Source of the DNA: Gracilinema caldarium DSM 7334
GTDB taxonomy: Bacteria > Spirochaetota > Spirochaetia > Treponematales > Breznakiellaceae
Assembly (NCBI RefSeq): GCF_000219725.1
Contig: NC_015732.1
Span: 744,001 to 808,000 of the forward strand
Direction of reading: 5' to 3'
Length of the DNA: 64,000 nt
Shown: positions 1 to 64,000 of the stretch, in pieces
Layout of the letters: the number at the start of each line of letters is the position of its first letter
Position numbering within the stretch: the stretch's first letter is position 1
Program-made: the position numbers and the translations under genes
The notes under the pieces: model-generated
What the model was told of the DNA's origin: nothing
What the model saw: only the letters and a program-made list of their open reading frames with translations
Database searches by the model: none

Positions 1-2
1 AG

Positions 3-503
3 ATCAACAACGAAATGTATTCGGCATATCTGTATATGGCCATGTCAGCCGATTGTTCAAGTAAAGGGTTGAATGGCTTTGCTAAATGGTTCATGGTTCA
101 ATACCATGAAGAAATGTTCCATGCCATGAAAATGTATAACTACCTGCTAGATCAGGGAGAGGCAGTACACCTGCAGGAGATTAAGGAACCACCAAAAACT
201 TTTACATCGGTCAAAGAAATGTTTGAAAAGACCTTGGAACATGAAAAATTTGTCACCAAATCTATTCATGAGATAGCTAACCTAGCCCAGAAAGAGCAGG
301 ATCATGCCACATATACCTTTATTCAGTGGTATGTCACTGAACAGATAGAAGAAGAAAAGAACGATATGGAAATTCTTCAGCGGCTTACACTCGCCGGTGA
401 ATCCGGGCCAGGTCTTTTCATGCTCGATAGCGCTTTGGGTGCTCGGGCCCTCACGGTGCAGACTGACTTTTCAGTAGGTGTTCCCATTTCAGCGAATGGC
501 TAG
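3..503 (+). CDS. ftnA: Non-heme ferritin (5' end outside window)
   Basis: Iron-storage ferritin of the bacterial FtnA type: oxidises Fe(II) at a di-iron centre and stores it as mineral in a 24-mer shell in the cytoplasm. The reading frame is open to the left edge (INNEMYSAYLY precedes the first visible ATG at 15), so about 15-20 N-terminal residues are missing. The visible 166 residues carry the family pattern: the E of NNEMYSAYLY, the EEMFHAMK helix (E..H), the QWYVTEQIEEE helix, and the LAGESGPGLFMLD turn that follows the four-helix bundle. The C-terminus is slightly longer than in E. coli FtnA and ends in a non-conserved stretch. A hairpin terminator follows. Identification is by resemblance to FtnA and is secure at family level. 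Confidence 0.93.
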   Translation: MNNEMYSAYLYMAMSADCSSKGLNGFAKWFMVQYHEEMFHAMKMYNYLLDQGEAVHLQEIKEPPKTFTSVKEMFEKTLEHEKFVTKSIHEIANLAQKEQDHATYTFIQWYVTEQIEEEKNDMEILQRLTLAGESGPGLFMLDSALGARALTVQTDFSVGVPISANG

Positions 504-555
504 CGCATGGGATACCGAATTACATTGTGCTTCGTATAGTAACATTGAATCTATG

Positions 556-600
556 ATCAGGTTGTTGCAATACCGTATACCATGCAATAACCTGATTTTT
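556..600 (+). terminator. Rho-independent terminator after ferritin
   Basis: A 14-bp stem (556-569 with 583-596, one G-U pair) beginning ATCAGGTTG and ending AACCTGAT is followed by five T residues. It lies 50 bases beyond the ferritin stop and before the next gene. Confidence 0.85.
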
Positions 601-638
601 CATGCCTGTTCTGTTTTAAGTTATTTTTTTCAGTTATA

Positions 639-2285
639 ATGAACATTATGAGAGAGCCCGTATCACTCCTAGGCCTATGGATGCTCTTGTTCATAGCAAT
701 AGAGCCCAGTTTTACCAAGGAAGTGAGCTCCTATGATTCTTATCTGGAATCAGACGGAACAGGAATAACTATAAACAGTATCCCAGCAAAAGCGAAGGTT
801 TATATTGATGGAATTCAACGGGGTATTACACCGCTTTCATTATCAAACTTGGCACCGGGTAAATACCAAGTTACCTTAGTTAAGGAAGGATATGAGAAGC
901 GGACTATTTTTGTAACTTTATTAGAAGGGAAGCATCTGGACTTGACGCTGGAAATGTTTCAGGCGATGGGTCAGCTGATCATCAACCTTGAACGGGTATC
1001 CACTGCTCCTAGTCCTGAGAAACTACCACTAAGAGCAGAGCTCTATGTAGATAACATAAAGTCAGATACTACCTTCCTGTCCTTAGTAGCTGGTTGGCAT
1101 AAAATAAGGATAGAAGCCTTTGGGTGGGATTCAGTAGAAAAAACTGTGCTGGTGCTTCAAGATTTTACCCAGGTACTAACTGTTTCCTTAGAACCAGCAC
1201 AATTTAAAATTAGTGATTTTCGATCCGAACGAATACGACTTAATCCCCATAACCCAGGCCTGTTGGGATCTGCCGGTATTGCATTTCAGGTAAACGCCAC
1301 TGGTACAGGCTCAATCATTATCTATGATACCATAAACACCCCTGTATATGAATATCATTTTAAACCCTTTACCGAATATACCCAACGCATGAATTGGATG
1401 GGAACCGATAAGCAGGGCAATAAGCTGCCTGATGGGCTTTATAGAGTTGTACTTACAGCAACTTCAATTCCCTATGACATGAGTGATCCCATTCAATATG
1501 AGGAAGAACTATTTATACATATTGATTCTTCACTGGTTATTCGGCCTTGGAGCATTGGTAGCGGTGGGGCTGGGCTTGTATATCTTTCCATTCCAGAAAC
1601 CATAGCCCCATTGTCTTTTCAGACCGATACTCGTCTTGCCTTTGGTTTTCCCTTTGGTGTAGATAACGCTTTTTCCTCGGTTCCGTTTTCGTTGGGACTA
1701 CGGTTTTCTCCCATAGACACCTGGGAAATATCCTTTTCCGGTGAATTTGATGCTCACAGGGATTCTTCTGCCAATCAAGGTAGTCTAAATTTACGTAAAA
1801 AATTGTTTGCTGCAAATAATAGTATCCCCTTAGCTTTGGGAGCAGATTTTTCATGGACATTATCGGAGGTTTCAACTCATGATGACCCTTATATGGTTAG
1901 TTGGTCTGGGGCTCAGGGTGGTCCACGATTTGGTTTATCTTTTCTGATCCCCTTGGGATCCTATTTTAGTGTAGGTATGAGCCCAGGTCTTGTATGGTCC
2001 ATGGATATGTTCACCTATCATACATCTCCTATTCCAAATTATGAATTAGAGATGGGTATTTTGGGTATCGGTGAAACTATAACCGGTGGTGTTTCAGCAA
2101 AGATGCTCTGGCAAAATGTACAAGATACTCAGCTCAGTTGGAACAAATTGCTTATTATGACTGCGACCGAATTACATTGGTTCCCAAAACCTTCGGTTCT
2201 GGTATTTCATCTTTCAGGAGGATTGTGGCTTTTCCAAGAAAAATTAGGTGGTTTTGGCAGTATTGGTTTCGGACTTATTCATTAA
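639..2285 (+). CDS. PEGA-domain envelope protein with FlgD-like Ig repeat
   Basis: Predicted exported protein of 548 residues. An N-terminal hydrophobic segment (about 8-25) looks like a signal peptide. Residues about 37-100 form a clear PEGA domain (SIPAKAKVYIDGIQRGITPL, then LAPGKYQVTL and KEGYEKR). Residues about 110-187 look like a second, diverged PEGA copy. Residues about 205-285 resemble the FlgD Ig fold (YDTINTPVYEY, then WMGTDKQGNKLPDGLYRVVL). The last 220 residues are rich in alternating polar and hydrophobic stretches and could be an outer-membrane beta-barrel. PEGA domains are common in surface and S-layer-like proteins of spirochaetes. There is no good ribosome-binding site before 639; ATG at 648 is an alternative start. 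Exact function unknown. Confidence 0.75.
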   Translation: MNIMREPVSLLGLWMLLFIAIEPSFTKEVSSYDSYLESDGTGITINSIPAKAKVYIDGIQRGITPLSLSNLAPGKYQVTLVKEGYEKRTIFVTLLEGKHLDLTLEMFQAMGQLIINLERVSTAPSPEKLPLRAELYVDNIKSDTTFLSLVAGWHKIRIEAFGWDSVEKTVLVLQDFTQVLTVSLEPAQFKISDFRSERIRLNPHNPGLLGSAGIAFQVNATGTGSIIIYDTINTPVYEYHFKPFTEYTQRMNWMGTDKQGNKLPDGLYRVVLTATSIPYDMSDPIQYEEELFIHIDSSLVIRPWSIGSGGAGLVYLSIPETIAPLSFQTDTRLAFGFPFGVDNAFSSVPFSLGLRFSPIDTWEISFSGEFDAHRDSSANQGSLNLRKKLFAANNSIPLALGADFSWTLSEVSTHDDPYMVSWSGAQGGPRFGLSFLIPLGSYFSVGMSPGLVWSMDMFTYHTSPIPNYELEMGILGIGETITGGVSAKMLWQNVQDTQLSWNKLLIMTATELHWFPKPSVLVFHLSGGLWLFQEKLGGFGSIGFGLIH

Positions 2286-2306
2286 GATAATAGAGGAGAC
2301 AGGGCT

Positions 2307-3512
2307 ATGTATGAACGGATGAAACAGGATCTGGAACAGCGGTTGCATGAACTGGAAACCCAGGGTTTATACAAGATCGAGCGGGTACTGCAGGGGGCCC
2401 AGGGGCCGGAAATCAGTGTCCGTCTTTCCAATGGAAAAACTATTTCAGCATTGAACTTTTGTGCCAACAATTACCTGGGTCTTGCAAACCGGCCTGAACT
2501 CATTGCAGCTGCTACCAAAGCAATGCAGGAGTGGGGCTATGGTCTTTCATCGGTCCGTTTTATCTGCGGCACCCAGGAACAGCACCGGCTTCTGGAACAG
2601 GAACTTTCTGCCTTTCTCGGGACCGAGGACACTATTCTGTTCTCTTCCTGCTTTGATGCAAACGGAGGTGTTTTTGAGGCTCTCTTGGATGCAGACTCAG
2701 CGATTCTGACCGATGCCTTAAACCATGCATCGATCATCGATGGGGTGCGGCTTTGCAAGGCCCGCCGGCTTATCTATAACCATATGGATATGGCCGATTT
2801 AGAGCAGAAATTGCGGGAAGCGGCCGATGCCAAGTACCGGATGATTGTAACCGACGGGGTCTTCTCCATGGACGGCGATATCGCAGATTTAAAATCCATC
2901 TGCGATCTGGCGGACCAGTACGATGCCCTAGTATTGGTGGATGACAGCCATGCGACCGGTTTTATCGGTCCCCATGGCCGGGGTACCGCCGAACATTGGA
3001 ATATACAGGACCGGGTGGATCTTATTACGACTACCTTTGGGAAGGCTCTGGGCGGAGCCTCGGGGGGCTGTGTTTCGGGCCGCCGGGAACTGATTCAGTG
3101 GCTCAGGCAGAAGGCTCGGCCCTATCTCTTCAGTAATACCCTCGCACCAGCCATTGTGGGCGCTACCCGGGAAGCCCTGAGAATTGCCGCCGAAGCCCAG
3201 GATTTGAGAAACCAGCTTGCACGAAACACTATGCGATTCCGGCGGGCCATGGAAGCCGCAGGATTCACGATCCGGCAGGGACATCATCCCATTGTACCCA
3301 TCATGCTGGGGGATGAAAAACTGGCGGTTCAGATGGCCAAGGCCTTGCTTGATGAGGGTATTTATGTTATTGCTTTCAGTTATCCTGTAGTGCCCCGGGG
3401 GCTTGCACGGATCCGTGTTCAGCTGTCTGCGGTCCACACTGATGAAATGGTAGATCGCTGTGTTGCGGCTTTCATCAAGGTTGGTAAGGCTTTGGGCGCC
3501 CTGAAAACTTAA
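2307..3512 (+). CDS. kbl: Glycine C-acetyltransferase (2-amino-3-ketobutyrate CoA ligase)
   Basis: PLP enzyme of the alpha-oxoamine synthase family that interconverts 2-amino-3-oxobutyrate plus CoA with glycine plus acetyl-CoA in threonine breakdown. It has 401 residues, close to the usual 398. Visible family motifs are NYLGLANRPELI (55-66), the SSVRFICGTQEQH segment (81-93), the cofactor-binding DDSHATGF (212-219) and the Schiff-base lysine K246 in TTTFGKALGGASGG. The start has a strong GAGGAG site at 2292-2297. Threonine dehydrogenase (tdh), the usual partner, is not adjacent. AONS and serine palmitoyltransferase are relatives, but the NFCANNYLGL and FICGTQEQH wording matches KBL best. Confidence 0.93.
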   Translation: MYERMKQDLEQRLHELETQGLYKIERVLQGAQGPEISVRLSNGKTISALNFCANNYLGLANRPELIAAATKAMQEWGYGLSSVRFICGTQEQHRLLEQELSAFLGTEDTILFSSCFDANGGVFEALLDADSAILTDALNHASIIDGVRLCKARRLIYNHMDMADLEQKLREAADAKYRMIVTDGVFSMDGDIADLKSICDLADQYDALVLVDDSHATGFIGPHGRGTAEHWNIQDRVDLITTTFGKALGGASGGCVSGRRELIQWLRQKARPYLFSNTLAPAIVGATREALRIAAEAQDLRNQLARNTMRFRRAMEAAGFTIRQGHHPIVPIMLGDEKLAVQMAKALLDEGIYVIAFSYPVVPRGLARIRVQLSAVHTDEMVDRCVAAFIKVGKALGALKT

Positions 3513-3579
3513 GGGTGGGAGATTTGTAGATTAAGTTTCGATATTATGTGCGCCATTATGTGCGCTTTGTTGGAGTTCT

Positions 3580-4242
3580 ATGCCCCGTCCAATAATTGAC
3601 CGTCGTATTCGGACCGTACCTTCTGTTACCCTCTTTCAACCCGCCGGTTTCTGCCATCAGCATGAACCTGCTGATGTGGTGCTATCCCTAGATGAGTTCG
3701 AAGCCTTGAGACTTGCTGACTATGAAGGTCTTTACCAGGAAGCTGCGGCCCTTCAAATGGGCATTTCCCGGCAAACCTTTGGCCGTATCATAGAAAGTGG
3801 CCGGAAAAAAGTCGCCGATGCTCTGGTTAATGGGAAGGTTCTTCGGGTAGAAGGTGGAAATACGGTACTGCAAAATCGAGATGAGTCGGTCTTACACATT
3901 GCAGTTCCTACTGATAAAGAAGGAAACATTGTTCTCCATTTTGCACATAGTGAATTATTTATTATTTTTACGATAGAGCAGGGAAGTATTATTGCAGAAG
4001 AACAATTGCCTTTTTTGGGGCATTGGAACTGCAAAAGTGGTATAGCAAGTGAAATGGCCAGAAAAAACGTACGGCTCCTGCTTGTCCAGAATATCGGGGA
4101 AGGGGCGGTACGGCACATGGCTTCCTTTGGTATACGGGTTGTACGAGGAGTCAGCGGCCACGCAAGAACGACCCTGGAGCGATTTTTACAGGAAAACGCC
4201 CTCGTTTCTCTTCTTGAGAGGCCTTTTCCAAGGCCTCTTTAA
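3580..4242 (+). CDS. DUF134 HTH domain fused to DIM (NifX-like) domain
   Basis: A 220-residue two-domain protein. Residues 1-100 are a DUF134 module: MPRP start, CHQ segment, then LSLDEFEALRLADYEGLYQEAAALQMGISRQTFGRI, which forms a sigma-like helix-turn-helix. Residues about 108-210 are a dinitrogenase iron-molybdenum cofactor (DIM/NifX) domain: IAVPTDKEGNIVLHFAHSELFIIF, then LLVQNIGEGAVRHMASFGIRVVRGVSG. In many anaerobes DUF134 proteins sit beside DIM proteins and MinD-type ATPases, and here the two are fused. The domains suggest a DNA-binding protein that senses a metal or Fe-S state, perhaps tied to the ORP-like cluster at 26.4-30.6 kb; that link is inference. A terminator hairpin overlaps its last codons. 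Confidence 0.85.
   Translation: MPRPIIDRRIRTVPSVTLFQPAGFCHQHEPADVVLSLDEFEALRLADYEGLYQEAAALQMGISRQTFGRIIESGRKKVADALVNGKVLRVEGGNTVLQNRDESVLHIAVPTDKEGNIVLHFAHSELFIIFTIEQGSIIAEEQLPFLGHWNCKSGIASEMARKNVRLLLVQNIGEGAVRHMASFGIRVVRGVSGHARTTLERFLQENALVSLLERPFPRPL
4217..4240 (+). terminator. Hairpin overlapping the 3' end of the DUF134-DIM gene
   Basis: Perfect 9-bp inverted repeat AGAGGCCTT / AAGGCCTCT with a 4-base loop and a short T run, inside the last codons (ERPFPRPL) and just before the TAA. It lies between convergent genes and may end transcription from either side. Confidence 0.6.
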
Positions 4243-4273
4243 ATGTAGCGACCTTGTTACTACAGCCCCAAGC

Positions 4274-5530
4274 TCATTTTGCAAGGACCTGTTCCCGGTC
4301 TGCCAAAGTAACCGTGAGCGTCAGGGGCTTTCCGTTTCTATTAATTTCTACGGCTATCTTATCTCCCGGTTTGTTATCCTCCAGAGCTGAATAGAGATCT
4401 GCAAGGCGGCTTATTTTGATCCCATCTACCATAGTAATGATATCGCCTCCTAAATAGATGACGCTGTTTCCGTATCGTACCGGTTCACTACCCTGCCGGA
4501 TACCTGCCCGTTCTGCAAAGCCGCCCTTTTTTGTCTGGGATACCAGGAGTCCCGAAGTGACAGGCAATTTTGCATAATTCACCAGGGCAGGGAAGAGCTG
4601 TACCACCGTTGCATCAATCCAGCCCCGGCGGACCTTGCCATACTGAATAAGCTCTGCGACAACCCGCTTTGCAGTATTCACTGGTACTGCAAACCCAATA
4701 CCTACTGACCCACCTGAAGGAGAATAGATCATAGTATTAATACCAATCATCCGGCCCATGGCGTCTAAAAGAGGTCCACCAGAATTTCCCGGGTTAATAG
4801 AAGCATCGGTCTGAATCATGTCCCGGATAATGGTGTTGCTTGAGCTTTGGATAGGGCGTCCAAGACCGGATACAATACCTACGGTCAGTGTTCGTTCCAA
4901 TGCAAAGGGGTTCCCAATAGCCAGCACCTTCTGTCCTACCTTAAGGTTCCCTGAATCGCCAAAGGGGATTGTTTTCAGTTGAACCCCCTTGGGCGGATCA
5001 AACTTTAAAACCGCCAGATCGTTTTCAGGATCCGTGCCGATGACTTTACCTTCGAATTGACTCCCATCCGCCAGGTTGATGAAAATCTTGTAGGCATTTT
5101 CAATGACATGGTTATTGGTAAGTACATATCCCCGGGTGTCGATGATAGATCCTGAACCTGAGCCGCCATCTTGAGGAACCGGCTCCAGGAACCAGTTTAT
5201 AGCTACCGTTTCGGTGGTAATGTTGACCACCGCCTCATTGAGTCGTTCATAGACATCGATATTTTCAAGCTCATCCTGAGTATATGGAGTGATTTCTGCT
5301 ACTGGAAGAGCCTTTTTTGTCTCTACTGATTGCTGAAGCTGTACAGAAGGAAAGACAACCTCGTTTGCGTTAGTGGTATATGTATTATTGCCTGTCCCTT
5401 TCGATTCTGTAGTAGTTGAACCATTCATATATGGAACTTTTATAAAACCTAATCCAATGGCAAAAAGGGCTACCAAAAGCCCAGTTAAGAGGGAATAAAA
5501 AATAAGCTGTCCCCGGCTGTAAAGCTTCAT
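4274..5530 (-). CDS. HtrA/DegP-family serine protease with PDZ domain
   Basis: Membrane-anchored trypsin-like protease of 418 residues for envelope protein quality control. Residues 9-30 are a single N-terminal membrane segment that would place the protease outside the cytoplasm. The catalytic triad is visible: H141 in TNNHVIENA, D171 in DPENDLAVL and S250 in INPGNSGGPLLD. Residues about 310-412 form one C-terminal PDZ domain (SGLLVSQTKKGGFAERAGI, GGDIITMVDGIKI). Having one PDZ makes it more like DegS or HtrA of Gram-positives than two-PDZ DegP. The 5' end faces the FecR/PQQ lipoprotein, so the two may share a divergent promoter region. Confidence 0.95.
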   Translation of the reverse strand: MKLYSRGQLIFYSLLTGLLVALFAIGLGFIKVPYMNGSTTTESKGTGNNTYTTNANEVVFPSVQLQQSVETKKALPVAEITPYTQDELENIDVYERLNEAVVNITTETVAINWFLEPVPQDGGSGSGSIIDTRGYVLTNNHVIENAYKIFINLADGSQFEGKVIGTDPENDLAVLKFDPPKGVQLKTIPFGDSGNLKVGQKVLAIGNPFALERTLTVGIVSGLGRPIQSSSNTIIRDMIQTDASINPGNSGGPLLDAMGRMIGINTMIYSPSGGSVGIGFAVPVNTAKRVVAELIQYGKVRRGWIDATVVQLFPALVNYAKLPVTSGLLVSQTKKGGFAERAGIRQGSEPVRYGNSVIYLGGDIITMVDGIKISRLADLYSALEDNKPGDKIAVEINRNGKPLTLTVTLADREQVLAK

Positions 5531-5608
5531 AGTGTACCTCCAAAATTATTTTTGCCTTCCTTTACTAATCTCTGTAAATATACTGCTTTTTGTGGTACCT
5601 TTACCAGT

Positions 5609-7690
5609 ATGAACAAACGAGTACATTTCTTTGGTTCACTTTTTATTCTCAGTACCCTGTTTGGTTTTCTTATCGGCTGTCAGGCTGGCAGTAAAGAATC
5701 TATCACAGATAACAACAAGCGGGATTTTGCTGAACTCATCACTACTGATACACAAGCTTCGACTCAGGAATCATCGGAACCGCCCAGTTCCATACAACCT
5801 GTGCTGGTTTTCCTACAAGGTTCGGTAAATATACAACGCCAGGGGCAGGCTATCAATGCTACGGAAGGTTTGACCTTGGAAGCGGGAGATATCATCAGTA
5901 CCGGAATCGATGGATCCGCAGAGATTGCGTATGGTTCATTGGGAACTTTACGTCTTCTTCCCCGGACTATCGTGAGTCTGACTGTGATTATATCCCGTGC
6001 CTTAAATCAGTCGGACCGGGATTCAGCGGATATCACGCTGATTGGGGGAACCTTAGCCGCCAAGGTAAAAAAATTATCATCAAAGGATGAATTCCTTGTG
6101 CTGACCCCCAACTGTGCAGCGGGTGTTCGGGGTACCCAGTTTATTGTAAGCTATGAAGAACCACTCCATAAAAACGGAACGATTACGAGGACCGAACGGA
6201 CTCTTGTGGCGGTCCGTGAAGGCTCTGTAGCGGTGCTCCCTAAAGGAAAACTTCTTACCAGTTTGATTGATGGCCGCCAATCCAGTCCTTTAGCTGGAGC
6301 TGTGGTTACGACCGCCCTAGCGCTAGCTCCTAAAGCTGGTCCAGGTCAGGAGGTCTCCATAGGTGGGCAAGAAACCGCTTCAGGTATTGCCCAGGACGAA
6401 ACACTCATCCATCAAGCCGAAAGTGTATATGGAACTCTTGTGGGACAGGCTGAGAATCTTCAGGCTCGAGGAACCGATTTCGATACAATCTCTGACCCGA
6501 TACCGATACTCGCAGCATCTGGATCGGACACCTCAAAGGCATTCACAGAGCTCTCCCGGATTATGCCTGCGTTGCTTCAATCGGAGTATTCACGACAACT
6601 TCTTGAGGTGTTGGATCGCATGAGAGACCCCGGTTCTGACAAAGCTCCATTGCCAGCTAGTCTTCCGGAGCGTTATTTTTCTTTAAAAACAAAAGATGAA
6701 TCTGACAAAACTACAGCTTCCAAGAAACTAACCTATCCAGGACTTGTTTATTCTCATTCCCTCTCTTCTGCGGCATTTACTGGTATGATAAGCCGTTCGG
6801 GGAATACCCTACTCATCTTTGATGCCCTGGGGAACCTTTATGCATTGAATCCTGAGGGCAAGCAACTATGGACCCACTCCGCGCTGGTTGCCTTCACTGC
6901 TCTTGATACTACCGTTGCATTACTTGAATCCCAGGCACTGCGTTTGTATGATGCAGTGACAAAGTCAGAACGAGGCCTGTACCCATTCGATTCGTGGCAA
7001 GCCTTGCCCCAGGCGAAGCCTGTACCGATTCCCAACGGTATAGCCCTGGCGACACCTCGGGGAGTCACCATACTCAGACAGGAGAATGCTGAACTGCTCG
7101 CGGAAATTCCTGTACTTGGAGGCCTAATCTCTCCATTGGTGCTTGCCGATTCGCACCTCATAGCAGTGAGCGGTCAGGGCAAGCTTGTGTTTATCGATAT
7201 TAAGAATAACCGGATCAGTGAAGAGCTTGAACTAAACTTTAAAGATGATGTACTGACGCCTCGTTTTAAGGATGGAAAGGTATTTATCGCTACCAAGAAC
7301 GGACGCCTTGTGGCAGTAGATGTTACAACACATCAAACAATCTGGGATGTGGATCTAGGACAGGGAATTCGCGTTGAACCGGAGGTAGACGGAGAACGGA
7401 TCTATCTCTGGGTACAAAATAAATCCCTTGTGATAGTATCAATACAAAACGGGACTCCTTTTGGAAAACCAATACCAGATGTAGAATCGCCGCCACTTCT
7501 TGCTAAGGGCCGGCTGTATTGGGGCGGGAGCGGGCCAAGCCTCGTTGTGGCCGATTCTGCAACTGGGACTATTCTGAAACGCAGTCCCCTTCCTGATAAG
7601 GTAAGTGCTCGCCCGCTCTTAGTGGACGGAATCCTCTACCTAGGAACCAGTACCGGAAAGTTTATTCGGCTTGATATTGAAAAACTGTAG
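5609..7690 (+). CDS. FecR-domain and PQQ-like beta-propeller lipoprotein
   Basis: Predicted lipoprotein of 693 residues. ATG 5609 is preferred over the in-frame ATG at 5552 because it gives a clean lipoprotein signal, MNKRVHFFGSLFILSTLFGF followed by the lipobox LIGC with C24. Residues about 55-190 form a FecR domain (SVNIQRQGQAINATEGLTLEAGDIISTG; LTPNCAAGVRGTQFIV is the typical TPxaxxxVRGTxF motif). Residues about 380-690 contain PQQ/WD-like blades (FDALGNLYALNPEGKQLW, FIATKNGRLVAVDVTTHQTIWDVDLGQG, VADSATGTI). Such proteins are probably structural or sensory in the envelope. Being divergent from an HtrA protease fits an envelope role; the ligand is unknown. Confidence 0.8.
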   Translation: MNKRVHFFGSLFILSTLFGFLIGCQAGSKESITDNNKRDFAELITTDTQASTQESSEPPSSIQPVLVFLQGSVNIQRQGQAINATEGLTLEAGDIISTGIDGSAEIAYGSLGTLRLLPRTIVSLTVIISRALNQSDRDSADITLIGGTLAAKVKKLSSKDEFLVLTPNCAAGVRGTQFIVSYEEPLHKNGTITRTERTLVAVREGSVAVLPKGKLLTSLIDGRQSSPLAGAVVTTALALAPKAGPGQEVSIGGQETASGIAQDETLIHQAESVYGTLVGQAENLQARGTDFDTISDPIPILAASGSDTSKAFTELSRIMPALLQSEYSRQLLEVLDRMRDPGSDKAPLPASLPERYFSLKTKDESDKTTASKKLTYPGLVYSHSLSSAAFTGMISRSGNTLLIFDALGNLYALNPEGKQLWTHSALVAFTALDTTVALLESQALRLYDAVTKSERGLYPFDSWQALPQAKPVPIPNGIALATPRGVTILRQENAELLAEIPVLGGLISPLVLADSHLIAVSGQGKLVFIDIKNNRISEELELNFKDDVLTPRFKDGKVFIATKNGRLVAVDVTTHQTIWDVDLGQGIRVEPEVDGERIYLWVQNKSLVIVSIQNGTPFGKPIPDVESPPLLAKGRLYWGGSGPSLVVADSATGTILKRSPLPDKVSARPLLVDGILYLGTSTGKFIRLDIEKL

Positions 7691-7697
7691 ACAGATC

Positions 7698-7726
7698 TAA
7701 AAAAGGCTGTCCGGATTCGGACAGCC
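7698..7726 (-). terminator. Terminator for the exported protein at 7751-8470
   Basis: Perfect 9-bp stem GGCTGTCCG / CGGACAGCC (7705-7713 with 7718-7726) with a 4-base loop. On the minus strand it is followed by seven U residues (A run at 7698-7704). Confidence 0.88.
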
Positions 7727-7750
7727 CCATATTAGAAAGACATCAGAGCC

Positions 7751-8470
7751 TTAGCGTTTAACCGCAGTCAGGCCCCCAGCAATTTTGAGAATGTTTTTCT
7801 CAAAGGTTACCTGCAGTTCGCCGTTCCAATTGTACATGGCATCGTCTACACCATTGTCATCGGTAATGATCCCTGTTTTTGTTGCAACACCGGCTTTAAT
7901 TTCCTTGCCGCCGGGAATATTAGCATCCCAAACTTTAGCCCAGTTAATCTTAGCTGCAGAACCATCGGTAGAGAAGTCCGTGTGAATTGCCTGGGGGTTG
8001 GTTCCCTGGATAAGCCCCACAGGACGGCGAACGAAATCACCCTTGGGGAAGGTGAACTTGCCGTTCTTATCGGTAACAAGTTTATATGCAGTGCCCCGGT
8101 GTACATACTGAATGGTGATGACCCCATTAGCCGCTTTGCTTACAGTCAGATTGTCGAGAATCCGCTGATCCTTTGGGGCAACTGCAAACAGGAAAAGTCC
8201 TCGAAGCCCAGTGGGAAGGACTGCCTTGCCTTTCACATCATAGAGGTAGGGCATGAAAATGTGAGTAGAACCCAGTTTGGAAGCCCCAGTGGTGGCATCC
8301 AGGGTGTCCTTTTCTGCAGCCATGTACCGGATGGGGCCAGTAAAGGAAAAATAGTTAGCTGGATCATCGGCAGCGACATTTACCTGATAGTCGATCTTGA
8401 GGTCCTGGGCACAGATCAGACTCCCTAGGACGAAGAGCAGGCTCGATGCAATCAATAATTTTCGACTCAT
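7751..8470 (-). CDS. Exported protein of unknown function
   Basis: A 239-residue protein starting MSRKLLIASSLLFVLGSLICAQDLK, a typical signal peptide with likely cleavage after the alanine near residue 21. The mature part has no Cys and no motif I recognise. It is rich in beta-forming stretches (KIDYQVNVAADDPANYFSFTG, LQVTFEKNILKIAGGLT), so a beta-sandwich periplasmic protein is plausible. A good AGGAGG-type site precedes the start (TCCTCC at about 8476) and its own terminator follows. It shares the strand with the acyl-CoA synthetase upstream, with an 82-base gap, but nothing links their functions. Confidence 0.6.
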   Translation of the reverse strand: MSRKLLIASSLLFVLGSLICAQDLKIDYQVNVAADDPANYFSFTGPIRYMAAEKDTLDATTGASKLGSTHIFMPYLYDVKGKAVLPTGLRGLFLFAVAPKDQRILDNLTVSKAANGVITIQYVHRGTAYKLVTDKNGKFTFPKGDFVRRPVGLIQGTNPQAIHTDFSTDGSAAKINWAKVWDANIPGGKEIKAGVATKTGIITDDNGVDDAMYNWNGELQVTFEKNILKIAGGLTAVKR

Positions 8471-8552
8471 ATATTCCTCCTAAATGCTAAAATGAATCAG
8501 ATACATGAGTATTTTAGTATGAAAAACTTCATAATGCAAGTAATATTAATAA

Positions 8553-10796
8553 TTATTTATTCTTTGCCCAATAACTGCAGAAGGTGTCCAGGGTTCGCAT
8601 GGCAGAACGGATATCCTGGTACACCGGAAGCCCCCCCTCTTCCAGCACCCGAACCAGTCCCTGGTATCGGGATCCGGCGTTAACTGAAAGCACCAGGGGC
8701 TTTTTATGTTTTGCGGCCACCTGTACCAGAAGCGGGCCCAGAGCGTCGGGATCCCTGCACAGATCTTCGGTGGTTTTTAAGGTTTCCACATGGGGAACGA
8801 TGGCGACGAAAGCACAGTCTACCTGGGGGTCTCCCAGAATGGTATCCACAATGTTTGCAAAGAGCCGATCGCCGGTCATGGGTGTCACATCCAGAAATGA
8901 GGCTCCCACATTTAAAAGACCATGCTCGTTGAGCCTTTCCAGGGCCTGGTTTGTTTCAGTGGTGTACACTGCACTTTTCAGGTTTCCAAGCAGGTCTGCC
9001 CCCATGGTGGCATCGAGCCCTGCATTGACCACACCACCGACCCAGAGCCCTTTTGGTCGCCACCGGTCCAGCATCGAAAAGGCTTTTACGGCGTTGTAGA
9101 AGTCTGGCAGTTCATCAATCAGCATAATCCCAGCCTGGGAACAGGCGGCCTGGAAGACTTCATAATCTCCGGACATGCTCGCCGTGTGACTTGCCGCGGC
9201 CTTGGCCCCGGCCTCAGTTCTGCCAGCCTTGTACACAATGAGGGGCTTGGTGCTTTCCCGGGCAACTTCAAAGAAGGCCCTGCCTTCTCCGGGGCCAAGG
9301 CCTTCCAGGTACATGGCCATTACCGCAATGGATGGCTCCTCATTAAAGTAGCTCACCAGATCGGGGACATTGACATCAACCTTATTTCCGAAGGAGACGA
9401 TGGTCCGGTAGATGGGCCAATAGGGGGCCCGCTCGACTGCGGTAATGCCCATGGCTCCGGACTGGGTAAAGAGGGCCACATTGGAATGTTCGGTCCAGCG
9501 GATCGGCAGTCGGTCATCACCTAAAAAGAGGGTGTTTACTCCTTTTCGTTTCTGGTCTGGGGCAAAGAATACTCCCATGCAGTTGGGCCCGATGATTCTG
9601 AGTCCCCTCTGGCTGTGCTGGGCGACGATGGCCGCAAAGTCGCTGAAGCGGATATCTGTAGGGATCCCTGAAATAAGAATAACCGCCGAGCCGTCAGGAA
9701 CGGTCTCGAGGAATTCCACCGTTCGAGCTGCGGGGGCGGCAAAGACATAGAGGGAACACTTTACGGGGATATCCTGAATAGCGGGGTAGAGGGGATAGGT
9801 TTTACCGGCGATTTCGGTACTGCCGCCCTTGGGGTTCAGGCAATAAATGTCGTCCCGGCCAAGTTCGGTTAAGAGGCCTACGATAATCCGGGCCATGTTG
9901 TATTTGGATGCGTCAGAAGAGACTCCGGCTACTGCAATGCCCTGGGGCTCAAAAAAGGCTGTAAGGGAACTGGGGTCTTTACAGGTGCTACAGATGTCCC
10001 GTTCTTCTGCTGGTATAAATTGGGCAAACCCGTCGACGGCAACAAAGGGATGACCCGCGGTTTTAGCAAAGACAAAGGGATTTACATCCATCTGAAGGAG
10101 ATGATAGGCCGGTTTGGGATCCCGGCTAAAGGAATACTCATAGGCAAGTTGGGATATAGCATAGAGGGCTTCACCCATTTTGTTGCAGTAATCATCCTGA
10201 AGTTCCGGAGCAAATTTGTGACGGATTTTCAGGCTGTGGGTAATGTGAAAGGCTTCTTCTCGGGAAAGGGGCGCTAAAGCCAGATTCGGCGGGTCGTAAT
10301 ATTTGGCAAAAAACTCCGCATCATCCCCGCCCTTCGTAAGGGTCACCGTGGGGCCAAAGGCGATGTCTTCTTTAATTCCAATGAGCACTTCATTCCCCAG
10401 GGCCTGGGAAAAGGGAATTAACTGAGCCAGGAGAAATCCATCAATTGTTGGCTGTGCATCCGCTGGAAAATGTGAACAGACTTCCTGGCGCATCACTTCC
10501 ATAACAAAGCGGACGTAGAGAGGATCTTCCACATCGATCATTTTCACTCCCCCCACCTTGGACTTATGGGCAATATCGGGGGATACAATTTTTAGGACCG
10601 CCCGGGGCAGAAAAAGTGCAAGCTGTTCTTCAGATAGAGTAGTGGGATCGGTAATGTAGAGGTAGTTAGGGACCCGGAGTCCCATAATGTTTAAGAGTTC
10701 ATACACTTCAAACTCATATAAGGTACGGCGTCCTGCGGCAAAGGCTTTTTCAAACACGGCGTTAATCTTCTGTTCAACCTGTGGCTCCAGACTCAT
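8553..10796 (-). CDS. ADP-forming acyl-CoA synthetase (acetate-CoA ligase family)
   Basis: Enzyme of 747 residues related to NDP-forming acyl-CoA synthetases, which convert acyl-CoA, ADP and phosphate to acid, CoA and ATP. ATG 10796 is chosen because AGGAGG stands six bases before it; the frame is open 40 codons further but without a site. Domain order is beta-alpha: an ATP-grasp domain first (LKIVSPDIAHKSKVGGVKMID, TLTKGGDDAEF, DVNPFVFA; about 1-225), a CoA-binding domain (about 265-390, GIAVAGVSSDASKYN) and succinyl-CoA-ligase-like domains. SHTASMSGDYEVFQ contains the His expected to be phosphorylated. No GNAT domain is present, so it is not a Pat-type acetyltransferase. With acetate kinase in the same window it suggests acetate formation with energy recovery; the acyl specificity cannot be read. 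Confidence 0.85.
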   Translation of the reverse strand: MSLEPQVEQKINAVFEKAFAAGRRTLYEFEVYELLNIMGLRVPNYLYITDPTTLSEEQLALFLPRAVLKIVSPDIAHKSKVGGVKMIDVEDPLYVRFVMEVMRQEVCSHFPADAQPTIDGFLLAQLIPFSQALGNEVLIGIKEDIAFGPTVTLTKGGDDAEFFAKYYDPPNLALAPLSREEAFHITHSLKIRHKFAPELQDDYCNKMGEALYAISQLAYEYSFSRDPKPAYHLLQMDVNPFVFAKTAGHPFVAVDGFAQFIPAEERDICSTCKDPSSLTAFFEPQGIAVAGVSSDASKYNMARIIVGLLTELGRDDIYCLNPKGGSTEIAGKTYPLYPAIQDIPVKCSLYVFAAPAARTVEFLETVPDGSAVILISGIPTDIRFSDFAAIVAQHSQRGLRIIGPNCMGVFFAPDQKRKGVNTLFLGDDRLPIRWTEHSNVALFTQSGAMGITAVERAPYWPIYRTIVSFGNKVDVNVPDLVSYFNEEPSIAVMAMYLEGLGPGEGRAFFEVARESTKPLIVYKAGRTEAGAKAAASHTASMSGDYEVFQAACSQAGIMLIDELPDFYNAVKAFSMLDRWRPKGLWVGGVVNAGLDATMGADLLGNLKSAVYTTETNQALERLNEHGLLNVGASFLDVTPMTGDRLFANIVDTILGDPQVDCAFVAIVPHVETLKTTEDLCRDPDALGPLLVQVAAKHKKPLVLSVNAGSRYQGLVRVLEEGGLPVYQDIRSAMRTLDTFCSYWAKNK

Positions 10797-11124
10797 AGGG
10801 GTCCTCCTGATTCTATTGTAGCATAGCTTGATAAAATCTGCGCGAAGACCTGTAAGCCCTAACGATAGAAATATCTTCACGGGGCATATCTGTGAAAATA
10901 TTTCTCTGTTTTCCATAGTAATGAGAAAATATTTCCTCCTAATAATGGGTACACTGAGGCTCTACGCAAAATCCTGCTTCAATTCAGTTGATGCTGGGTG
11001 TAACTGACAGCTCTGCTAGTGTTATATAATCGATAAATCTTTTCTATATATACAATTATATAAACAACCGCTGATAAAGATGATTCTTTATATTTTTTAA
11101 TTAAAATTACAAAAAAGTCTGAAC
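10797..11124. other. Intergenic region between acyl-CoA synthetase and the sigma-54 promoter
   Basis: No gene seen. It holds the 5' leader of the synthetase gene on the minus strand, a long hairpin and repeats at 10867-10932, a weak inverted repeat TCAGTT-N12-AACTGA at 10984-11007, and AT-rich sequence without a recognisable gene. Confidence 0.6.
10867..10932. repeat. Three GAAA-TAT-TTC-like elements with a 14-bp hairpin
   Basis: AGAAATATCTTCAC (10867-10880) and GTGAAAATATTTCT (10892-10905) form an inverted repeat matching at 13 of 14 positions, with an 11-base loop. A third copy, GAAAATATTTC, lies near 10923-10933. They sit 70-135 bases upstream of the acyl-CoA synthetase start and could be operators or leader structure. 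Confidence 0.5.
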
Positions 11125-11142
11125 TTGGCACGGTTAATGCAT
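11125..11142 (+). promoter_or_regulatory. Sigma-54 promoter
   Basis: TTGGCACGGTTAATGCAT has the invariant GG (11127-11128), ten bases, then GC (11139-11140), and a full TTGGCAC -24 element. Transcription would start near 11152, about 90 bases before the ATG of the exported protein. Confidence 0.85.
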
Positions 11143-11153
11143 GATAATAAATG

Positions 11154-11229
11154 TCGGTCGTTGACCGAAGGTACATCAGATGGAGCGGAGCAATTCGCTC
11201 CGCACAGAATAGAAGACGGAGTAATCCGT
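11154..11229 (+). other. Structured mRNA leader with three hairpins
   Basis: Three perfect inverted repeats stand in a row between the sigma-54 promoter and the ribosome-binding site: TCGGTC/GACCGA (11154-11168), GCGGAGC/GCTCCGC (11185-11203) and ACGGA/TCCGT (11216-11229). The last one ends next to the AAGGAG site at 11230-11235, so folding could affect translation or mRNA stability. Confidence 0.6.
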
Positions 11230-11241
11230 AAGGAGTATGCT

Positions 11242-11694
11242 ATGAAACGCATTCTTATTATCGTCACCGCTGGCCTTATCGCCGCCGGATCCCTCTCTGC
11301 TCAGGCTTTTGGCCCTGGAGTTGGCCCTCAGATTGCAGGACAGATGCAAGGCCTTCAGACCGTAAAGGTCGAAGGGAAACTTGCTCTCGTAAATGGTATG
11401 ATTGCTGTCCAGAGCGGTGGCAAAACCTACTATGTGGGTGGTTTGAACCGGCTTATCGGCTTTATCGACGGGCTTAAAGAAGGCGCCTCGGTAAAACTGG
11501 AGGGCTATGCCTTGGCATTCCCCGGCGCACCGGAATACCTGCATCTTCGGGTAACCAAGCTGACCTTTAACGGAAAAGATTATGACCTTTCTAACAGCTT
11601 TGGCCGAGGTATGGGTGCTATGGGTCCTATGGGGATGAATGGTCCCGGTTTTGACGGCCGGAATGGTAGGGCTGGCCGCGGCGACCGCTGGTAA
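11242..11694 (+). CDS. Small exported protein with Gly/Met-rich tail, sigma-54 driven
   Basis: A 150-residue protein. ATG 11242 has AAGGAG seven bases upstream and opens a clean signal peptide (MKRILIIVTAGLIAAGSLSAQA). The mature part begins with a Gly/Gln segment, then about 80 residues with beta-like pattern (VKVEGKLALVNGMIAVQSGGKTYYVGGL ... VKLEGYALAFP ... LRVTKLTFNGKDYDL), and ends in a low-complexity tail with GRGMGAMGPMGMNGPG and RGDRW. I recognise no family. The repeated Met and Gly in the tail recall metal-binding or chaperone-like periplasmic proteins, but that is only a guess. It stands alone behind a sigma-54 promoter and structured leader and is closed by a strong terminator. Confidence 0.75.
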   Translation: MKRILIIVTAGLIAAGSLSAQAFGPGVGPQIAGQMQGLQTVKVEGKLALVNGMIAVQSGGKTYYVGGLNRLIGFIDGLKEGASVKLEGYALAFPGAPEYLHLRVTKLTFNGKDYDLSNSFGRGMGAMGPMGMNGPGFDGRNGRAGRGDRW

Positions 11695-11772
11695 TATTTC
11701 TGACAAAATCGAAGTGTCCCTGAACGCTGCTCTTCTTGTAAAGCTAGCATTGTTCAGGGGTTTGTAAGAGGT

Positions 11773-11808
11773 CCCCTGTTAGGGCTCATCCCCTAGCAGG
11801 GGTTTTAT
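11773..11808 (+). terminator. Strong terminator after the exported protein
   Basis: A 12-bp stem CCCCTGTTAGGG (11773-11784) with CCCTAGCAGGGG (11791-11802, one G-U pair) is followed by TTTTATTTT. A weaker inverted repeat CCCTGAAC/GTTCAGGG lies just upstream at about 11718-11760. Confidence 0.9.
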
Positions 11809-12119
11809 TTTCTATACTTTCCCACCTTTTCTTCCGTTGTACCCATATTGGTGCCGCTCCAGAGTTTTATATAGCTGGCGGCGGTACTGACTCCTTGTTC
11901 TAGCATGTGGGCATGAACCTGTCCTGCCAATTCGAGGAGTTGGGGCAGGGGACCTTCTATCACTGTTTCAAAGGGCCCTACCTCATAGGAGAGCCCCGAT
12001 GCTTGAATCATTTGTATAACGCTGTCGACTACTGCATAGGTCTCTGCTTTTGTTGCAAGTCCCATGGGAAGACATTGAATAGCCATCGCTGAGGGTATAG
12101 CATTTACATCAATTTTCAT
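11805..12119 (-). CDS. Thiamine-binding protein of the MTH1187/YkoF family
   Basis: A 104-residue single-domain member of the thiamine-binding UPF0045/MTH1187 family, which has a ferredoxin-like fold also found twice in YkoF. Visible family features are the IPSAMAIQCLPMG opening strand, ASGLSYEVGPFETVIEGPLPQLLEL and the terminal strand YIKLWSGTNMG. The start has AAGGAG at the right distance. It lies about 290 bases downstream of ykoC but is separated from it by a small gene on the other strand, so it probably has its own promoter in the 12119-12188 gap. Its place beside a riboswitch-controlled thiamine ECF transporter supports a role in thiamine or pyrimidine binding. Confidence 0.85.
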   Translation of the reverse strand: MKIDVNAIPSAMAIQCLPMGLATKAETYAVVDSVIQMIQASGLSYEVGPFETVIEGPLPQLLELAGQVHAHMLEQGVSTAASYIKLWSGTNMGTTEEKVGKYRK

Positions 12120-12187
12120 ATATACTCCTTATACATAAGATAGGGTCTTTTACTAGACCGGTATATGATAAAACAAGGAACAACGCC

Positions 12188-12403
12188 ATGAATGAATGCG
12201 AATTTGCACAGCAGTGTCCCTTTTTTAACAATCAGAGCGAAAACATGGGTACCGACATTGAGAACGTAAAAAACAGCTACTGCCGCAGCAACAATCTGCA
12301 TTGTGCTCTGTATATGATTGCCTCGAGCCTTGGTACCGATAAAATGCCAAAGAATGTGTTGCCCGGCGAAAAGGAAAAGGCTTTCGCAATCATTGCTGGC
12401 TAA
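12188..12403 (+). CDS. Small four-cysteine protein of unknown function
   Basis: A 71-residue protein with an AAGGA site upstream (about 12175). Four cysteines, C4, C10, C32 and C39, are arranged as C-x5-C (CEFAQQCPFF) and C-x6-C (YCRSNNLHCALYM), which could bind Zn or an Fe-S cluster. From memory, similar short proteins with a CPFF...YC...CARY pattern are widespread in anaerobes with no assigned function. It is transcribed against the thiamine genes, ending seven bases from the ykoC stop, and is not obviously related to them. The overlapping minus-strand frame looks like a shadow. Confidence 0.7.
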   Translation: MNECEFAQQCPFFNNQSENMGTDIENVKNSYCRSNNLHCALYMIASSLGTDKMPKNVLPGEKEKAFAIIAG

Positions 12404-12410
12404 GTTCCGG

Positions 12411-13208
12411 CTAACCCAGTTCAAAAACGAAGATCCCCACTCGTATAAGTCCGAGCCAGAGTATGAGGGCAGTAAAGCCTACTCCTATATCATACAGTGT
12501 ATCTTTTTTTGACCAAACAATTCGGTGGATAAAGGTTCGCTTATGAGCCTTTTCAAGCCCGCGGCCAGCCATGGAGAGACTGAGCCGTTCCCCATGCAAT
12601 ATAGCCCCAGAGAGAATGGTAATGGGCAGCCTGGTCAAAGACCGCTTGGGCAATGCCGTTCGGAATTGTTTTCTAGTTTTACCCCGTGATCCTGCTAGGC
12701 GAATTTCCTGGGCCTTCTGGGCAATTTCGATATCCCGTTTTAAGAGGGGAATCGTATTCCACCCTGCGAAAAGAGAAAAGCCAAAGCGGTAACTAAGATG
12801 CCAGTTCTGCATGAGAGCTCTGATAATGTCATAGGGACTTGCCGCTAGGATGTATCCTGAGGAAAGACATATCAGTGTAAAACTTCTGAGAAACACTGCA
12901 ATCGCCCGGTCTAGGCCGTTTACCCCCTCAGCGGGAAAGAACAGATTCATAAAAAAAAGTCCAAAGGACAACGTTGAAAGGGGCAGAACCAGGCGGATGA
13001 AACGCTGGAATTCAAGGCGAGCCACAAGAAACAGGTTGATGAGTCCCAAGGCCAGGTAAGAGAGGGGGGTGAGTTTATCCATGGCAAAGAGGACTGGTAT
13101 CATAATAAACAGTTGGGCGAGGAGCAATGCCAGGGGGTTTGGTTTCCAGCTTTGTTGCTGTCTCTGGCAGTATTCCGTGTTATTGTCGACTGTGTGGCTT
13201 TTGTTCAT
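12411..13208 (-). CDS. ykoC: Thiamine ECF transporter T component (YkoC-like)
   Basis: Transmembrane coupling subunit (EcfT/CbiQ family) of 265 residues with hydrophobic segments at about 26-60, 60-80, 90-125 and a C-terminal one (about 240-262). The cytoplasmic coupling helices show the family Ala-Arg-Gly signatures in diverged form: EIRLAGSRGKTRKQF and LSMAGRGLEKAHKR. The start codon overlaps the ykoD stop by four bases (ATGA), so the two are translationally coupled. It joins the ATPase pair to the S component YkoE to import thiamine or its precursor. Confidence 0.85.
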   Translation of the reverse strand: MNKSHTVDNNTEYCQRQQQSWKPNPLALLLAQLFIMIPVLFAMDKLTPLSYLALGLINLFLVARLEFQRFIRLVLPLSTLSFGLFFMNLFFPAEGVNGLDRAIAVFLRSFTLICLSSGYILAASPYDIIRALMQNWHLSYRFGFSLFAGWNTIPLLKRDIEIAQKAQEIRLAGSRGKTRKQFRTALPKRSLTRLPITILSGAILHGERLSLSMAGRGLEKAHKRTFIHRIVWSKKDTLYDIGVGFTALILWLGLIRVGIFVFELG

Positions 13209-14686
13209 AGATACATTTCCTCCAGATGCCCTTCGGTAAGCCAGAGGGTCCTGCAGGAGAGGGCCTTAACGAAGGGGCTGTCGTGGCTTACCATCAATAT
13301 GGTCGACTGGGCAAGCTCCGGAAGCTGGAGATATTCCAGAAGGCGGTGCCGGGCTTCCCGATCAAGACCGTAGGTCGGTTCATCCATGATGATGAGGTCC
13401 CGCTCCATGGCCAGGGCGATGCAGAGGGTGAGGCGCCGTTTTTCTCCTTCGCTTAATTTAAAAGGATGGGCTTGGAGCCGGTGGTCCAGCGAAAAACGCT
13501 TTGCCAGCTGCAGGGCTTGCTCCTTACGCTCTGTGTTAAAAGCTAGTTCCGCTTCCACTGTTTCTTCTACAAAGAGATGCTCTGGGTTCTGGGGAATATA
13601 GGCCAGATGCCGGTAATACTCGTCCCGTTTCATGGTGCTGATATCCTGGCCGCTGAACCAGATTGTATTCTGTTCTACCGGAAGAAGCTGGACGATTTTC
13701 TTTAATAATGTGGTTTTACCACTTCCGCTTGGTCCCATGATGGCGGTTATGGTGCCCCGGTAGAGCGTTAACTCAAGATTTTGTAGAATGGCCTTACTTC
13801 GCTGGGCTTGCAGTGCGGCAGACCCTTGGACAGGTTTTGTCAATATGAGTCCCTGATTTTTTCTGGCAGGTCCATGCTCACTGTAGTGATGAGACAGTCC
13901 ATGAATTTCAAGCAGAGGTGCCTGTGATGTAGGACCAAGCGCTGGCGTGCTGACAGGATCGGGGAAAATGCCGGTAGCGTGAGGTAAAGTGCCATGACCA
14001 TTCTCGGGAAGCTCAAGGCTTGGGGTGTTAGCCAGCACATCCTCCCAGGATCTCTGCTCTGTAAGGCGCCCTTCATCAATCTGAACCCAGCGGGTGCAGA
14101 AACCTTGTACAAGCTCCAAACGATGTTCCACCAGGACCACCGTTATCTCCGATGGCAGTTGCTCCAGGTCCCGGAAAAGCTGGCGGGACCGGTCCTCATC
14201 CAGGTAGGAGGTAGGTTCATCGAGGAATAAGATTTCCGGTTCCTGGATGATCCCCGCCGCCAGGGACAGCCGCTGGCATTCACCGCCGGATAGCTCCAGA
14301 GGATTCCGATAGCGGAATTGAGTCATGCCGAAGCGGTTCAGCATGGTCGTAATGCGCCGGTCCATTTCATCCACCGGCATAGCCTGATTTTCCAGCGGAA
14401 AGGCAAGTTCTTCCTCTACAGTGGGGGTGATGATTTGGGCTTCGGGGTTTTGCAGGACCAGGGCTTTGCGGGTGTAGGACAGCCTGAGACTACCCGTGAG
14501 TTCCCCACCCACATAGTCCGGTACAAGTCCTGCAAGGATGGCCAGAAGGGTCGATTTTCCGCTTCCGGAAGGTCCGTGCAGGAGCAGGCGGTCCCCCCGG
14601 TGGATACTCAACCTAATGTCCTTAAGCAGGGGCTTGCGCCTGCCGGGAAAACGGAATGACAGGTCTTCCAGCCGAATGAGTTCCAT
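13205..14686 (-). CDS. ykoD: Thiamine ECF transporter double ATPase (YkoD-like)
   Basis: Two ABC ATPase domains in one 493-residue chain. The first (about 1-225) has Walker A GPSGSGKSTLL, signature LSGGECQRLSL and Walker B ILFLDEPTSYLDED. The second (about 255-490) has GPSGSGKTTLL, an altered signature LSEGEKRRLTL (Glu for the second Gly) and LIIMDEPTYGLDRE. Tandem fused ATPases are typical of YkoD. It sits between ykoE (32-base gap) and ykoC (4-base overlap) in an operon behind a TPP riboswitch, which sets its substrate class as thiamine or hydroxymethylpyrimidine. Confidence 0.93.
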   Translation of the reverse strand: MELIRLEDLSFRFPGRRKPLLKDIRLSIHRGDRLLLHGPSGSGKSTLLAILAGLVPDYVGGELTGSLRLSYTRKALVLQNPEAQIITPTVEEELAFPLENQAMPVDEMDRRITTMLNRFGMTQFRYRNPLELSGGECQRLSLAAGIIQEPEILFLDEPTSYLDEDRSRQLFRDLEQLPSEITVVLVEHRLELVQGFCTRWVQIDEGRLTEQRSWEDVLANTPSLELPENGHGTLPHATGIFPDPVSTPALGPTSQAPLLEIHGLSHHYSEHGPARKNQGLILTKPVQGSAALQAQRSKAILQNLELTLYRGTITAIMGPSGSGKTTLLKKIVQLLPVEQNTIWFSGQDISTMKRDEYYRHLAYIPQNPEHLFVEETVEAELAFNTERKEQALQLAKRFSLDHRLQAHPFKLSEGEKRRLTLCIALAMERDLIIMDEPTYGLDREARHRLLEYLQLPELAQSTILMVSHDSPFVKALSCRTLWLTEGHLEEMYL

Positions 14687-14718
14687 AATATACCACCAGG
14701 AATAGCCCGTTGGAGGCC

Positions 14719-15324
14719 CTATTCCCTGTCTCCAGCCTGTTCATCCCGCACCAGGTCGTCAGCACAGCGCAGGTTTGATGCAACACCGGTGCGGATAATG
14801 CCCCGGCCGATCCGGTAGGCCAGCCAGCCAGCCCAGAAGAGGCCGCCGACGGAGACGGACACAATCTGGATGGGCCAGATCCAGGCCTGGAGGGTCCAGT
14901 ACTGGCTGTAAAAGAAGTCCAGTACATATGAAAAGATTGATGAAACGAGGGCCGCCAGGAGCATGGTGGGTAAATTCCATTTCTTATACCGGGTAGCGGC
15001 GAAAACCACCTCCGCCCCCAGGCCCTGTACGAGGCCCCAAATGGCCGCGGTGATACCCCACTGGGTAATAAAGCCTTCGAGGATAGCTGCCAGGACTTCG
15101 CCGAGCAGGGCCGCCCCGGGCCGCCGGATGATAAAGGCTACCAGGGTCCCGCCGATGAACCAGACCCCTGCAAGGAGGTAATCGAGGCCGATGGCCGACA
15201 GGGGTTTAGCAAGGGCCGCAATAAAGGTCCAGGCCCAGAAGAGTACACCGATGGCGATAGAAAGCACCACCAGGACCACGACTTCGTTCAGTTTCCAGGA
15301 AAACAATTTGTTGTTCCCAGCCAT
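14719..15324 (-). CDS. ykoE: Thiamine ECF transporter S component (YkoE-like)
   Basis: Substrate-binding membrane subunit of 201 residues. ATG 15324 is chosen because AAAGGAG stands just upstream and the extra residues of the longer frame would lie in the riboswitch leader. Five or six hydrophobic segments are visible (VVVLVVLSIAIGVLFWAWTFIAAL, LLAGVWFIGGTLVAFII, LLGEVLAAILEGFI, LLAALVSSIFSYVL, VSVSVGGLFWAGWLAYRIG). The pattern GALLGEVLAAILEGFITQWG fits the YkoE family. It is the first gene of the ykoE-D-C operon, directly under a TPP riboswitch, so it should bring in thiamine or HMP when TPP is low. Confidence 0.92.
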   Translation of the reverse strand: MAGNNKLFSWKLNEVVVLVVLSIAIGVLFWAWTFIAALAKPLSAIGLDYLLAGVWFIGGTLVAFIIRRPGAALLGEVLAAILEGFITQWGITAAIWGLVQGLGAEVVFAATRYKKWNLPTMLLAALVSSIFSYVLDFFYSQYWTLQAWIWPIQIVSVSVGGLFWAGWLAYRIGRGIIRTGVASNLRCADDLVRDEQAGDRE

Positions 15325-15393
15325 AGATGCTCCTTTCCGGTACATACCGGTCTGTGCGAAAATAATGGCTGTGGGGAATAGTTGATGAGACAC

Positions 15394-15474
<81 letters not shown>

Positions 15475-15494
15475 AGCACTGTAGACAGCTTGGG

Positions 15495-17216
15495 CTATTT
15501 TGTCAAGGGAAGGGGTGCTTTGATTATTGGCAGGATGATGATAAATTCTGTTCCTTTACCAATTTCTGAATTCACAAAAATCTTTCCCTTGTGAGTTTCC
15601 ACTATAATAGTATACGATATTGATAAACCTAACCCTGTACCTTTGCCTGGTTCTTTTGTGGTAAAAAAGGGATCAAAGATTTTATTTCGTATCCCATCGG
15701 GAATACCTGGGCCATTGTCCTTTATAGACACCATGACATTGCCCCTTTCTTCCCAGGTTTTAATGATTATACGGCCCCGTTCTTCCTTTTTTGCACCCTC
15801 AATGGCTTGGGCGGCGTTGACGAGTAGGTTAAGCCATACTTGGTTTAATTCATTACCCCTGGCCATAATTTTGGGTATTGCCCCGAGTTGTTTTTCCACA
15901 TCGGCTACATATTTAATCTCGTTCCAGGCAACGACAAGGGTGCTTTCGAGGCCTGCATTAAGATCATACTCATCAAAACCTTCTCCCTGATCAAGCCGTG
16001 AAAAGGTTTTTAGGTCCGCCACAATTCTGATGATTCGTTCAAAACCTTCGGCAGACTCAATAAGTATTTCCTGCATTTTATCAATTTGTTTGTTCAGCTG
16101 GTTTACAATTGCAGTACCCTGTTCTGAAAGACCCGATTGAGCAAGCTCTTTTATAAGTTCCTGGGTTTTTTCCATGTATTTACCCATTACACTATGGTTG
16201 CTCTTAAGAAAGCCCAGGGGATTATTTATTTCATGGGCTACTCCTGCCGCAAGCTGACCGATCGAAGCCATCTTTTCCTGCTGAACCAATATTTCCTGGG
16301 TTTTCTGGAGTTTACTGTTCAATTCAGATAGTTCCAGGTTAGTCCGCCATAATTCCCGCTCTTTTTCGATCCGTTCGGTTATGTCATTAATAATCCCCTG
16401 CAATTCATGGATTTTTCCATCCTCGCCTCGCAGAACCGCAATGGATTCAAGGCAATACATTAATCTTCCATCAGTACTTGTCAGAATAGTTTCATAAGTT
16501 ACATAACCCTGATCTAACAGACGTTTTAATCCGACATTCCGGTCTTCGGGGTTATAGAGTAGTTGTTTAAAAGGTTTGCCAATTACTTCATTTTGATTGG
16601 TATAACCAAGGGCTTGAAGCCCGGCAGGATTCATACTGGTAATATAATCATCTCCGTCGCAGGTATATATTATATTAGGGGATGAATCAAAGAGATTTTT
16701 AAAACGTTTTTCATTAAGTGAAAGCCGTTCAATGAGTTTTTTATTCTCATATTGGGATATGCTCAGCTTTGTTCTAATTGCAAGGATTGTAGCAATCGTT
16801 TTGGAAATTTCTTGTAATAGGGAAATAGTTTTTTCATCCCAGGGATTATCTGACCTACCCAGGGCTACATAGCCTTGGAGTGCTGAATTGGGCGGGAAAA
16901 GACTGCAACCTGCCCAATAGGATTCTGTTTCACCAAAGGGGGGAATTTTCCAGGGACCGAAGATGCAGGAATCTTTACCGTGAGCTAAAGCAAAGGTCTT
17001 TTCTATACTTCTCCAATGAAGGGCCGAAAGCTTTATAGAGTATAAAGAGCCAGAACAGCGTAGATGATATATGCCAGACAGGTCTTTAAAAAAAATCGCC
17101 GCTGTCTTTGCTTTCAATAATCTGCAGAGTTCATTAGCTACTAATATATCCGCATGTTCTGTGGTATCCTTTGCATACAATAAAACAATCTCTAATAAGA
17201 GTTTGTCTGGACTCAT
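15495..17216 (-). CDS. GAF-PAS sensor histidine kinase
   Basis: Soluble histidine kinase of 573 residues. Residues about 1-150 look like a GAF domain, 165-290 a PAS/PAC domain ([34 protein letters not shown], then [10 protein letters not shown]), and 290-320 a coiled coil. The HisKA-type helix has the phosphoacceptor His in [14 protein letters not shown]. The HATPase has its N box ([15 protein letters not shown]), G1 (DNGPGIP), F (FDPFFTTK) and G2 ([12 protein letters not shown]) motifs. No membrane segment is seen. It ends a three-gene operon with an RsbU-type phosphatase and a STAS protein; the response-regulator phosphatase upstream is its likely partner. Confidence 0.93.
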
Positions 17217-17218
17217 GG

Positions 17219-17581
17219 TTATTTCTCAATATTGAAATAGGAGAGGATCCCTAATAGATTGAAGATTTGTTCAACCTTAGGCTGCAGTTTTTTAAGAATT
17301 ACTGGTATTCTTCGCTTATTTGCAGCAACAACCAAATTTGCAAAAATCCCAACACCGGTAGATGAAATATAGACCAGTTTTTCCAGATTAAAGATCAATG
17401 TGCTCCTGCTCGGTAGTTCTTCCAAAAGGGTTTCCAGAATTGATTGAGCATCGGCCGAACTGTGAAGATCCAGCTCTCCATCAATATGGATAATCCATTT
17501 GTCTATGTCAGAAGAGTTGATCAGCATCTTTGCCATGGAGTGCTTTTGATTAAAATCATTGACCCTGGCTTGAATATCCAC
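17219..17581 (-). CDS. STAS-domain anti-anti-sigma factor
   Basis: A 120-residue STAS protein of the SpoIIAA/RsbV type, which binds an anti-sigma kinase when unphosphorylated. The phosphoacceptor loop is YISSTGVGIF, with the conserved SSTG. It starts with the usual beta strand (WIIHIDGELDLHSSADAQSILE). An N-terminal extension of about 22 residues precedes the domain. It lies between the RsbU-like phosphatase (16 bases) and the histidine kinase (2 bases). No RsbW-type kinase is in the window, so its partner is elsewhere. Confidence 0.92.
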   Translation of the reverse strand: MDIQARVNDFNQKHSMAKMLINSSDIDKWIIHIDGELDLHSSADAQSILETLLEELPSRSTLIFNLEKLVYISSTGVGIFANLVVAANKRRIPVILKKLQPKVEQIFNLLGILSYFNIEK

Positions 17582-17597
17582 AGCAACGTTCCTTTAT

Positions 17598-18752
17598 TTA
17601 TATAATTCGTGCAGAAAGAATGGTCACATCATCGGTAAAATCTTTGGCTTTAGATAGTTCCAGTGCACGGGTAAGCAGGGCTCGATGGTAATCTGAACTG
17701 TAGAGTATTCCTGTAAAAATATCCTTTGGACTTAAGGATACAGGTTGCTGCTCGTGGGTAAATTCAAGAAGTCCGTCGGTATACAGGGTGATCACATCGC
17801 CGCTTTGCAGTTGTACCCCCTGTTCAGCATACATCACATTCGATGCATACCCTATGGCAGAACCGGAAACAGGCAGTTCCGCAATGGATGTTCCCCGTAA
17901 AATGCAGGGATGGCATTGACCTGCATTGGCATATACAAAGTATTGGGTTTTTACATCGAGAATTCCTGCAAAAAAGGTTATAAGCAGCCCTGTGGTTCTG
18001 CGGAGTTCAAAATTCATCCGGTCATTCAGCCAGGACAGGAAACCCGTCGGGGTAATATGTTTAGTAAGATGAGCCCGCACATATTCTGGGTATATGATTG
18101 CCTTTAGAATGCCGGTTACAAAGGCTGCCCGGACACCATGCCCAGCCACGTCGCCAATCAGAAGTAGATACCGGTCAGAAGATAGGGTGATGACATCATA
18201 ATAGTCACCGCCGCAATAGAGTTGGGGCACCGGACGGTAGCTCACCCGGTATTCTACGGTATTTGACTGGGGAAGCACGGGCCTGAGCAGGGCCTTTTGC
18301 ATTTCTCCTGCCCATTTCAGCTCTTCTTGCATTCTTTTTAAAAGTGCATCATGTTCCCGTTTCAGCATAGCGGTTGTATAGGCTTTGTCTATTTCTGCAA
18401 TAAGGTATTCCGAATCCCAGGGTTTTAGAATGTAGCTGAATATTCCAGCCCGGACTGCCTTAATGATTTCGTTGGTTTCAGAATAACCTGTCAAGAGTAT
18501 GGCAAGAATGTGAGGGTAGGTGTCACGGACCACCTGAAGAAAATCAGACCCCTTCATTTGGGGCATCCTCAGGTCAGAAATCACAAGAACTGTATTAGAG
18601 CCCTTTTCTTTTAGAATTTCCAGAGCCTTAAGTGAATCAGGAGCAGTCAGAATTGTGATATTCCGTTCTTCTGTCCAAAATTCCAATTCTCTGCTTAAAG
18701 CCTTGAGGATATTAGGCTCATCATCTACAAGTAATATGTACTGATTTGCCAT
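17598..18752 (-). CDS. Response regulator fused to RsbU/SpoIIE-type PP2C phosphatase
   Basis: A 384-residue regulator. ATG 18752 is chosen over an upstream start because GAGAGG precedes it and MANQYILLVDDEP opens a normal receiver domain. Receiver: residues 1-125, acid pocket D10/D11, phosphoacceptor D60 in VISDLRMPQ, and K near 108 in YILKPWD. A linker helix follows, then a PP2C-like SpoIIE domain (about 165-384) with metal ligands in CGGDYYDV and LLIGDVAGHGVRAAF and the DDVTIL end motif. Such proteins dephosphorylate STAS antagonists, here very likely the next gene. First gene of the operon. Confidence 0.94.
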   Translation of the reverse strand: MANQYILLVDDEPNILKALSRELEFWTEERNITILTAPDSLKALEILKEKGSNTVLVISDLRMPQMKGSDFLQVVRDTYPHILAILLTGYSETNEIIKAVRAGIFSYILKPWDSEYLIAEIDKAYTTAMLKREHDALLKRMQEELKWAGEMQKALLRPVLPQSNTVEYRVSYRPVPQLYCGGDYYDVITLSSDRYLLLIGDVAGHGVRAAFVTGILKAIIYPEYVRAHLTKHITPTGFLSWLNDRMNFELRRTTGLLITFFAGILDVKTQYFVYANAGQCHPCILRGTSIAELPVSGSAIGYASNVMYAEQGVQLQSGDVITLYTDGLLEFTHEQQPVSLSPKDIFTGILYSSDYHRALLTRALELSKAKDFTDDVTILSARII

Positions 18753-18800
18753 ATATTTACCTCTCAAATAATTCTTATAGTAATTGTAAAATATCACCCA

Positions 18801-18828
18801 TAGAATTGCAAATATAGAATTGCAAATA
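18801..18828. repeat. 14-bp exact tandem repeat upstream of the phosphatase operon
   Basis: TAGAATTGCAAATA occurs twice head to tail, with a third imperfect copy (TAATTGTAAAATA) just before at about 18780. It lies 50-75 bases upstream of the ATG at 18752 and may be a regulator binding site. Confidence 0.55.
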
Positions 18829-18982
18829 AAGAAAAAGATAGGGGCATCAGGTGTCTGTAAAGCATGATGACGGAAACCCCACTCTGTTTTACCTTTCTTG
18901 ACACTTCCTTTCAATTTGTTTAACTTTAACCTGCGCCTGGATCCTTTCTCGAAAGCATCTATGGACCGGGACGCGGAGAACT

Positions 18983-21856
18983 ATGACACAAGCTCAAGAC
19001 CCGACCAGTCATGCAGAGAACGGCACGGTCCGTATCGCCCTGCGGGATCTGGTGTATTATTATCCTGCGAGATCTGTTTCTTTGGAGACTTCGCAAGAAA
19101 CCCCAACTCATCACAATGGCGGTAATGGGTCCCCTGCTCTGAACCATGTATCCTTCACTATTTATGAGGGAGAATACGTCGCCATATTAGGAGCAAACGG
19201 CTCAGGCAAAAGCACCCTCTTAAAATGTATCAACGGCCTCTGTACTCCGAAAGCAGGACAGGTTACGATCTATCAGGATGCTGGGGACAGATCCGGCTCA
19301 TCCCGGTTCGGAAGCCCCATAGCCCTCGACTCTGGCCGACCAAGAAATCTTATCGCCCTCGACCCAGCCATACCTGAAGACCTGTACCGCATCCGTCAGG
19401 TAATCGGCACCCTCCTGCAGAACCCTGATGACCAGATTGTGGGCACCGTGGTGGAAGAGGACGTAGCCTATGGACCGGAGAATCAGGGATTACCGCCTGA
19501 AGAAATTGCACACCGGGTAGATCAAGCCCTTGCTGCTGTGGCCCTCACCAGCCTTAAAACAAGGCCGCCCCAGTTCCTCTCCGGCGGCGAACGGCAGCGT
19601 CTTGCTCTGGCAGGGGTCCTGGCCATGGAAACCCCGGTCCTTGCCCTGGATGAAGCGGCCTCCATGCTCGACGAAGGGAGCCGCCACGCCCTGATGGACT
19701 TGTTAGATGAACTTTGGAAGCAGGGCCGCACCATTCTGCACATCACCCATAATCTGGAAGACGCAAGCCGGGCCCAACGCTGTATCGTTCTGTCGAAGGG
19801 CCGTCTTGTGTTTAACGGCACACCCCAGGACCTCCTTGTGCATCCTGACCTGGAACGCTGGGGCTTCCGCATCGATCCAGCCCTGGAAACGGTCCGCTAC
19901 CTGGCCCGGCGGTTCCCCGGATTTCAGCCTGTTTCCCTCGAGGCAGAGGTGGTGGCAGAATCCCTGGCCCGGTATTTGCTGCAAAAAGAGGTGCTTCAGG
20001 TTGATGAAATTCTGCGTCCCGCGGCGCCTGTCCTGTCTCTAGTTGCGGCGCCGACTGATGCTATGGCGCGGCCGGCGGCGGCTGGGGCAGCGCTAACGAC
20101 GCATGAGACGGCGCCGTCGTCGGCGGCCCCCCAATCAGATCTGCCGCCTGCGGTCCACTGCGACCGCCTGTCCCATACCTATCTGGCCGGCACCGCCTTC
20201 GCCGCCGCCGGCCTCGAGGATGTTTCCTTTTTCCTGCCTGCGGGCACCCATCTCGCCCTGATAGGCCCCTCGGGCTCAGGAAAATCGACCCTGCTCAGGC
20301 ACCTGAATGCCATACTTTTACCCACCAGGGGCCAGGTTGCCGTTTTTGGCCAGAACACCCTGGATACCGCCGTCGATCTGCGGGCCCTGCGCCAAAGGTC
20401 CGCTCTCGCGGTGCAGAATCCCGAAAGCGCCCTCTTTGAAACCTATGTGGCCGATGAAGTTGCCTACGGCCCCCAGAATACGGGCATTTCCGGAAAAGAA
20501 CTGGTCCAACGGGTCCGCTCTGCCATGGAACTTGTGGGTCTTCCCTACAGTGAGTACCGGGACCGGCACACGAAACAGCTTTCGGGGGGTGAAAAACGCC
20601 GCCTTGCCCTGGCAGGAGTCCTGGCCCTCGATGGGGATCTTCTGCTCCTCGATGAACCTTCGGCCGCTTTGGATGGGGAAGGGCAGGGTCGGGTCCTGGA
20701 ACTTATAAGCATGCTTAAAGCCCGGGGAAAAACAGTTATTTCGAGCACCCACTCAATGGAAGAAGCGGTTCATCATGACCTGGTGGCGGTTATGCAGGAA
20801 GGCCGTATAGCAGCTCTGGGTAGACCTGCCGATATTTTTATTTATAACTGGGATCCCCGATGGAACCTGCGCCAGCCCTGGACGGTTCGATTCTGCCATA
20901 CCCTGGAACAGAAACTGGAGCGGCCGTGCCTGTTCCCCGGAGAAAGTGCTCTGAGCACTGCGGGCCTTATTGCTGTTCTCGAGTCGGCCCTGCAGGCCCT
21001 GCATAAGGATCAGCCGGTTCCCGATCTGGTGATGAGGGGCGAAGCACAGACTGGAGCGGCATTTCATCAATATGAAGGATCCATTCCTTCTGTGCCGGCC
21101 TTACCGATACCGAAAGGGCGGCGCAAGACCACGGGTATCGAGTTTTTCCGCAATGTGAATCTGGGACAATTTATCGACATACCTTCACCACTGAGAAACC
21201 TGGGGGCGGGCTATAAAATTGCCGCCACAGCCCTCATCCTATTTGCGGTCATCCTGGTGCCGTCACCGCTGTTTACCCTCGCTGTACTCACAGGTATCCT
21301 GTTCATTGGTAAGGTCCTCGGACATGTCGGGCCTCAACACCTGCTTCGAGGGTTGTTTCCTGCGGCTCCCTATATACTCTTTATGGTGCTGGTGCAGATT
21401 GTTTTTCCCTGGCCTCATGATACAAGCCCCGTGCTCTTTCACCTGGGGTTCATCAATCTCAGCATGATGAAAATTACCCATGTTTTCATGTTGATGAGCA
21501 GACTGGCGGCACTGATGGCTCTCATTGCTCTCTTTTCTGCGGTAACTCCCATGGTGGAAAGCATTCAAGCAAGCCGGAAACTGCTCGCCCCCCTGGCCCG
21601 ATTCGGCATCCCTGTGCAGGATTTTATGCTTATTTTTGGCATCGCCCTGCGTTTTGTGCCCCTCCTCGTAGAAGAGGCTGAACGGATTGTTATCGGCCAG
21701 CTTTCCCGAGGGGGCGGTTACCAGGGACGGAACAAACTGCGCTCCGGCTTTGCCCTGGTGGTGCCCCTCTTTTTGCGGGCCCTGGAACGATCTGAGGTGC
21801 TGGCCACCGCCATGGAACTGCGGCTGTTCTCGGCACCGTCTTCGGCCAGGCAGTAA
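18983..21856 (+). CDS. Fused ECF transporter energising module (EcfA-EcfA'-EcfT)
   Basis: A 957-residue protein joining all three parts of an ECF energy-coupling module. ATPase 1 (about 15-300): Walker A LGANGSGKSTLL, signature LSGGERQRLAL, Walker B VLALDEAASMLDE. ATPase 2 (about 385-630): GPSGSGKSTLL, LSGGEKRRLAL, LLLLDEPSAALD. Residues about 735-957 are an EcfT domain with membrane segments (TALILFAVILVPSPLFTLAVLTGI, LFPAAPYILFMVLVQIVF, AALMALIALFSAV) and coupling-helix signatures IGQLSRGGGYQGRNK and ELRLFSAP. The usual layout is two or three separate genes. GGAG stands before ATG 18983. The next genes are an S component and a pantothenate kinase, so the substrate is probably pantothenate. 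Confidence 0.92.
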   Translation: MTQAQDPTSHAENGTVRIALRDLVYYYPARSVSLETSQETPTHHNGGNGSPALNHVSFTIYEGEYVAILGANGSGKSTLLKCINGLCTPKAGQVTIYQDAGDRSGSSRFGSPIALDSGRPRNLIALDPAIPEDLYRIRQVIGTLLQNPDDQIVGTVVEEDVAYGPENQGLPPEEIAHRVDQALAAVALTSLKTRPPQFLSGGERQRLALAGVLAMETPVLALDEAASMLDEGSRHALMDLLDELWKQGRTILHITHNLEDASRAQRCIVLSKGRLVFNGTPQDLLVHPDLERWGFRIDPALETVRYLARRFPGFQPVSLEAEVVAESLARYLLQKEVLQVDEILRPAAPVLSLVAAPTDAMARPAAAGAALTTHETAPSSAAPQSDLPPAVHCDRLSHTYLAGTAFAAAGLEDVSFFLPAGTHLALIGPSGSGKSTLLRHLNAILLPTRGQVAVFGQNTLDTAVDLRALRQRSALAVQNPESALFETYVADEVAYGPQNTGISGKELVQRVRSAMELVGLPYSEYRDRHTKQLSGGEKRRLALAGVLALDGDLLLLDEPSAALDGEGQGRVLELISMLKARGKTVISSTHSMEEAVHHDLVAVMQEGRIAALGRPADIFIYNWDPRWNLRQPWTVRFCHTLEQKLERPCLFPGESALSTAGLIAVLESALQALHKDQPVPDLVMRGEAQTGAAFHQYEGSIPSVPALPIPKGRRKTTGIEFFRNVNLGQFIDIPSPLRNLGAGYKIAATALILFAVILVPSPLFTLAVLTGILFIGKVLGHVGPQHLLRGLFPAAPYILFMVLVQIVFPWPHDTSPVLFHLGFINLSMMKITHVFMLMSRLAALMALIALFSAVTPMVESIQASRKLLAPLARFGIPVQDFMLIFGIALRFVPLLVEEAERIVIGQLSRGGGYQGRNKLRSGFALVVPLFLRALERSEVLATAMELRLFSAPSSARQ

Positions 21857-21867
21857 CGGGATTCTAC

Positions 21868-21888
21868 AAGGTTCTGTATGAACCTTTT
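21868..21888 (+). other. Short hairpin between the ECF module and S component genes
   Basis: AAGGTTC/GAACCTT with a 5-base loop followed by two T residues. Weak as a terminator; it could lower readthrough or protect mRNA ends in the operon. Confidence 0.4.
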
Positions 21889-21953
21889 AATAGATACTTT
21901 AAAAACTGCAGTTTTTTGAGGTATCTCTCATTTATTTTTTTGGAGGCAAGCCT

Positions 21954-22553
21954 ATGGCAGTCCTACCGGTTCGTAAAATTGCGGTGGCAGGAGTTCTGTC
22001 CGCAATTGCTATTGTGTTGGGAATAACCCGGCTTGGGTTTATCCCCTGGTTTTCCGGGGCATCGGTTACCATATTACAGGTGCCCGTCATTATTGGTGCA
22101 GTCCTGGAGGGACCCTTGGTCGGGTTTATCATCGGACTCCTGTTCGGTCTTTCCAGCCTTTTGCAGGCCGCCATCGCCCCTACGGGCCCGGTGGATGTGG
22201 CCTTTACCAATCCCCTCATTTCTGTGGTGCCCCGGCTTTTAATAGGACCTGCGGCATGGTATCTGTACAAGCTGGTTTTGGGACGGAAAGAGCTTAACCA
22301 GATTCCTCCGGCTCGATACAGTGCCGCCCTCATCGCCGCCGGTCTTGGGGGGAGCCTGACCAATACGGTTCTTGTCCTTTCAGCCTTGGGTCTTTTTGGC
22401 TTTTTCCCCTGGTCCCTGATTTTTACCGTGGCAATCGGCAACGGACCGGCAGAAGCGGCGGTGTCCGCTGCGATAACCCTTATTATTGTGGCGGCCTATA
22501 CCAGAATCGGTCATGCCATGGGGAAGTCCAAGCTATCTAAACTGGAGGAATAG
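21954..22553 (+). CDS. ECF transporter S component, probably pantothenate
   Basis: A 199-residue integral membrane protein of the ECF S-component family (Pfam ECF_trnsprt). The N-terminal helix has the AxxxA type motif (VAGVLSAIAIVLGITRLGFIP), then VTILQVPVIIGAVLEGPLVGFIIGLLFGLSSLL, the signature of this group. Five or six hydrophobic helices are visible. TGGAGG gives a good ribosome-binding site. It lies between the fused ECF energy module and a CoaX-like kinase and nearly abuts the latter, which points to pantothenate (PanT-like), but the substrate is inferred from context only. No riboswitch is seen upstream. Confidence 0.85.
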   Translation: MAVLPVRKIAVAGVLSAIAIVLGITRLGFIPWFSGASVTILQVPVIIGAVLEGPLVGFIIGLLFGLSSLLQAAIAPTGPVDVAFTNPLISVVPRLLIGPAAWYLYKLVLGRKELNQIPPARYSAALIAAGLGGSLTNTVLVLSALGLFGFFPWSLIFTVAIGNGPAEAAVSAAITLIIVAAYTRIGHAMGKSKLSKLEE

Positions 22554-22556
22554 TTG

Positions 22557-23339
22557 ATGATTATCACTGCGGATTTGCGTAACGGTGGGGTGTCTGTAGG
22601 ACTTGTTTCTGCGGAGGGCCATTGGCAGGCCATCGTGCGGCTTTCCGCAGTGGACCGCTCGGCCGATGAATGGGCCTTTATAATACGGGCCCTCTTTGCC
22701 GAGCGGGGCCTTAACCTGGTTGGGGTGAGCCAGGCCATTCTTTCATCGGTGGTCCCTGCCTGGACCAGCACCTTTGTTATGGTGCTTGAACGGTTTCTCC
22801 CCAGGGGAACCCCCTGTCTTGTCGTTGGGCCGGGGATAAAAACCGGTCTGCGGATCCGAACCGATAATCCTGCCGAAGTGGGATCAGACCTGGTGTGCAA
22901 CGCCGTGGCGGCCAGCGCCCTGGTACGGCCACCCTGTATCATCATCGATTTTGCTACCACCCTTTCCTTTACCGCTCTGGACCGCCAGGGCGACCTGGTA
23001 GGGGTGGCCCTGGCCCCGGGCCTCGAAGCGGCTGCTTCGGACCTGAGGCTTCGGGCTGCCCAGATCCCCCAGGTTAAGCTGGAAGAACCGGAACGCGCCC
23101 TGGGGAAAAATACCGCTGAATCCATTCGTTCAGGGGTCATGCTTGGATGGGCCGGACTTACGGACAGGTTAATAGTAGAAATTGGCCGTGAAATTGCCCC
23201 GCCGGAAACTCCGCCCGTCCTAGTGGGTACCGGCTGGTACGACAGTCCCCCCGTAAAGACCCAGCGAAACATGGACCTCTGGGAAAGCAACCTGGCCATG
23301 CAGGGCCTGTACCGGATAGCCATGAAAAACCGGGGATGA
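22557..23339 (+). CDS. coaX: Type III pantothenate kinase-like protein, divergent active site
   Basis: A 260-residue protein aligning along its length with CoaX, which phosphorylates pantothenate as the first step to CoA. Retained parts: SSVVPAW, VVGPGIKTGLRIRTDNPAEVGSDLVCNAVAA, LEAAASDLRLRAAQIPQVKLEEP and GKNTAESIRSGVMLGWAGL. Altered parts: the phosphate-loop motif DxGNTN reads DLRNGG, the DFGTATT motif reads DFATTLSF, GADR reads GSDL, and the ATGG motif reads GTGW. The acidic residues at D5, GSD and DF are kept. It may be an active but diverged kinase or a non-catalytic relative. ATG 22557 is preferred to the TTG at 22554. It almost overlaps the S component gene, so the two are surely co-transcribed. 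Confidence 0.8.
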   Translation: MIITADLRNGGVSVGLVSAEGHWQAIVRLSAVDRSADEWAFIIRALFAERGLNLVGVSQAILSSVVPAWTSTFVMVLERFLPRGTPCLVVGPGIKTGLRIRTDNPAEVGSDLVCNAVAASALVRPPCIIIDFATTLSFTALDRQGDLVGVALAPGLEAAASDLRLRAAQIPQVKLEEPERALGKNTAESIRSGVMLGWAGLTDRLIVEIGREIAPPETPPVLVGTGWYDSPPVKTQRNMDLWESNLAMQGLYRIAMKNRG

Positions 23340-23341
23340 GC

Positions 23342-23647
23342 TTATCCTTTTCGTAATTTTTCTTCTATAAATTCCTGGGGGATGACGCCGGTCTTTTTGC
23401 CTGAAAAGGTGTAGATCCTACAGGTGTAGTTGTATGAATCCGGCTTTTGGCCTGTATAAATGTCCACCCCATCAACCAGTATGGTAGGAGAGCCCTGAAA
23501 ATTCAGGGATTCCGCAAGTTCTGGTGAGGGAACTTCACGAAGCACCAAAGCGGATTCTTCTATCTGTACCGCTTTAAGGGCCGATCTAAGGTTTTCCAGG
23601 GTTTTCACCGCATTGGGACAGCCTTCGAAATATTGGAATTCGATCAT
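23342..23647 (-). CDS. Small thioredoxin-fold protein
   Basis: A 101-residue protein starting MIEFQYFEGCPNAVKTLENL. The beta strand followed by FEGCPNA and a helix is the thioredoxin-like opening seen in small proteins often labelled alkylmercury lyase-like; GSPTILVDGVDIY corresponds to the cis-Pro loop (SPTI). The second cysteine of a CxxC is replaced by Ala, so it is not a normal disulfide oxidoreductase. Another Cys lies in YNYTCRIYTF. No MerB active-site context is present. Ribosome-binding site weak. It ends tail to tail with coaX, 2 bases apart. Confidence 0.7.
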   Translation of the reverse strand: MIEFQYFEGCPNAVKTLENLRSALKAVQIEESALVLREVPSPELAESLNFQGSPTILVDGVDIYTGQKPDSYNYTCRIYTFSGKKTGVIPQEFIEEKLRKG

Positions 23648-23775
23648 ATCAATATTATATAACTTATTTTGTCATATATAAAGCCCCCGCAGGGGTGGTA
23701 GTATTTACATCAATTATTAAGCAATACTGCAATAGTTTTATTGACTAATCCGCATTTATTTTGCGTATTAGTCGT

Positions 23776-23937
23776 ATGAAATGGATTCAACGAGAACTAT
23801 CAGAACGGCTCCGCACTCTCCTGAATTCGTTTCCGGCCATACTAGTATCTAGGCCCAGACAATGCGGAAAATCAAGCCTTTTAAAAAAGCTTTTCCCTAA
23901 TATAGTACCGTGTACAACTCTGCGGGATTTTGAATGA
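23776..23937 (+). pseudogene. Truncated AAA-type ATPase (DUF4143 family) remnant
   Basis: A 53-codon frame opening MKWIQRELSERLRTLLNSFP followed by AILVSRPRQCGKSSLLKKLFPN, then a stop in RDFE*. This is the start of the large family of AAA_14/DUF4143 ATPases whose P-loop reads GPRQxGKST; here the first Gly is Arg and the protein ends 13 residues after the P-loop helix, against about 380-400 residues normally. No further pieces of the family are visible downstream, where the 3' end of the phosphatase gene on the other strand overlaps it by 41 bases. It is best read as a decayed fragment. Confidence 0.7.
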
Positions 23938-24568
23938 TGTAGTCAGCCCCTGCTGCTACAAGTTCAGTGGGACCCCGGAAGCCCCAGGAGACACCGACGA
24001 CGGGACAGCCCACATTGTGGGCGGTCTGGACATCCACCACCGAGTCGCCTACAAAGAGGGTCCCCGGTATTGGGGCCCCAATAGCGTTCATCACCAGACG
24101 GCTGAGAGCCGGGTCAGGTTTTTTCGGAGCTCCTGAACGGTCCCCCCGGATGAGGGCAAATTCTATGCCGGGGAACAGTCCTTCTACCACCTGGTGGGCT
24201 ACCGGATCAGGTTTATTGGTGAGCACCGCCAGCACCAGTCCATCAACATGAAGCCTATGAAGCAGTTCCGGTACGCCCGGATAGGGTTTGGAATATCGGA
24301 GGGGAACCTCATCGTAGCGGGCCAGGGCTTCCTGTGCAATCCGGTTCACCAGGGCGGCCCCATCCGAGCCGGCAGTGCTGACGCCCTGGGAAGCAAGGGC
24401 CAGTTCTGCGAGGCGATGAATCCCCCAGCCTACCAAGTCGGGGTAGGTCTGAAGGGGCAGAGCCGTAAAGCCATAGGCGGTGAGGGCCCGGTTCATCGCG
24501 AGGGCAATATCTTCTATGGTATTAACCAGGGTTCCATCGAGGTCAAAAATGATGTGAGTAATGTCCAT
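23897..24568 (-). CDS. gph: Phosphoglycolate phosphatase, HAD family
   Basis: A 223-residue HAD hydrolase. Motif I is DLDGTLVNT (nucleophile D9, acid D11); the cap domain covers about 18-90; motif II is VLTNKP, motif III is the K in GAPKKPDP, and motif IV is FVGDSVVDVQTA. This layout matches Gph/PGP-type phosphatases, which remove 2-phosphoglycolate. Close HAD relatives such as PpaX or beta-phosphoglucomutase cannot be ruled out. It lacks a strong ribosome-binding site and overlaps an ATPase remnant at its 3' end. Confidence 0.85.
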   Translation of the reverse strand: MDITHIIFDLDGTLVNTIEDIALAMNRALTAYGFTALPLQTYPDLVGWGIHRLAELALASQGVSTAGSDGAALVNRIAQEALARYDEVPLRYSKPYPGVPELLHRLHVDGLVLAVLTNKPDPVAHQVVEGLFPGIEFALIRGDRSGAPKKPDPALSRLVMNAIGAPIPGTLFVGDSVVDVQTAHNVGCPVVGVSWGFRGPTELVAAGADYIIQNPAELYTVLY

Positions 24569-24640
24569 AGTTATTGTGGATTATACTTATACCATACAAA
24601 GAAGTGTGCTAGCTAGAAGTAATCTTCTACCAGAAATATA

Positions 24641-24696
24641 TACCGATAATTCGGTAACATCAATTTATCGGTGTTTTGATACCGACATTTCGGTAT
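24641..24696. promoter_or_regulatory. Palindromic upstream sites of dps (ACCGA-N4-TCGGT)
   Basis: Two near-identical palindromes: TACCGA-TAAT-TCGGTA (24641-24656) and ATACCGA-CATT-TCGGTAT (24679-24696), both perfect in their arms. A third, degenerate site with a good right half (TTATCGGTG, 24659-24673) lies between. Their centres are about 111, 94 and 72 bases upstream of the sigma-54 GG at 24759, the normal range for enhancer sites. The same motif occurs upstream of the peroxiredoxin gene (31486-31522). Confidence 0.75.
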
Positions 24697-24756
24697 TATT
24701 TTGCAGAAAAAAGTCGTTTTAATTTATAAATCATAATAATATAAAGAAATACGATA

Positions 24757-24774
24757 TTGGCATGCTAATTGCTA
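24757..24774 (+). promoter_or_regulatory. Sigma-54 promoter of dps
   Basis: ATTGGCATGCTAATTGCT has GG (24759-24760), ten bases and GC (24771-24772); the -12 element TTGCT is full consensus and the -24 element TTGGCAT differs in one base. Start of transcription would be near 24784, 28 bases before the ATG. Confidence 0.85.
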
Positions 24775-24811
24775 TTATTATAAAACAAACCGTATATAAG
24801 GAGTAACTATT

Positions 24812-25249
24812 ATGGTATCTATAGAAAAACGGCTTGCGAAGCACGTATCGGATCTGGCGGTTTTATTTATCAAACTCCATGATTATCATTGGCATGTTCG
24901 GGGGCCTCAATTTAAGGTACTCCATGAACTAACTGAAGCCCTCTATGATGGGGTGAACGAGCAGTATGATGCGATCGCAGAACGACTCGTGCAGCTGGGT
25001 GGTAAAGCGCCTGCTAGTGCAGCTGTCTATGCACGGGAAAGTTCCATATCCGAAGCTGGTGCTGCTTTCTATACTGCTGATGATATCCTCAGTGGGGTTA
25101 TCAAGGATTTTGAGTATCTCCTGGGCGAATATAAAGTAACCAGAAAACTGGCTGCAGATATCGATGATGCTGCAACGGATACGCTGTTCGCCGATTATAT
25201 TAAGGATTTAGAAAAACAGATCTGGATGCTGAAAGCCATGAAAGCCTAG
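24812..25249 (+). CDS. dps: Dps-family DNA-binding ferritin-like protein
   Basis: A 145-residue Dps protein, a 12-mer that binds iron with peroxide and shields DNA. Ferroxidase residues are visible: H26 in LHDYHWHVRG, H38 in LHELTEALYD, and D53/E57 in YDAIAERLVQLGG. Length is at the short end for the family and the N-terminus has only a few basic residues (EKRLAK). AAGGAG precedes ATG 24812. Transcription from a sigma-54 promoter with palindromic enhancer-like sites upstream is unusual for dps, which is normally under OxyR, PerR or sigma-S control. Confidence 0.93.
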   Translation: MVSIEKRLAKHVSDLAVLFIKLHDYHWHVRGPQFKVLHELTEALYDGVNEQYDAIAERLVQLGGKAPASAAVYARESSISEAGAAFYTADDILSGVIKDFEYLLGEYKVTRKLAADIDDAATDTLFADYIKDLEKQIWMLKAMKA

Positions 25250-25264
25250 AAGGCTAAGCGTTAT

Positions 25265-25294
25265 GCCCCGGCGTTGCTCATGCTCCGCCGGGGC
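25265..25294. terminator. GC-rich hairpin between dps and the convergent transporter gene
   Basis: Perfect 9-bp stem GCCCCGGCG/CGCCGGGGC with a 12-base loop. No U tract follows on either strand, so it is a hairpin of uncertain terminator strength. Confidence 0.5.
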
Positions 25295-25315
25295 AGCTTG
25301 AACATCTAGAGGCGA

Positions 25316-26278
25316 TTATTCTTTCTCTTCTATGCAGAGGCTTTTATTACGTATCTCCTGTAGAGTTCTAAAGACCAGATACATAACCACCAGAGAAAGT
25401 ACGACAGCAAGCCCTGAAGCAAAACTTCTATAAAAATAAATTTTTGAGACCCGATACATTAAAATTGTAGAAACCGTCAGGGCCGCCAGAGGAAAAGAGT
25501 ATGCCCACCATGAAAGGTAAAACTTAATGGTAATAAATTGACGCCATTGCATTAAAACGAGAATAAACAGAAAGATTGCAAAATAAAACATAACCCGTGC
25601 GAAACTGTCGAAAGATCCGGTAAGTTTATAATAGGAAATAAAGCCAATCGCAGGCGGGGCAAAGAGAATAAACAAGGTGGGTATAAGCCGTTCTGCTAAA
25701 GGTGCATGAAAGATCACTCGATACAAGACAATCGTAAAAAGTACTATCCACAGGATGAATCCGATAGCGAAGAAAAACCAGGAAAGTTCCCGGTAGCCAT
25801 GCTCTACCCCTGCAATCGGAATCATAATAGATCCTACAACGGGCATGAACCAAGCAGGATTTATATGATGAATTTCAAAATTTTTTGGACCGATCCACGT
25901 AGATACCAAACTAAAGATGAATATAGTTTGGATGACCACCCCAATGAGCCAGAACGTTAATGATACCTGTTTTTGGAATGAAAGAAATATTACCGATTGT
26001 ATTAAAAATATCTTGCTGATGAGGGGATAGAAATTCATCTTAATTGGGTGTGAAAATTCTTTTGCCACTACTTTGGGATAGCGTAATAATCTAATTCCAA
26101 ATACCATCGCAACTAAAAGGAAAATGACAAGTCCTACACCGGTCAGTATCTGGCTTACCACATACAAAGAATGAAAAAGTTCAGAAAGTTTTACAAATAC
26201 TAAAGCCAGTCCTGATAGGCCTAGTACTATCGAGAAAAATGAAATAGAAAAATGTTCAAGCCGGGATGATTGCTTCAT
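25316..26278 (-). CDS. TDT-type (TehA/SLAC1-like) membrane transporter
   Basis: A 320-residue protein with about ten hydrophobic segments in pairs, starting MKQSSRLEHFSISFFSIVLGLSGLAL. The opening FSIxxGLxGLALxxVK and the later GPKNFEIHHINPAWFMPVVGSIMIPIAG match the tellurite-resistance/dicarboxylate transporter family (TehA, SLAC1), whose members pass anions. The actual substrate is unknown. A normal TTGACA-type promoter with AT-rich spacer is visible upstream on the minus strand (about 26310-26345). It is an independent unit between dps and the ORP-like operon. Confidence 0.8.
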   Translation of the reverse strand: MKQSSRLEHFSISFFSIVLGLSGLALVFVKLSELFHSLYVVSQILTGVGLVIFLLVAMVFGIRLLRYPKVVAKEFSHPIKMNFYPLISKIFLIQSVIFLSFQKQVSLTFWLIGVVIQTIFIFSLVSTWIGPKNFEIHHINPAWFMPVVGSIMIPIAGVEHGYRELSWFFFAIGFILWIVLFTIVLYRVIFHAPLAERLIPTLFILFAPPAIGFISYYKLTGSFDSFARVMFYFAIFLFILVLMQWRQFITIKFYLSWWAYSFPLAALTVSTILMYRVSKIYFYRSFASGLAVVLSLVVMYLVFRTLQEIRNKSLCIEEKE

Positions 26279-26401
26279 AGATACATCCTTGATATGTAAA
26301 ATAGTATATATGAATATACATATATAACATAACTTGTGTCAATATGATGGATACTGTACAACCTTTTCACAAAGGATTCGCTAAAAGGTGACATGCAGGA
26401 A

Positions 26402-26743
26402 TTATTCAAGGAGGCTTAAGCTACCCTTTTTATAAGCCTCGTAAGCCTGTTTAACGGTCATGTTAGCGGCGCCGACATAAATTTTTAAGTTAGCCCGCTG
26501 CAGAACTTCGGCGGCATTTCCGCCGGGGCCGTTCCCGGTAATCAGCACGTCCGGGGAAAGGTCAAATAGCTTTTGAGCGGTCTGAGGACCAGCTCCATGG
26601 GCTACCCCCTCAATATCCCGGTTATCCACACTGGTGAGGGTTCCGCTTGCTTCGTCGTAGAGGACGATAAAATCGGTCCTTCCGAACCGAGCATCAATAG
26701 TTGCATCCCAATCAGTTCCTTTGGCTGTAAAAGCGATCTTCAT
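26402..26743 (-). CDS. DIM-family (NifX/orange-protein-like) cofactor-binding protein
   Basis: A 113-residue DIM domain protein: MKIAFTAKGTDWDATIDARFGRTDFIVLYD, then GAGPQTAQKLFDLSPDVLITGNGPGGNAAEVL and a C-terminal helix (VKQAYEAYKKGSL). This family includes NifX/NafY, which hold FeMo cofactor, MTH1175, and the orange protein ORP of Desulfovibrio, which carries a Mo-Cu-S cluster. GAGGAG stands before the start. It is the last gene of a sigma-54-driven operon with two Fe-S MinD-type ATPases, the arrangement of the orp clusters, so ORP-like is the best description; the bound metal is unknown. Confidence 0.88.
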   Translation of the reverse strand: MKIAFTAKGTDWDATIDARFGRTDFIVLYDEASGTLTSVDNRDIEGVAHGAGPQTAQKLFDLSPDVLITGNGPGGNAAEVLQRANLKIYVGAANMTVKQAYEAYKKGSLSLLE

Positions 26744-26745
26744 AG

Positions 26746-27645
26746 CTACTTCTCCTCTGTAGTTGATTTGTTCAGCATTTCGCCCAATCGATGCCAGGCG
26801 TTTTTCAGTTGATCCTTAATGGGACTCTCCTGTTCATATTCCACGATGGTCTTTTCTGCGATTATGGCCCGGGTTACCTTTTCGTCGTAGGGAAGAACCG
26901 CAAGCAATGTGATATGCTGGGAATCCAAATAAGCGACGATCTTTTCGGTCATTTCGGGATTTATATCCGATTTATTGATGATACAGCCGGCAGGGATTTT
27001 AAATTTTTTCACCAGTTCATAGACCCGCTGTAAATCGTGGAGCCCCGAAACAGTGGGTTCGGTTACGAGCACCACAAAGGAAGCTCCACTTAAAGAGGAT
27101 ACCACAGGACAGCCGATACCCGGAGAACCGTCCACCAGTACCAGAGCTTTCCCCTGTTCTTCCGCAAGAGCCTTTGCCCGTTTTTTTACCTCTGCCACGA
27201 GCTTTCCCGAATTGTCAGAACCGATCCCCAGTTTTGCGTGCACCATGGTACAGCCTGCTCTGGTGGTGGACACAAAGAGCTGGCCCGCTTTTTCTTTATG
27301 ATTACTAATAGCCTTGGCAGGACAGACGCGAGAGCAGTAACCACAGCCCTCACAGACGAGGCTATCGATCTTGTAGATTCGCCCCCGGCGAGCTATGGCG
27401 CTAAAATGACAAACCTGAGCACAGCGGCCACAACCGATACAGCGATCAGGATCGATCATCGCTACTTCACCGGAATAAAAATCCTCCTGTATGGCCATGT
27501 CAGGTTTTAGTAAAAGATGCATATCCGCCGCGTCCACATCGCAGTCCGCCGCCACCAGGTTGGCAGAGCCTAATATGGTAAAACTGGCGGTAATGGAAGT
27601 TTTCCCGGTCCCCCCCTTGCCGGATATAACGACAATTTCTTTCAT
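26746..27645 (-). CDS. MinD/ParA-type ATPase with inserted 2x[4Fe-4S] ferredoxin domain
   Basis: A 299-residue P-loop ATPase: deviant Walker A GKGGTGKTS at 9-17, then CDVDAADMHLLL, with an inserted ferredoxin module at about 60-115 holding two CxxCxxC...CP clusters (DRCIGCGRCAQVCHFSAI and CEGCGYCSRVCPAKAI). VDGSPGIGCPVV and the Thr-Glu-Pro switch VTEPTVSGLHDL follow. In ORP-type clusters two such ATPases work with DIM proteins, probably in building or loading the metal cluster. Its start overlaps the stop of the preceding gene by four bases, and the DIM gene begins 2 bases beyond its stop. Confidence 0.92.
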   Translation of the reverse strand: MKEIVVISGKGGTGKTSITASFTILGSANLVAADCDVDAADMHLLLKPDMAIQEDFYSGEVAMIDPDRCIGCGRCAQVCHFSAIARRGRIYKIDSLVCEGCGYCSRVCPAKAISNHKEKAGQLFVSTTRAGCTMVHAKLGIGSDNSGKLVAEVKKRAKALAEEQGKALVLVDGSPGIGCPVVSSLSGASFVVLVTEPTVSGLHDLQRVYELVKKFKIPAGCIINKSDINPEMTEKIVAYLDSQHITLLAVLPYDEKVTRAIIAEKTIVEYEQESPIKDQLKNAWHRLGEMLNKSTTEEK

Positions 27646-28958
27646 GTTGTACTCCCGCTCAGGTTTTTAATGTAATTGGCCACTTTTTCCAATTCCGAAC
27701 GGAATCGGGGAAGTTCCCTATAGATCAGTTGACCCCGGGAATACAGTTCAGCCGCCCTTCGGTCGTTGGGTAAGCGGGCCAAAATGGGAATCCCCTCAGT
27801 TTCGCAGTATCGGTCCACCGAATCATTTCCCACCCCGTAGCGATTGATGACCACCCCAAAGGGATTACCCATCTGTCGGATGGTCTCTACGGCCAGCTGC
27901 AGGTCATTCAGCCCGAAGGGATTGGGCTCGGTAACCAAAATAACCAGGTCCGATGACCGGACGGTCTCAATCACCGGGCAGGATGTTCCCGGGGGAGCAT
28001 CGTAAATTCGATATGGGTATGAGCCAAAGGTTTCTTTTACGGAGCGCTTGGTTTGGGCAATCAGGGGAACTGCCTGTTCTTCACCAATATCAAGCCTGCT
28101 TTCAATAAACACCAGTTTGTCCAGATCAAAGCGCCGGGTTTCTCCCATCCGTACCGGAACCATGGGCAGTGCCCTGGCGGGACAGAGATCCGAACAGGCA
28201 AAACAGCCATGGCAAAGCTGGGGAAAGATCATGATTTCTTTACCCAATTTGACGATGGCATGAAAATTACATACCCTTTGGCACAGCCCGCAGAGGGTAC
28301 AGGCAGAGCCGTCCCACTGGGGAATGTATTTGTATTGTATTTCCCGGCTTGCTTCGGTTCCCCGGATAAAAAGTCCCGAATTGGGCTCTTCCACATCCAG
28401 GTCCACCAGCACCACCGGTTCTGTTTCTGCAAGAAGGGCGGCTAGGTTGGTCGACAGGGTCGTTTTTCCGGTGCCACCCTTTCCGCTTGCAATGACGATA
28501 TCACTCATCAGTCTTTTGTAATTCCTCAAGCCGTTTGCGAATAGCCTGCTCCCCGGCCCGGTTTTCCGGCGACCCCAACGATGGCGGTGTCCGGAAAGAC
28601 AGCCGGGCATGGCATAGATTGGTTTATTAAGTTGCCCGGTTTCCCAGGCATGCAGTACTACTTCCAGTGGGCCGGCAATAAAGGAGAACACCTCTATCCC
28701 AAAGTTCCGGATTTCCATTTCCAGGTCCCGGGATATGGCTCCACAGATTAACTCGTTTACCCCCTGGTCAGCCAAAAAACGAGCCTTTTCAGCAGAATGC
28801 TTCATGGACCAATTGAACTCATGGCCTAATCGGTCATGCTCACCGCTTTGATGATCCAAAGCTCCTGTAGAGGGCTCCATATCCAGAATGAGAATCCGCT
28901 CAGCGGAATCGAACACCGGTGCGACCCGTTGATTCCAGGGGGTAATTGCCAGCCTCAT
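27642..28958 (-). CDS. DIM domain fused to Fe-S MinD-type ATPase
   Basis: A 438-residue fusion. Residues 1-120 are a DIM/NifX-type domain (MRLAITPWNQRVAPVFDSAERILILD, then VNELICGAISRDLEMEIRNFGIEVFSFIAG). A basic linker (about 122-150) leads to a MinD/Mrp-like ATPase with Walker A ASGKGGTGKTTLS, ferredoxin insert CTLCGLCQRVCNFHAI and CHGCFACSDLCPARAL, and DAPPGTSCPVIETVR. In most genomes these are two genes; here the frame is continuous with no stop, although MSDIVIASGKGG could be an internal start. First gene of the ORP-like operon behind a sigma-54 promoter. Confidence 0.9.
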   Translation of the reverse strand: MRLAITPWNQRVAPVFDSAERILILDMEPSTGALDHQSGEHDRLGHEFNWSMKHSAEKARFLADQGVNELICGAISRDLEMEIRNFGIEVFSFIAGPLEVVLHAWETGQLNKPIYAMPGCLSGHRHRWGRRKTGPGSRLFANGLRNYKRLMSDIVIASGKGGTGKTTLSTNLAALLAETEPVVLVDLDVEEPNSGLFIRGTEASREIQYKYIPQWDGSACTLCGLCQRVCNFHAIVKLGKEIMIFPQLCHGCFACSDLCPARALPMVPVRMGETRRFDLDKLVFIESRLDIGEEQAVPLIAQTKRSVKETFGSYPYRIYDAPPGTSCPVIETVRSSDLVILVTEPNPFGLNDLQLAVETIRQMGNPFGVVINRYGVGNDSVDRYCETEGIPILARLPNDRRAAELYSRGQLIYRELPRFRSELEKVANYIKNLSGSTT

Positions 28959-28969
28959 ATTATATATAT

Positions 28970-28986
28970 AGCATAAACTGTGCCAA
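28970..28986 (-). promoter_or_regulatory. Sigma-54 promoter of the ORP-like operon
   Basis: On the minus strand TTGGCACAGTTTATGCT has GG (28984-28983), ten bases and GC (28972-28971), with a full TTGGCAC -24 element. Strangely the ATG at 28958 lies only 13 bases beyond the GC, so transcription would start almost at the start codon, or translation begins further in. Confidence 0.85.
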
Positions 28987-29069
28987 CATTGATGAATTTT
29001 ATAAATCTATATAAATTCTATAGTTATATATTGATAAGCCTGTCCCGGGGGATGGCTTGTGTCGTAGTT

Positions 29070-29116
29070 ATGCAACATACTGTTGCATTACGTGTTGCAT
29101 TATATGTTGCATAGTT
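29070..29116. promoter_or_regulatory. TGTTGCA repeats, probable activator sites
   Basis: ATGCAACA-TAC-TGTTGCAT (29070-29088) is a perfect 8-bp palindrome with a 3-base spacer. It runs into three direct copies of TGTTGCAT with a 12-base period (29081, 29093, 29105). The palindrome centre is about 95 bases from the sigma-54 GG of the ORP-like operon and just upstream of the activator gene at 29143. Confidence 0.75.
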
Positions 29117-29142
29117 GCTACAATTGGTGCTAGAATCGGGCC

Positions 29143-30555
29143 ATGACCGATATCATTTTGGAAAGTATTTCCGATGGGGTTTTTACCATAGACCTAGAGT
29201 GGCATATCACTTCCTTTAACCGGGCGGCGGAGAACATAATCGGGATTAAACGGAACGAAGCCATAGGGAAACTGTGTTACGAGGTCTTTAAGTCCAACAT
29301 GTGTGAATCCCGCTGTCCTCTGCGGAAAACCATGCAGAGCGGCAAACCGGTCATCAATGTGGAAGGGTTCTGCATTAACCCCGCGGGAGAGCGGATACCC
29401 ATCAGTGTATCAACAGCCCTCCTGAAGGACCAAGCGGGGCATGTGATAGGCGGTGCCGAAACCTTTCGGGATCTGCGGGAATTAGAAGAACTCAAGCAAC
29501 AGCTGGTTTCCGATCCTCTTAAGGGGGAACTAACGAGCCGTAGTCCTGCGATGCATCCAATCCTGGAAATGCTTCCTACTGTGGCGGACAGTTCCGCGGT
29601 AATTCTGATTGAAGGAGAAACCGGTACGGGGAAGGAAGTTACCGCCAGGGCGATCCACCGTATGAGTCCCCAGGCACAGGGGCCCTTTGTAGCGGTAAAC
29701 TGCGGAGCTCTTCCCGATACGCTTTTAGAGTCAGAACTCTTCGGGTATAAAAAAGGCGCCTTTACCGGGGCTGACCGGGATAAGATTGGTCGTTTTAAAA
29801 TGGCTGATGGGGGCGCCCTGTTTCTGGATGAGATCGGAGAAATTTCTCAGGCCATGCAGGTTAAGCTCCTCCGGGTGCTTCAGGAAGGTGTCTATGAACG
29901 GCTGGGGAGTACCACATCGGAACGGAGCCGGGCCCGTATCATCTGTGCCACCAACCGGAACTTAAAGCAGATGGTAGAGGAGGGCCGGTTTCGCCGGGAC
30001 CTCTTTTATCGCATTAATGTAATTACCCTTTCCCTCCCGCCCTTGCGGGAGCGCAAGGAGGATATCCCCGGGCTGGCAGACTATTTCTTACGAAAATATC
30101 GTATTAAAATGGGCAAAAAAATACAGGGTTTTACCGAGGATGTCTACGAGGCGTTCTATGCCTACCCCTGGCCCGGTAACATCCGGGAACTGGAAAACGT
30201 CGTTGAACGGGCGGTGGTGCTCTGTTCAGGAGAGCGCATCACGCTTTCCTGCCTGCCTGAAGAATTGGTACACTGGAATGTACAGGCCGCCAGGGCCCTG
30301 ACTCTTTTGCCAAAGCCCGCTGGAGCCCCAGGGTTTTCTCCTATTCTACCTCATCACCATGAAGCCCCTGAGGTCCCCCACGAGGAACGTTTTCACCAAA
30401 CCGCCGCCCAGGCGGAGACCGACCTGATACGGAAAACCCTGGCCCAAAACGGCAACAACCGCACCCTCACAGCCCGCCAGCTTGGTATACACCGGGCAAC
30501 CCTGTACCGAAAAATGAAACAGTACGGGATAGAGCTGGATGAGTCCGGTGTGTAA
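29143..30555 (+). CDS. PAS-type sigma-54-dependent activator (NtrC family)
   Basis: A 470-residue enhancer-binding protein. Residues 1-115 are a PAS domain (ILESISDGVFTIDLEWHITSFNRAAENIIG) with a cysteine cluster, SNMCESRCPLRKTM, that could sense redox or bind Fe-S. Residues about 135-370 are the AAA+ domain with Walker A GETGTGKE, the sigma-54 contact loop KKGAFTGAD, Walker B GGALFLDEIGE and the arginine finger region RFRRDLFYRINV. The C-terminus has a Fis-type HTH (TLTARQLGIHRATLYRKMKQYG). It is divergent from the ORP-like operon, as the regulator of orp genes is in Desulfovibrio, and TGTTGCA sites lie between them. Confidence 0.94.
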   Translation: MTDIILESISDGVFTIDLEWHITSFNRAAENIIGIKRNEAIGKLCYEVFKSNMCESRCPLRKTMQSGKPVINVEGFCINPAGERIPISVSTALLKDQAGHVIGGAETFRDLRELEELKQQLVSDPLKGELTSRSPAMHPILEMLPTVADSSAVILIEGETGTGKEVTARAIHRMSPQAQGPFVAVNCGALPDTLLESELFGYKKGAFTGADRDKIGRFKMADGGALFLDEIGEISQAMQVKLLRVLQEGVYERLGSTTSERSRARIICATNRNLKQMVEEGRFRRDLFYRINVITLSLPPLRERKEDIPGLADYFLRKYRIKMGKKIQGFTEDVYEAFYAYPWPGNIRELENVVERAVVLCSGERITLSCLPEELVHWNVQAARALTLLPKPAGAPGFSPILPHHHEAPEVPHEERFHQTAAQAETDLIRKTLAQNGNNRTLTARQLGIHRATLYRKMKQYGIELDESGV

Positions 30556-30562
30556 AATTCAG

Positions 30563-30607
30563 AAAAAAATGAGCTGTCCGAAGGTGTTTAGTTCGCCTCC
30601 TGACAGC
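30563..30607 (-). terminator. Terminator of the peroxiredoxin gene
   Basis: Inverted repeat GCTGTC (30573-30578) with GACAGC (30602-30607), partly extended inward, followed on the minus strand by a run of seven U residues (30563-30569). It lies between convergent genes. Confidence 0.7.
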
Positions 30608-30674
30608 CCCTATTTGTGCAGTTTACGTTTCAGCCCTCACGAGCGTGAAATGGCACAGGCTCTGTAAAGGTCTC

Positions 30675-31322
30675 CTACAAACTCTTGTGGCAGAACCACC
30701 AGTCATAGCCTTCGTATTTCTTGAGCCGCTCCTCCGCATCCTTCATAGTCTTGGCAGGAGGAATAATGACCCGGTCTTTAATCAAGCTGTTATTCGGCCA
30801 GTCCGCGGGGACCGCAACGCCGTTTTTATCCGATACCTGGAGCGCCTTCGCTGCCCGGACAAATTCGCCGATATTCCGGCCGATTTCCTGGGGGTAGTAC
30901 ACCACAAGCCGTACCTTCCCGTTGGGGTCGACGATAAAGACCGCCCGAACCGTATTGGTCCCCTTTCCGGGATGGAGGAGCCCCAGTTTTTCCGCAATGG
31001 CATCATTCGCCGCCGCAATGGGGAAGGAAATGGAGACCCCGAGCTTTTCCTTAATCCACTCAGCCCATTTGATGTGACTGAATACCTGGTCTACAGACAT
31101 ACCGATGAGCTTGACCCCGAGCGCCTCAAACTCTTTAGCATGCTGTTCAAAGGCTACAAATTCGGTGGTACAGACGGGGGTAAAATCCGCAGGATGGCTG
31201 AAGAGCAGGAACCAGGATCCCTTAAGGTCCTGGGGTAGATGCAGTACGCCGTGGGTGGTTACCAGTTCCATTTCGGGAAAATCATCTCCCAAGAGGGGCA
31301 TTGAAAATCCTTTTTCTTCCAT
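30675..31322 (-). CDS. Prx6-type peroxiredoxin
   Basis: A 215-residue peroxiredoxin that reduces hydroperoxides. The peroxidatic cysteine is C51 in [13 protein letters not shown]; the length, the [20 protein letters not shown] segment and the C-terminal arm place it in the 1-Cys/Prx6 subfamily. A second Cys, C211 in DWWFCHKSL, resembles the C-terminal Cys of archaeal members and could resolve the oxidised form. AAGGAG precedes the ATG. It is transcribed from a near-perfect sigma-54 promoter and shares upstream palindromes with dps; a GAF-type activator gene is divergent. Confidence 0.95.
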
Positions 31323-31397
31323 AATAAGACTCCTTAGAATAATTATATTTGCGATCCTCCGCTTATAGCAGGGCCGCTTTCATGGTGTCTATTTATA

Positions 31398-31414
31398 AGC
31401 AATAACTGTGCCAA
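31398..31414 (-). promoter_or_regulatory. Sigma-54 promoter of the peroxiredoxin gene
   Basis: On the minus strand TTGGCACAGTTATTGCT matches consensus at both elements: GG at 31412-31411, ten bases, GC at 31400-31399. About 76 bases separate it from the ATG. Confidence 0.93.
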
Positions 31415-31485
31415 GTTTTCAGTTTTATCTAAATCAATATAATATAAATAGATATTTTATATTGATGAATATATCTTGCCGAAAC

Positions 31486-31522
31486 ACCGAATAATCGGTA
31501 TTTTTAATACCATAATATCGGT
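31486..31522. promoter_or_regulatory. ACCGA-N4-TCGGT sites shared with dps
   Basis: ACCGA-ATAA-TCGGT (31486-31499) is perfect in its 5-bp arms; ACCAT-AATA-TCGGT (31509-31522) keeps the right half. Their centres are about 80 and 104 bases from the GG of the peroxiredoxin sigma-54 promoter. The second copy touches the ribosome-binding site of the activator gene at 31534, so binding there could also limit its own expression. Confidence 0.72.
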
Positions 31523-31533
31523 GGAGGCAACGA

Positions 31534-33036
31534 ATGGTCGGTGAATCTCTGGTGATGGACAGTTCCCGGGTTCTGGAAATTATCCTGCAGGCCTTACGGG
31601 AACTGGTTGAATACGAGCTCGCGGTTATCCTGAAATATGACGGCCAGGAGCACCTTCGGGTTATAAAAGCCCTGGGGCCCCTTTCCACGAGAGCCCTCAA
31701 CAACTACACCATCTCCCTTGATGAACGGCCGGATCTTGCGGCGGTCATTACCCGAAAACGGGCCCATCTTTTTAGCCCCGATGAGCCCCATGTGGATACC
31801 TATGCGGATATTCTGGATCTGCCGGACCAGCATTCCTGTCTCGTTTCACCTTTAATGATCGAAGACGAACTGGTGGGTCTTTTAACGCTGGATCACCGGT
31901 CATGTAATCGCTTCAGTCCGGCTATTGTCCGCTTTGTGGAAACCCTTTCCAAACTCATGTCGATTGCTCTCATCCAGCTGGATATGTCCCGCGACCTGGC
32001 AGAACAGAACAGCCGGCTTTTACAGGAACGGAACCAGCTCCTGCTCTCTGAGTCCGATGTCTTTTCCCACCTGGTTGGGGAATCTACCGAATGGCAGCGG
32101 GTATTGGATTCAGTGAAGCTCGTGGCAAGCGCCACCGTGCCGGTCCTGCTCCAGGGTGAAACCGGTACCGGAAAGGAAGAAATTGCCCGGGCTATCCACC
32201 GGCTCTCTCCCCGCGCCAGGGGTCCCTTTGTACCGCTGAATTGCTCCGCCCTGACAGCCAGCCTCGCCGAAAGTGAACTCTTTGGTCATGAAAAGGGTGC
32301 CTTTACCGGCGCCCTGGCGCTTAAACGGGGCCGTTTTGAGCTCGCCCATGGGGGTACCCTTTTTCTCGATGAAATTGGAGACCTGCCCCTGGAACTCCAG
32401 CCCAAGTTACTGAGGGCCCTGCAGGAGGGGGTTTTTGAGCGGGTGGGCGGAGAAAAACCGGTCCAGGTAGATGTCCGTATTATTGCAGCGACCCATGTGG
32501 ATTTACAACAAGCGGTAGCGGCCGGTACTTTCCGGGAAGACCTCTATTACCGTCTCGCAGTGTTCCCTATAGAACTGCCACCCCTGCAACTCCGGTCCGC
32601 AGATATCCTCCTCCTGGCCGATTATTTCCTGCGGAGAATCCGGGAGCGTTCAAACCGACAGGTCTTAAGCTTCAGTCCCGAAGCGTTAGATAAAATACAG
32701 CGGTATACCTGGCCGGGGAATGTGCGGGAGCTAAAAAATGTCATTGAACGGGCAAGCATCCTCGCGGTAGATGGCATCATCCGGCCGGAGCACATAACGG
32801 GCCTCAGAACCGAGGCGTTGGAGCCTGCTTCCCGATGCGAAGAGGCTGGCTCCCATGATGGTGAGGGCTCCGATGGCCGAAAGCGGTCCCTGAATGAGGC
32901 CATGGCAGACCATATCCGGCAGGCCCTTAAGGCCTGCGGGGGTAAAATCTATGGTTCCGACGGCGCCGCAGCCCTTTTGGGGCTTAAGCCCAGCACCCTC
33001 CAGAGCCGGATGAAAAAGCTAGGAATTAGGAAGTAG
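31534..33036 (+). CDS. GAF-type sigma-54-dependent activator (NorR-like architecture)
   Basis: A 500-residue enhancer-binding protein. Residues about 8-165 are a GAF domain ([45 protein letters not shown]), then a short coiled coil. The AAA+ domain (about 185-420) has Walker [23 protein letters not shown], Walker [14 protein letters not shown] and the R-finger region [13 protein letters not shown]. The C-terminal HTH is weakly Fis-like ([21 protein letters not shown]). The GAF-AAA-HTH order is that of NorR, which senses NO with a GAF iron site, and FhlA. Its neighbour suggests a signal of peroxide or other oxidant. GGAGG precedes the start. Its 3' end overlaps ackA by 18 bases, tail to tail. 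Confidence 0.93.
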
Positions 33037-34218
33037 TTCTTCTATTTCCAGGGCGATGGCCAGTTCTTCGTTGGTGGGTATGACCAGGGCCGCTACGGTC
33101 GACCCGGCGGCGGAAATGAAACCTTCGCCCTGTACCTGGCGGTTCAGCACTTCATCAATCTGGAGACCCATCCAGGCAAGGTCTTTGCATACCCGGTAGC
33201 GCAGGTTTGCATCATGCTCGCCGATGCCGGCGGTGAATACGACGCCGTCTATGCCGTTCATCACCGCCGCAAAGGCGCCGATAAACTTTTTCAGGCTGTA
33301 CACATAGTAGTCCCGGGCAAGACGGGCCCCCTGGTGCCCCTCCGCTTCGAGTCGTTCGAGCTCGGCCATGTCGGCGGACACCCCGCTGATTCCCAGGAGG
33401 CCGCTTTCCTTATAGAGCAGGTTGTATACGTCTCGGGGTGTTTTTCCCTTTTCCATGAGCAGGTCCAGTATGATCCCCGCATCAATATCGCCGCTCCGGC
33501 TTCCCATGGGCATCCCGGTGAAGGTGCCGTAGGTGGCGCTGGTGTCTACCGCCACGCCGCCCTGGACCGCGGTAACACTGCTGCCGCCACCGAGGTGGCA
33601 GGTTACGAGCCTGAGGTCCCGGATATCCCGGCCGAGAAGTGCCGCCGCCCGGCGGCTTACATAGCGGTGGCTTGCGCCGTGAAAGCCGAATTTCCGGTAA
33701 CCGTAGGCTTCGATAACCTGAGCGGGCAGGGGAACCATGCGATTGACCAGTGGTTTAGATTGATGAAAGGCTGTGTCAAAAGATGCGAAGTGGGGTATTT
33801 CGGGGTGCAGAGCCTGGCTTGCGCGGATGCCTTCGAGCTGTATCGGGTTGTGGAGCGGCGCCAGGGAGGAACAGGCCTCTATATTCGCCAGGACCCCTTC
33901 ATCAATCTGGACCGCCTTATCAAAAAAATTGCCCCCATGAACGACCCGGTGGCCCACCGCGGAAGGCTTCAGTTCCTGTGGCAGACTATTGAACATCCAA
34001 GCCAGAGCCTCCTGGTGGTTTGCATGGCCCAGGCTCATGGTGTGAGCGTTGGCTGTGCCGGGCTTGTTAAGATACAGGTAGGTGATCTTAGCTTCGCAGT
34101 CAGCCCGCCCCAGCCGGTCCACCGAGCCCTTCACCAGGGCTGACCGGTGTTCCGTATCGATGAGCTGAAACTTTATGGTTGTACTACCGCAGTTGATAAC
34201 CAGAATGGGTTGAGCCAT
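33019..34218 (-). CDS. ackA: Acetate kinase
   Basis: A 399-residue acetate kinase, which turns acetyl phosphate and ADP into acetate and ATP. ATG 34218 is chosen because GGAGG lies just upstream; the frame is open 14 codons further without support. Motifs: [15 protein letters not shown] (phosphate 1), [72 protein letters not shown] and [14 protein letters not shown]. No phosphotransacetylase is adjacent. With the ADP-forming acyl-CoA synthetase it gives two possible routes from acetyl-CoA to acetate with ATP gain. Confidence 0.97.
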
Positions 34219-34310
34219 AGGACGCCTCCGGGGTGCAGGGTGGTTTGTGCTACTGTACACAAAAAACTGCCTATCTGACTACGCCTATCTCACTATGCCT
34301 CATTGACGAA

Positions 34311-34341
34311 TTGTATATATGGTAATACTATTGTATATACA
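34311..34341. promoter_or_regulatory. Inverted repeat upstream of vapB
   Basis: GTATATA and TATATAC form an inverted repeat around a 14-base centre, directly before the ribosome-binding site of the antitoxin gene. VapBC complexes normally repress their own promoter at such repeats. Confidence 0.5.
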
Positions 34342-34351
34342 GAGGTGTAGT

Positions 34352-34609
34352 ATGATTAGTATCAGAAACGCAGAGGTGGAACGTCTTGCCCGGGAGTTAG
34401 CCACTGCGGAGGGTAAGTCCATGACTGAAACGATATTGGAAGCACTACAGCGATTAAAAACCGAAGCCGCTGGTGAAGGGGAACGAAAAAAGGTGATACT
34501 CAAGGAAATTGCCCGGACCTGTGCTCTGGCTCCCGATCTGGATCTGCGCCAGCCGGAAAAAATACTTGGCTACGATGATATAGGTGTTTTTCATTATGGT
34601 AGTAGATAG
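34352..34609 (+). CDS. vapB: VapB-type antitoxin
   Basis: An 85-residue antitoxin. ISIRNAEVERLARELATAEGKSMTETILEALQRL matches the Rv0623-like transcription-factor family of VapB antitoxins: a short N-terminal DNA-binding strand-helix-helix, then a flexible tail that wraps the toxin. ATG 34352 has AGAGGTG upstream. The 3' end overlaps the toxin gene by 14 bases, which couples their translation. Expected to bind VapC and the inverted repeat upstream. Confidence 0.9.
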   Translation: MISIRNAEVERLARELATAEGKSMTETILEALQRLKTEAAGEGERKKVILKEIARTCALAPDLDLRQPEKILGYDDIGVFHYGSR

Positions 34610-34991
34610 CTCAGCAATCTTGGCAATTCTCCTGGGAGAATCCGATGCAGATCTCTATATCGATGCACTTTGTTCAGGTGAACGGCTCCTCATAAGTGCG
34701 GTGAACCATTTGGAAGTCGCAATCGTAATTGAAGCCCGAAAGGGTGCCATCGGTGGAGAGAGCTTACATAGTTTGATGACCCACTCCGGCATTGAGGTAC
34801 TGCCCCTCGATGCAAGTCAGGCAGAAATTGCCCTTGCTGCATGGCGTACCTACGGGAAGGGCCGGCATCCTGCGGCCCTGAATCTGGGGGATTGCGCGGC
34901 CTATGCTCTAGCAAAAACGCTTAACCAGCCCTTGTTGTACAAGGGTGATGATTTTTCTAAAACCGATATCGTTGCCTGGAAGGAGCGATGA
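34596..34991 (+). CDS. vapC: VapC PIN-domain ribonuclease toxin
   Basis: A 131-residue PIN-domain toxin, an RNase that cuts specific RNAs when freed from VapB. Acidic active-site residues are visible: the first D in MVVDSSAILAIL, the E in NHLEVAIVIEAR, the D in LNLGDCAAYALAK, and D in YKGDDFSKTDI. ATG 34596 gives the standard MVVDSSA start. The pair lies at the GC-to-AT boundary before the arabinoside island, which fits a mobile or stabilising module. Confidence 0.93.
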   Translation: MVVDSSAILAILLGESDADLYIDALCSGERLLISAVNHLEVAIVIEARKGAIGGESLHSLMTHSGIEVLPLDASQAEIALAAWRTYGKGRHPAALNLGDCAAYALAKTLNQPLLYKGDDFSKTDIVAWKER

Positions 34992-35135
34992 AAGGATATA
35001 CGCTTTCCATTCTTCGGTACAACAACAAACTATCTTGGTTAGTATATAAAACTGTAAAACTACAGTGATTTGTTAAAGTTAGATAATAAAATATATATTA
35101 TCGCTCTATAAAGGTCATTAAAAATATAAAAAAAT

Positions 35136-35164
35136 TTGACAAATATAATTTTATAAGATAATAT
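35136..35164 (+). promoter_or_regulatory. Sigma-70-type promoter of the arabinoside operon
   Basis: TTGACA (35136-35141), 17 bases, TAATAT (35159-35164). It stands about 60 bases upstream of the binding-protein gene. Confidence 0.7.
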
Positions 35165-35178
35165 AATAATATAATTGA

Positions 35179-35209
35179 TTAGTAACTATATTATTTTAAT
35201 AGTTACTAA
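35179..35209 (+). promoter_or_regulatory. Large palindrome, probable operator of the arabinoside operon
   Basis: TTAGTAACTAT (35179-35189) and ATAGTTACTAA (35199-35209) are a perfect 11-bp inverted repeat around nine bases, just downstream of the -10 box. Position and symmetry fit a repressor site. A related half site (TTAGTTATTTA) lies upstream of the regulator gene at 41613-42527, around 42560-42575. Confidence 0.65.
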
Positions 35210-35226
35210 AACATAAGGGGGTAGAT

Positions 35227-36510
35227 ATGACATTTAGGTTAAAATCAATTACTTTTTGTTTCCTATTTTTGGGTGTTAGCCTATTATTTGCAACTCCAGA
35301 AAGTAAAAAGAAAACTACACTTTCCTTTTGGACTTTTCAGGAATTACATACCACATTTATGAAAGATGCTGTTGAATCATGGAATAATACTCATCCAAAT
35401 GAGCAGATTGAACTTAAAATGGATGTTCTTCCATATGATGATTTACATAATAAATTGTTAATTTCATTACAGGCTGGGGTTGGTGCTCCAGATATAGTAG
35501 ATATAGAAATAAGTAAATTTGCTAATTTTATCAAGAGTAAAAACCCGCCACTTGTTCCTCTAAACAAATATTTAAAAAATGATTTAGATAAAGTTATCAT
35601 TGGACGAATGGATAGCTATAAAAAAGATGGGAACTATTATGGTATTGATTACCATGTAGGAGCTTCAGTTATTTACTATAATATTGAAATCCTTAATCAA
35701 GCAGGTGTTGATATCAATAAAATTGTAACATGGGACGATTTTTATTCAGCTGGTAAGCAAGTTTTATCGAGGACTGGAAAACCAATGTGTACAGTTGAAT
35801 CGACTGAGCATTGGTCCTTTTATCCACTTATTGTTCAACAAGGTTCTGATTTCCTCGATAAAAATGGTAATGGCCAGCTAGATAATCCAATTAATGTGAA
35901 AACTCTAGAGTTTTTAAAGAAACTTGTTGATGAAGGGGTCGCGATTATTGCACCAGGAGGTTATCATCACAGTGAAGAGTATTGGTCATTCATGAATAAT
36001 TCAGGTGCAGCCTCCGTTTGGATGCCACTATGGTATATGGGTCGTTTTACTTCATACATGCCAAAACTTTCTGGTAAAATCGCTGTTCGGCCTTTGCCTG
36101 TATGGACAAAAGGGGGTGCCCGTTCCGCTGGTATGGGTGGAACCGGTACAGCAATAACTAAGCAGTCAAAATATCAAGATCTTGCATGTCGTTTTCTTGT
36201 ATACGCGAAGGCGTCAAAAGAGGGAAGTATAAAAACATGGACAATTCTAGGTTTTGACCCTATTCGGTGGGATGCTTGGTCAGATCCTGCTATGAAAGCA
36301 AAGAATCAATATACTGATTATTTTGGATCCAGTATATTTGATATGCTTTTATCTATTAAAGATGAAATAAAAGGAATCAATGTAAGTTCAAAATTTCCTC
36401 AAGCTGTAACACTAGTTCAAAAGAATGTGATGTTTAAAGTGCTTGGTGAAAAAAGTATGACTCCACAACAAGCTCTTTCTGAAGCAAACAAAATACTTAA
36501 CAGTAAATAA
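35227..36510 (+). CDS. ABC transporter sugar-binding protein (arabinoside operon)
   Basis: A 427-residue extracellular solute-binding protein of the SBP_bac_1/UgpB type, with a signal peptide MTFRLKSITFCFLFLGVSLLFA and no lipobox Cys. Family features: LSFWTFQELHTTFMKDAVESWN, then GVGAPDIVDIEISKF and GTAITKQSKYQDLACRFLVYAKAS. GGGGG serves as ribosome-binding site. It is the first gene of an operon with two permeases and a GH51 arabinofuranosidase, so it should bind an arabinose-containing oligosaccharide. The ATPase is not in the operon, so a shared MsmK-like ATPase elsewhere is likely. Confidence 0.9.
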   Translation: MTFRLKSITFCFLFLGVSLLFATPESKKKTTLSFWTFQELHTTFMKDAVESWNNTHPNEQIELKMDVLPYDDLHNKLLISLQAGVGAPDIVDIEISKFANFIKSKNPPLVPLNKYLKNDLDKVIIGRMDSYKKDGNYYGIDYHVGASVIYYNIEILNQAGVDINKIVTWDDFYSAGKQVLSRTGKPMCTVESTEHWSFYPLIVQQGSDFLDKNGNGQLDNPINVKTLEFLKKLVDEGVAIIAPGGYHHSEEYWSFMNNSGAASVWMPLWYMGRFTSYMPKLSGKIAVRPLPVWTKGGARSAGMGGTGTAITKQSKYQDLACRFLVYAKASKEGSIKTWTILGFDPIRWDAWSDPAMKAKNQYTDYFGSSIFDMLLSIKDEIKGINVSSKFPQAVTLVQKNVMFKVLGEKSMTPQQALSEANKILNSK

Positions 36511-36518
36511 TGCTCTTT

Positions 36519-36554
36519 AACAGGGTGCTGTACGATATATAACAGCATCCTGTT
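36519..36554 (+). other. Intercistronic hairpin after the binding-protein gene
   Basis: A 13-bp stem AACAGGGTGCTGT with ACAGCATCCTGTT (one G-U pair) and a 10-base loop, with no strong U tract. Such hairpins behind binding-protein genes protect the upstream mRNA and give more binding protein than permease. Confidence 0.65.
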
Positions 36555-36620
36555 ATTTAGAATGGTTTTATGTTCATAAAATAGTATTGAGGTTAACATA
36601 AATCTTTAGGAAGATTTTAT

Positions 36621-37532
36621 ATGATTGTTACGGTAAAAAAATCTGTAAATCAGATAATTACAACAAAATACGCTCCTTATTTCTTTGTTGCACCTTTTAT
36701 AATTAGTTTCTTAATATTTTTTTTATATCCGTTAATTTCAACAGTTATTATGAGTACTCAAGAAATACTTGGACCTGAAGATGTTACATTTATAGGTTTA
36801 CAAAATTATAAGAACTTAGCAAATGAACAATTTCTTCGTGCAATAGAAAATAGTACTATATATACAATTTTGACTATTATTATTTTAATTCCTTTACCGC
36901 TAATACTTGCTATTTTAATTACTAATAAGCCAACAAAGGGTAGAACTTTTTTTAAGTCTGCTTATTTTTTACCAGCGTTAACATCTGTCGTTGTAGCAGG
37001 TATTTTCTTTCGTTTTGCGTTTAGTGCACAACATACCGCTCTAGTTAATAGTATCCTTATTAACATTGGTGCTAAGCCACATGACTGGTTGTTTAAACGA
37101 TGGTCGACTATGCTTATACTTGTACTTTTTTGTACTTGGCGATGGCTCGGTGTAAATGTTATTTATTTTCTATCTGGACTTAGTGCAATCCCGCCTGAAC
37201 AATACGAATCAGCGGATATAGATGGAGCAAGTAAGCTTCAAAAGCTCTTTTTTATTACAATTCCTAATCTCAAGCCAACTATTGTTTATGTTGTCACAAT
37301 AAGCATATATGGTGGTTTTGCAATGTTCGCCGAAACATATACTATGTTTGGCACAGCGGCCTCACCAGGTGATATTGGACTTACTCTTGTTTCATATATA
37401 TATCTTGAAGGTTTTAATTATGCAAACCTTGGAATGGGATCTGCAATTGGTGTTGCTTTGTTTGTAATTATTATGACGGTAAATATTATACAATTAATTT
37501 TTACTGGTACATTTAAAAAGAAGGGAGCTTAA
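36621..37532 (+). CDS. ABC sugar permease, MalF/UgpA type
   Basis: A 303-residue permease with six predicted membrane segments, starting YFFVAPFIISFLIFFLYPLISTVIMS. The EAA loop that docks the ATPase reads EQYESADIDGASKLQKLFFITIPNLKP, the CUT1 family form. It pairs with the next gene, which follows after 1 base. Confidence 0.93.
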   Translation: MIVTVKKSVNQIITTKYAPYFFVAPFIISFLIFFLYPLISTVIMSTQEILGPEDVTFIGLQNYKNLANEQFLRAIENSTIYTILTIIILIPLPLILAILITNKPTKGRTFFKSAYFLPALTSVVVAGIFFRFAFSAQHTALVNSILINIGAKPHDWLFKRWSTMLILVLFCTWRWLGVNVIYFLSGLSAIPPEQYESADIDGASKLQKLFFITIPNLKPTIVYVVTISIYGGFAMFAETYTMFGTAASPGDIGLTLVSYIYLEGFNYANLGMGSAIGVALFVIIMTVNIIQLIFTGTFKKKGA

Positions 37533-37533
37533 T

Positions 37534-38379
37534 ATGCAAAAAGGTAGAAAAATCAGTTTTGTATCATATGTTATGTATATTTTTTTAATATTAATTGCTT
37601 TTTTTACACTTGCACCTTTTGTTTTTATGCTTCTATCATCACTTAGGCCTGGTAACTTGATGGTTCAAAATGGTTTAACAGTTGATTTTGATATTAAGAG
37701 TATGACACTAAATAATTTTAGAGCCTTATTAGAATATTCTGAAGGTTTATATTTCTTATGGTTTAAGAACAGTGTTTTTATTACTGTGTTGCAAACTGCT
37801 GGTTCGCTGATACTATGTTCAATGGTTGGTTATGGTCTTGCAATGTATGATTTTAAAGGAAGAACATTTATTTTTACTATTGTTCTTGTTGTTATGATGA
37901 TCCCTATTGAAATTTTAATATTGCCTCTTTTTAAACTTGTCATTTCATTACATATAATAGATACATATGCTGGTGTTGTTTTACCTTTTGTCGTTTCACC
38001 TTTTGCAGTCTTTTTTTTCCGACAATATATATTAGGAATTCCAAAAGATCTTGTTGATGCTGGGCGGATTGATGGTTGTTCAGAATTTAGAATATTTTTC
38101 CAAATTATAATACCAGTAATTATTCCTGCTTTTGGTGCAATAGGAATTCTTCAAGCTATGGGAAGTTGGAATGCTTTTGTGTGGCCTCTTATTTCATTAC
38201 GGTCCAATGAACACCTTACGATACCAATTGGGCTTATGTCGCTTCTTACACCATATGGGAATAACTATGATGTACTTTTAGCTGGTTCAGTTCTCTCAGT
38301 TGTTCCTGTTATAACAATTTTCTTATTAAACCAGAGGGCTTTTATTAACGGCTTAACTATTGGAAGTATAAAAGGATAA
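37534..38379 (+). CDS. ABC sugar permease, MalG/UgpE type
   Basis: A 281-residue CUT1 permease with six membrane segments and EAA loop KDLVDAGRIDGCSEFRIFFQIIIP. The start FVSYVMYIFLILIAFFTLAPFVFMLLSSLR is typical of MalG-like subunits. It forms the membrane channel with the permease gene just upstream; the arabinofuranosidase gene follows after 4 bases. Confidence 0.93.
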   Translation: MQKGRKISFVSYVMYIFLILIAFFTLAPFVFMLLSSLRPGNLMVQNGLTVDFDIKSMTLNNFRALLEYSEGLYFLWFKNSVFITVLQTAGSLILCSMVGYGLAMYDFKGRTFIFTIVLVVMMIPIEILILPLFKLVISLHIIDTYAGVVLPFVVSPFAVFFFRQYILGIPKDLVDAGRIDGCSEFRIFFQIIIPVIIPAFGAIGILQAMGSWNAFVWPLISLRSNEHLTIPIGLMSLLTPYGNNYDVLLAGSVLSVVPVITIFLLNQRAFINGLTIGSIKG

Positions 38380-38383
38380 TTAG

Positions 38384-39877
38384 ATGAATAAAACTAAAAT
38401 AACTTTAGAAAAAGACTTTGTTATAGCAAATGTGGACGACCGTTTATTTAGTTCGTTTATAGAGCATCTTGGTCGTGCTGTGTATTATGGGATCTATGAA
38501 CCTGAACATCAAGAAGCTGATGAACAAGGTTTTCGAAAAGATGTAATAAGTCTGGTTCGTGAACTTGGAGTTAAAATGGTTCGTTATCCCGGCGGTAATT
38601 TCCTTTCAGGATATAATTGGACCGATGGAATCGGTCCTCGTGAAAATAGACCCGTTCGTCTTGATCTTGCATGGCGATCAATAGAACCAAATCAAGTCGG
38701 GATTGATGAATTTTATGACTGGGCAAAAAAAACTAATGTAGAAGTTATGGCTGCAGTTAACATGGGCACAGGCACACCTAAGGCTGCTGGTGAAATGTTG
38801 GAATACTGTAACTTTCCTGGAGGAACCTACTGGAGTGATCTAAGAAAGAAAAATGGTCATAGTGAACCATATGGTATTAAAACATGGTGTATCGGCAATG
38901 AAATGGATGGGCCATGGCAAATCTGTCATCTCGATGCTGTTGATTATGGGAAAAAGGCTCGAGAAACAGCTAAAATTATGAAATGGATTGATGATAAAAT
39001 TGAACTTGTAGTTTGTGGTAGTGCAACAAATCTTTTGTCTACTTTTCCAGAATGGGACAGAGTGGTGCTTGAACATACTTATGAACATATAGATTATCTA
39101 TCGTTACACCGTTATTATGAAAATTTAGGTAATGATATAAATTTTCTTGCATCTTTTGTTGATATGAATAATTTTATTAAGAGCGTGTATTCTACTGTTG
39201 AGTACGTAAAAAGTCTAAAAAGAAGTACAAAATCTGTTTATCTATCATTTGATGAATGGAATGTTTGGTATCAACAACAACAAACTCGCTATGATTGGGT
39301 AACAGCTCCACCTATTCTTGAAGATCAATACTCTTTATTAGATGCTTTGGTTTTTGCCGGAATGGGTATGACTCTTGTTAATAATGCAGATAAAGTTAAG
39401 ATCGCTTGTCTTGCACAATTGGTTAATGTGATTGCACCAATCTTTACAAAGAATGGTGGTCCTGCTATAAGGCAAACGATTTTTTATCCTTTTCGTGATA
39501 TCTCAATGTACGGACGTGGTCGAGTCTTGCAACCAGTTGTAGTAACTCCTTCGATAGAAACTTGCTATGGTGATGCACCTGTTGTTTATGTTTCAGCTGT
39601 TGAAAATATTGAGGGTAATATATCACTGTTTTGTTTAAATATTGGTAAATCTCCAGTTCATACAATTGAACTCAATCTGCGTTCGTTTGGAAAAATGGAA
39701 ATGATATTTTGGAGTGTTTTAAAAGGAAAAGATTTAAATGTAAGAAATACATTTGAAAACCCAGATCAGATAAAGCCTATATTAAAACAAAACATTGATG
39801 GTGCTTTTGATACTTTTAAGCTTGATATTGAACCGCTATCCTGGAATGTTATTCGTTTTAAAAAAAGTAAACAATAA
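38384..39877 (+). CDS. abfA: Alpha-L-arabinofuranosidase, GH51
   Basis: A 497-residue glycoside hydrolase of family 51 that releases arabinofuranose from arabinan, arabinoxylan or their oligomers. The acid/base is E173 in WCIGNEMDGPWQ and the nucleophile E291 in YLSFDEWNVWY; RYPGGNFLSGYNW (68-80) is the typical GH51 block. The C-terminal beta domain covers about 330-497. There is no signal peptide, so it works in the cytoplasm on oligosaccharides brought in by the ABC transporter encoded upstream. Confidence 0.96.
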   Translation: MNKTKITLEKDFVIANVDDRLFSSFIEHLGRAVYYGIYEPEHQEADEQGFRKDVISLVRELGVKMVRYPGGNFLSGYNWTDGIGPRENRPVRLDLAWRSIEPNQVGIDEFYDWAKKTNVEVMAAVNMGTGTPKAAGEMLEYCNFPGGTYWSDLRKKNGHSEPYGIKTWCIGNEMDGPWQICHLDAVDYGKKARETAKIMKWIDDKIELVVCGSATNLLSTFPEWDRVVLEHTYEHIDYLSLHRYYENLGNDINFLASFVDMNNFIKSVYSTVEYVKSLKRSTKSVYLSFDEWNVWYQQQQTRYDWVTAPPILEDQYSLLDALVFAGMGMTLVNNADKVKIACLAQLVNVIAPIFTKNGGPAIRQTIFYPFRDISMYGRGRVLQPVVVTPSIETCYGDAPVVYVSAVENIEGNISLFCLNIGKSPVHTIELNLRSFGKMEMIFWSVLKGKDLNVRNTFENPDQIKPILKQNIDGAFDTFKLDIEPLSWNVIRFKKSKQ

Positions 39878-40021
39878 TATATTATTAAAGGGGATTTTTA
39901 AATACTTCAGTTTTTAGAGATCCCCAGATTTATATATTGCTTTACAATAATCTAATTAGGGCCTACTGAAAATGTCTAAAAATGATATTTCAAAACTTTT
40001 TTACGTTAAAATGGGTTTAAT

Positions 40022-41484
40022 TTAGTATACTAAAACTTTCAAATATGATTTATGAGGTTTAAAACCAAGTAAAAATAAAAAGCGCATAAAAAGATCCCTC
40101 AGGATTTTTTCACAGTTGGTCAGCAATACACATACCATAATTGCTGTTTCACTAGTTTCGCGTAATTTTTCATAGATTGTACCAAGACCAAACTTTCGTT
40201 TCATATATCCAAAGCCACCTTCAATCGCTTGTCGAATGGCTTCGTCAAGTCTTTGAATCTTTCGTAGCTGTCGTACTATCTTTTTATTCTCTAATGTTTC
40301 TTTAATCGGTCTGCCTAAGGGTGGTCCAGACAATCGTATTCCTCGAGCTTCACAATAGGCTCGGTTTGCTCGTGTCCGATATATTTTATCGGCATGCACC
40401 GATTCCGGATATCGACCACATCGCCTCTTATATTTTTCTATTTGTGTTGGCAAATCTTCTTGTTCGTTATAGGGTTCCCATTGTAATCGATCTATAAAAA
40501 TCATCCCGTGTTCGGTCATCGATGCTGATAGTTTTGCTCCGAATTCAAAGGCCGCTTTTGCTTTACCTCGGGCTATTGGTCGTACATGGGGTTGACTGAT
40601 ACTGACGATTTTTCCCGATATCGAATGGGTCTTTCCCTTATACATCTGTACCTGTTGCCGGTAAACCTCATGTATCACGATAAGATCACGTCGCTGTTTT
40701 GCACTCAACGTTGTACTGGGAACCTTGTTTTGTAATTCATTGATAGTCCGTAAATTACGTCGTATGTATTGGAGTTGGGTCCGAATCGCTCTGCGTATTT
40801 CTTTTTTGTTCTTCGTCGCCCTCGTATAAAATTGAGATATTTGATACGGGCCTGTTTTCTATAGGTTCGTGGTTTTATGGTGAGCTCACTCGCTTCATAT
40901 AACGTATCAATTATCTTTTCTGTTTTCCTTCGCGCTTCATCCAATAAAGTGACATCATGGGGATGCCGGATATCCTGGGGGACGCACGTGGCATCTATAA
41001 TGAGTTGCCCTCGATTTCCATGATCATGGTCATCCTTTTGGTTTTCTTTGTTCTGTTTTTTTTCAGATTCTGCTTCTACCTGTTCTTGATACCGTTTCGC
41101 TATCAACTCATTTATCTGTGCTATTGCATCAGGTCCAAGCCGTTTTCGAAAATGAACCATCATGCTTGGATCAAAGGGTTTTTCATCTTTGTAAGATTCA
41201 TATCCTAAAAAATATTGCAGGTAATGGTTCTCTCGTATTGTTTCTACCGTTTCTTCATCTGTTAATTGTAATTTCTCTTTTATCAATAATGATCCCAAGG
41301 CGAGCCGTACGGTCTTGGCTGTTCTTCCAATTCGTTTTGAAAAACATTTTTTATATTCAGCTTCTATCTCTTCCCATGGAATAATTGCGGCTAATCGTAC
41401 CCATCGATTATCTTCTCGTAAATGTCCTCCGAAGGGTACATAAAAGTCTTCAAACTCAGGTACCTGTTCCTTTTCCTTATACAT
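40022..41484 (-). CDS. DDE transposase made by predicted -1 frameshift
   Basis: Frame 1 runs from ATG 41484 to a stop at 40705; frame 2 is open from before 40801 to 40022. At 40807-40801 (minus strand) the slippery heptamer A-AAA-AAG sits exactly in the zero frame (ACA AAA AAG); a -1 slip gives ...TKK then EIRRAIRTQLQ and enters frame 2, for a protein of about 487 residues. The N-terminal half is a DUF772-type domain (GRTAKTVRLALGSLLIKEKLQLTDEETVETI). The DDE residues appear as LIIDATCVPQD (frame 1), then SVHADKIYRT and RQAIEGGFGYMKRKFGLG (frame 2). A simple frameshift mutation would look similar, but the exact slippery site argues for programmed shifting. Confidence 0.82.
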
Positions 41485-41499
41485 CGTTACCCCATAGTA

Positions 41500-41543
41500 A
41501 AGTGCACGCTTTTTAAGGCCTTACCCCTTTCTTCCGTGCACTT
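41500..41543 (-). other. Hairpin upstream of the transposase gene
   Basis: AAGTGCACG (41500-41508) and CGTGCACTT (41535-41543) form a perfect 9-bp inverted repeat inside the IS, just before the transposase start. Such hairpins often block expression driven from outside an IS. Confidence 0.5.
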
Positions 41544-41609
41544 CTTATTGAGATTATCTCTGTATTTGCTTCTTTTGTAAAGAGTTGTTTGTTTTTCAGG
41601 AAGCCCTAA

Positions 41610-42527
41610 TTATAATTCACAAAATATAGTACGTACCTTTATGTCTTGATTATAATTCCCAAATCCTTTGCCAAATAAAGTTAGCCCACCTATATTTTTA
41701 GCATCGTCTGGAACTGAAATGCGAAAGACAATTGGGCTAAATGAATCAATTGTTAACATATCAATATTCACATCGGATATTTTCCCTCCATCAATAAATG
41801 TCCCTTGCTTATTTATAGACAGTAATTTTAGCAAGCCATAGGAATTCCAATTAGGGTCCCACCAATCAGGTGTAAAAATACCATGTACATCCCCTCCAAA
41901 ATCTCCGGGACTTGTCCAATAACCAAGCTCGATATTATTAATTGCAAAATGAATATCGCTTGGCCAGTTTGGACAGACTCCTGGTGCTTCAGAACTAATT
42001 TCAAACGATATTTGTAATTCTTGAATCATCTGGTTGTTTTTTAAATAGTTTGGAATTCTATATTCTATGAATCCTTTAGTGAACCAAAGAATTCCAGCAT
42101 TTTTTATTTCTGGTGCATCGAAATATCTAGGCTCATCGACTTCACCAATAAGTTCATTTATGGTAGCAATCCCACAGGTTGGATAGACTTTATAACGAGT
42201 AAAATTACCTATTGGTATTTCTATTTCATACATACAACTTTTATCTATGTTTGTTAAAATATCTATTAAAAACTTATGCTCTTTTAATATACATATTTTT
42301 TGAGAACCACGTTTTCCTGAAGTGTAAATAAATTCAATTAGATCTGCATCAAAAAGTGGTTTCATATGTTGAGTTATCGCACCATTGGAAAGGCCGATCT
42401 GAGATGCTATCTCATTAAGATTAATTCTTTTCTTTTCAGCTATTAATTTTAATATCTGTATGCGTACTGGTGAAATAAGTGCTTTACACAGGTTAATAAT
42501 ATCTTCTGTTGAGTTTATTTCTTTCAT
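41610..42527 (-). CDS. ArsR-type HTH regulator with large C-terminal domain
   Basis: A 305-residue regulator. Residues 1-85 are a winged HTH of the ArsR/HTH_20 kind (ALISPVRIQILKLIAEKKRINLNEIASQIGLSNGAITQHMKPL). Residues 95-305 are a distinct domain with many aromatic and acidic residues (PGDFGGDVHGIFTPDWWDPNWNSYG) that may bind a sugar. It lacks the metal-binding cysteines of ArsR itself. It is convergent with the arabinoside operon, with only the IS between them, so it is the probable regulator of that operon. On the minus strand a promoter is visible upstream, TTTACA-N18-TATAAT near 42540-42570. The IS sits right at its stop. Confidence 0.85.
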   Translation of the reverse strand: MKEINSTEDIINLCKALISPVRIQILKLIAEKKRINLNEIASQIGLSNGAITQHMKPLFDADLIEFIYTSGKRGSQKICILKEHKFLIDILTNIDKSCMYEIEIPIGNFTRYKVYPTCGIATINELIGEVDEPRYFDAPEIKNAGILWFTKGFIEYRIPNYLKNNQMIQELQISFEISSEAPGVCPNWPSDIHFAINNIELGYWTSPGDFGGDVHGIFTPDWWDPNWNSYGLLKLLSINKQGTFIDGGKISDVNIDMLTIDSFSPIVFRISVPDDAKNIGGLTLFGKGFGNYNQDIKVRTIFCEL

Positions 42528-42719
42528 ATCTAATTATTATAGCAAAATCTATATATTTTTGTAAATAACTAAAGTATATGAGTTTTAATATAGATCTGTA
42601 CGGTGAGCCCAGCTGTCAAGACCTTTGGTTTAAAAAATAAGGTGGATAGGAGTAAGGGGGGGCTAGGCAGATAAAGCCTCCTTTATTGGTTGCGTATGGT
42701 TAAATGCCTGATGATAGAT

Positions 42720-43184
42720 TTAATCTGGGGTAGCATAGTCCAACGATTGATGATACCGTTTACTGTTGTAAAAGGTTACATAGGTTTCTAAGCCCTCCTT
42801 CAGTTCTGTCATAGTCTGATAGTCTTTGATATATATGTCTTCGTACTTGATAGTACGCCAGACCCGTTCCATGTAGATATTGTCCAAGGCTCTGTTTTTG
42901 TTATCCATGCTGATACGAATGCCGTAGGATTCAAGGACTGAAATACATGCATCGCTGGTAAACTGACTACCCTGATCAGTATTGAAGATGGCAGGGGTTC
43001 CCCATTGGGAAATTGCTGCTTCAAGGGCTGTTACACAAAACTCCGTATCCATCGTATTTGATACTTTCCAGGACAATATCTTACGAGAATACAGGTCAAG
43101 TATGACCACGAGATAGACAAAACCCTTACCATGCTTAAGGTAGGTACTATCCGTTGCCCAAACCTGGTTAGGCACCCACAGTTT
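42720..43184 (-). pseudogene. IS3-family OrfB transposase fragment
   Basis: The catalytic (rve) domain only, with DDE residues in VWATDSTYLKHG, FNTDQGSQFTS and DNIYMERVWRTIKYE. The N-terminal HTH half is absent. It ends at a TAA in ...DYATPD; the sequence beyond keeps reading YHQAFNHTQPIKEALSA, so the stop is a nonsense mutation inside the gene. The ATG at 43286 is not its native start because the codons between come from a deletion join. Not functional. Confidence 0.8.
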
Positions 43185-43305
43185 GGAGCCTGCCAATTTG
43201 CTTATACAGCTCATCCTGCTTCTGCTCCAGTTCATGCTGCTTGGTATCCTTCCCTGTCTTTTCAAAGAGCAGTTCAGCTCCTTCAAGAAGCTGTTTCTTC
43301 CTTAC
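43168..43305 (-). pseudogene. IS3-family OrfA fragment
   Basis: Reads VRKKQLLEGAELLFEKTGKD... to ...LYKQIGRLQ and stops shortly after in unrelated codons (TVGA*). This is the C-terminal coiled coil part of an IS3 OrfA; the HTH region is missing. Confidence 0.7.
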
Positions 43306-43527
43306 AGAGCTTATATACTGTATGATTGTTTGTAGAGTTCTATATAGTTTATTATTTCTATAGTTTAGAGAAAATGTAACCTTATCAGTATATTAACAAA
43401 TCAGGATGGAATTTTGTTAATTATTAAGATTTTAAAATTTATTGAATATATTTTCACTTTAGTAATTTAATAATGGCTTATTAGATTAGTAGCTAGTATC
43501 TCAAGGTTAAAATGATGGAGGAAACCA

Positions 43528-43920
43528 ATGCAATTTACCATACGAACAGATCGAGAAGCCCAGCTTATCAACATTACTGATATGGTAGCCCGTGCGGTGG
43601 AGGAGAGCGGGGTAGAACAGGGTGTAACCGTGGTCTTTGTGCCCCATACCACGGCGGGGGTGACCATAAACGAAAACGCCGACCCCGATGTGGTCCATGA
43701 TCTCCTCTTAGGACTGGACCGGGCGTTCCCGAAGAGCCCCGCCTACCGGCACGGCGAGGGGAATTCCCACGCCCACCTTAAGGCTTCGGCTATGGGGTCC
43801 TCGGTAACGGTAATGGTTGAGGCGGGGCGGCTTAAGCTGGGCACCTGGCAGGGGATCTACTTCTGCGAGTTCGACGGCCCCCGCCAGCGCCAGGTTTATG
43901 TGCAGGTGCTGGCCGCCTGA
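43528..43920 (+). CDS. yjbQ: YjbQ/UPF0047 family protein
   Basis: A 130-residue protein of the YjbQ (TIGR00149) family: VVFVPHTTAGVTINENADPDVVHDLL, YRHGEGNSHAHLKASAMGSSVTV and GTWQGIYFCEFDGPR. The His and Glu residues in these blocks form the conserved pocket. Members can give weak thiamine-phosphate synthase activity in E. coli mutants, but the true role is unknown. GGAGG precedes the start. It marks the return to GC-rich sequence after the island and is tail to tail with the flavoprotein gene. Confidence 0.93.
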   Translation: MQFTIRTDREAQLINITDMVARAVEESGVEQGVTVVFVPHTTAGVTINENADPDVVHDLLLGLDRAFPKSPAYRHGEGNSHAHLKASAMGSSVTVMVEAGRLKLGTWQGIYFCEFDGPRQRQVYVQVLAA

Positions 43921-43924
43921 ACAG

Positions 43925-44557
43925 CTACCTGATAAAGTTGGTGCGGATTTTTGCTTCCGCCTCCGGTTCGGCGATGGCGGGACTGCTCTGTTGCTTCATC
44001 TTAAGAAGCCAGGCCATGTTTCTGCCCAGGGTACGCAGGGTCTGGAGGCCCTCAGCGTCCTGGAGGGCCTCGGCCGGCGCCGCCCCGTGGATAACGTTCC
44101 AATAGTTCCCTGTGGGGATAAGCAGTTCCGCATAGAGCAGGTACGCGTTAAGCTGCTGGAATGCGGCGGTGCCCCCGGAACGACGGACTGCTACCAGGGC
44201 GGCGCCGGCCTTGTGCCGGAAGAGCCCGCCATTGGCCGAAGCCACATAAAAGGCCCGGTCGAGGAAGCTCTTCATCGTACCGGCGATGCCGGAAAAATGA
44301 ACCGGAGAGCCGAGGATGATGCCGTCGGCGGCTTTCATCAACTGAATAATATCATTCACTTCATCGTCGATGATGCAGCGCTCGTTTTTCAGTTTACCGC
44401 AGGTGCCGCAGGCGAGGCAGCCCCGGATGGCTTTGTCCCCTACCTGAACTATGCTGACCTCGATACCTTCCTTTTCCAGCTCCGCCTCTACGGTTTTGAG
44501 GGCCTGGTAGGTGTTTCCTTCTTTTCGGGGACTGCCGTTAATCGCGATGACCTTCAT
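43925..44557 (-). CDS. FMN reductase/iron-sulfur flavoprotein family
   Basis: A 210-residue flavodoxin-like protein. FMN-binding loop: INGSPRKEGNTYQAL. A cysteine cluster CLACGTCGKLKNERC (46-60) resembles the [4Fe-4S] motif of Isf proteins but with normal NAD(P)H-dependent FMN reductase spacing elsewhere; GSPVHFSGIAGTMKSFLDR and the GGLFRHKAGAALVAVRRSGG block are standard. Acts as a cytoplasmic electron carrier or quinone-type reductase. Its start overlaps the pepF stop by four bases, so both are co-transcribed. Confidence 0.88.
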   Translation of the reverse strand: MKVIAINGSPRKEGNTYQALKTVEAELEKEGIEVSIVQVGDKAIRGCLACGTCGKLKNERCIIDDEVNDIIQLMKAADGIILGSPVHFSGIAGTMKSFLDRAFYVASANGGLFRHKAGAALVAVRRSGGTAAFQQLNAYLLYAELLIPTGNYWNVIHGAAPAEALQDAEGLQTLRTLGRNMAWLLKMKQQSSPAIAEPEAEAKIRTNFIR

Positions 44558-46353
44558 TTGAGAAGTCCCTCCAGTTCCTTCACGAGCCGGGCAAAGGTAT
44601 CACAGGCCGCCTGGATGGGTTCGGGGCGGGACATATCCACCCCGGCCATTTTGAGGGATTCGATGGGGAAACGGGAACCGCCAGATTTCAGGAAGGTAAA
44701 GTAATCTTCCCGTTCCTGCTTGCCCCCAGACAGGACCCGTTCTGCCAGCGCGAGAGATGCGGAGATGCCGGTAGCGTACTTGTACACATAAAAGGCTCCA
44801 TAGAAGTGGGGAATCCTGAGGCCTTCCAGGTCACTTTCATCTTCAAACACCATGGCGGGGCCGAAATATTTGGTGAGGAGGGTGCGGTATTCCGAGCGGA
44901 GTACATCAACCGTAAGGGGAGTGCCCCCTTCTTCCAGAGCATGGACCCGGTGCTCAAACTCGGCGAACATGGTCTGCCGGAACAGGGTTGCCAGGATATC
45001 ATCGACCCGTTTGTTCACCAGGTATGCCTTGAGTTCCCGGCTGTCGGCGGTTTTCATGAGGTGGCGGAAGAGGAGTTCCTCGTTAAAGGTGCTGGCTACC
45101 TCGGCTTCGAAGATGGTGTAGCCGTAGTGCATAAAGGGGTTGTTCCGGGCGGAGTACCAGGAGTGCATGGAGTGCCCCCCTTCATGGGCCAAGGTAAAGA
45201 CGTCCCGGATCACATCTTCCTTGTAGTTCATCAAGATATAGGGGTCCCCCGTATAACTGCCGGCGGAAAAGGCGCCGGAACGTTTGCCCTTGTTTTCATA
45301 GCGGTCTGCCCAGCGGCCGAGGAGCCCTGAGCGCAGGGTCTGTACATACTCGTCTCCCAGGGGCGAGAGGGCCTGGGAAATCATGTCCACCGCTTCGTTC
45401 CAGGTGGTGTGCTTTTTAGCGCTTTGTACGATGGGAACATAGACATCGTAGTGCCGCAGTTCCGGGAGTCCCAGAGCCTTTTTTCGCAGTTCATAGTAGC
45501 GGTGCAGGGTAGGCAGGTTGGCATTGATGGTAGCGATCAGGTTGTCGTAGACCGATTCATCCACATTGTCGGGGAAGAGGGCCATGGCCCGGGCTGATGA
45601 AAAGCCCCTGATCCGGGCTTTAATTACATCCTGTTTTACCGAACCGCCGTAGAGGGCTGCCAGGGTGGTCTTATGGGCATCGAATTGTTTGTAAAAGGCC
45701 TTATAAGCCCGCTGGCGCAGGTCTCGGTCGCTTTTTTCCATAAATGAGGACCAGGTCGATTGGGAAAGGGGCCGTTTTCCCTCCGGTGTGTCGATGGTGC
45801 CGAAATCGATATCCACGTTGGTAAGCACCGAAAAGGCATCCCGGGGGACCGATTCACCCTCCGCATGGAGGGCTAAGAGGCGTTCTTCCTTGTCGCTTAA
45901 AATGTAGGGTTTCCAGCGGAGGAGTTTCTGCAGGTAAATGCGGTATTCCGCCAGCCGTTCATTTTTTAAGAAGGATTGGATTGATGAGTCGGGAATGGCC
46001 TGTATTTCCGGTACTGCCCAGGATGCGGCGGCCTGGGCGCGGGCCTGGGCCATGGCAAAGCGGCCGGTCATGGTGCGGGCTTCGCTGGCTCCTTCATCCT
46101 CGGTCTGCCTGAGTTCGCAGTAATAGGCAAGCCGTTCTTCCAGCATGCCCATTTCTTTATAAAAGTCGAGCCAGTCTGCCAGGGTGTCGGCGGAACGGCC
46201 CAGGGTACCCCGGTAGGATTCGATTTTTTCTATCATCTTTTCATAGACCGCCAGTCCGTCGTTCCAGGCTGAATCGGAAGGATAGAGTTTGGAAAGGTCC
46301 CAGGTGTATTCTACGGGGACCGCCGAACGGGGCGGGATGGTGCTTGTGTCCAT
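44554..46353 (-). CDS. pepF: Oligoendopeptidase F
   Basis: A 599-residue M3-family zinc peptidase that cuts short peptides in the cytoplasm. The zinc site is HEGGH in TLAHEGGHSMHSWYSARN, with the downstream Glu in FEAEVASTFNE. The length and the N-terminal WDLSKLYPSDSAWNDGL opening fit PepF. Co-transcribed with the flavoprotein gene that follows. Confidence 0.96.
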   Translation of the reverse strand: MDTSTIPPRSAVPVEYTWDLSKLYPSDSAWNDGLAVYEKMIEKIESYRGTLGRSADTLADWLDFYKEMGMLEERLAYYCELRQTEDEGASEARTMTGRFAMAQARAQAAASWAVPEIQAIPDSSIQSFLKNERLAEYRIYLQKLLRWKPYILSDKEERLLALHAEGESVPRDAFSVLTNVDIDFGTIDTPEGKRPLSQSTWSSFMEKSDRDLRQRAYKAFYKQFDAHKTTLAALYGGSVKQDVIKARIRGFSSARAMALFPDNVDESVYDNLIATINANLPTLHRYYELRKKALGLPELRHYDVYVPIVQSAKKHTTWNEAVDMISQALSPLGDEYVQTLRSGLLGRWADRYENKGKRSGAFSAGSYTGDPYILMNYKEDVIRDVFTLAHEGGHSMHSWYSARNNPFMHYGYTIFEAEVASTFNEELLFRHLMKTADSRELKAYLVNKRVDDILATLFRQTMFAEFEHRVHALEEGGTPLTVDVLRSEYRTLLTKYFGPAMVFEDESDLEGLRIPHFYGAFYVYKYATGISASLALAERVLSGGKQEREDYFTFLKSGGSRFPIESLKMAGVDMSRPEPIQAACDTFARLVKELEGLLK

Positions 46354-46542
46354 GTGCTGCTCCTAGGGTAATGTATAGCGAAATTGGCCTATAAAGTCCA
46401 GACTGACTGAGTTGTCAATAAGATCAGCCAAGTTCTGCGGATCTGTCCAACGGGTATTTTTATCAATATTTAATATTCCTTTATCATTCTATTAACAGAA
46501 ACGCTGTACAGTCCCCTTCATCTTATAGAATTGGAGGAAGAT

Positions 46543-48042
46543 ATGAAACGTAGAGCCTTCGTCCCCGCTCTGTTGGGGAGCCTGTTCGTGCTGTTGGTTG
46601 CAGGAAACCTGTATGCGGGCGGTGCAAAGGATGCAGCTGCTACAAGCAGTACGGTAGCACAGAAACAGAAAGCGGTTAAGTATGTATTCTTCTTTGTGGG
46701 TGATGGTCTTGCGATGCCTCAGATTAGTGCCACCGAGGCGTATGCCAATGCCCTTGCATCCAAGGATGTGAATGTTAAGCGGCTTGGGTTCTCCCAGTTC
46801 CCCGTAACAGGGCTCTGCACTACCTATGATGCGGGTTCGCTCATCACCGATTCAGCCTCTGCGGGCACTGCCTTTGCTTCAGGCAACAAGACCCTCAATG
46901 GGGTCATCAATATGGATGTGTCTAAAACCAAGACCTATAAAACCATAGCTGAGTATGCTAAGGAACGTGGAAAAAAGGTCGGGGTTGTTTCATCCGTATC
47001 TATCGACCATGCGACCCCTGCATCCATGTATGCTAAGGTACCGTCCCGGAACAACTACTATGATATAGCAGTGCAGCTTACCGAAAGCGGCTTTGATTAT
47101 TTTGGCGGCGGCAGTTTTCTACAGCCCACCGGCAAAAACAAGGATAAACCCAGTGTGTACGATCTGGCAAAGGCAAAGGGCTATACGGTTGCCGATTCGG
47201 TCGCAGCAATTCAGGGACTCAAAGCTGGTGCAGGAAAGGTTATTGCCATCAACCCCAACCTGCAGGATTCTTCCGCTATGAAATATGACATCGATCGGGA
47301 AGCGGGTGAACTTGCACTGGTCGACTTTGTTCGTAAGGGAATAGAGCTTCTGCAGGATGGACCTGAGGGCTTCTTCCTTTTTGTGGAGGGTGGCAAGATT
47401 GACTGGGCCTGCCATGCCAACGATGCAGCCTCTGCGATAAAGGATACCCTTGCCTTCGATAGGGCGGTGGCAGAAGCGGTTGCCTTTGCGGAAAAGCACC
47501 CAGAAGAGACTCTCATTCTGGTTACCGGTGACCATGAAACGGGCGGTATGGCCATTGGTTTTGCCGGTACCCAGTATGAAACCTTCTTTGATAAAATTGC
47601 ACCCCAGAAGATGTCCTATGTAGCTTTTAACGATAAGGTCCTAACGCCTTACAAGAAAGCAACGCCCAAGGAGAAGGCCAAACTTGAGGATCTTGCTCCT
47701 GCTATTAAAGACGCCTTTGGTATTGAACTGGCGAGCCTTAATCAGCTCCAGAAGGAACAGGTAGAACGGGCCTTTAAGCGAACCATGGGGAATGAAGTGG
47801 AACGCTCTATAAAGGAAGAAGAATATCTTCTGTACGGTGGCTACGAACCCTTAACAGTTAAGCTGACCCAGATTCTAAACCAGATGGCTGGTATCGGCTG
47901 GACCAGCTATTCCCATACCGGAGTTCCGGTGCCCGTATTTGCGAAGGGAATATATCAGGATGTGTTCTCTTCCTACTACGATAATACGGACCTCTTTAAG
48001 AAGCTCGCCATGGCTATGGGAGTGACCGAGAGAGTTCAGTGA
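46543..48042 (+). CDS. phoA: Alkaline phosphatase
   Basis: A 499-residue exported alkaline phosphatase. GGAGGA precedes ATG 46543; a TTG four codons earlier lies too close to the site. Signal peptide MKRRAFVPALLGSLFVLLVAG then NLYAGGAKD. Metal and catalytic residues: D54 in FFVGDGL, the nucleophile S104 in ITDSASAGTAF, HATPASMYAK, and VTGDHETGG. It releases phosphate from monoesters in the periplasm. No Pho box could be recognised upstream. Confidence 0.93.
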   Translation: MKRRAFVPALLGSLFVLLVAGNLYAGGAKDAAATSSTVAQKQKAVKYVFFFVGDGLAMPQISATEAYANALASKDVNVKRLGFSQFPVTGLCTTYDAGSLITDSASAGTAFASGNKTLNGVINMDVSKTKTYKTIAEYAKERGKKVGVVSSVSIDHATPASMYAKVPSRNNYYDIAVQLTESGFDYFGGGSFLQPTGKNKDKPSVYDLAKAKGYTVADSVAAIQGLKAGAGKVIAINPNLQDSSAMKYDIDREAGELALVDFVRKGIELLQDGPEGFFLFVEGGKIDWACHANDAASAIKDTLAFDRAVAEAVAFAEKHPEETLILVTGDHETGGMAIGFAGTQYETFFDKIAPQKMSYVAFNDKVLTPYKKATPKEKAKLEDLAPAIKDAFGIELASLNQLQKEQVERAFKRTMGNEVERSIKEEEYLLYGGYEPLTVKLTQILNQMAGIGWTSYSHTGVPVPVFAKGIYQDVFSSYYDNTDLFKKLAMAMGVTERVQ

Positions 48043-48086
48043 GTAGAGGGCTGACTCCCCACTCCCGGAACATGTAAAAAATATGC

Positions 48087-48123
48087 GGGACTGTCTGTTG
48101 CTGCAGGCAGTCCCATCGTTTTT
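48087..48123 (+). terminator. Terminator or attenuator after phoA
   Basis: An 11-bp stem GGGACTGTCTG with CAGGCAGTCCC (one G-U pair) followed by T residues (48118-48123). The next gene starts 18 bases on, so some readthrough may serve it. Confidence 0.8.
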
Positions 48124-48140
48124 GTATAAGAGGAGATGAT

Positions 48141-49298
48141 ATGACCAAAAAAGCACTTTTTATGGGGGATCGGAAACGGGACATTATATTTGCCCTTATC
48201 ATTCTTATGGTGAGTATTCTCGTATTGTTTATTCCGACGGGTTTTACTTCCCCATACCCGGAGGGATCGAGCCATTGGGCAAAGGCAAAGATCCTGAATA
48301 CCGATAATAGTACGGTTAAAACTATCGGGCCAACGAAACATGGGGCTCAGCAGCTGGAACTTGAACTGCTCAGTGGTCCTTTTAAAGGCCGCCATTTCTC
48401 TGCCTCTAACCTGCTTCTCGGGAAAAAGGAACTAGATAAGTTTTTCAGTCCCGGAAATCTCGCCTTTGTTGTGGTGGACCTTACCGAGGATCGGACCGAT
48501 GTGGCCTATGTCAATGTGATTGACCACTATAGGCTTGATGCAACGATCCTGTTGTTTGTCGCTTTTATGGTTGTTCTTATTGGCTTTGCAGGCTGGATTG
48601 GCTTTAAGGCCCTCATTTCCTTTATCTGTTCCGCAGCCCTGATTATAAAAATTCTCTTACCCCTCATGCTTCATGGCTGGAACCCTGTGGTATTGACCCT
48701 GGGTATTGTGAGCCTTTTAACCTTTGTCATTATATTTCTTGTAGCGGGTTTTACGAGAAAGGGAATGGTTGCTTTTGCTGGCTCCATGGGAGGAGTTCTC
48801 GCTACCACATTGCTTTCTATTTTGTTCACCAATTTGTTTAAAATACATGGGGCAGTGCGGCCCTTTGCAGAAAATCTACTTTATATGGGCTTTGATTATA
48901 TTTCCCTTCCCCAGCTCTTTATGGCTGGTATTTTCCTTGCCTCAAGCGGTGCTGTCATGGATCTTTCCATGGATATTTCTGCCGCCCTTGCGGAGCTTGT
49001 CCATAAACACCCCCATATATCCCGCAGGGATCTCATCCGCTCGGGGTTCAATGTGGGCCGCCATGTGGTGGGAACCATGACCACCACCCTGCTGCTGGCC
49101 TATACCGGCGGTTATACCGCCCTCATGATGACCTTTATTGCCCAGGGAGTTCCCATGGCAAATATTATCAATATGATCTATGTGTCCGCTGAGCTGATTT
49201 ATACCATGGTAGGCAGTTTTGGGCTTATCCTTGTAGCGCCCATTACAGCAATTGTTGGGGGATATTTGTATACTTGTCCAATTAAAAATAAGATTTGA
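48141..49298 (+). CDS. YibE/F family membrane protein
   Basis: A 385-residue protein with one N-terminal membrane segment (about 13-33), an external beta domain (about 40-130) and seven or eight more segments (LLFVAFMVVLIGFAGWIGFKAL onwards). The blocks FAGSMGGVLATTLLSILF, ASSGAVMDLSMDISAAL and GRHVVGTMTTTLLLAYTGGYTALMM are the YibE/F signature. Function unknown; possible transporter. GAGGAG precedes the start. Downstream of phoA across a terminator; any link to phosphate is inference. Confidence 0.92.
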   Translation: MTKKALFMGDRKRDIIFALIILMVSILVLFIPTGFTSPYPEGSSHWAKAKILNTDNSTVKTIGPTKHGAQQLELELLSGPFKGRHFSASNLLLGKKELDKFFSPGNLAFVVVDLTEDRTDVAYVNVIDHYRLDATILLFVAFMVVLIGFAGWIGFKALISFICSAALIIKILLPLMLHGWNPVVLTLGIVSLLTFVIIFLVAGFTRKGMVAFAGSMGGVLATTLLSILFTNLFKIHGAVRPFAENLLYMGFDYISLPQLFMAGIFLASSGAVMDLSMDISAALAELVHKHPHISRRDLIRSGFNVGRHVVGTMTTTLLLAYTGGYTALMMTFIAQGVPMANIINMIYVSAELIYTMVGSFGLILVAPITAIVGGYLYTCPIKNKI

Positions 49299-49348
49299 CA
49301 AGTAAAAGTACCTATGGTAATTTGTAATTACAGTAACGCGCGTAACTG
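49295..49348 (+). promoter_or_regulatory. Promoter and palindromic operator of the second sugar ABC operon
   Basis: TTGACA (49295-49300, overlapping the stop of the YibE/F gene), 17 bases, TAATTT (49318-49323). Just after it CAGTAACGCGCGTAACTG (49331-49348) is a near-perfect palindrome around GCGC, the form of a LacI-family operator; the regulator at 52499 is the natural candidate. Confidence 0.65.
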
Positions 49349-49388
49349 TCTGGAAATGTATAACCCTATTCATTATGAGGAGGTTAGG

Positions 49389-50687
49389 ATGAAACGGTTT
49401 GGTTTAGTACTGCTTGTTGTGCTATGTATTGTGGCTGTGATGTCATGTGGCGGTAAACAGAATACTGCTGCGAAAGGGAAAATAACTGTGTGGTGCTGGG
49501 ATCCCAATTTTAATGGGTATTCCATGCAGAAAGCTGCAGAGGTATATAAAAAAATAAATCCTGATGTAACAATAGAAGTTGTTGATATCCCTGAGAATAT
49601 AGAGGGCAAAATTGAAGCTGGACTGCAAGCAGGTGGGGCAGGACTCCCAGATATAGCCTTATTCCAAGATTATGTTATAGAACGTTTTATTCAAAATTAC
49701 CCTGGTGCTTTTGTTGATTTAAAGGCTGAAGGAATCGACTATACGAAATTTGCACAATATAAACTTGGGCCTATGACTGATGGAAACAAGGTATATGGAA
49801 TTCCCTTTGATACTGGTAGTACGGGATTTTTTATTCGTGCAGATATGTTGCAAGCTGCAGGGTTAAATCCTGATGATTATAAGAAAAACTTAACATGGTC
49901 AGAACTTATTGATCTTGGTATAAAAATAAAAGCAAAAATTGGGAAGCCTCTTATTGCTTATGATACAACGAGCTTTGATTTCTTAAGAATTATGGTACAG
50001 TCAACTGGTACTCAATTCTTTAATCCTGATGGATCAGTTAATTTAACATCTCAAGCGATGGTAAAATCTATAGAGATTTTAAAAGCTCTTAATGATAAGG
50101 GTTTACTCTATATGACAGAAGGTTGGAACAACTGGCTTGCAGCTTTTAATGGAGGCGATGCTGCAGGTATGTTAACTGCTATTTGGATAATTGGTACGTT
50201 AAAATCACAACCACAAAATTCAGGGAAGTGGATGGTTATTCCAACTCCACTGGTTGAAGGTGTGCCAGGTGCCCAGAATGCCTCAAATAATGGTGGTTCA
50301 AGTTGGTATGTTTTTAGTAAAGCACCAAATAAGGCTGCTGCTATCGACTTTATGAAAAAAACATGGGCTAGTGATTCTCAAGATGCTTTAGAATTTTATA
50401 ACACGATACTTAAAGGTGCTGGTGCAATGGGGACTTTTTTACCATCACGGGTTGGATCTAACTATACTGCACCGGATGATTTTTTCTATAATAAACAGGC
50501 CGTTTATAAAGATTTTGCAGAATGGATGGAAAAAGTACCTAGCTTAAAATACACGCCTAATTATGTTGCTATGCGAACAGCAGTAAATAATGCGCTTAAT
50601 AAAATGTTTAATGCTCAATTAAAAGATCCAGAAGCTGTTATTAAAGCCGCAATTGATGAATATCAGCAAGCAACTGGAAATAAATAA
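49389..50687 (+). CDS. ABC transporter sugar-binding lipoprotein
   Basis: A 432-residue binding protein. ATG 49389 has GAGGAGG upstream and gives a lipoprotein signal peptide ending VMSCGG (Cys about 20). Mature part: ITVWCWDPNFNGYSMQKAAEVYKKINPDVTIEVV, then GLPDIALFQDYVI and WYVFSKAPNKAAAIDFMKKTW, as in CUT1 sugar-binding proteins. First gene of an operon with two permeases and a LacI regulator. The sugar cannot be told; no glycosidase is present. Confidence 0.92.
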   Translation: MKRFGLVLLVVLCIVAVMSCGGKQNTAAKGKITVWCWDPNFNGYSMQKAAEVYKKINPDVTIEVVDIPENIEGKIEAGLQAGGAGLPDIALFQDYVIERFIQNYPGAFVDLKAEGIDYTKFAQYKLGPMTDGNKVYGIPFDTGSTGFFIRADMLQAAGLNPDDYKKNLTWSELIDLGIKIKAKIGKPLIAYDTTSFDFLRIMVQSTGTQFFNPDGSVNLTSQAMVKSIEILKALNDKGLLYMTEGWNNWLAAFNGGDAAGMLTAIWIIGTLKSQPQNSGKWMVIPTPLVEGVPGAQNASNNGGSSWYVFSKAPNKAAAIDFMKKTWASDSQDALEFYNTILKGAGAMGTFLPSRVGSNYTAPDDFFYNKQAVYKDFAEWMEKVPSLKYTPNYVAMRTAVNNALNKMFNAQLKDPEAVIKAAIDEYQQATGNK

Positions 50688-50701
50688 TAAATAGTATAGA
50701 G

Positions 50702-50739
50702 TCCGGAGAATATGGGAACATTTTCTCCGGATAGTTTTT
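50702..50739 (+). terminator. Intercistronic hairpin/attenuator after the binding-protein gene
   Basis: Perfect 9-bp stem TCCGGAGAA/TTCTCCGGA with a 12-base loop and then TAGTTTTT. It lies between the binding-protein and permease genes, the place where such hairpins keep binding-protein levels above permease levels. Confidence 0.75.
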
Positions 50740-50774
50740 AAACGGGTATTAGTTTCCTTGAAAAGGAGTTGCTG

Positions 50775-51665
50775 GTGGAACAGAAGGGTCGTTACCATCG
50801 ATATTTAAATAGGGTTGGCTGGTTATACGTTACACCGGCTACATTATTATACATCTTATTTATGTTATATCCTGTTATCTATTCTCTTTTCATGGTTACA
50901 CAGAAATGGCGTGGTTTTAATCGTCAATTTGTTGGATTTGGTAATTTTATAAGAATGGTACAGGATAGTATCTTTTGGAAAGCACTTAGTCATAATTTTC
51001 TATTTATGGTAATTCAAGTGCCAATAATGATTCTATTAGCGTTAATCCTAGCTACAATTCTAAATAGTGAAATAAAAAGGTTTAAAGGTGTTTTTCGAAC
51101 AATCTATTTCTTACCCTGTGTAACATCGCTTGTAGCCTATTCTGTTATATTTAGAATATTATTACAATCTAACGGTATTTTAAATAATTTGTTACAGGAT
51201 ATTCATCTGATTAATGAACCTATCGGCTGGCTGAGTAATGGTTTTTGGGCAAAGATTACAATAATGATTGCATTAACCTGGAGATGGACGGGTTACAATA
51301 TGGTATTCTTTTTAGTTGGTTTACAAAATATTGATTCAGAAATATACGAAGCCGCTGAAGTAGATGGAGCTGGTAAAATAAAGCAATTTTTTTCCATTAC
51401 ACTACCATTATTAGTTCCTGTTATTCTTTTTTCTTTAATTACCTCTACTAATGGTACTATGCAGTTATTTGATGAGCCTAATATATTAACATGGGGTGGC
51501 GGACCCTCTAATGAAACTATGACCGTTGCATTATATATCTATAACCAGGCATTTGTTCTTAATTCAGATTTAGGATATGCGGCTACTCTTTCCTATGTTA
51601 TGGTATTTATTGCCGCAGTATTGGCATTTATACAGCTGCGATTGTTAGGAGACAAGGAAAAATGA
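50775..51665 (+). CDS. ABC sugar permease, MalF/UgpA type
   Basis: A 296-residue CUT1 permease: LYVTPATLLYILFMLYPVIYSLFM, six membrane segments and EAA loop SEIYEAAEVDGAGKIKQFFSITLPLL. GTG 50775 is chosen because AAGGAG lies six bases upstream; a TTG at 50769 would touch that site. Overlaps the next permease gene by four bases. Confidence 0.93.
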   Translation: MEQKGRYHRYLNRVGWLYVTPATLLYILFMLYPVIYSLFMVTQKWRGFNRQFVGFGNFIRMVQDSIFWKALSHNFLFMVIQVPIMILLALILATILNSEIKRFKGVFRTIYFLPCVTSLVAYSVIFRILLQSNGILNNLLQDIHLINEPIGWLSNGFWAKITIMIALTWRWTGYNMVFFLVGLQNIDSEIYEAAEVDGAGKIKQFFSITLPLLVPVILFSLITSTNGTMQLFDEPNILTWGGGPSNETMTVALYIYNQAFVLNSDLGYAATLSYVMVFIAAVLAFIQLRLLGDKEK

Positions 51666-52483
51666 AAAGATTGCCAAATATAACTATTTCCTATTATATA
51701 ATTAGAGTGTTTGTATTAGCAGGTGCAATTATAAGTATTTTTCCTTTTATATGGATGTTTATAGGTACTACGCAAAATCCAAATGATGTTGTCCGTGGAG
51801 TATTAATACCTGGAAAAGAGTTTGCATTAAATTGGAAGAAAATTAATGCTACATATTCTGTATTACAATTTTTTATGAATTCTTTAATTATTGCATCTTT
51901 AACTGTAATTTTTGGTCTAGCTGTAAATAGTCTCGCGGCTTTTGGTTTTGAAAAATATAAATCAAAGAATCGGGAATTAATATTTAATATCTTTCTCATA
52001 TCTATGATTGTTCCCCAAATGGCAATAGTAATTCCCTTGTTTCGACAAATGGCCTTTTTAGGTTTATTAAATACTCATACTGCAATTGTGCTTCCCTCTA
52101 TTGCTTCTGTATTTATTATTTTCTTTTTTAGGCAAAATTTTAAAATGTTTCCTTCAGAAATAATGGAAGCTGCCAGAGTTGATGGTTCCACTGAGTTAGG
52201 AATATTTTTAACTATTGTGTTTCCATCAATGAAAGCAACCTTTGCTTCTGCTGGAATATATATATTTCTTTCACAATGGAATTCATATTTATGGCCATTG
52301 ATGACAATATTAACGGATGTTAAAAAAACGTTACCAATTGCTATGTCATCGGTAATGCGTGCATATACTATTGAATATGGTGGTCTTATGATTCTCGTTT
52401 GTATCTCCATACTACCAATATTGGTCTTATTTTTAACTATGCAACGACAGTTTGTTGCAGGGTTACTTGGATCTTTAAAATAG
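51662..52483 (+). CDS. ABC sugar permease, MalG/UgpE type
   Basis: A 273-residue CUT1 permease with six membrane segments and EAA loop SEIMEAARVDGSTELGIFLTIVFPSMK. AGGAG precedes its start, which overlaps the stop of the first permease. As in the arabinoside operon, no ATPase gene is nearby. Confidence 0.93.
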   Translation: MKRLPNITISYYIIRVFVLAGAIISIFPFIWMFIGTTQNPNDVVRGVLIPGKEFALNWKKINATYSVLQFFMNSLIIASLTVIFGLAVNSLAAFGFEKYKSKNRELIFNIFLISMIVPQMAIVIPLFRQMAFLGLLNTHTAIVLPSIASVFIIFFFRQNFKMFPSEIMEAARVDGSTELGIFLTIVFPSMKATFASAGIYIFLSQWNSYLWPLMTILTDVKKTLPIAMSSVMRAYTIEYGGLMILVCISILPILVLFLTMQRQFVAGLLGSLK

Positions 52484-52498
52484 TATATAATAATATTG

Positions 52499-53539
52499 AT
52501 GATAACTCGAGATGATGTGGCTAAATATGCGGGGGTTTCCCCCGCAACCGTATCAAATGTATTGAATGGTTCGAAGTTTGTTAGTGCTGAACTGGTAAAT
52601 AGGGTAGAACAAGCAATTAGTGAATTAGGATATATTCCTAATAGAGCTGCAAAAAGTCTTGCCTCAAAAAAAACTGACCATGTAGGAATATTAGTCCCTA
52701 CATTAAGTAATCCTTATTATGGCACTATTGCAGAGGGGATGGAATCTATTGCCCGTCATCATGGTTATATTGTGTCCTTAATAATGGCAGAAGGATCAAC
52801 GGATCAATATATATCTAGAATAATTGAACGACAACTTGATGGTGTGTTCTTGTCTGATTTTAATTTTGGTCTCACAAATAAGCAGCTATTGCATATGAAA
52901 AATAAGGGAGTTCATTTTATTATTGGTGGTGATTCTTCTCGATCCGATAGTACTAGTGCCACATTATCTGGTCCTCGTATTACAGTAAATTATGAGAATT
53001 CAATCTATGAAATGTTATTATATTTAAAAAGATTAGGACATAAACGCATCGCATTCTTGAGTGGAAATGACCCCTTAATTACAGAGGCTCGTCAGACGTT
53101 AATCTTAAAATGGAGTCATGAATTAGGGTTTGATAATGATCCAAATTTAGTAGTTTCTGGAACACCCCCATATATGACACTTGCAGAAGATGGATATAGA
53201 GATACAAAACGGTTGCTCTCTGGTAGAAAAGATTTTACTGCTATTATTACACTGAATGATCTCATGGCTTTTGGGGCAATGAAAGCAATACGTGAAGCAG
53301 GCTTACATATCCCTAATGATATTTCCGTAATAGGATTTGATAATATTTATTTATCAGAAACTGCCTGTCCACCATTGACCACTATTCATATTCCAAAATA
53401 CGAAATTGGTCAAATTGCAATGCAATTGTTATTAAAAATGATTGATGGTGAAGATGTTCAAAGTATCAAACTTGAGTCAAGTTTCATTATGAGAGATTCA
53501 GTCGCACCTGCAAAAAAGATTGATAAACTGACTAACTAG
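52499..53539 (+). CDS. LacI-family transcriptional regulator
   Basis: A 346-residue regulator. HTH and hinge helix: ITRDDVAKYAGVSPATVSNVLNGSKFVSAELVNRVEQAISELGYIPNRAAKSLAS; the rest is a periplasmic-binding-protein-like sugar domain (VGILVPTLSNPYYGTIAEGMESIA ... VIGFDNIYLSETACPPLTTI). Last gene of the ABC operon, 15 bases behind the permease, so it probably controls the operon through the palindrome at 49331-49348. No clear ribosome-binding site; it may be coupled to the gene before it. Confidence 0.93.
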   Translation: MITRDDVAKYAGVSPATVSNVLNGSKFVSAELVNRVEQAISELGYIPNRAAKSLASKKTDHVGILVPTLSNPYYGTIAEGMESIARHHGYIVSLIMAEGSTDQYISRIIERQLDGVFLSDFNFGLTNKQLLHMKNKGVHFIIGGDSSRSDSTSATLSGPRITVNYENSIYEMLLYLKRLGHKRIAFLSGNDPLITEARQTLILKWSHELGFDNDPNLVVSGTPPYMTLAEDGYRDTKRLLSGRKDFTAIITLNDLMAFGAMKAIREAGLHIPNDISVIGFDNIYLSETACPPLTTIHIPKYEIGQIAMQLLLKMIDGEDVQSIKLESSFIMRDSVAPAKKIDKLTN

Positions 53540-53543
53540 CAAT

Positions 53544-53588
53544 GGCCTTCCAGAGAAAAAGGCAAAAATCTGGAAGGCCCTCTTTTTT
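53544..53588 (+). terminator. Terminator of the second sugar ABC operon
   Basis: Perfect 10-bp stem GGCCTTCCAG/CTGGAAGGCC with a 16-base loop, followed by CTCTTTTTT. Confidence 0.93.
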
Positions 53589-53627
53589 AATTGTTTTGTT
53601 TCTTCACAAGGAGCAAAGAAACAGTTA

Positions 53628-53927
53628 TTATGATTCCTGAATTGAAAAACAGGACTCAATTACAAATAGTTTTATTCCTTCTTGAGGAAACTTATGTTTT
53701 ATTTCTATCATTAGTTTTTGAACTTGAGGAAGAAGTTGATCATCTATGTAAGAAATAAGCAAAAAATTTTCTTCCGGCCATGTTCCGTTACCTAATCGTC
53801 GACGTTCTTTCGTGATACCATGAACAACTGGAATCACTGTATATGCAAATCCATCTATTGCTTGTTCGAGACGAGATGCAATAGCATCTTGTACCGATTG
53901 ATTCGCTATAATTTCTATCCTTTTCAT
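53628..53927 (-). CDS. PII-like protein associated with RND transporter (PG0541 type)
   Basis: A 99-residue protein with ferredoxin-like alternation of strands and helices (MKRIEIIANQSVQDAIASRLEQAIDGFAYTVIPVVHG ... NFLLISYIDDQLLPQVQKLMIEIK). It resembles small PII-like proteins, such as PG0541 of Porphyromonas, that are encoded beside RND efflux genes. The classic PII T-loop sequence is absent. Its start overlaps the RND gene stop by four bases. Probably a regulator or sensor of the pump; the ligand is unknown. Confidence 0.75.
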   Translation of the reverse strand: MKRIEIIANQSVQDAIASRLEQAIDGFAYTVIPVVHGITKERRRLGNGTWPEENFLLISYIDDQLLPQVQKLMIEIKHKFPQEGIKLFVIESCFSIQES

Positions 53928-56900
53928 TTCGAGGACTCCTTATTTTTTTTTGTGTGGCGATTTTGATTAAAATATGAATAAATAACAGGTATAATGAATA
54001 ATGTTATAAAGGTACTGGATGAAAGACCGCCGATTACGGTCAGTCCAATTGGTTGAATCATCTGAGAACTTTCACTGGGAAAGAATGCCATAGGGATAAG
54101 TCCGAGTATAGTTGTCAGGGTTGTCATAAGCACTGGTCTAAGACGAGATGTACCACCCTGTATACAGGCTTCAATGAGAGGTGTTCCTCGTCGAACCAAA
54201 AGGTTAGTATAGTCTACAAGAATTATTCCATTGTTTACTACAATGCCAGCAAGCATTACAAGTCCCATCGCAGTAAACATAGAAAGTGGTTGTCCTGTTA
54301 GTACATATATTAAAACAACTCCAATAATCGCAAGGGGAATAGTAAAAAGATTAATAAAAGGATCTTTAAAGGATTCATATTGACCAGCCATGACCCCAAA
54401 AACAAGGAGGATAGCCATGGTTAAGATGAGTACCAACACTGATCCCTGTTTCTGTAAATTTTGCCAGGACCCTTCAAAATTGATCGTAACGCCATCGGGA
54501 ATAATCATTTTTGAATTAATTACCTGCTGGATCTTCTGTTCTACCTTATCTGCTCGTTCACCACTGGTGATATTAGCAGTAATATGGATAACCCGTGTCT
54601 GATTTTCTCGAATAATACTTACTGGTCCATAACCTTTTTCGAGGGTAGCAAAATTAGCAAGGGGTACACGGCCTTTCGATCCTTGTACATAAATACGTTC
54701 AAGATCTGGCATACGGGCTCTATCGGATTCTTGTAATCGAACGACAACATTGTATTCGTTTCCATCCTTTTGATAAACTGTTGCAGTAGTTCCATCTACA
54801 CAGGCTTCTATTTCCTTTGCTGCAGCCTGTACCGAGATACCAAAAGAATAGGCCCGTTCTCTGTCAATGACAACTTCTACCTGAGGAAGTCCTTCAGTTA
54901 AATCCATCGTAGGTTCAGAGATATCCGGTACCTCACTTTTTAGAATTTCTATCATTTCTTTTGCGACTTGAATGCCTGTTTTAAGGTCCATCACACGAAG
55001 TGCAATATCGATATCCATTCCGCCTTGCATTTGCTGTGCTCTGCCTGCAGAAAAGGAAAAAGAAACATTAGGAAATTCTGAGAAATGATGACGCAGTTTC
55101 GCTTTAACCATATCTGAACTATCTTTCTGAGTATTAGTTGTATCTAACTGAATATTGAGTGATCCGCTATAACTTGAAGCACTACCAAAACCGCCACCAC
55201 TTCCTACATTAGTAATTACACTTTTAATACCTTGTAGTTCTTTTTGTGCATAGGATTCCATCTGGCGCATAACACGTTCTGTTTCCTGAAGCGTTGTTCC
55301 AACTGGCAATGTAGCGCGAAGAGTTACAGAATCATCTCCAAAACGGGGCATAAAGGATATATTCATTCTCGGCAACACCGCAAAACTAATTCCCAAAAAA
55401 CCAACAACAATTAGTATTACTGTTGGTCTGTGATGCATAGCTAATGTTAGTGCTTTGCGATACCCTTGCACAAGGCTATTCAAAGCTCGTTCAAGGATAG
55501 AATCAAGAAAAATTAAGAATTGGTTGTGTAATGGTTGTTCTTTTCGAGTTGAAAGTACTAGATATTTGCTTGCTAAAACTGGAACAAGAAATATAGCAAC
55601 AAAAAGGCTGGAAAGAAGGGCGATAAAAATGGTGAAAATAGTATCCTGAAATAGTTGGCCAATCATTTCAAGTTTGTTTTTAAAGAAAATAAGCGGGATA
55701 AATACACAGATCGTAGTAATATTTGATGAAATAACAGCCGCTATCATTTCATGGCTTCCGAGAATTGCAGCCACATCTGGTTTTGTTCCTCGTTCTCGAT
55801 ATTGATAGATATTTTCTATCATGACGATGGAAGCATCTACAATCATTCCAACTCCTAGTATAAGTCCTGTTAAGGTCATCATATTGAGGGTAATACCAGC
55901 AAGTTTCATTGCAAGCAGTGTTATCAACATAGAGAGGGGAATAGAGATGCCAATAATAATGGTGCTTTTTATACTGCGGAGGAATAGAAATAAAATGGCC
56001 ATAGCAAGGATGGCTCCCTGTAATGCAGAACTGATAAGATCATTAATTGTTGACCTAATGGTCTGGGTGTCATCGGAAATAATGTCTAGGGATATATCAG
56101 CGGGAAGTATTTTTTTAATTTCTTCAATCTTTTTATAAACCCCATCAGCTGCGGTTACTGTATTGGTACCACTTTGCTTTTGAATTGAAATATAAACTCC
56201 CGGTGTACCATTAATATACACGAGGGAGGTAAGATCTTCATACCCCTCTGTTATTGTACCTAGATCAGAGAGTTTTACTCCATAACCATTCTTAATGGTA
56301 ATAAGTGTATTGGCTATTTCTTCGAGATTCTTATATTCACCTGTAGTACGGACTAAGTATTCTTTTGTACCTTCAGAAATAGAACCTCCACCAAGTTCGA
56401 CATTTTGAGTTGCTAAAGCAGCTGCAACACTGGTAACGGTAAGGTCGTAAGCATCTAACCTATTCTGAGAAAGTTCAACCTTAACGATTTTATCTCGTCC
56501 GCCTTGTACATTTGCTTGGGCAACTCCATTTACTTGTTCAAGTCGTGGTTGAATATAAGATTCAGCGTAGGCTTTTAATTGTTCTGCACTCCGATTCCCT
56601 CGTACTGCAATACGCATAATTGGCATAGAATTAGGATCAAACTTAAAAATTTGAGGAGTACTTGCATCATCAGGTAAAGCATTTTTTACCCTATCAAGCT
56701 TATCTCGAATTTCATTCACCGCTGCATCAAGATTAGTGCCATAATCAAATTCAAGTTCAATACGGCTGGAACCTTCTGATGATGTAGAGGTCATCTGTTT
56801 TAGACCACTTAAATTAGTAAGTACCCCTTCTAAAACTCGAGTCACCGATTTTTCTACTGTTTCAGGTCCAGCACCAGAATAGGTTGTAGAAACAAATAAC

Positions 56901-57031
56901 ATCGGCATAGAGGTTTCTGGAAAGAGTTCTATGGCAAGATCTGTTAGTGTATAGATCCCTACAATTGATAGCAGTGCAAATACAATAACAACCAATACCG
57001 GTCGTGATACTACCTGTTTAGAAATACTCAT
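53924..57031 (-). CDS. RND efflux pump inner-membrane transporter
   Basis: A 1035-residue RND transporter of the AcrB/HAE type with 12 membrane segments and two large periplasmic loops. Start: MSISKQVVSRPVLVVIVFALLSIVGIYTLTDLAIELFPETSMPML. The proton-relay helix reads GVGMIVDASIVMIENI: only the first of the usual two adjacent Asp is kept, as in many non-proteobacterial members. It exports hydrophobic compounds with the adaptor and TolC-like genes upstream in the same operon. Confidence 0.95.
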   Translation of the reverse strand: MSISKQVVSRPVLVVIVFALLSIVGIYTLTDLAIELFPETSMPMLFVSTTYSGAGPETVEKSVTRVLEGVLTNLSGLKQMTSTSSEGSSRIELEFDYGTNLDAAVNEIRDKLDRVKNALPDDASTPQIFKFDPNSMPIMRIAVRGNRSAEQLKAYAESYIQPRLEQVNGVAQANVQGGRDKIVKVELSQNRLDAYDLTVTSVAAALATQNVELGGGSISEGTKEYLVRTTGEYKNLEEIANTLITIKNGYGVKLSDLGTITEGYEDLTSLVYINGTPGVYISIQKQSGTNTVTAADGVYKKIEEIKKILPADISLDIISDDTQTIRSTINDLISSALQGAILAMAILFLFLRSIKSTIIIGISIPLSMLITLLAMKLAGITLNMMTLTGLILGVGMIVDASIVMIENIYQYRERGTKPDVAAILGSHEMIAAVISSNITTICVFIPLIFFKNKLEMIGQLFQDTIFTIFIALLSSLFVAIFLVPVLASKYLVLSTRKEQPLHNQFLIFLDSILERALNSLVQGYRKALTLAMHHRPTVILIVVGFLGISFAVLPRMNISFMPRFGDDSVTLRATLPVGTTLQETERVMRQMESYAQKELQGIKSVITNVGSGGGFGSASSYSGSLNIQLDTTNTQKDSSDMVKAKLRHHFSEFPNVSFSFSAGRAQQMQGGMDIDIALRVMDLKTGIQVAKEMIEILKSEVPDISEPTMDLTEGLPQVEVVIDRERAYSFGISVQAAAKEIEACVDGTTATVYQKDGNEYNVVVRLQESDRARMPDLERIYVQGSKGRVPLANFATLEKGYGPVSIIRENQTRVIHITANITSGERADKVEQKIQQVINSKMIIPDGVTINFEGSWQNLQKQGSVLVLILTMAILLVFGVMAGQYESFKDPFINLFTIPLAIIGVVLIYVLTGQPLSMFTAMGLVMLAGIVVNNGIILVDYTNLLVRRGTPLIEACIQGGTSRLRPVLMTTLTTILGLIPMAFFPSESSQMIQPIGLTVIGGLSSSTFITLFIIPVIYSYFNQNRHTKKNKESSK

Positions 57032-57033
57032 GA

Positions 57034-57951
57034 TTAATTTTCTCCCGATTCTACATCATGTACGAGTATGCCATCGGTAAGGTTTTGTGCACCTTCAATA
57101 ACAACCCGTTCGTTTTCTTCAAGACCTGATATAATCTCAACCATTCCATCTATTGTGACACCTTTTACAATCCCACGGCGATTTACCGTATTATCATTTT
57201 TAACAACGAAAACATAATCGGTGCCATTTAATGTATTTATTGCCTTTTCACTTATCACGATTCGATTGGGATAAAACACCGTGTTAAGGCGAATTCGAGC
57301 ATACATTCCAATCACAAGACGAGGATCAGGATTTCCTTTAATTTTCAGGTACACTTTCCTTGTACGAGAAGTAGAATCAAGAATAGGAGATACCCTAATC
57401 ACATCTGCTGAAAATGGGTGATCTGGTAAAGCTTCAAATGAGATAGATGCGGTAAGCCCTGTTTTCATAAGCGCAGAATACCGTTCTGGAATTGAAGTAA
57501 CAATTTCTAATTTATCAAGAACGCCTATCGTAGCAATACTGCTATTTGTGCTAACTGTTGCACCTATTTGTAGTGGGAGTTCAAGCACCGTGCCGGAAAT
57601 AGGGCTTAGTACTGGATTTAATGCATATGCCGTACCTGGTTTAGAAGGATCAATATAAGCGATTATATCACCTTTAGAAACTTCTGATCCAATATAAACC
57701 AGTAAAGAATCAATCTTTCCACTCGTAAATGGATATACGGAAACAATAGTTTCGCTTGTTACTTCACCATTTGTTATAATATAATCCTGAAGGTTTTTGC
57801 GATTTACAAGTTCAGTTTTTACGTTTACAGCTTGCTGAGCAAATGCTGGTTTTGTTTTTGATTGAGAAGCGGATTGATTTCGGGGCAAGAGAAGGATTGC
57901 TCCAATCAGTATTATAAAAATTCCAAAAATTACAAAATTTCGACGATTCAT
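57034..57951 (-). CDS. RND efflux periplasmic adaptor (HlyD/MFP family)
   Basis: A 305-residue membrane-fusion protein with an N-terminal anchor (FVIFGIFIILIGAILLLP), a lipoyl-like domain (VSVYPFTSGKIDSLLVYIGSEVSKGDIIAYID ... SPISGTVLELPLQIGATVSTNSSI), and a beta-barrel domain. The alpha-hairpin between the lipoyl halves is almost absent, making it short for the family. GGAGG precedes the start. It bridges the RND pump and the TolC-like protein. Confidence 0.93.
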   Translation of the reverse strand: MNRRNFVIFGIFIILIGAILLLPRNQSASQSKTKPAFAQQAVNVKTELVNRKNLQDYIITNGEVTSETIVSVYPFTSGKIDSLLVYIGSEVSKGDIIAYIDPSKPGTAYALNPVLSPISGTVLELPLQIGATVSTNSSIATIGVLDKLEIVTSIPERYSALMKTGLTASISFEALPDHPFSADVIRVSPILDSTSRTRKVYLKIKGNPDPRLVIGMYARIRLNTVFYPNRIVISEKAINTLNGTDYVFVVKNDNTVNRRGIVKGVTIDGMVEIISGLEENERVVIEGAQNLTDGILVHDVESGEN

Positions 57952-57958
57952 CTTTTAT

Positions 57959-59275
57959 CTACCTCCCAAGACTTCCAAAAGGCAGTCCTAATGAATATTC
58001 AAGATTTAAAATTACAATACTCAAATTGTAAATATTTTCCAAAATCGCATAACGAACTTCTGAGAGATTATCTATCGCATTTTGTAGACTTATAAGATCT
58101 GTAAGTCCATTGGTATATGCTGTTTGAGTAAGATCTACACTTCGTAATGCTAGCTGCTCATTTGCTTTATAACTCTGTAAGAGCATCAGGTATTGCTCTA
58201 TTTGTCGAAGATACGAGGCTCGATTAAGATTTGCTGTATTTCGAGCATCTTCCAATTGATAATGAAGATCTCGAATGGTATCTTCAGATGAATCCCGATT
58301 CTCTCCTGCTGATGAAAATGGTAAAAGAGCATCTATTGACCAACTAAGTGCTACACTAACAGACCCTTGGTCAATCCAAGTACTTGTAGTGCTACTATAC
58401 GTTGGTTGGTAGGTCCATGAAACCGAAAGAGATGGAGCTAATGTATTATTTATTATTGCTTTTCGATTTGTTTCTGCGACTAATAATTGAGAACGTAAAC
58501 GTTGTTCTTCAAGAGAAGGCCCAGCTTCTTTTATAAAAGAAGCTACATTATTCATTAATTTATCTTTGTCTGGAGAATTTAAAGTCCCTTCGAGAATAAC
58601 ATACGTGTTTTGATCAATTCCGATTAGCTGTTTTAATGTTTCAACTTGATCAGCATAGTTTGTTTGGGCCATCGTAAGTTTTGATTTACTATTTTCTAGA
58701 GAAACCAAAGCAGAAAGGGTTTCTGTTTCTGACGCAAGCCCTGCATGCTGTTTAGCTACTACAGTTTCATAATTTTTTTGTGCTGTCTGTACATTCTGAG
58801 AAAGCAGCTTAATATTTTCATGGGTTACTAACAAAGATTTATAATATTTTCGGACAGAAAGTTCGACATCTTTTTTTGCTTGCTCATAACTAATTTTTTG
58901 AACATCATATGCAAGCTTTGTAGCCTCAATTTCATGTAGTACTCCAGGTGATACATTAAGACTCGTTTTTACTGATGCGAAACGGGTCCAATTTGAAGTA
59001 TCATAACTTACTTCATTTGAATGCATTACTCCACTACCTAATGTAAGTGATGGTAACAATGCATTCATAGATCTATCAGAAGTACGCTTTTTTGCTAATA
59101 AGGTGTTGCTAGCACGAAGAAGGCTTATATTAAGATTAAGTGCTTTTGATACTGCATCATCCTCAGTTAATTTAAGGGAAATCGTATTTCCAGTTCCAAC
59201 CTCTTGGGCTATTGCAAAATGAAAAATGTTAAACCATAATAATAAGCTCATCACATGGTATCTGATACGCTTCAT
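57959..59275 (-). CDS. TolC-family outer-membrane efflux protein
   Basis: A 438-residue outer-membrane factor with signal peptide MKRIRYHVMSLLLWFNIFHFAIA and two OEP repeats of long coiled-coil helices (LTEDDAVSKALNLNISLLRASNTLLAKKRTSD ... TAYTNGLTDLISLQNAIDNLSEVRYAILENIYNLS). First gene of the efflux operon. It is divergent from the two-component system at 59449, whose promoters must share the 170-base gap. Confidence 0.93.
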   Translation of the reverse strand: MKRIRYHVMSLLLWFNIFHFAIAQEVGTGNTISLKLTEDDAVSKALNLNISLLRASNTLLAKKRTSDRSMNALLPSLTLGSGVMHSNEVSYDTSNWTRFASVKTSLNVSPGVLHEIEATKLAYDVQKISYEQAKKDVELSVRKYYKSLLVTHENIKLLSQNVQTAQKNYETVVAKQHAGLASETETLSALVSLENSKSKLTMAQTNYADQVETLKQLIGIDQNTYVILEGTLNSPDKDKLMNNVASFIKEAGPSLEEQRLRSQLLVAETNRKAIINNTLAPSLSVSWTYQPTYSSTTSTWIDQGSVSVALSWSIDALLPFSSAGENRDSSEDTIRDLHYQLEDARNTANLNRASYLRQIEQYLMLLQSYKANEQLALRSVDLTQTAYTNGLTDLISLQNAIDNLSEVRYAILENIYNLSIVILNLEYSLGLPFGSLGR

Positions 59276-59448
59276 TAATACCTCCTAGCGATATTATTAA
59301 TTTTATGATATAAATAATCTTGAAAAATAAACATAAATACTAGATAAAAGAAAAATAATATTTTGTTATAAAAGTACATGAATATATGATAGACCGTTGT
59401 TAGATTTGATATTCCTCTTTATATTTTTACAAGGAGCATAACGAAGCA

Positions 59449-60156
59449 ATGTTTGCACATATATTAGTTATAGAGGATACACGGGAACTTGCAGAGCTTG
59501 TTGCTCTCTATTTAATTAAAGAAGGACTGTCTGTTGATATAGTAGAAACGGCTGAAGAGGGAATACAAATTATTAATAAAAAAAATATAGATCTTATTGT
59601 TTTAGATATTAATTTACCAGGGATGGATGGTTTTCAATTTCTTAGTCAGTTACGTCGAAAATACACTATACCCGTGCTCATTATTTCGGCTAGAATTGAA
59701 GATGAAGATATTATTACCGGTCTTGGTTATGGGGCAGATGAGTTTGTTACGAAACCTTTTTCACCAAAGGTATTGGTAGCCCGTATTCGAGCCTTGTTAC
59801 GTAGAGTACAAGAAATTGAAAATCAGAGTGTTAAAGTTGCTCAGACCTTCACCTTTGGGCCCTACACATTATATGCCGATTCTTGCATATTACGAAAAGG
59901 GGAAGAAATAGTTCATCTGTCTATAAAAGAATTTGAAGTTCTTGTATATCTGGTAGAACATGCAGGGAAACCACAAAGTCCAGATGCTATTTACAATACT
60001 GTTTGGAAAAATACATATGGTGATCTTACCACGGTTGCTGTATATATCCAACGGCTAAGAAAAAAAATAGAAGATGATCCTTCCTGTCCTTGTTATATTG
60101 AAACGGTTCATGGTATGGGCTATCGTTTTAATCTTGAAGGCCTTCGAGTAAAATAA
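59449..60156 (+). CDS. OmpR/PhoB-family response regulator
   Basis: A 235-residue regulator with a receiver domain (acid pocket E9-D10, phosphoacceptor D53 in LIVLDINLPGMDG, K near 103 in VTKPFSP) and a winged HTH (LSIKEFEVLVYLVEHAGKPQSPDAIYNTVW ... TVAVYIQRLRKKIEDDPSCPCYIETVHGMGYRF). Lies divergent from the RND efflux operon and 16 bases ahead of its kinase, so it probably controls the pump. Confidence 0.96.
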   Translation: MFAHILVIEDTRELAELVALYLIKEGLSVDIVETAEEGIQIINKKNIDLIVLDINLPGMDGFQFLSQLRRKYTIPVLIISARIEDEDIITGLGYGADEFVTKPFSPKVLVARIRALLRRVQEIENQSVKVAQTFTFGPYTLYADSCILRKGEEIVHLSIKEFEVLVYLVEHAGKPQSPDAIYNTVWKNTYGDLTTVAVYIQRLRKKIEDDPSCPCYIETVHGMGYRFNLEGLRVK

Positions 60157-60172
60157 GGAGATCCCGTATAGT

Positions 60173-61540
60173 ATGAAAATTCGTACTCAATTTTATTTAC
60201 TCATTGCTGGTATTATCCTTATTCCATTTCTTATGGGAATTATTTTTTTTCTTATTCAAAAACGAAATGCCCCCGTTAGTCTCCAGCCTATTCCAGGATA
60301 TGAGGAGATTGTTAAAATAGCAGGCAATGCAATCAATCGAGAAGCATGGGATCAAATATCTGATTTTTTATCCAGACGTCCCCCATGGGCAGATTTTATT
60401 ATTACTGACATAAATCGAACTATTTTATTTTCAACACTTTCTAATTTCCCGGGTGGGACTAAACTTTCTGATAGTGAACTTACACAATATATTCGAGATA
60501 ATAGTCATCACTACATATTTCAATTTGATGCACCTACAAGGCTATCTAATAATGGACTTCTGGTTATTACTCAGGCATTACGAGAAAAAAAACGTCCCCC
60601 AAATCCTGTAGAACGGTTTATTCAATATGGGTTAATATCGTTGCTAACCTTACTCATTTTTTCCATTACTATGTCTATTATCATTGCTAATTCAATTACC
60701 AAATCTGTTTTAATACTTGAACAGGCGACCCGTAGAATTGCTGCAGGAGAATTAGATTTAGAAGTCGCTGTACGAGGTAGTAATGAGATTACAAGTCTTA
60801 CAAGTTCACTTAATCGTATGAGGCTTGATCTTAAGGAAGACATTATTCGTCGTTCTCGTTTTATTATGGGAATCTCCCATGACCTAAAAACCCCCCTTGC
60901 GCTTATTAAAGGATATACTGAGGCTATCAGAGATGGAATAACTGATGATCAAGCTTCTAAATCACGGGCTATTGACATTATCCTTTCAAAAGTTGAGCAA
61001 TTAGAAGGCATGATAGATGATCTTATGGATTTTGTTCGGATGGATACAAGTGAATGGCAGCAACATCTTATAGAACAGCCCTTTTTACCTTTTTTATATG
61101 CCTTTTGCAAAAGAGTTTCCATAGATGCCCAGCTTCTTCATAGAGAAGTTGCTTTTGATCTTAATATACCAGAACATACTCAAGTAAAAATGAATGAAGC
61201 TCTTATAACGAGGGCCTTAGAAAATCTTATAAGTAACGCCCTCAGGTATACCCGAGAGGGTGGAAAAGTTCAAATTACCGCACAACTCGAAAACCGCGCT
61301 ATGAATAAATCTGCCATTTTAGTTACAATTACAGACAATGGTATTGGGATTGATCAGGAAGATTTAGATAGGATCTTTGAACTATTTTATCGAGGTACAA
61401 ATTCCAGAAGAGAAGCCGGAATGGGGATTGGTCTTTCAGTAGTAAAAAGCATTATCGATTCTCATGGGTGGAAAATTTCAGTTTTTTCTAATAAACAAGA
61501 AGGAAGTACCTTTAGCATTACTATTCCTATTTTTTCGTAA
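60173..61540 (+). CDS. Membrane sensor histidine kinase
   Basis: A 455-residue kinase with membrane segments at about 8-27 and 150-172, an external sensor part between them, a HAMP domain (about 172-225), HisKA with the phosphorylated His in MGISHDLKTPLALIKGY, and HATPase motifs N (LENLISNALRYT), G1 (DNGIGI), F (FELFYRG) and G2 (GMGIGLSVVKSI). Cognate kinase of the response regulator just upstream. Confidence 0.95.
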   Translation: MKIRTQFYLLIAGIILIPFLMGIIFFLIQKRNAPVSLQPIPGYEEIVKIAGNAINREAWDQISDFLSRRPPWADFIITDINRTILFSTLSNFPGGTKLSDSELTQYIRDNSHHYIFQFDAPTRLSNNGLLVITQALREKKRPPNPVERFIQYGLISLLTLLIFSITMSIIIANSITKSVLILEQATRRIAAGELDLEVAVRGSNEITSLTSSLNRMRLDLKEDIIRRSRFIMGISHDLKTPLALIKGYTEAIRDGITDDQASKSRAIDIILSKVEQLEGMIDDLMDFVRMDTSEWQQHLIEQPFLPFLYAFCKRVSIDAQLLHREVAFDLNIPEHTQVKMNEALITRALENLISNALRYTREGGKVQITAQLENRAMNKSAILVTITDNGIGIDQEDLDRIFELFYRGTNSRREAGMGIGLSVVKSIIDSHGWKISVFSNKQEGSTFSITIPIFS

Positions 61541-61548
61541 CATTTTGC

Positions 61549-61603
61549 TTGACAAATTGTACTAAGAGCTTTAAAGTTATTTCGAGAATGTCGAAACGTT
61601 TCG
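61549..61603 (+). promoter_or_regulatory. Promoter and LacI-type operator of the regulator at 61652
   Basis: TTGACA (61549-61554), 17 bases, TAAAGT (61572-61577), then the perfect 12-bp palindrome CGAAACGTTTCG (61592-61603), a typical LacI-family site placed over the early transcribed region. A further GAAACG half lies at 61606. This points to autoregulation. Confidence 0.8.
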
Positions 61604-61651
61604 GTGAAACGATTATTATTATTATAGTAATAGTTCCTTTCAGGGAGTTGG

Positions 61652-62677
61652 GTGAACGTGGCTACCATTCATGATGTGGCAAAATATGCAGGAGTTTCTA
61701 TTAGTACGGTTTCATATGTTCTGAGTGGTGTTCGGCCGGTGTCAGCCCCGACACGGCAGAAAGTCTTGGACGCTATGGAAACCTTAGGATATCGTCCTAA
61801 TCCTCATGCTCGAGCGCTATCCAGCAAAGAAAGTCATTTATTAGCCCTTTTTATTCCTCCAACTCGTAGAGGCTTAGGTGAAACGGAAATTGATTTTGCT
61901 AGTCATGTATCAAAGGAAGCAATGAGAGAAGGTTATCATACAATTCTCGTCACTGATGAGTATGATGATCTCATAGCCCTTAAAGAATTTATACATCAGA
62001 GTCTTGTAGATGGGATAATTCTTATGGAGGTTCATACTCACGATCCGCGGGTAGACTTCCTTCTTCATGAAAACATACCTTTCGTAATTATTGGACATTG
62101 TGAAAATATTCATACCAATTGGGTTGATATTGATTTTGAAAAAACTCTCTTTTCGGGGATTCAATATTTTATCGAACAAGGTTATCGAGCTATTGCATTT
62201 GTTAATCAATCTGAAGCAGTCTATACCTCTGGCTATGGACCAGTCGTTCGTTCTTTTCAGGCCATCCAACGAGCAAAGCATATTTATTCCTGTGACAGGC
62301 TGGTTCATTATTTTTGCGAAGCTTACAATGAATACGGATATGAATTAACAAAAAAAATAATAAAAGAAGAACCATTTATTAATGCCTTTATTGTTATGAA
62401 TGACCGAGCTTTACCAGGTATGTACCGTGCTTTCTATGAAGCACAAAAAAGGATTCCCGATGATGTGGCAATAGTGAGTATGGTTACATCAGAACAAGCT
62501 GCGGAAATGCTGTATCCCCCGCTTACAACTCTTGAATTTCCCACAGAAATTCTTGCAGTGCAAGCTGTTCAGCAACTTATATCACAGATAAGGGGAAAAC
62601 CGACAGTTCATTTTCAAAACACTTTACTATGCCCTTTAATAGAGCGTCACTCTACAAAAAGAAAATCCGTATTATAA
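61652..62677 (+). CDS. LacI-family transcriptional regulator
   Basis: A 341-residue regulator: ATIHDVAKYAGVSISTVSYVLSGVRPVSAPTRQKVLDAMETLGYRPNPHARALSS is the HTH and hinge helix, followed by a sugar-binding-like domain (SHLLALFIPPTRRGLGETEIDFASHVSKEA ... AIVSMVTSEQAAEMLYPPLTTLEFP). The start is GTG 61652 or GTG 61658, both behind AGGGAG. It is followed by a sugar-binding lipoprotein gene and is the likely regulator of that transport system and of itself. Confidence 0.93.
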   Translation: MNVATIHDVAKYAGVSISTVSYVLSGVRPVSAPTRQKVLDAMETLGYRPNPHARALSSKESHLLALFIPPTRRGLGETEIDFASHVSKEAMREGYHTILVTDEYDDLIALKEFIHQSLVDGIILMEVHTHDPRVDFLLHENIPFVIIGHCENIHTNWVDIDFEKTLFSGIQYFIEQGYRAIAFVNQSEAVYTSGYGPVVRSFQAIQRAKHIYSCDRLVHYFCEAYNEYGYELTKKIIKEEPFINAFIVMNDRALPGMYRAFYEAQKRIPDDVAIVSMVTSEQAAEMLYPPLTTLEFPTEILAVQAVQQLISQIRGKPTVHFQNTLLCPLIERHSTKRKSVL

Positions 62678-62728
62678 AAATCTAATTATTATAGGTTGAT
62701 GTGAAGGTTCAATTATTTAGTTAAAAGC

Positions 62729-62756
62729 GTTGGTCTTTTATAAGACCAACAAAAAA
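62729..62756. other. Hairpin with A tract between lacI-type gene and binding-protein gene
   Basis: Perfect 9-bp stem GTTGGTCTT/AAGACCAAC with a 4-base loop, followed by six A residues. On the plus strand it is a leader or intergenic hairpin; on the minus strand U residues precede it, so it is not a minus-strand terminator. Confidence 0.5.
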
Positions 62757-62779
62757 CATATGGAAAGGGAGGAAATGAT

Positions 62780-64000
62780 ATGAAACGGATACTACTTACA
62801 GGGTTGGGAATGCTGGTAACTATCGGTATTCTTAGTTTAGTTAGTTGTGGAGATAAGCAACCTAAAGAAACAAAGAGGACCTTAAAAATTTGGCATTATG
62901 AATCGGAAAATGGTGCAATGGGCTTAGCTTGGAAAGTTGCAATGGATAAATTTAAGGAAAAACATCCCGATGTTACCATTATTTATGAAAATAAAGGGTT
63001 TGAACAAATAAGACAGACTGCAAGTATGGTTCTCAATTCTGATGATGCACCAGATATAATGGAATATAATAAAGGTAATGCATCAGCTGGACTTCTTTCA
63101 AAGCAAGGTTTATTAGCAGATCTAACAGATGAGGCTAATAAACGTGGATGGGATAAAATCTTAAGTCCAAGTTTGCAAACTACCTGCAAATATAATGAAC
63201 AAGGAATTATGGGTGGTGATAAATGGTATGGTGTTACAAATTACGGTGAATACGTAATGGTTTATTATAATAAAGATATGTTTAAAAAATATAATCTAGA
63301 ATTACCCAAGACGCTAGATGAATTTGAAAAGATTATGTCAGTGTTCTTAAAAGCAGGAGTCGTACCTCTTGTGGTAGCAGGAGCAGAATATCCTGCCCAA
63401 CATATATTCTATGAATTAGTTCTATCAAAGGCAGATCGTAATTTTGTCAATGCATATCAACTCTATAAAGGTAATGTTTCTTTTAAAGGACCCGAAATGA
63501 CTTTTGGTGCACAACGTCTTTTAGAGTGGGTCAGAAAAGGATATATAGGCAAGGATTCCATCAGTATGAAAGCTGAAAATATGGGAGTTGCATTTACAAA
63601 TGGTAATTATCCTATCATGATTTCTGGTAGTTGGTGGTATGGCCGTTTCATGAATGAAATTAAAAACTTTGAGTGGGGTATTTTTTCGTTCCCAGGAAAT
63701 ACCCTGCATCCTGGTTCTGGTGGTAATATTTGGGTTATATCTTCAAAATCTAAGAATAAAGATCTTGCTTATGATTTTATAGATATAACACTTTCGCCAG
63801 AAATACAAACAATATTGGCTAATGCAGGTGGAATCCCGGTAAATGCAGATATTTCTAAAATAACAGATCAAAAAATAAAAGAACTAGTAGAAGGCTTTGA
63901 TACAATTAATAAAAATGATGGGCTAGCGTTTTATCCTGATTGGCCAGCCGCTGGTTATTACGATACCCTTGTAGCTACTATTCAAGAATTAATGGGAGAA
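62780..64000 (+). CDS. ABC transporter sugar-binding lipoprotein (cut by right edge)
   Basis: An open frame of 407 codons reaching the window end without a stop. Lipoprotein signal peptide MKRILLTGLGMLVTIGILSL followed by VSCG with the lipobox Cys near 23. Mature part: LKIWHYESENGAMGLAWKVAMDKFKEKHPDVTIIYENKG, SDDAPDIMEYNKGNASAGLL, then GNIWVISSKSKNKDLAYDFIDITLSPEIQ and ANAGGIPVNADIS, typical of CUT1 sugar-binding proteins. GGGAGG precedes the start. Probably opens an ABC operon governed by the LacI regulator upstream. The last few residues are missing. Confidence 0.92.
   Translation, partial: MKRILLTGLGMLVTIGILSLVSCGDKQPKETKRTLKIWHYESENGAMGLAWKVAMDKFKEKHPDVTIIYENKGFEQIRQTASMVLNSDDAPDIMEYNKGNASAGLLSKQGLLADLTDEANKRGWDKILSPSLQTTCKYNEQGIMGGDKWYGVTNYGEYVMVYYNKDMFKKYNLELPKTLDEFEKIMSVFLKAGVVPLVVAGAEYPAQHIFYELVLSKADRNFVNAYQLYKGNVSFKGPEMTFGAQRLLEWVRKGYIGKDSISMKAENMGVAFTNGNYPIMISGSWWYGRFMNEIKNFEWGIFSFPGNTLHPGSGGNIWVISSKSKNKDLAYDFIDITLSPEIQTILANAGGIPVNADISKITDQKIKELVEGFDTINKNDGLAFYPDWPAAGYYDTLVATIQELMGE

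Follow-up and report, generated by a model that had tools for sequence, protein, structure and literature searches.

Stabilising stem-loops at the 5' end of mRNAs go under the name of ompA, and the CusF-type periplasmic copper carriers are exported OB-fold proteins of metal handling. The enterobacterial ZraPSR is described as a sigma-54-dependent two-component system for zinc and envelope stress (PMC4987338, PMC7657598), with ZraR acting on the divergent sigma-54 promoters of zraSR and zraP (PMC4987338). The protection that a 5' stem-loop confers is attributed to RppH and RNase E, both of which require a single-stranded 5' end (PMC3997798). Most of what is known of envelope stress responses comes from enterobacteria; in spirochaetes, whose envelope is unusual, few have been described.

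The locus described here lies in Gracilinema caldarium DSM 7334, in a 64-kb stretch of DNA which was analysed as a whole and is called the window. Its gene for the exported protein P0001 is probably the output of a spirochaete two-component system, by a chain that would run all the way from a sensor kinase to the exported protein. A search of literature titles and beginnings of abstracts, lying mostly outside the subscription journals, returned none that describes the P0001 gene or its regulon.

The P0001 gene and its product

The features of the gene are:

11230 to 11235, plus strand: Shine-Dalgarno AAGGAG, read in the sequence
11242 to 11694, plus strand: P0001 gene, 150-aa exported protein, ATG start behind AAGGAG
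11242 to 11301, plus strand: signal peptide region, residues 1-20, with conserved Ala-Gln at 20-21 (homologue alignments)
11359 to 11595, plus strand: OB-like beta-barrel core, residues 40-118 (AlphaFold2 pLDDT about 87-96 in these blocks)
11596 to 11691, plus strand: Gly/Met/Arg-rich tail ending Arg-Trp, predicted disordered (pLDDT about 50)
11773 to 11802, plus strand: strong intrinsic terminator 3' of the gene, 12-bp stem and T-run

The open reading frame listed from TTG 11125 begins within the promoter, and the true start is the ATG at 11242. The gene is present in one copy in its genome and, as the terminator at 11773-11802 is strong, its transcript is probably monocistronic. Beyond the terminator, on the minus strand (11805-15477), is a thiamine cluster of thiamine-binding protein, CbiQ-like and ABC transporter genes, headed by a TPP riboswitch (15384-15477).

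An earlier note, made from the sequence of the window, had described the product as a small exported protein of an undescribed family with a Gly/Met-rich tail, and so it appears: P0001 has a signal peptide, whose cleavage site was placed by eye, and carries a Gly/Met/Arg tail. At E<=1 neither Pfam nor NCBIfam nor the PDB sequences returned a match to it, and PHROGs gave a single weak one (0.04). Judged by these searches, P0001 belongs to no described family. The AlphaFold2 model is a confident six-stranded barrel over residues 40-118. The structures which Foldseek and VIA-align match to it are mostly OB-fold proteins or domains, including SSB, the exported Potempin A, NigD-like proteins and YgiW. 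The best match has a middling Z of 6.8, which counts against the preferred explanation, and Foldseek gave no match at E<=0.001. These matches to a predicted model support an OB fold, neither a family nor a function.

In the homologue alignments the core has a near-invariant run around GF.DGLKEGA.V..EG. Among the 32 complete homologues scored >=130 bits, 19 end in Trp and 17 have MMG within the tail, and Met makes up on average 9% of the tail. An exported OB-like fold and a Met-rich tail would both suit a dedicated periplasmic carrier of copper or soft metal, like the OB-fold protein CusF. We consider this identity unlikely, as the barrel has no conserved Met, His, Cys or Trp, its invariant columns being Gly, Leu, Glu, Ala, Val and similar residues, and many homologue tails are without Met.

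The earlier note had also proposed a search for homologues, and one protein search found them in 135 of the 291 genomes of the order. A GTDB scan of one genome per species with one peptide pattern gave 63 relatives, all spirochaete or Treponema, and by these searches the family appears so far confined to spirochaetes. Deduplication on the first 100 residues left 149 distinct homologues, 148 of them with >=150 nt of upstream DNA. Most genomes of one family (f3) do not have the gene, and in these the match to the RpoN DNA-binding domain likewise tends to be weaker. Tracking of the gene with rpoN was uninformative, this domain being present in 281/291 genomes. In one genome (G060, locus L298) a longer homologue lies between a heavy-metal ATPase-like gene, a lipoprotein gene and an FTR1-like permease gene, all named by eye; this neighbourhood is a hint of metal handling.

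The sigma-54 promoter and the upstream palindromes

Upstream of the gene are found:

10891 to 10907, no strand assigned: upstream activator palindrome 1, TGTGAAAATATTTCTCT (16.6 bits, de novo motif)
10922 to 10938, no strand assigned: upstream activator palindrome 2, TGAGAAAATATTTCCTC, 31 bp from the first (16.4 bits)
11125 to 11141, plus strand: sigma-54 promoter (-24/-12), TTGGCACGGTTAATGCA, GG-N10-GC
11152, plus strand: predicted transcription start, 12 nt past the -12 C by sigma-54 geometry

The full sigma-54 promoter claimed in the earlier note is the sole zero-mismatch match to TTGGCACN6TGCA in the window. With up to 2 mismatches there are 24 matches against 16.7 expected, mildly above chance, so that the weight rests on the perfect one. 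With a score and threshold devised for this analysis, a sigma-54 site was found upstream of 92/148 distinct homologues compared with 51/2960 shuffled upstream regions, and in 37/42 of the closest homologues (profile score >=130 bits). All transcription starts were computed from promoter geometry.

As site of an activator the earlier note had suggested TCAGTT-N12-AACTGA (10984-11007), which is present here and absent from three relatives of the same genus (L003-L005). Conservation is found instead at tandem palindromes that precede the promoter by about 200-235 bp, for which a de novo search gave the consensus TGGGWAAWWTTWCCCA; the two listed are the only sites >=14.5 bits in the window, and shuffled windows have 0-1. 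When inverted repeats preceding the 92 promoters were counted without bias, GGGAA-N5-TTCCC came first, in 11 sequences against 0.1 expected, and with <=1 mismatch this motif occurs in 41/92, compared with 9/1840 shuffles and 2/92 for the reversed motif. With the matrix derived from it, 71/92 have a site that exceeds the 99% level of shuffles. Because the final matrix was trained on the same 92-promoter set a held-out test was made, in which 62/92 were above the 99% and 76/92 above the 95% level; for palindrome 1, with its own genus left out of the training, 0/300 shuffles were as good. The distances between neighbouring palindromes (n=55) fall at 19-22 bp in 29 cases and at 30-34 bp in 14, i.e. 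at two or three helical turns. Among the 39 homologues without a sigma-54 site one has the palindrome.

Across the source genome the degenerate palindrome had 7 matches and the reversed control 6; this absence of enrichment counts against the preferred explanation. The pattern was rejected as a whole-genome regulon finder and for this reason only palindromes beside sigma-54 sites were used, where they offer a concrete motif for predicting the rest of the regulon. In the genus of G. caldarium a unit with a 4Fe-4S membrane protein (PF12801) has palindromes and a sigma-54 site in 3/3 genomes examined, a small SHOCT-type protein preceding the membrane protein in 2/3. In another genome (G026) three of the four genome-wide palindrome matches start 146-250 bp upstream of a sigma-54 site; one gene behind these is Hsp20-like by eye, and its 48-residue fragment has no Pfam match.

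Other genes of the window also follow sigma-54 sites. These include a ferritin-like/Dps-type gene behind TTGGCATGCTAATTGCT (24757-25249), a peroxiredoxin gene divergent from a GAF-type sigma-54 activator (30675-33036), and a gene with FeMo-cofactor and P-loop iron-transfer domains divergent from a PAS-type activator, with repeated TGCAACA-like motifs between the two (27642-30555). Genes for sigma-70-family factors lie behind sigma-54 sites in all six genomes read, four of which have two (L103 and L104 in the source genome; L246, L253, L262, L263, L270, L272, L281 and L293). Outside the source genome these were mostly named by eye; the pattern recalls the Borrelia RpoN-RpoS cascade.

The histidine kinase and the NtrC-type regulator

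In five genomes a P0001 homologue adjoins a histidine kinase and an NtrC-type regulator. The kinase is divergent from the homologue in G012, G268 (L045), G025 (L059) and G064 (L296), and kinase and regulator are downstream of it in G003 (L037). The number of linked genomes was read by eye from tables and is a lower bound: the kinase is within 0.6 kb of the homologue on the same contig in at least 7 of the 84 genomes having both (G003, G012, G025, G041, G064, G205, G268), and lies about 5-6.5 kb away in G147, G199 and G210. The term orphan, applied to the gene in the earlier note, is thus correct for its own genome and does not hold for these relatives. In G012 both the homologue and the kinase divergent from it have a sigma-54 site upstream. 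Two groups of neighbouring kinases were set aside: L313, beside the homologue in G267, is of a different type and is followed by a MarR-like gene, and those adjoining homologues in L048, L054, L056, L062, L067 and L069 had no NtrC-type regulator among the neighbours read.

The kinase profile (A6) matches 99/291 genomes. Gene and kinase occur together in 84 genomes, the gene only in 51, the kinase only in 15 and neither in 141 (Fisher p 3e-22, on counts that ignore phylogeny). Two observations count against the preferred explanation: leaving out family f3 weakens the co-occurrence (p 0.001), and 51 of the 135 gene-bearing genomes have no kinase at the threshold used, many of them being incomplete assemblies. 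Out of 112 homologues mapped, those with a sigma-54 site lie in kinase-bearing genomes in 62 cases and in genomes without the kinase in 11, and those without such a site in 11 and 28.

The source genome encodes an orthologous pair: its best matches to the kinase and to the regulator lie side by side at 1341.7-1344.4 kb, the regulator occupying 1343.0-1344.4 kb. Compared along its full length, this regulator shares 52% identity with that of G012, and the next candidate reaches 45% over the first 380 residues. Pfam recognises both the kinase and the regulator at L311 and the regulator of the source genome, the regulators being composed of REC, AAA and Fis HTH domains. The likely activator of the P0001 gene is, from these comparisons, such a pair of histidine kinase and NtrC-type regulator, unlinked to the gene in its own genome. 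The earlier note had supposed that a third activator may act here, and this candidate regulator is indeed distinct from the two activators encoded in the window.

Three findings count against this assignment. The pair is about 590 kb from the P0001 gene, neither a palindrome nor a sigma-54 site was found near it, and among sigma-54-type homologues the palindrome does not significantly track the kinase (50:7 versus 12:4, p 0.24). With ten strong sigma-54 activator domains in the genome, the first and last of these findings would also agree with another of the ten driving the gene, for example a nitrogen or redox activator, the linkage in relatives being then a lineage-specific rewiring. This we hold to be improbable on two grounds. 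The same tandem palindromes occur upstream of the kinase-regulator operon in G038, and in G237 upstream of an operon encoding a HlyD-type adaptor, an ABC ATPase (named by eye), a MacB-like permease, a TolC-type channel, the kinase and the regulator. Furthermore, the recognition-helix pattern LG[IL][ST]R[RK]T is common to the linked regulators and that of the source genome, and is absent from the four other activators of this genome that were read. The efflux genes of the G237 operon are at the same time a point in favour of the metal carrier discussed above.

The periplasmic domain of the kinase has a Met/Gly/Pro/Arg-rich loop resembling the P0001 tail. In 30 kinases Met makes up 5.0% of the sensor loop and 1.1% of the cytoplasmic parts, an enrichment that again would suit a metal carrier. 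When the composition of loop and tail was compared over 15 genomes, one of which had an empty loop owing to a parser failure, Met was not significantly correlated (rho 0.24, p 0.39), nor were Gly, Pro, Arg and Asn; His gave p 0.001, as one of six tests on few genomes. The presence of a Met-rich loop together with a Met-rich tail suggests, at the level of composition, a shared ligand. Taken further, P0001 could be the secreted partner of its own sensor, loop and tail competing for a single ligand, be it a soft metal or a damaged polymer of the envelope, in an OB-fold feedback system of envelope stress unique to spirochaetes, with the mRNA cap hairpin locking the response; this extension we regard as rather doubtful.

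The leader RNA

The leader has three hairpins:

11154 to 11168, plus strand: 5'-terminal stem-loop, 6 bp stem, GTT loop (folding and covariation)
11185 to 11203, plus strand: second leader hairpin, 7 bp stem (folding)
11216 to 11229, plus strand: third leader hairpin, 5 bp stem, abutting AAGGAG (folding)

These are the three hairpins of the earlier note, the last lying, as it said, beside the ribosome-binding site. The minimum free energy of the leader is -33.8 kcal/mol (z -2.75; 3/200 shuffles as good). Its conservation in relatives, named in that note as the refuting check, was determined, and the outcome is divided: the first hairpin persists in relatives, its stem bearing compensatory changes, but the third, that of the Shine-Dalgarno, is not kept in the same form within the genus.

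A stem-loop starting at +0 to +8 is present in 68/84 leaders of >=25 nt, compared with 817/4200 shuffles and with 8/83 of the 40-mers upstream of the promoter; 8/92 leaders under 25 nt were left out of hairpin scoring. GTT is the commonest loop (23). As a further control 84 other sigma-54 sites were taken (24 from the source genome and 60 from five others), of which 42 had a readable gene and a leader >=25 nt; 14/42 of these leaders have such a hairpin, so that the 5' stem-loop is enriched at P0001 homologues, not exclusive to them. Two tusA-like genes behind sigma-54 sites (L105, L251), in two genomes of the genus, have 5' stem-loops differing from each other.

Covariation was counted in an alignment (A4) of 23 leaders picked by CGTTG alone; another alignment (A3), picked partly by the presence of the hairpin, was left uncounted. 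In the 23 leaders 92.0% of cells are paired versus 73.4% after shuffling, both sides are changed in 32 cells versus 11.9 (0/500 shuffles as high), compensatory change is seen in 5/6 pairs, and slid controls reach <=49% paired. Such a stem-loop, at the extreme 5' end of a short monocistronic mRNA, would most likely protect it from 5'-end-dependent decay. Against this stand the shortest homologue leaders (12-30 nt), which have no hairpin, and the source genome, in which no RNase E/G was found.

The leader could also be a regulatory RNA and not a stability element, namely a translation switch, a thermometer or a CsrA target. Over their whole length the leaders are more stably folded than shuffles (mean z -1.99, n=75). 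In family f5 a CGAAC/GTTCG hairpin holds the Shine-Dalgarno in its loop, and 6/7 pairs of the second hairpin show compensatory changes. We nevertheless find this function doubtful, because the region past +28 is weakly structured (mean z -0.69, compared with -0.40 for the DNA before the promoter), the genus of G. caldarium has not kept the Shine-Dalgarno hairpin, and the leader has no Rfam match at the gathering cut-off, where the only match, elsewhere, was the TPP riboswitch. CsrA was rejected as a general reader of the leaders, the loops of the first hairpin being mostly GTT without GGA.

Proposed mechanism

In the two-component reading a histidine kinase in the membrane, sensing through a periplasmic domain, would phosphorylate the NtrC-type regulator. 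This in turn would bind the tandem palindromes 100-250 bp upstream and activate sigma-54 RNA polymerase at the -24/-12 promoter. Together with the protection of the mRNA, this would give a large burst of one exported protein. Its barrel and flexible Gly/Met/Arg tail would most likely bind damaged components of the envelope or else a soft metal, and P0001 may in turn act back on the kinase, in the manner of ZraP and ZraS.

The promoter, the palindromes, the covariation of the stem-loop, the linkage and co-occurrence of the kinase and the predicted fold can be read from the sequences, and the DNA and RNA elements among them are shown by their conservation. Binding of the palindromes by the regulator, action of the distant pair, protection of the mRNA and the function of P0001 are what we infer, and the chain from kinase, regulator and palindromes to promoter, capped mRNA and exported OB-fold protein is the simplest reading. 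A role of P0001 in envelope or metal stress, as supposed in the earlier note, is plausible, and the linked kinase and the regulon appear to motivate it better. Taken together, the protein, its DNA switch, its RNA cap and the sensor pair look like an unrecognised envelope-sensing system. It would bring together, all open to experiment, a kinase and a regulator, their DNA site and promoter, an RNA element and the protein put out, a set that is present in many spirochaete families.

Comparison with known systems

The barrel of P0001, in distinction to CusF, has no conserved Met, His or Trp ligands in its invariant or near-invariant columns; CusF is absent among the best 50 VIA-align matches listed, which proves nothing. 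With the BOF protein YgiW (1nnx; Z 5.5, rmsd 4.0 over 75 residues) P0001 shares the small exported OB-like barrel, and differs in its regulation and its long Gly/Met/Arg tail. P0001 has no match to the BOF profile, which we take to be PF04076, and neither do any of the 19 members of its alignment A1.

The leader stem-loop resembles the ompA type in lying few nt from the predicted start in most leaders. It differs in that several bacterial families have kept it at a single gene with a single type of promoter, and in occurring in a genome without a recognised RNase E/G. The Borrelia RpoN-RpoS system is likewise a spirochaete sigma-54 regulon with an NtrC-like activator, and the sigma-70-family genes behind sigma-54 sites are a second likeness; the outputs differ.

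With ZraPSR the P0001 system has in common a kinase and an NtrC-family regulator, a sigma-54 promoter in front of the gene for a small exported accessory protein, the divergent arrangement of kinase and homologue in five relatives and, in two relatives with palindromes before the operon of the pair itself, a suggestion of autoregulation. The differences are that P0001 is an all-beta OB-like barrel and not of the ZraP/CpxP/Spy type, none of which it matched in Pfam or NCBIfam at E<=1, that in the source genome the pair is unlinked to the gene and the kinase operon and the P0001 gene do not face each other with divergent sigma-54 promoters, and that the conserved 5'-terminal stem-loop of the mRNA is an added feature. 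By analogy, the P0001 system works like ZraPSR in its layout, with an accessory protein unrelated to ZraP.

Follow-up and report, generated by a model that had tools for sequence, protein, structure and literature searches.

A candidate sigma-54 regulon of dps and a peroxiredoxin gene with a NorR-like activator in Gracilinema caldarium

The dps gene of the free-living spirochaete Gracilinema caldarium DSM 7334 is preceded by three palindromic sites and a sigma-54 (-24/-12) promoter, and a similar array lies between a peroxiredoxin gene (prx) and the divergent gene of a GAF-AAA+-HTH activator (Table 1). Both loci are in the window, i.e. the whole stretch of 64,000 nucleotides analysed here, which covers positions 744001-808000 of the single-contig genome of 3,239,340 bases. 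The palindrome consensus at the two genes is ACCGA-N4-TCGGT. An earlier sequence-only reading had described two perfect copies and one degenerate copy at dps, 72-111 bases upstream of a sigma-54 promoter, and re-reading the sequence gives the same three sites at closely matching distances. It had also reported the same palindrome and geometry at the peroxiredoxin gene 6.8 kb away, and the layout that we find there agrees.

Table 1. Features of the dps and prx loci, in positions of the window; distances are from site centres to the GG of the -24 element.
Feature	Positions	Strand	Sequence	Remarks
dps distal palindrome	24641..24656	.	TACCGATAATTCGGTA	exact core ACCGATAATTCGGT at 24642-24655; 110 bp before -24 GG
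dps middle degenerate site	24659..24672	.	ATCAATTTATCGGT	2 mismatches; 93 bp before -24 GG
dps proximal palindrome	24681..24694	.	ACCGACATTTCGGT	exact; 71 bp before -24 GG
dps sigma-54 (-24/-12) promoter	24757..24773	+	TTGGCATGCTAATTGCT	0 mismatches to TTGGCAYN5TTGCW; -12 GC at 24770-24771
dps, 145 aa	24812..25249	+		PF00210, 85.3 bits; ATG at 24812
prx, 215-aa peroxiredoxin with 1-Cys Prx C-terminal domain	30675..31322	-		PF00578, PF10417; NCBIfam PRK13189, 335.5 bits (cut-off 211)
prx sigma-54 promoter	31398..31414	-	TTGGCACAGTTATTGCT	-24/-12 box match
prx proximal palindrome	31486..31499	.		exact; 80 bp from -24 GG
prx middle site	31509..31522	.		2 mismatches; 103 bp from -24 GG; 23 bp from proximal site
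prx distal site	31529..31542	.		1 mismatch; 123 bp from -24 GG; overlaps activator start codon
NorR-like sigma-54 activator, 500 aa	31534..33036	+		Pfam GAF, Sigma54_activat, HTH_8; GAFTGA; Fis-type HTH

The window Dps has a ferritin-like fold according to its Pfam match and carries, by eye, the H/H/D/E ferroxidase motif (LHDYHWHVRG...YD...D.IAER). It is 49% identical to TpF1 of Treponema pallidum, a solved Dps-like protein. Its top NCBIfam match is the Dps equivalog, yet the score is below the cut-off (69.8 vs 114), the model covering one of several Dps branches. No sigma-70-like site was found on the plus strand at the dps promoter, and a PerR box there was rejected as weak, with 3 mismatches. 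A G+C-rich hairpin (25262-25296, by eye) between dps and the convergent SLAC1-family gene (25316-26278) is possibly a shared terminator.

The activator has the features of a bEBP: its AAA+ domain matches PF00158 with 235.6 bits and contains the GAFTGA loop, -24/-12 promoters are present at dps and prx, and the genome encodes rpoN. This gene, which the sequence-only reading had not named, is the likely controller of dps and prx.

The palindrome is not over-represented in the genome according to our pattern searches. There are 4 exact copies in 3.24 Mb vs ~3 expected by our own calculation, and 95 copies with at most one mismatch vs 93 in the reversed control; the signal lies in the placement of the sites and not in their rarity. 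The dps and prx loci account for three of the four exact copies; the remaining one falls within the coding sequence of a cheR-like gene and was set aside. When the 243-bp intergenic region of dps was shuffled 20,000 times with its dinucleotides preserved, no shuffle had two exact palindromes and none had a sigma-54 box. The sigma-54 consensus itself is strongly enriched, with 24 exact matches to TGGCAYN5TTGCW in the genome vs 1 in the reversed control. Only the dps and prx promoters among these 24 have a clustered palindrome array upstream, while two others have a single isolated 2-mismatch palindrome more than 200 bp away.

The activator and its sites are found together in other genomes. Five Breznakiellaceae genomes encode the activator, including four clear orthologues with 58-81% identity, three of which are divergent from prx with palindromes in between. 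In the fourth (G028), prx is on another contig, and prx and the activator gene each have their own palindromes (loci L081 and L223), as would result if a rearrangement had split or duplicated an array that both once shared. Our scan of public genomes using the GAF alignment gave 35 activator loci, in spirochaetes, Desulfosarcina cetonica, Malonomonas rubra, a member of Desulfuromonadales and a Melioribacteraceae MAG. In a separate draw of 393 spirochaete genomes, 20 carry the activator. At most activator loci a palindrome lies near the start of the activator gene, and a sigma-54 box points toward the divergent gene. That gene is prx in the majority, dps at L115, L116 and L136, and at L120 a dps that prx follows. 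The link between the activator and dps therefore does not rest on the window alone; the sites in L115 and L116 have 2 mismatches. The array is also kept at unlinked targets, namely dps of G015 and prx of G243, G205, G098, G392 and G028. Recognizable sites near the activator are absent in the T. denticola group, G135, L098 and L099. The sequence-only reading had named loss of the palindromes in close relatives with conserved gene order as evidence against its proposal, and what we observe is that the relatives keeping the activator mostly retain them, dps doing so even when unlinked, as in G015.

The sites have a common spacing across loci. The conserved site is YACCGAN4TCGGTR, and toward the target promoter the sites are commonly spaced by 17-18 and then 22-23 bp. 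Ordered triples (16-19 then 20-24 bp) were found in 13 of 45 regions, a count from which the region boundary excluded some known triples (L103, L106 and L110), and never in the reverse order or in the shuffle sets. The spacing is 20/23 at prx of the window and 17/22 at dps when the degenerate middle site is included, which lies 17 bp from its distal neighbour and 22 bp from the proximal one. Since 17/22 fits the common pattern, the degenerate middle site is probably real.

We compared Dps loci in genomes with and without the activator, taking the best 30 Dps loci from the 393 spirochaete genomes and scoring 400 bp upstream for palindromes (up to two mismatches allowed) and a sigma-54 box (up to one). 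Both sites and box were present at 6 of the 7 loci in activator-bearing genomes vs 0 of the 23 in activator-lacking ones (Fisher p = 1.2e-5, in a test that ignores relatedness). The exception is G277: this genome encodes the activator, and its Dps gene, whose product is more distant (40%), has no sites. G350, which shares its genus label with G135 and has a Dps 50% identical to that of the window, lacks the activator, the sites and the box. The array plus box was not found at the ferritin and rubrerythrin loci of the activator carriers. The small regulon of dps and prx proposed in the sequence-only reading thus gains support from the co-occurrence of palindromes and activator across genomes.

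In T. denticola/putidum-type genomes the activator is unlinked, and a variant array (of the ACTGATATATCGGT type) with a sigma-54-like box is located at the targets, either a dps-prx pair (G251 and G110, whose dps box has AG for GG at -24) or prx alone (G243, G205 and G098). The T. pallidum-type genome G135 (1.1 Mb) encodes a Dps that matches the solved TpF1 antigen chain 2fjc over its full length. A sigma-54 box without any mismatch, TTGGCATGGTTTTTGCT, immediately precedes the start of the gene for this Dps; exact boxes number just two in G135. The only enhancer copy there is degenerate, with 2 mismatches, and no site was found at ahpC or upstream of the activator gene of G135. Membership of tpF1 in the regulon, as judged from these upstream elements, is plausible but weak. 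The activator of the T. pallidum type is, going by gene position, probably TP0082, a gene annotated FhlA (name in PMC5015957).

NorR is the curated family nearest to the activator (NF003451 equivalog), with 405 bits, below the cut-off of 476, compared to 822 bits for E. coli NorR. As in the NorR-norVW system of E. coli, a GAF-AAA+-HTH activator is divergent from its target, with three palindromic enhancers in between and a sigma-54 promoter, and three sites occur at dps as well as at prx. The E. coli sites, in contrast, are of the GTCAN3TGAC type with spacing 21/24, unlike the motif and the 17-18/22-23 spacing found here, and the target of NorR is an NO reductase in place of prx and dps. Changes of the NorR residues R75, Y98, D99, H111 and C113 disrupt its iron centre (PMC2941729). 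Y98, H111 and C113 are kept in the activator and so are D96 and D131, whereas R75 is replaced by Asp, D99 is not conserved, and C124 is an additional invariant residue. The activator is not a member of NorR, from which it departs in DNA motif, in targets and in part of the iron centre; the analogy with NorR drawn in the sequence-only reading hence holds for the mechanism, given the three sites of E. coli norR-norV and the nearest curated family, and fails for membership.

In an alignment of 55-56 rows that includes some near-duplicates, D88, Y90, H100, C102, D120 and C124 of the activator GAF domain do not vary, and H86 and H121 hardly do; these residues are candidate metal ligands. The confidently predicted GAF structure (mean pLDDT 86) matches GAF domains in PDB at low identity, 14-16% at best, to a Geobacter GAF protein, Lcd1 and phytochromes, so these matches do not identify the ligand. 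The conservation pattern suggests that the domain likely holds a modified metal site.

Our analysis suggests that dps and prx very probably form a sigma-54 regulon under this activator, a reading built on the genomic evidence above. The mechanism that we infer comprises activator binding, hexamer assembly, metal sensing, oxidant induction and autoregulation. Three activator dimers on the three palindromes would assemble into a hexameric AAA+ ring, whose activity the GAF domain would hold off until an oxidant or NO at its metal centre relieves the block. The activated ring might then reach the sigma-54 RNA polymerase by looping of the DNA and open the dps and prx promoters, and their joint induction would couple iron sequestration and DNA protection with peroxide removal. 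The activator, when bound over its own start region, may limit its own synthesis. The targets prx and dps favour an oxidant as the signal. We consider peroxide or O2 somewhat better than an even bet for this role, while NO is a possibility that we hold with less confidence.

An alternative hypothesis could be that the regulon is the same but its activator is a plain NorR-like NO sensor, with prx and dps serving against nitrosative stress in an anaerobe. NorR being the nearest curated family and the five retained GAF residues speak for such a sensor, but Asp takes the place of R75, the proposed NO-displaced ligand, D99 varies, and the divergent gene is prx or dps wherever it could be named (in the loci checked by eye or by tblastn); we regard this hypothesis as rather unlikely.

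The palindromes might also belong to another regulator, e.g. a repressor, with dps being activated by a different bEBP such as the PAS-type one at 29143-30555, as the genome encodes 10 strong sigma-54 activator domains and two FUR-family proteins, and the weak PerR-like box, with its 3 mismatches, extends over the -12 region of dps. Another regulator is nevertheless improbable: the palindromes follow the GAF activator from genome to genome and occupy the interval between its gene and the divergent target, the divergent sigma-54-like box of the PAS-type activator itself (28970-28986) is not accompanied by these palindromes, and PerR-like matches of such quality are expected ~9 times per window by chance. 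Reading the palindromes as terminators or other hairpins with no role in activation is the least credible option and was rejected: two minus-strand stretches there do score terminator-like, but the sole minus-strand gene reading toward the palindromes (25316-26278) stops before dps, and the spacing of the sites and their distance from the promoter are conserved elsewhere.

Returning to the sigma-54 regulon under the GAF activator, we tentatively extend it beyond the window, at a little less than even confidence: peroxide or O2 may be sensed by an activator that is related to NorR but whose GAF metal centre has been re-modelled, and this activator may drive prx and dps in anaerobic spirochaetes as well as in some members of Desulfobacterota and Melioribacteraceae. 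T. pallidum would then retain a remnant of the system, in which the Dps gene tpF1 is perhaps among the main targets of sigma-54. If this holds, such a sigma-54/AAA+ peroxide switch would stay firmly shut off in the absence of its trigger and would couple peroxide removal with iron sequestration. A concrete target set would become available for a family of activators so far uncharacterised, and the role of sigma-54 in treponemes would become directly testable.

The well-known bacterial peroxide regulons are those of OxyR or PerR. They likewise place ahpC/peroxiredoxin-type genes and dps/mrgA under common control (PMC4518328), whereas their regulators are of the LysR or Fur family and the one proposed here is a sigma-54 AAA+ activator. 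The RpoN-RpoS pathway of Borrelia burgdorferi is another case of spirochaete sigma-54 acting through an enhancer-binding protein (PMC3037356), but its activator is Rrp2 and its direct target rpoS. In the literature we found neither dps described as a sigma-54 gene nor such a regulon, which is weak evidence as subscription journals were thinly covered. In a 2025 survey of sigma-54 (PMC12316311), the sigma-54 sets of proteobacteria include a peroxiredoxin COG, and the D. vulgaris sigma-54 regulome paper mentions neither peroxiredoxin nor NorR.

Several other sigma-54 boxes were observed in the course of the analysis. The PAS-AAA+-HTH activator gene (29143) and a Nitro_FeMo-Co/ParA-type ferredoxin ATPase gene (27642-28958) are oriented away from each other, and G070 has a box comparable to that at 28970-28986 in the equivalent interval. 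Hsp20-like small heat-shock genes lie directly 3' of exact sigma-54 boxes in the G. caldarium genome (L027 and L030) and also follow such boxes in T. denticola-type genomes (L185, L190, L194, L177 and L178). Genes of RpoD-like sigma factors begin shortly after exact boxes in G. caldarium (L034 and L035) and in G205 (L187), which recalls the RpoN-to-sigma cascade of Borrelia. The box TGGCACGAAAGTTGCW is recurrent, being found in G. caldarium (L028, L029 and L041), in G098 (L175, L181 and L186) and at L182 and L189. Its three copies in G. caldarium have the same 35-aa frame 154 bases downstream, and this box may, instead of being a promoter, represent the terminus of a mobile or repeated element.
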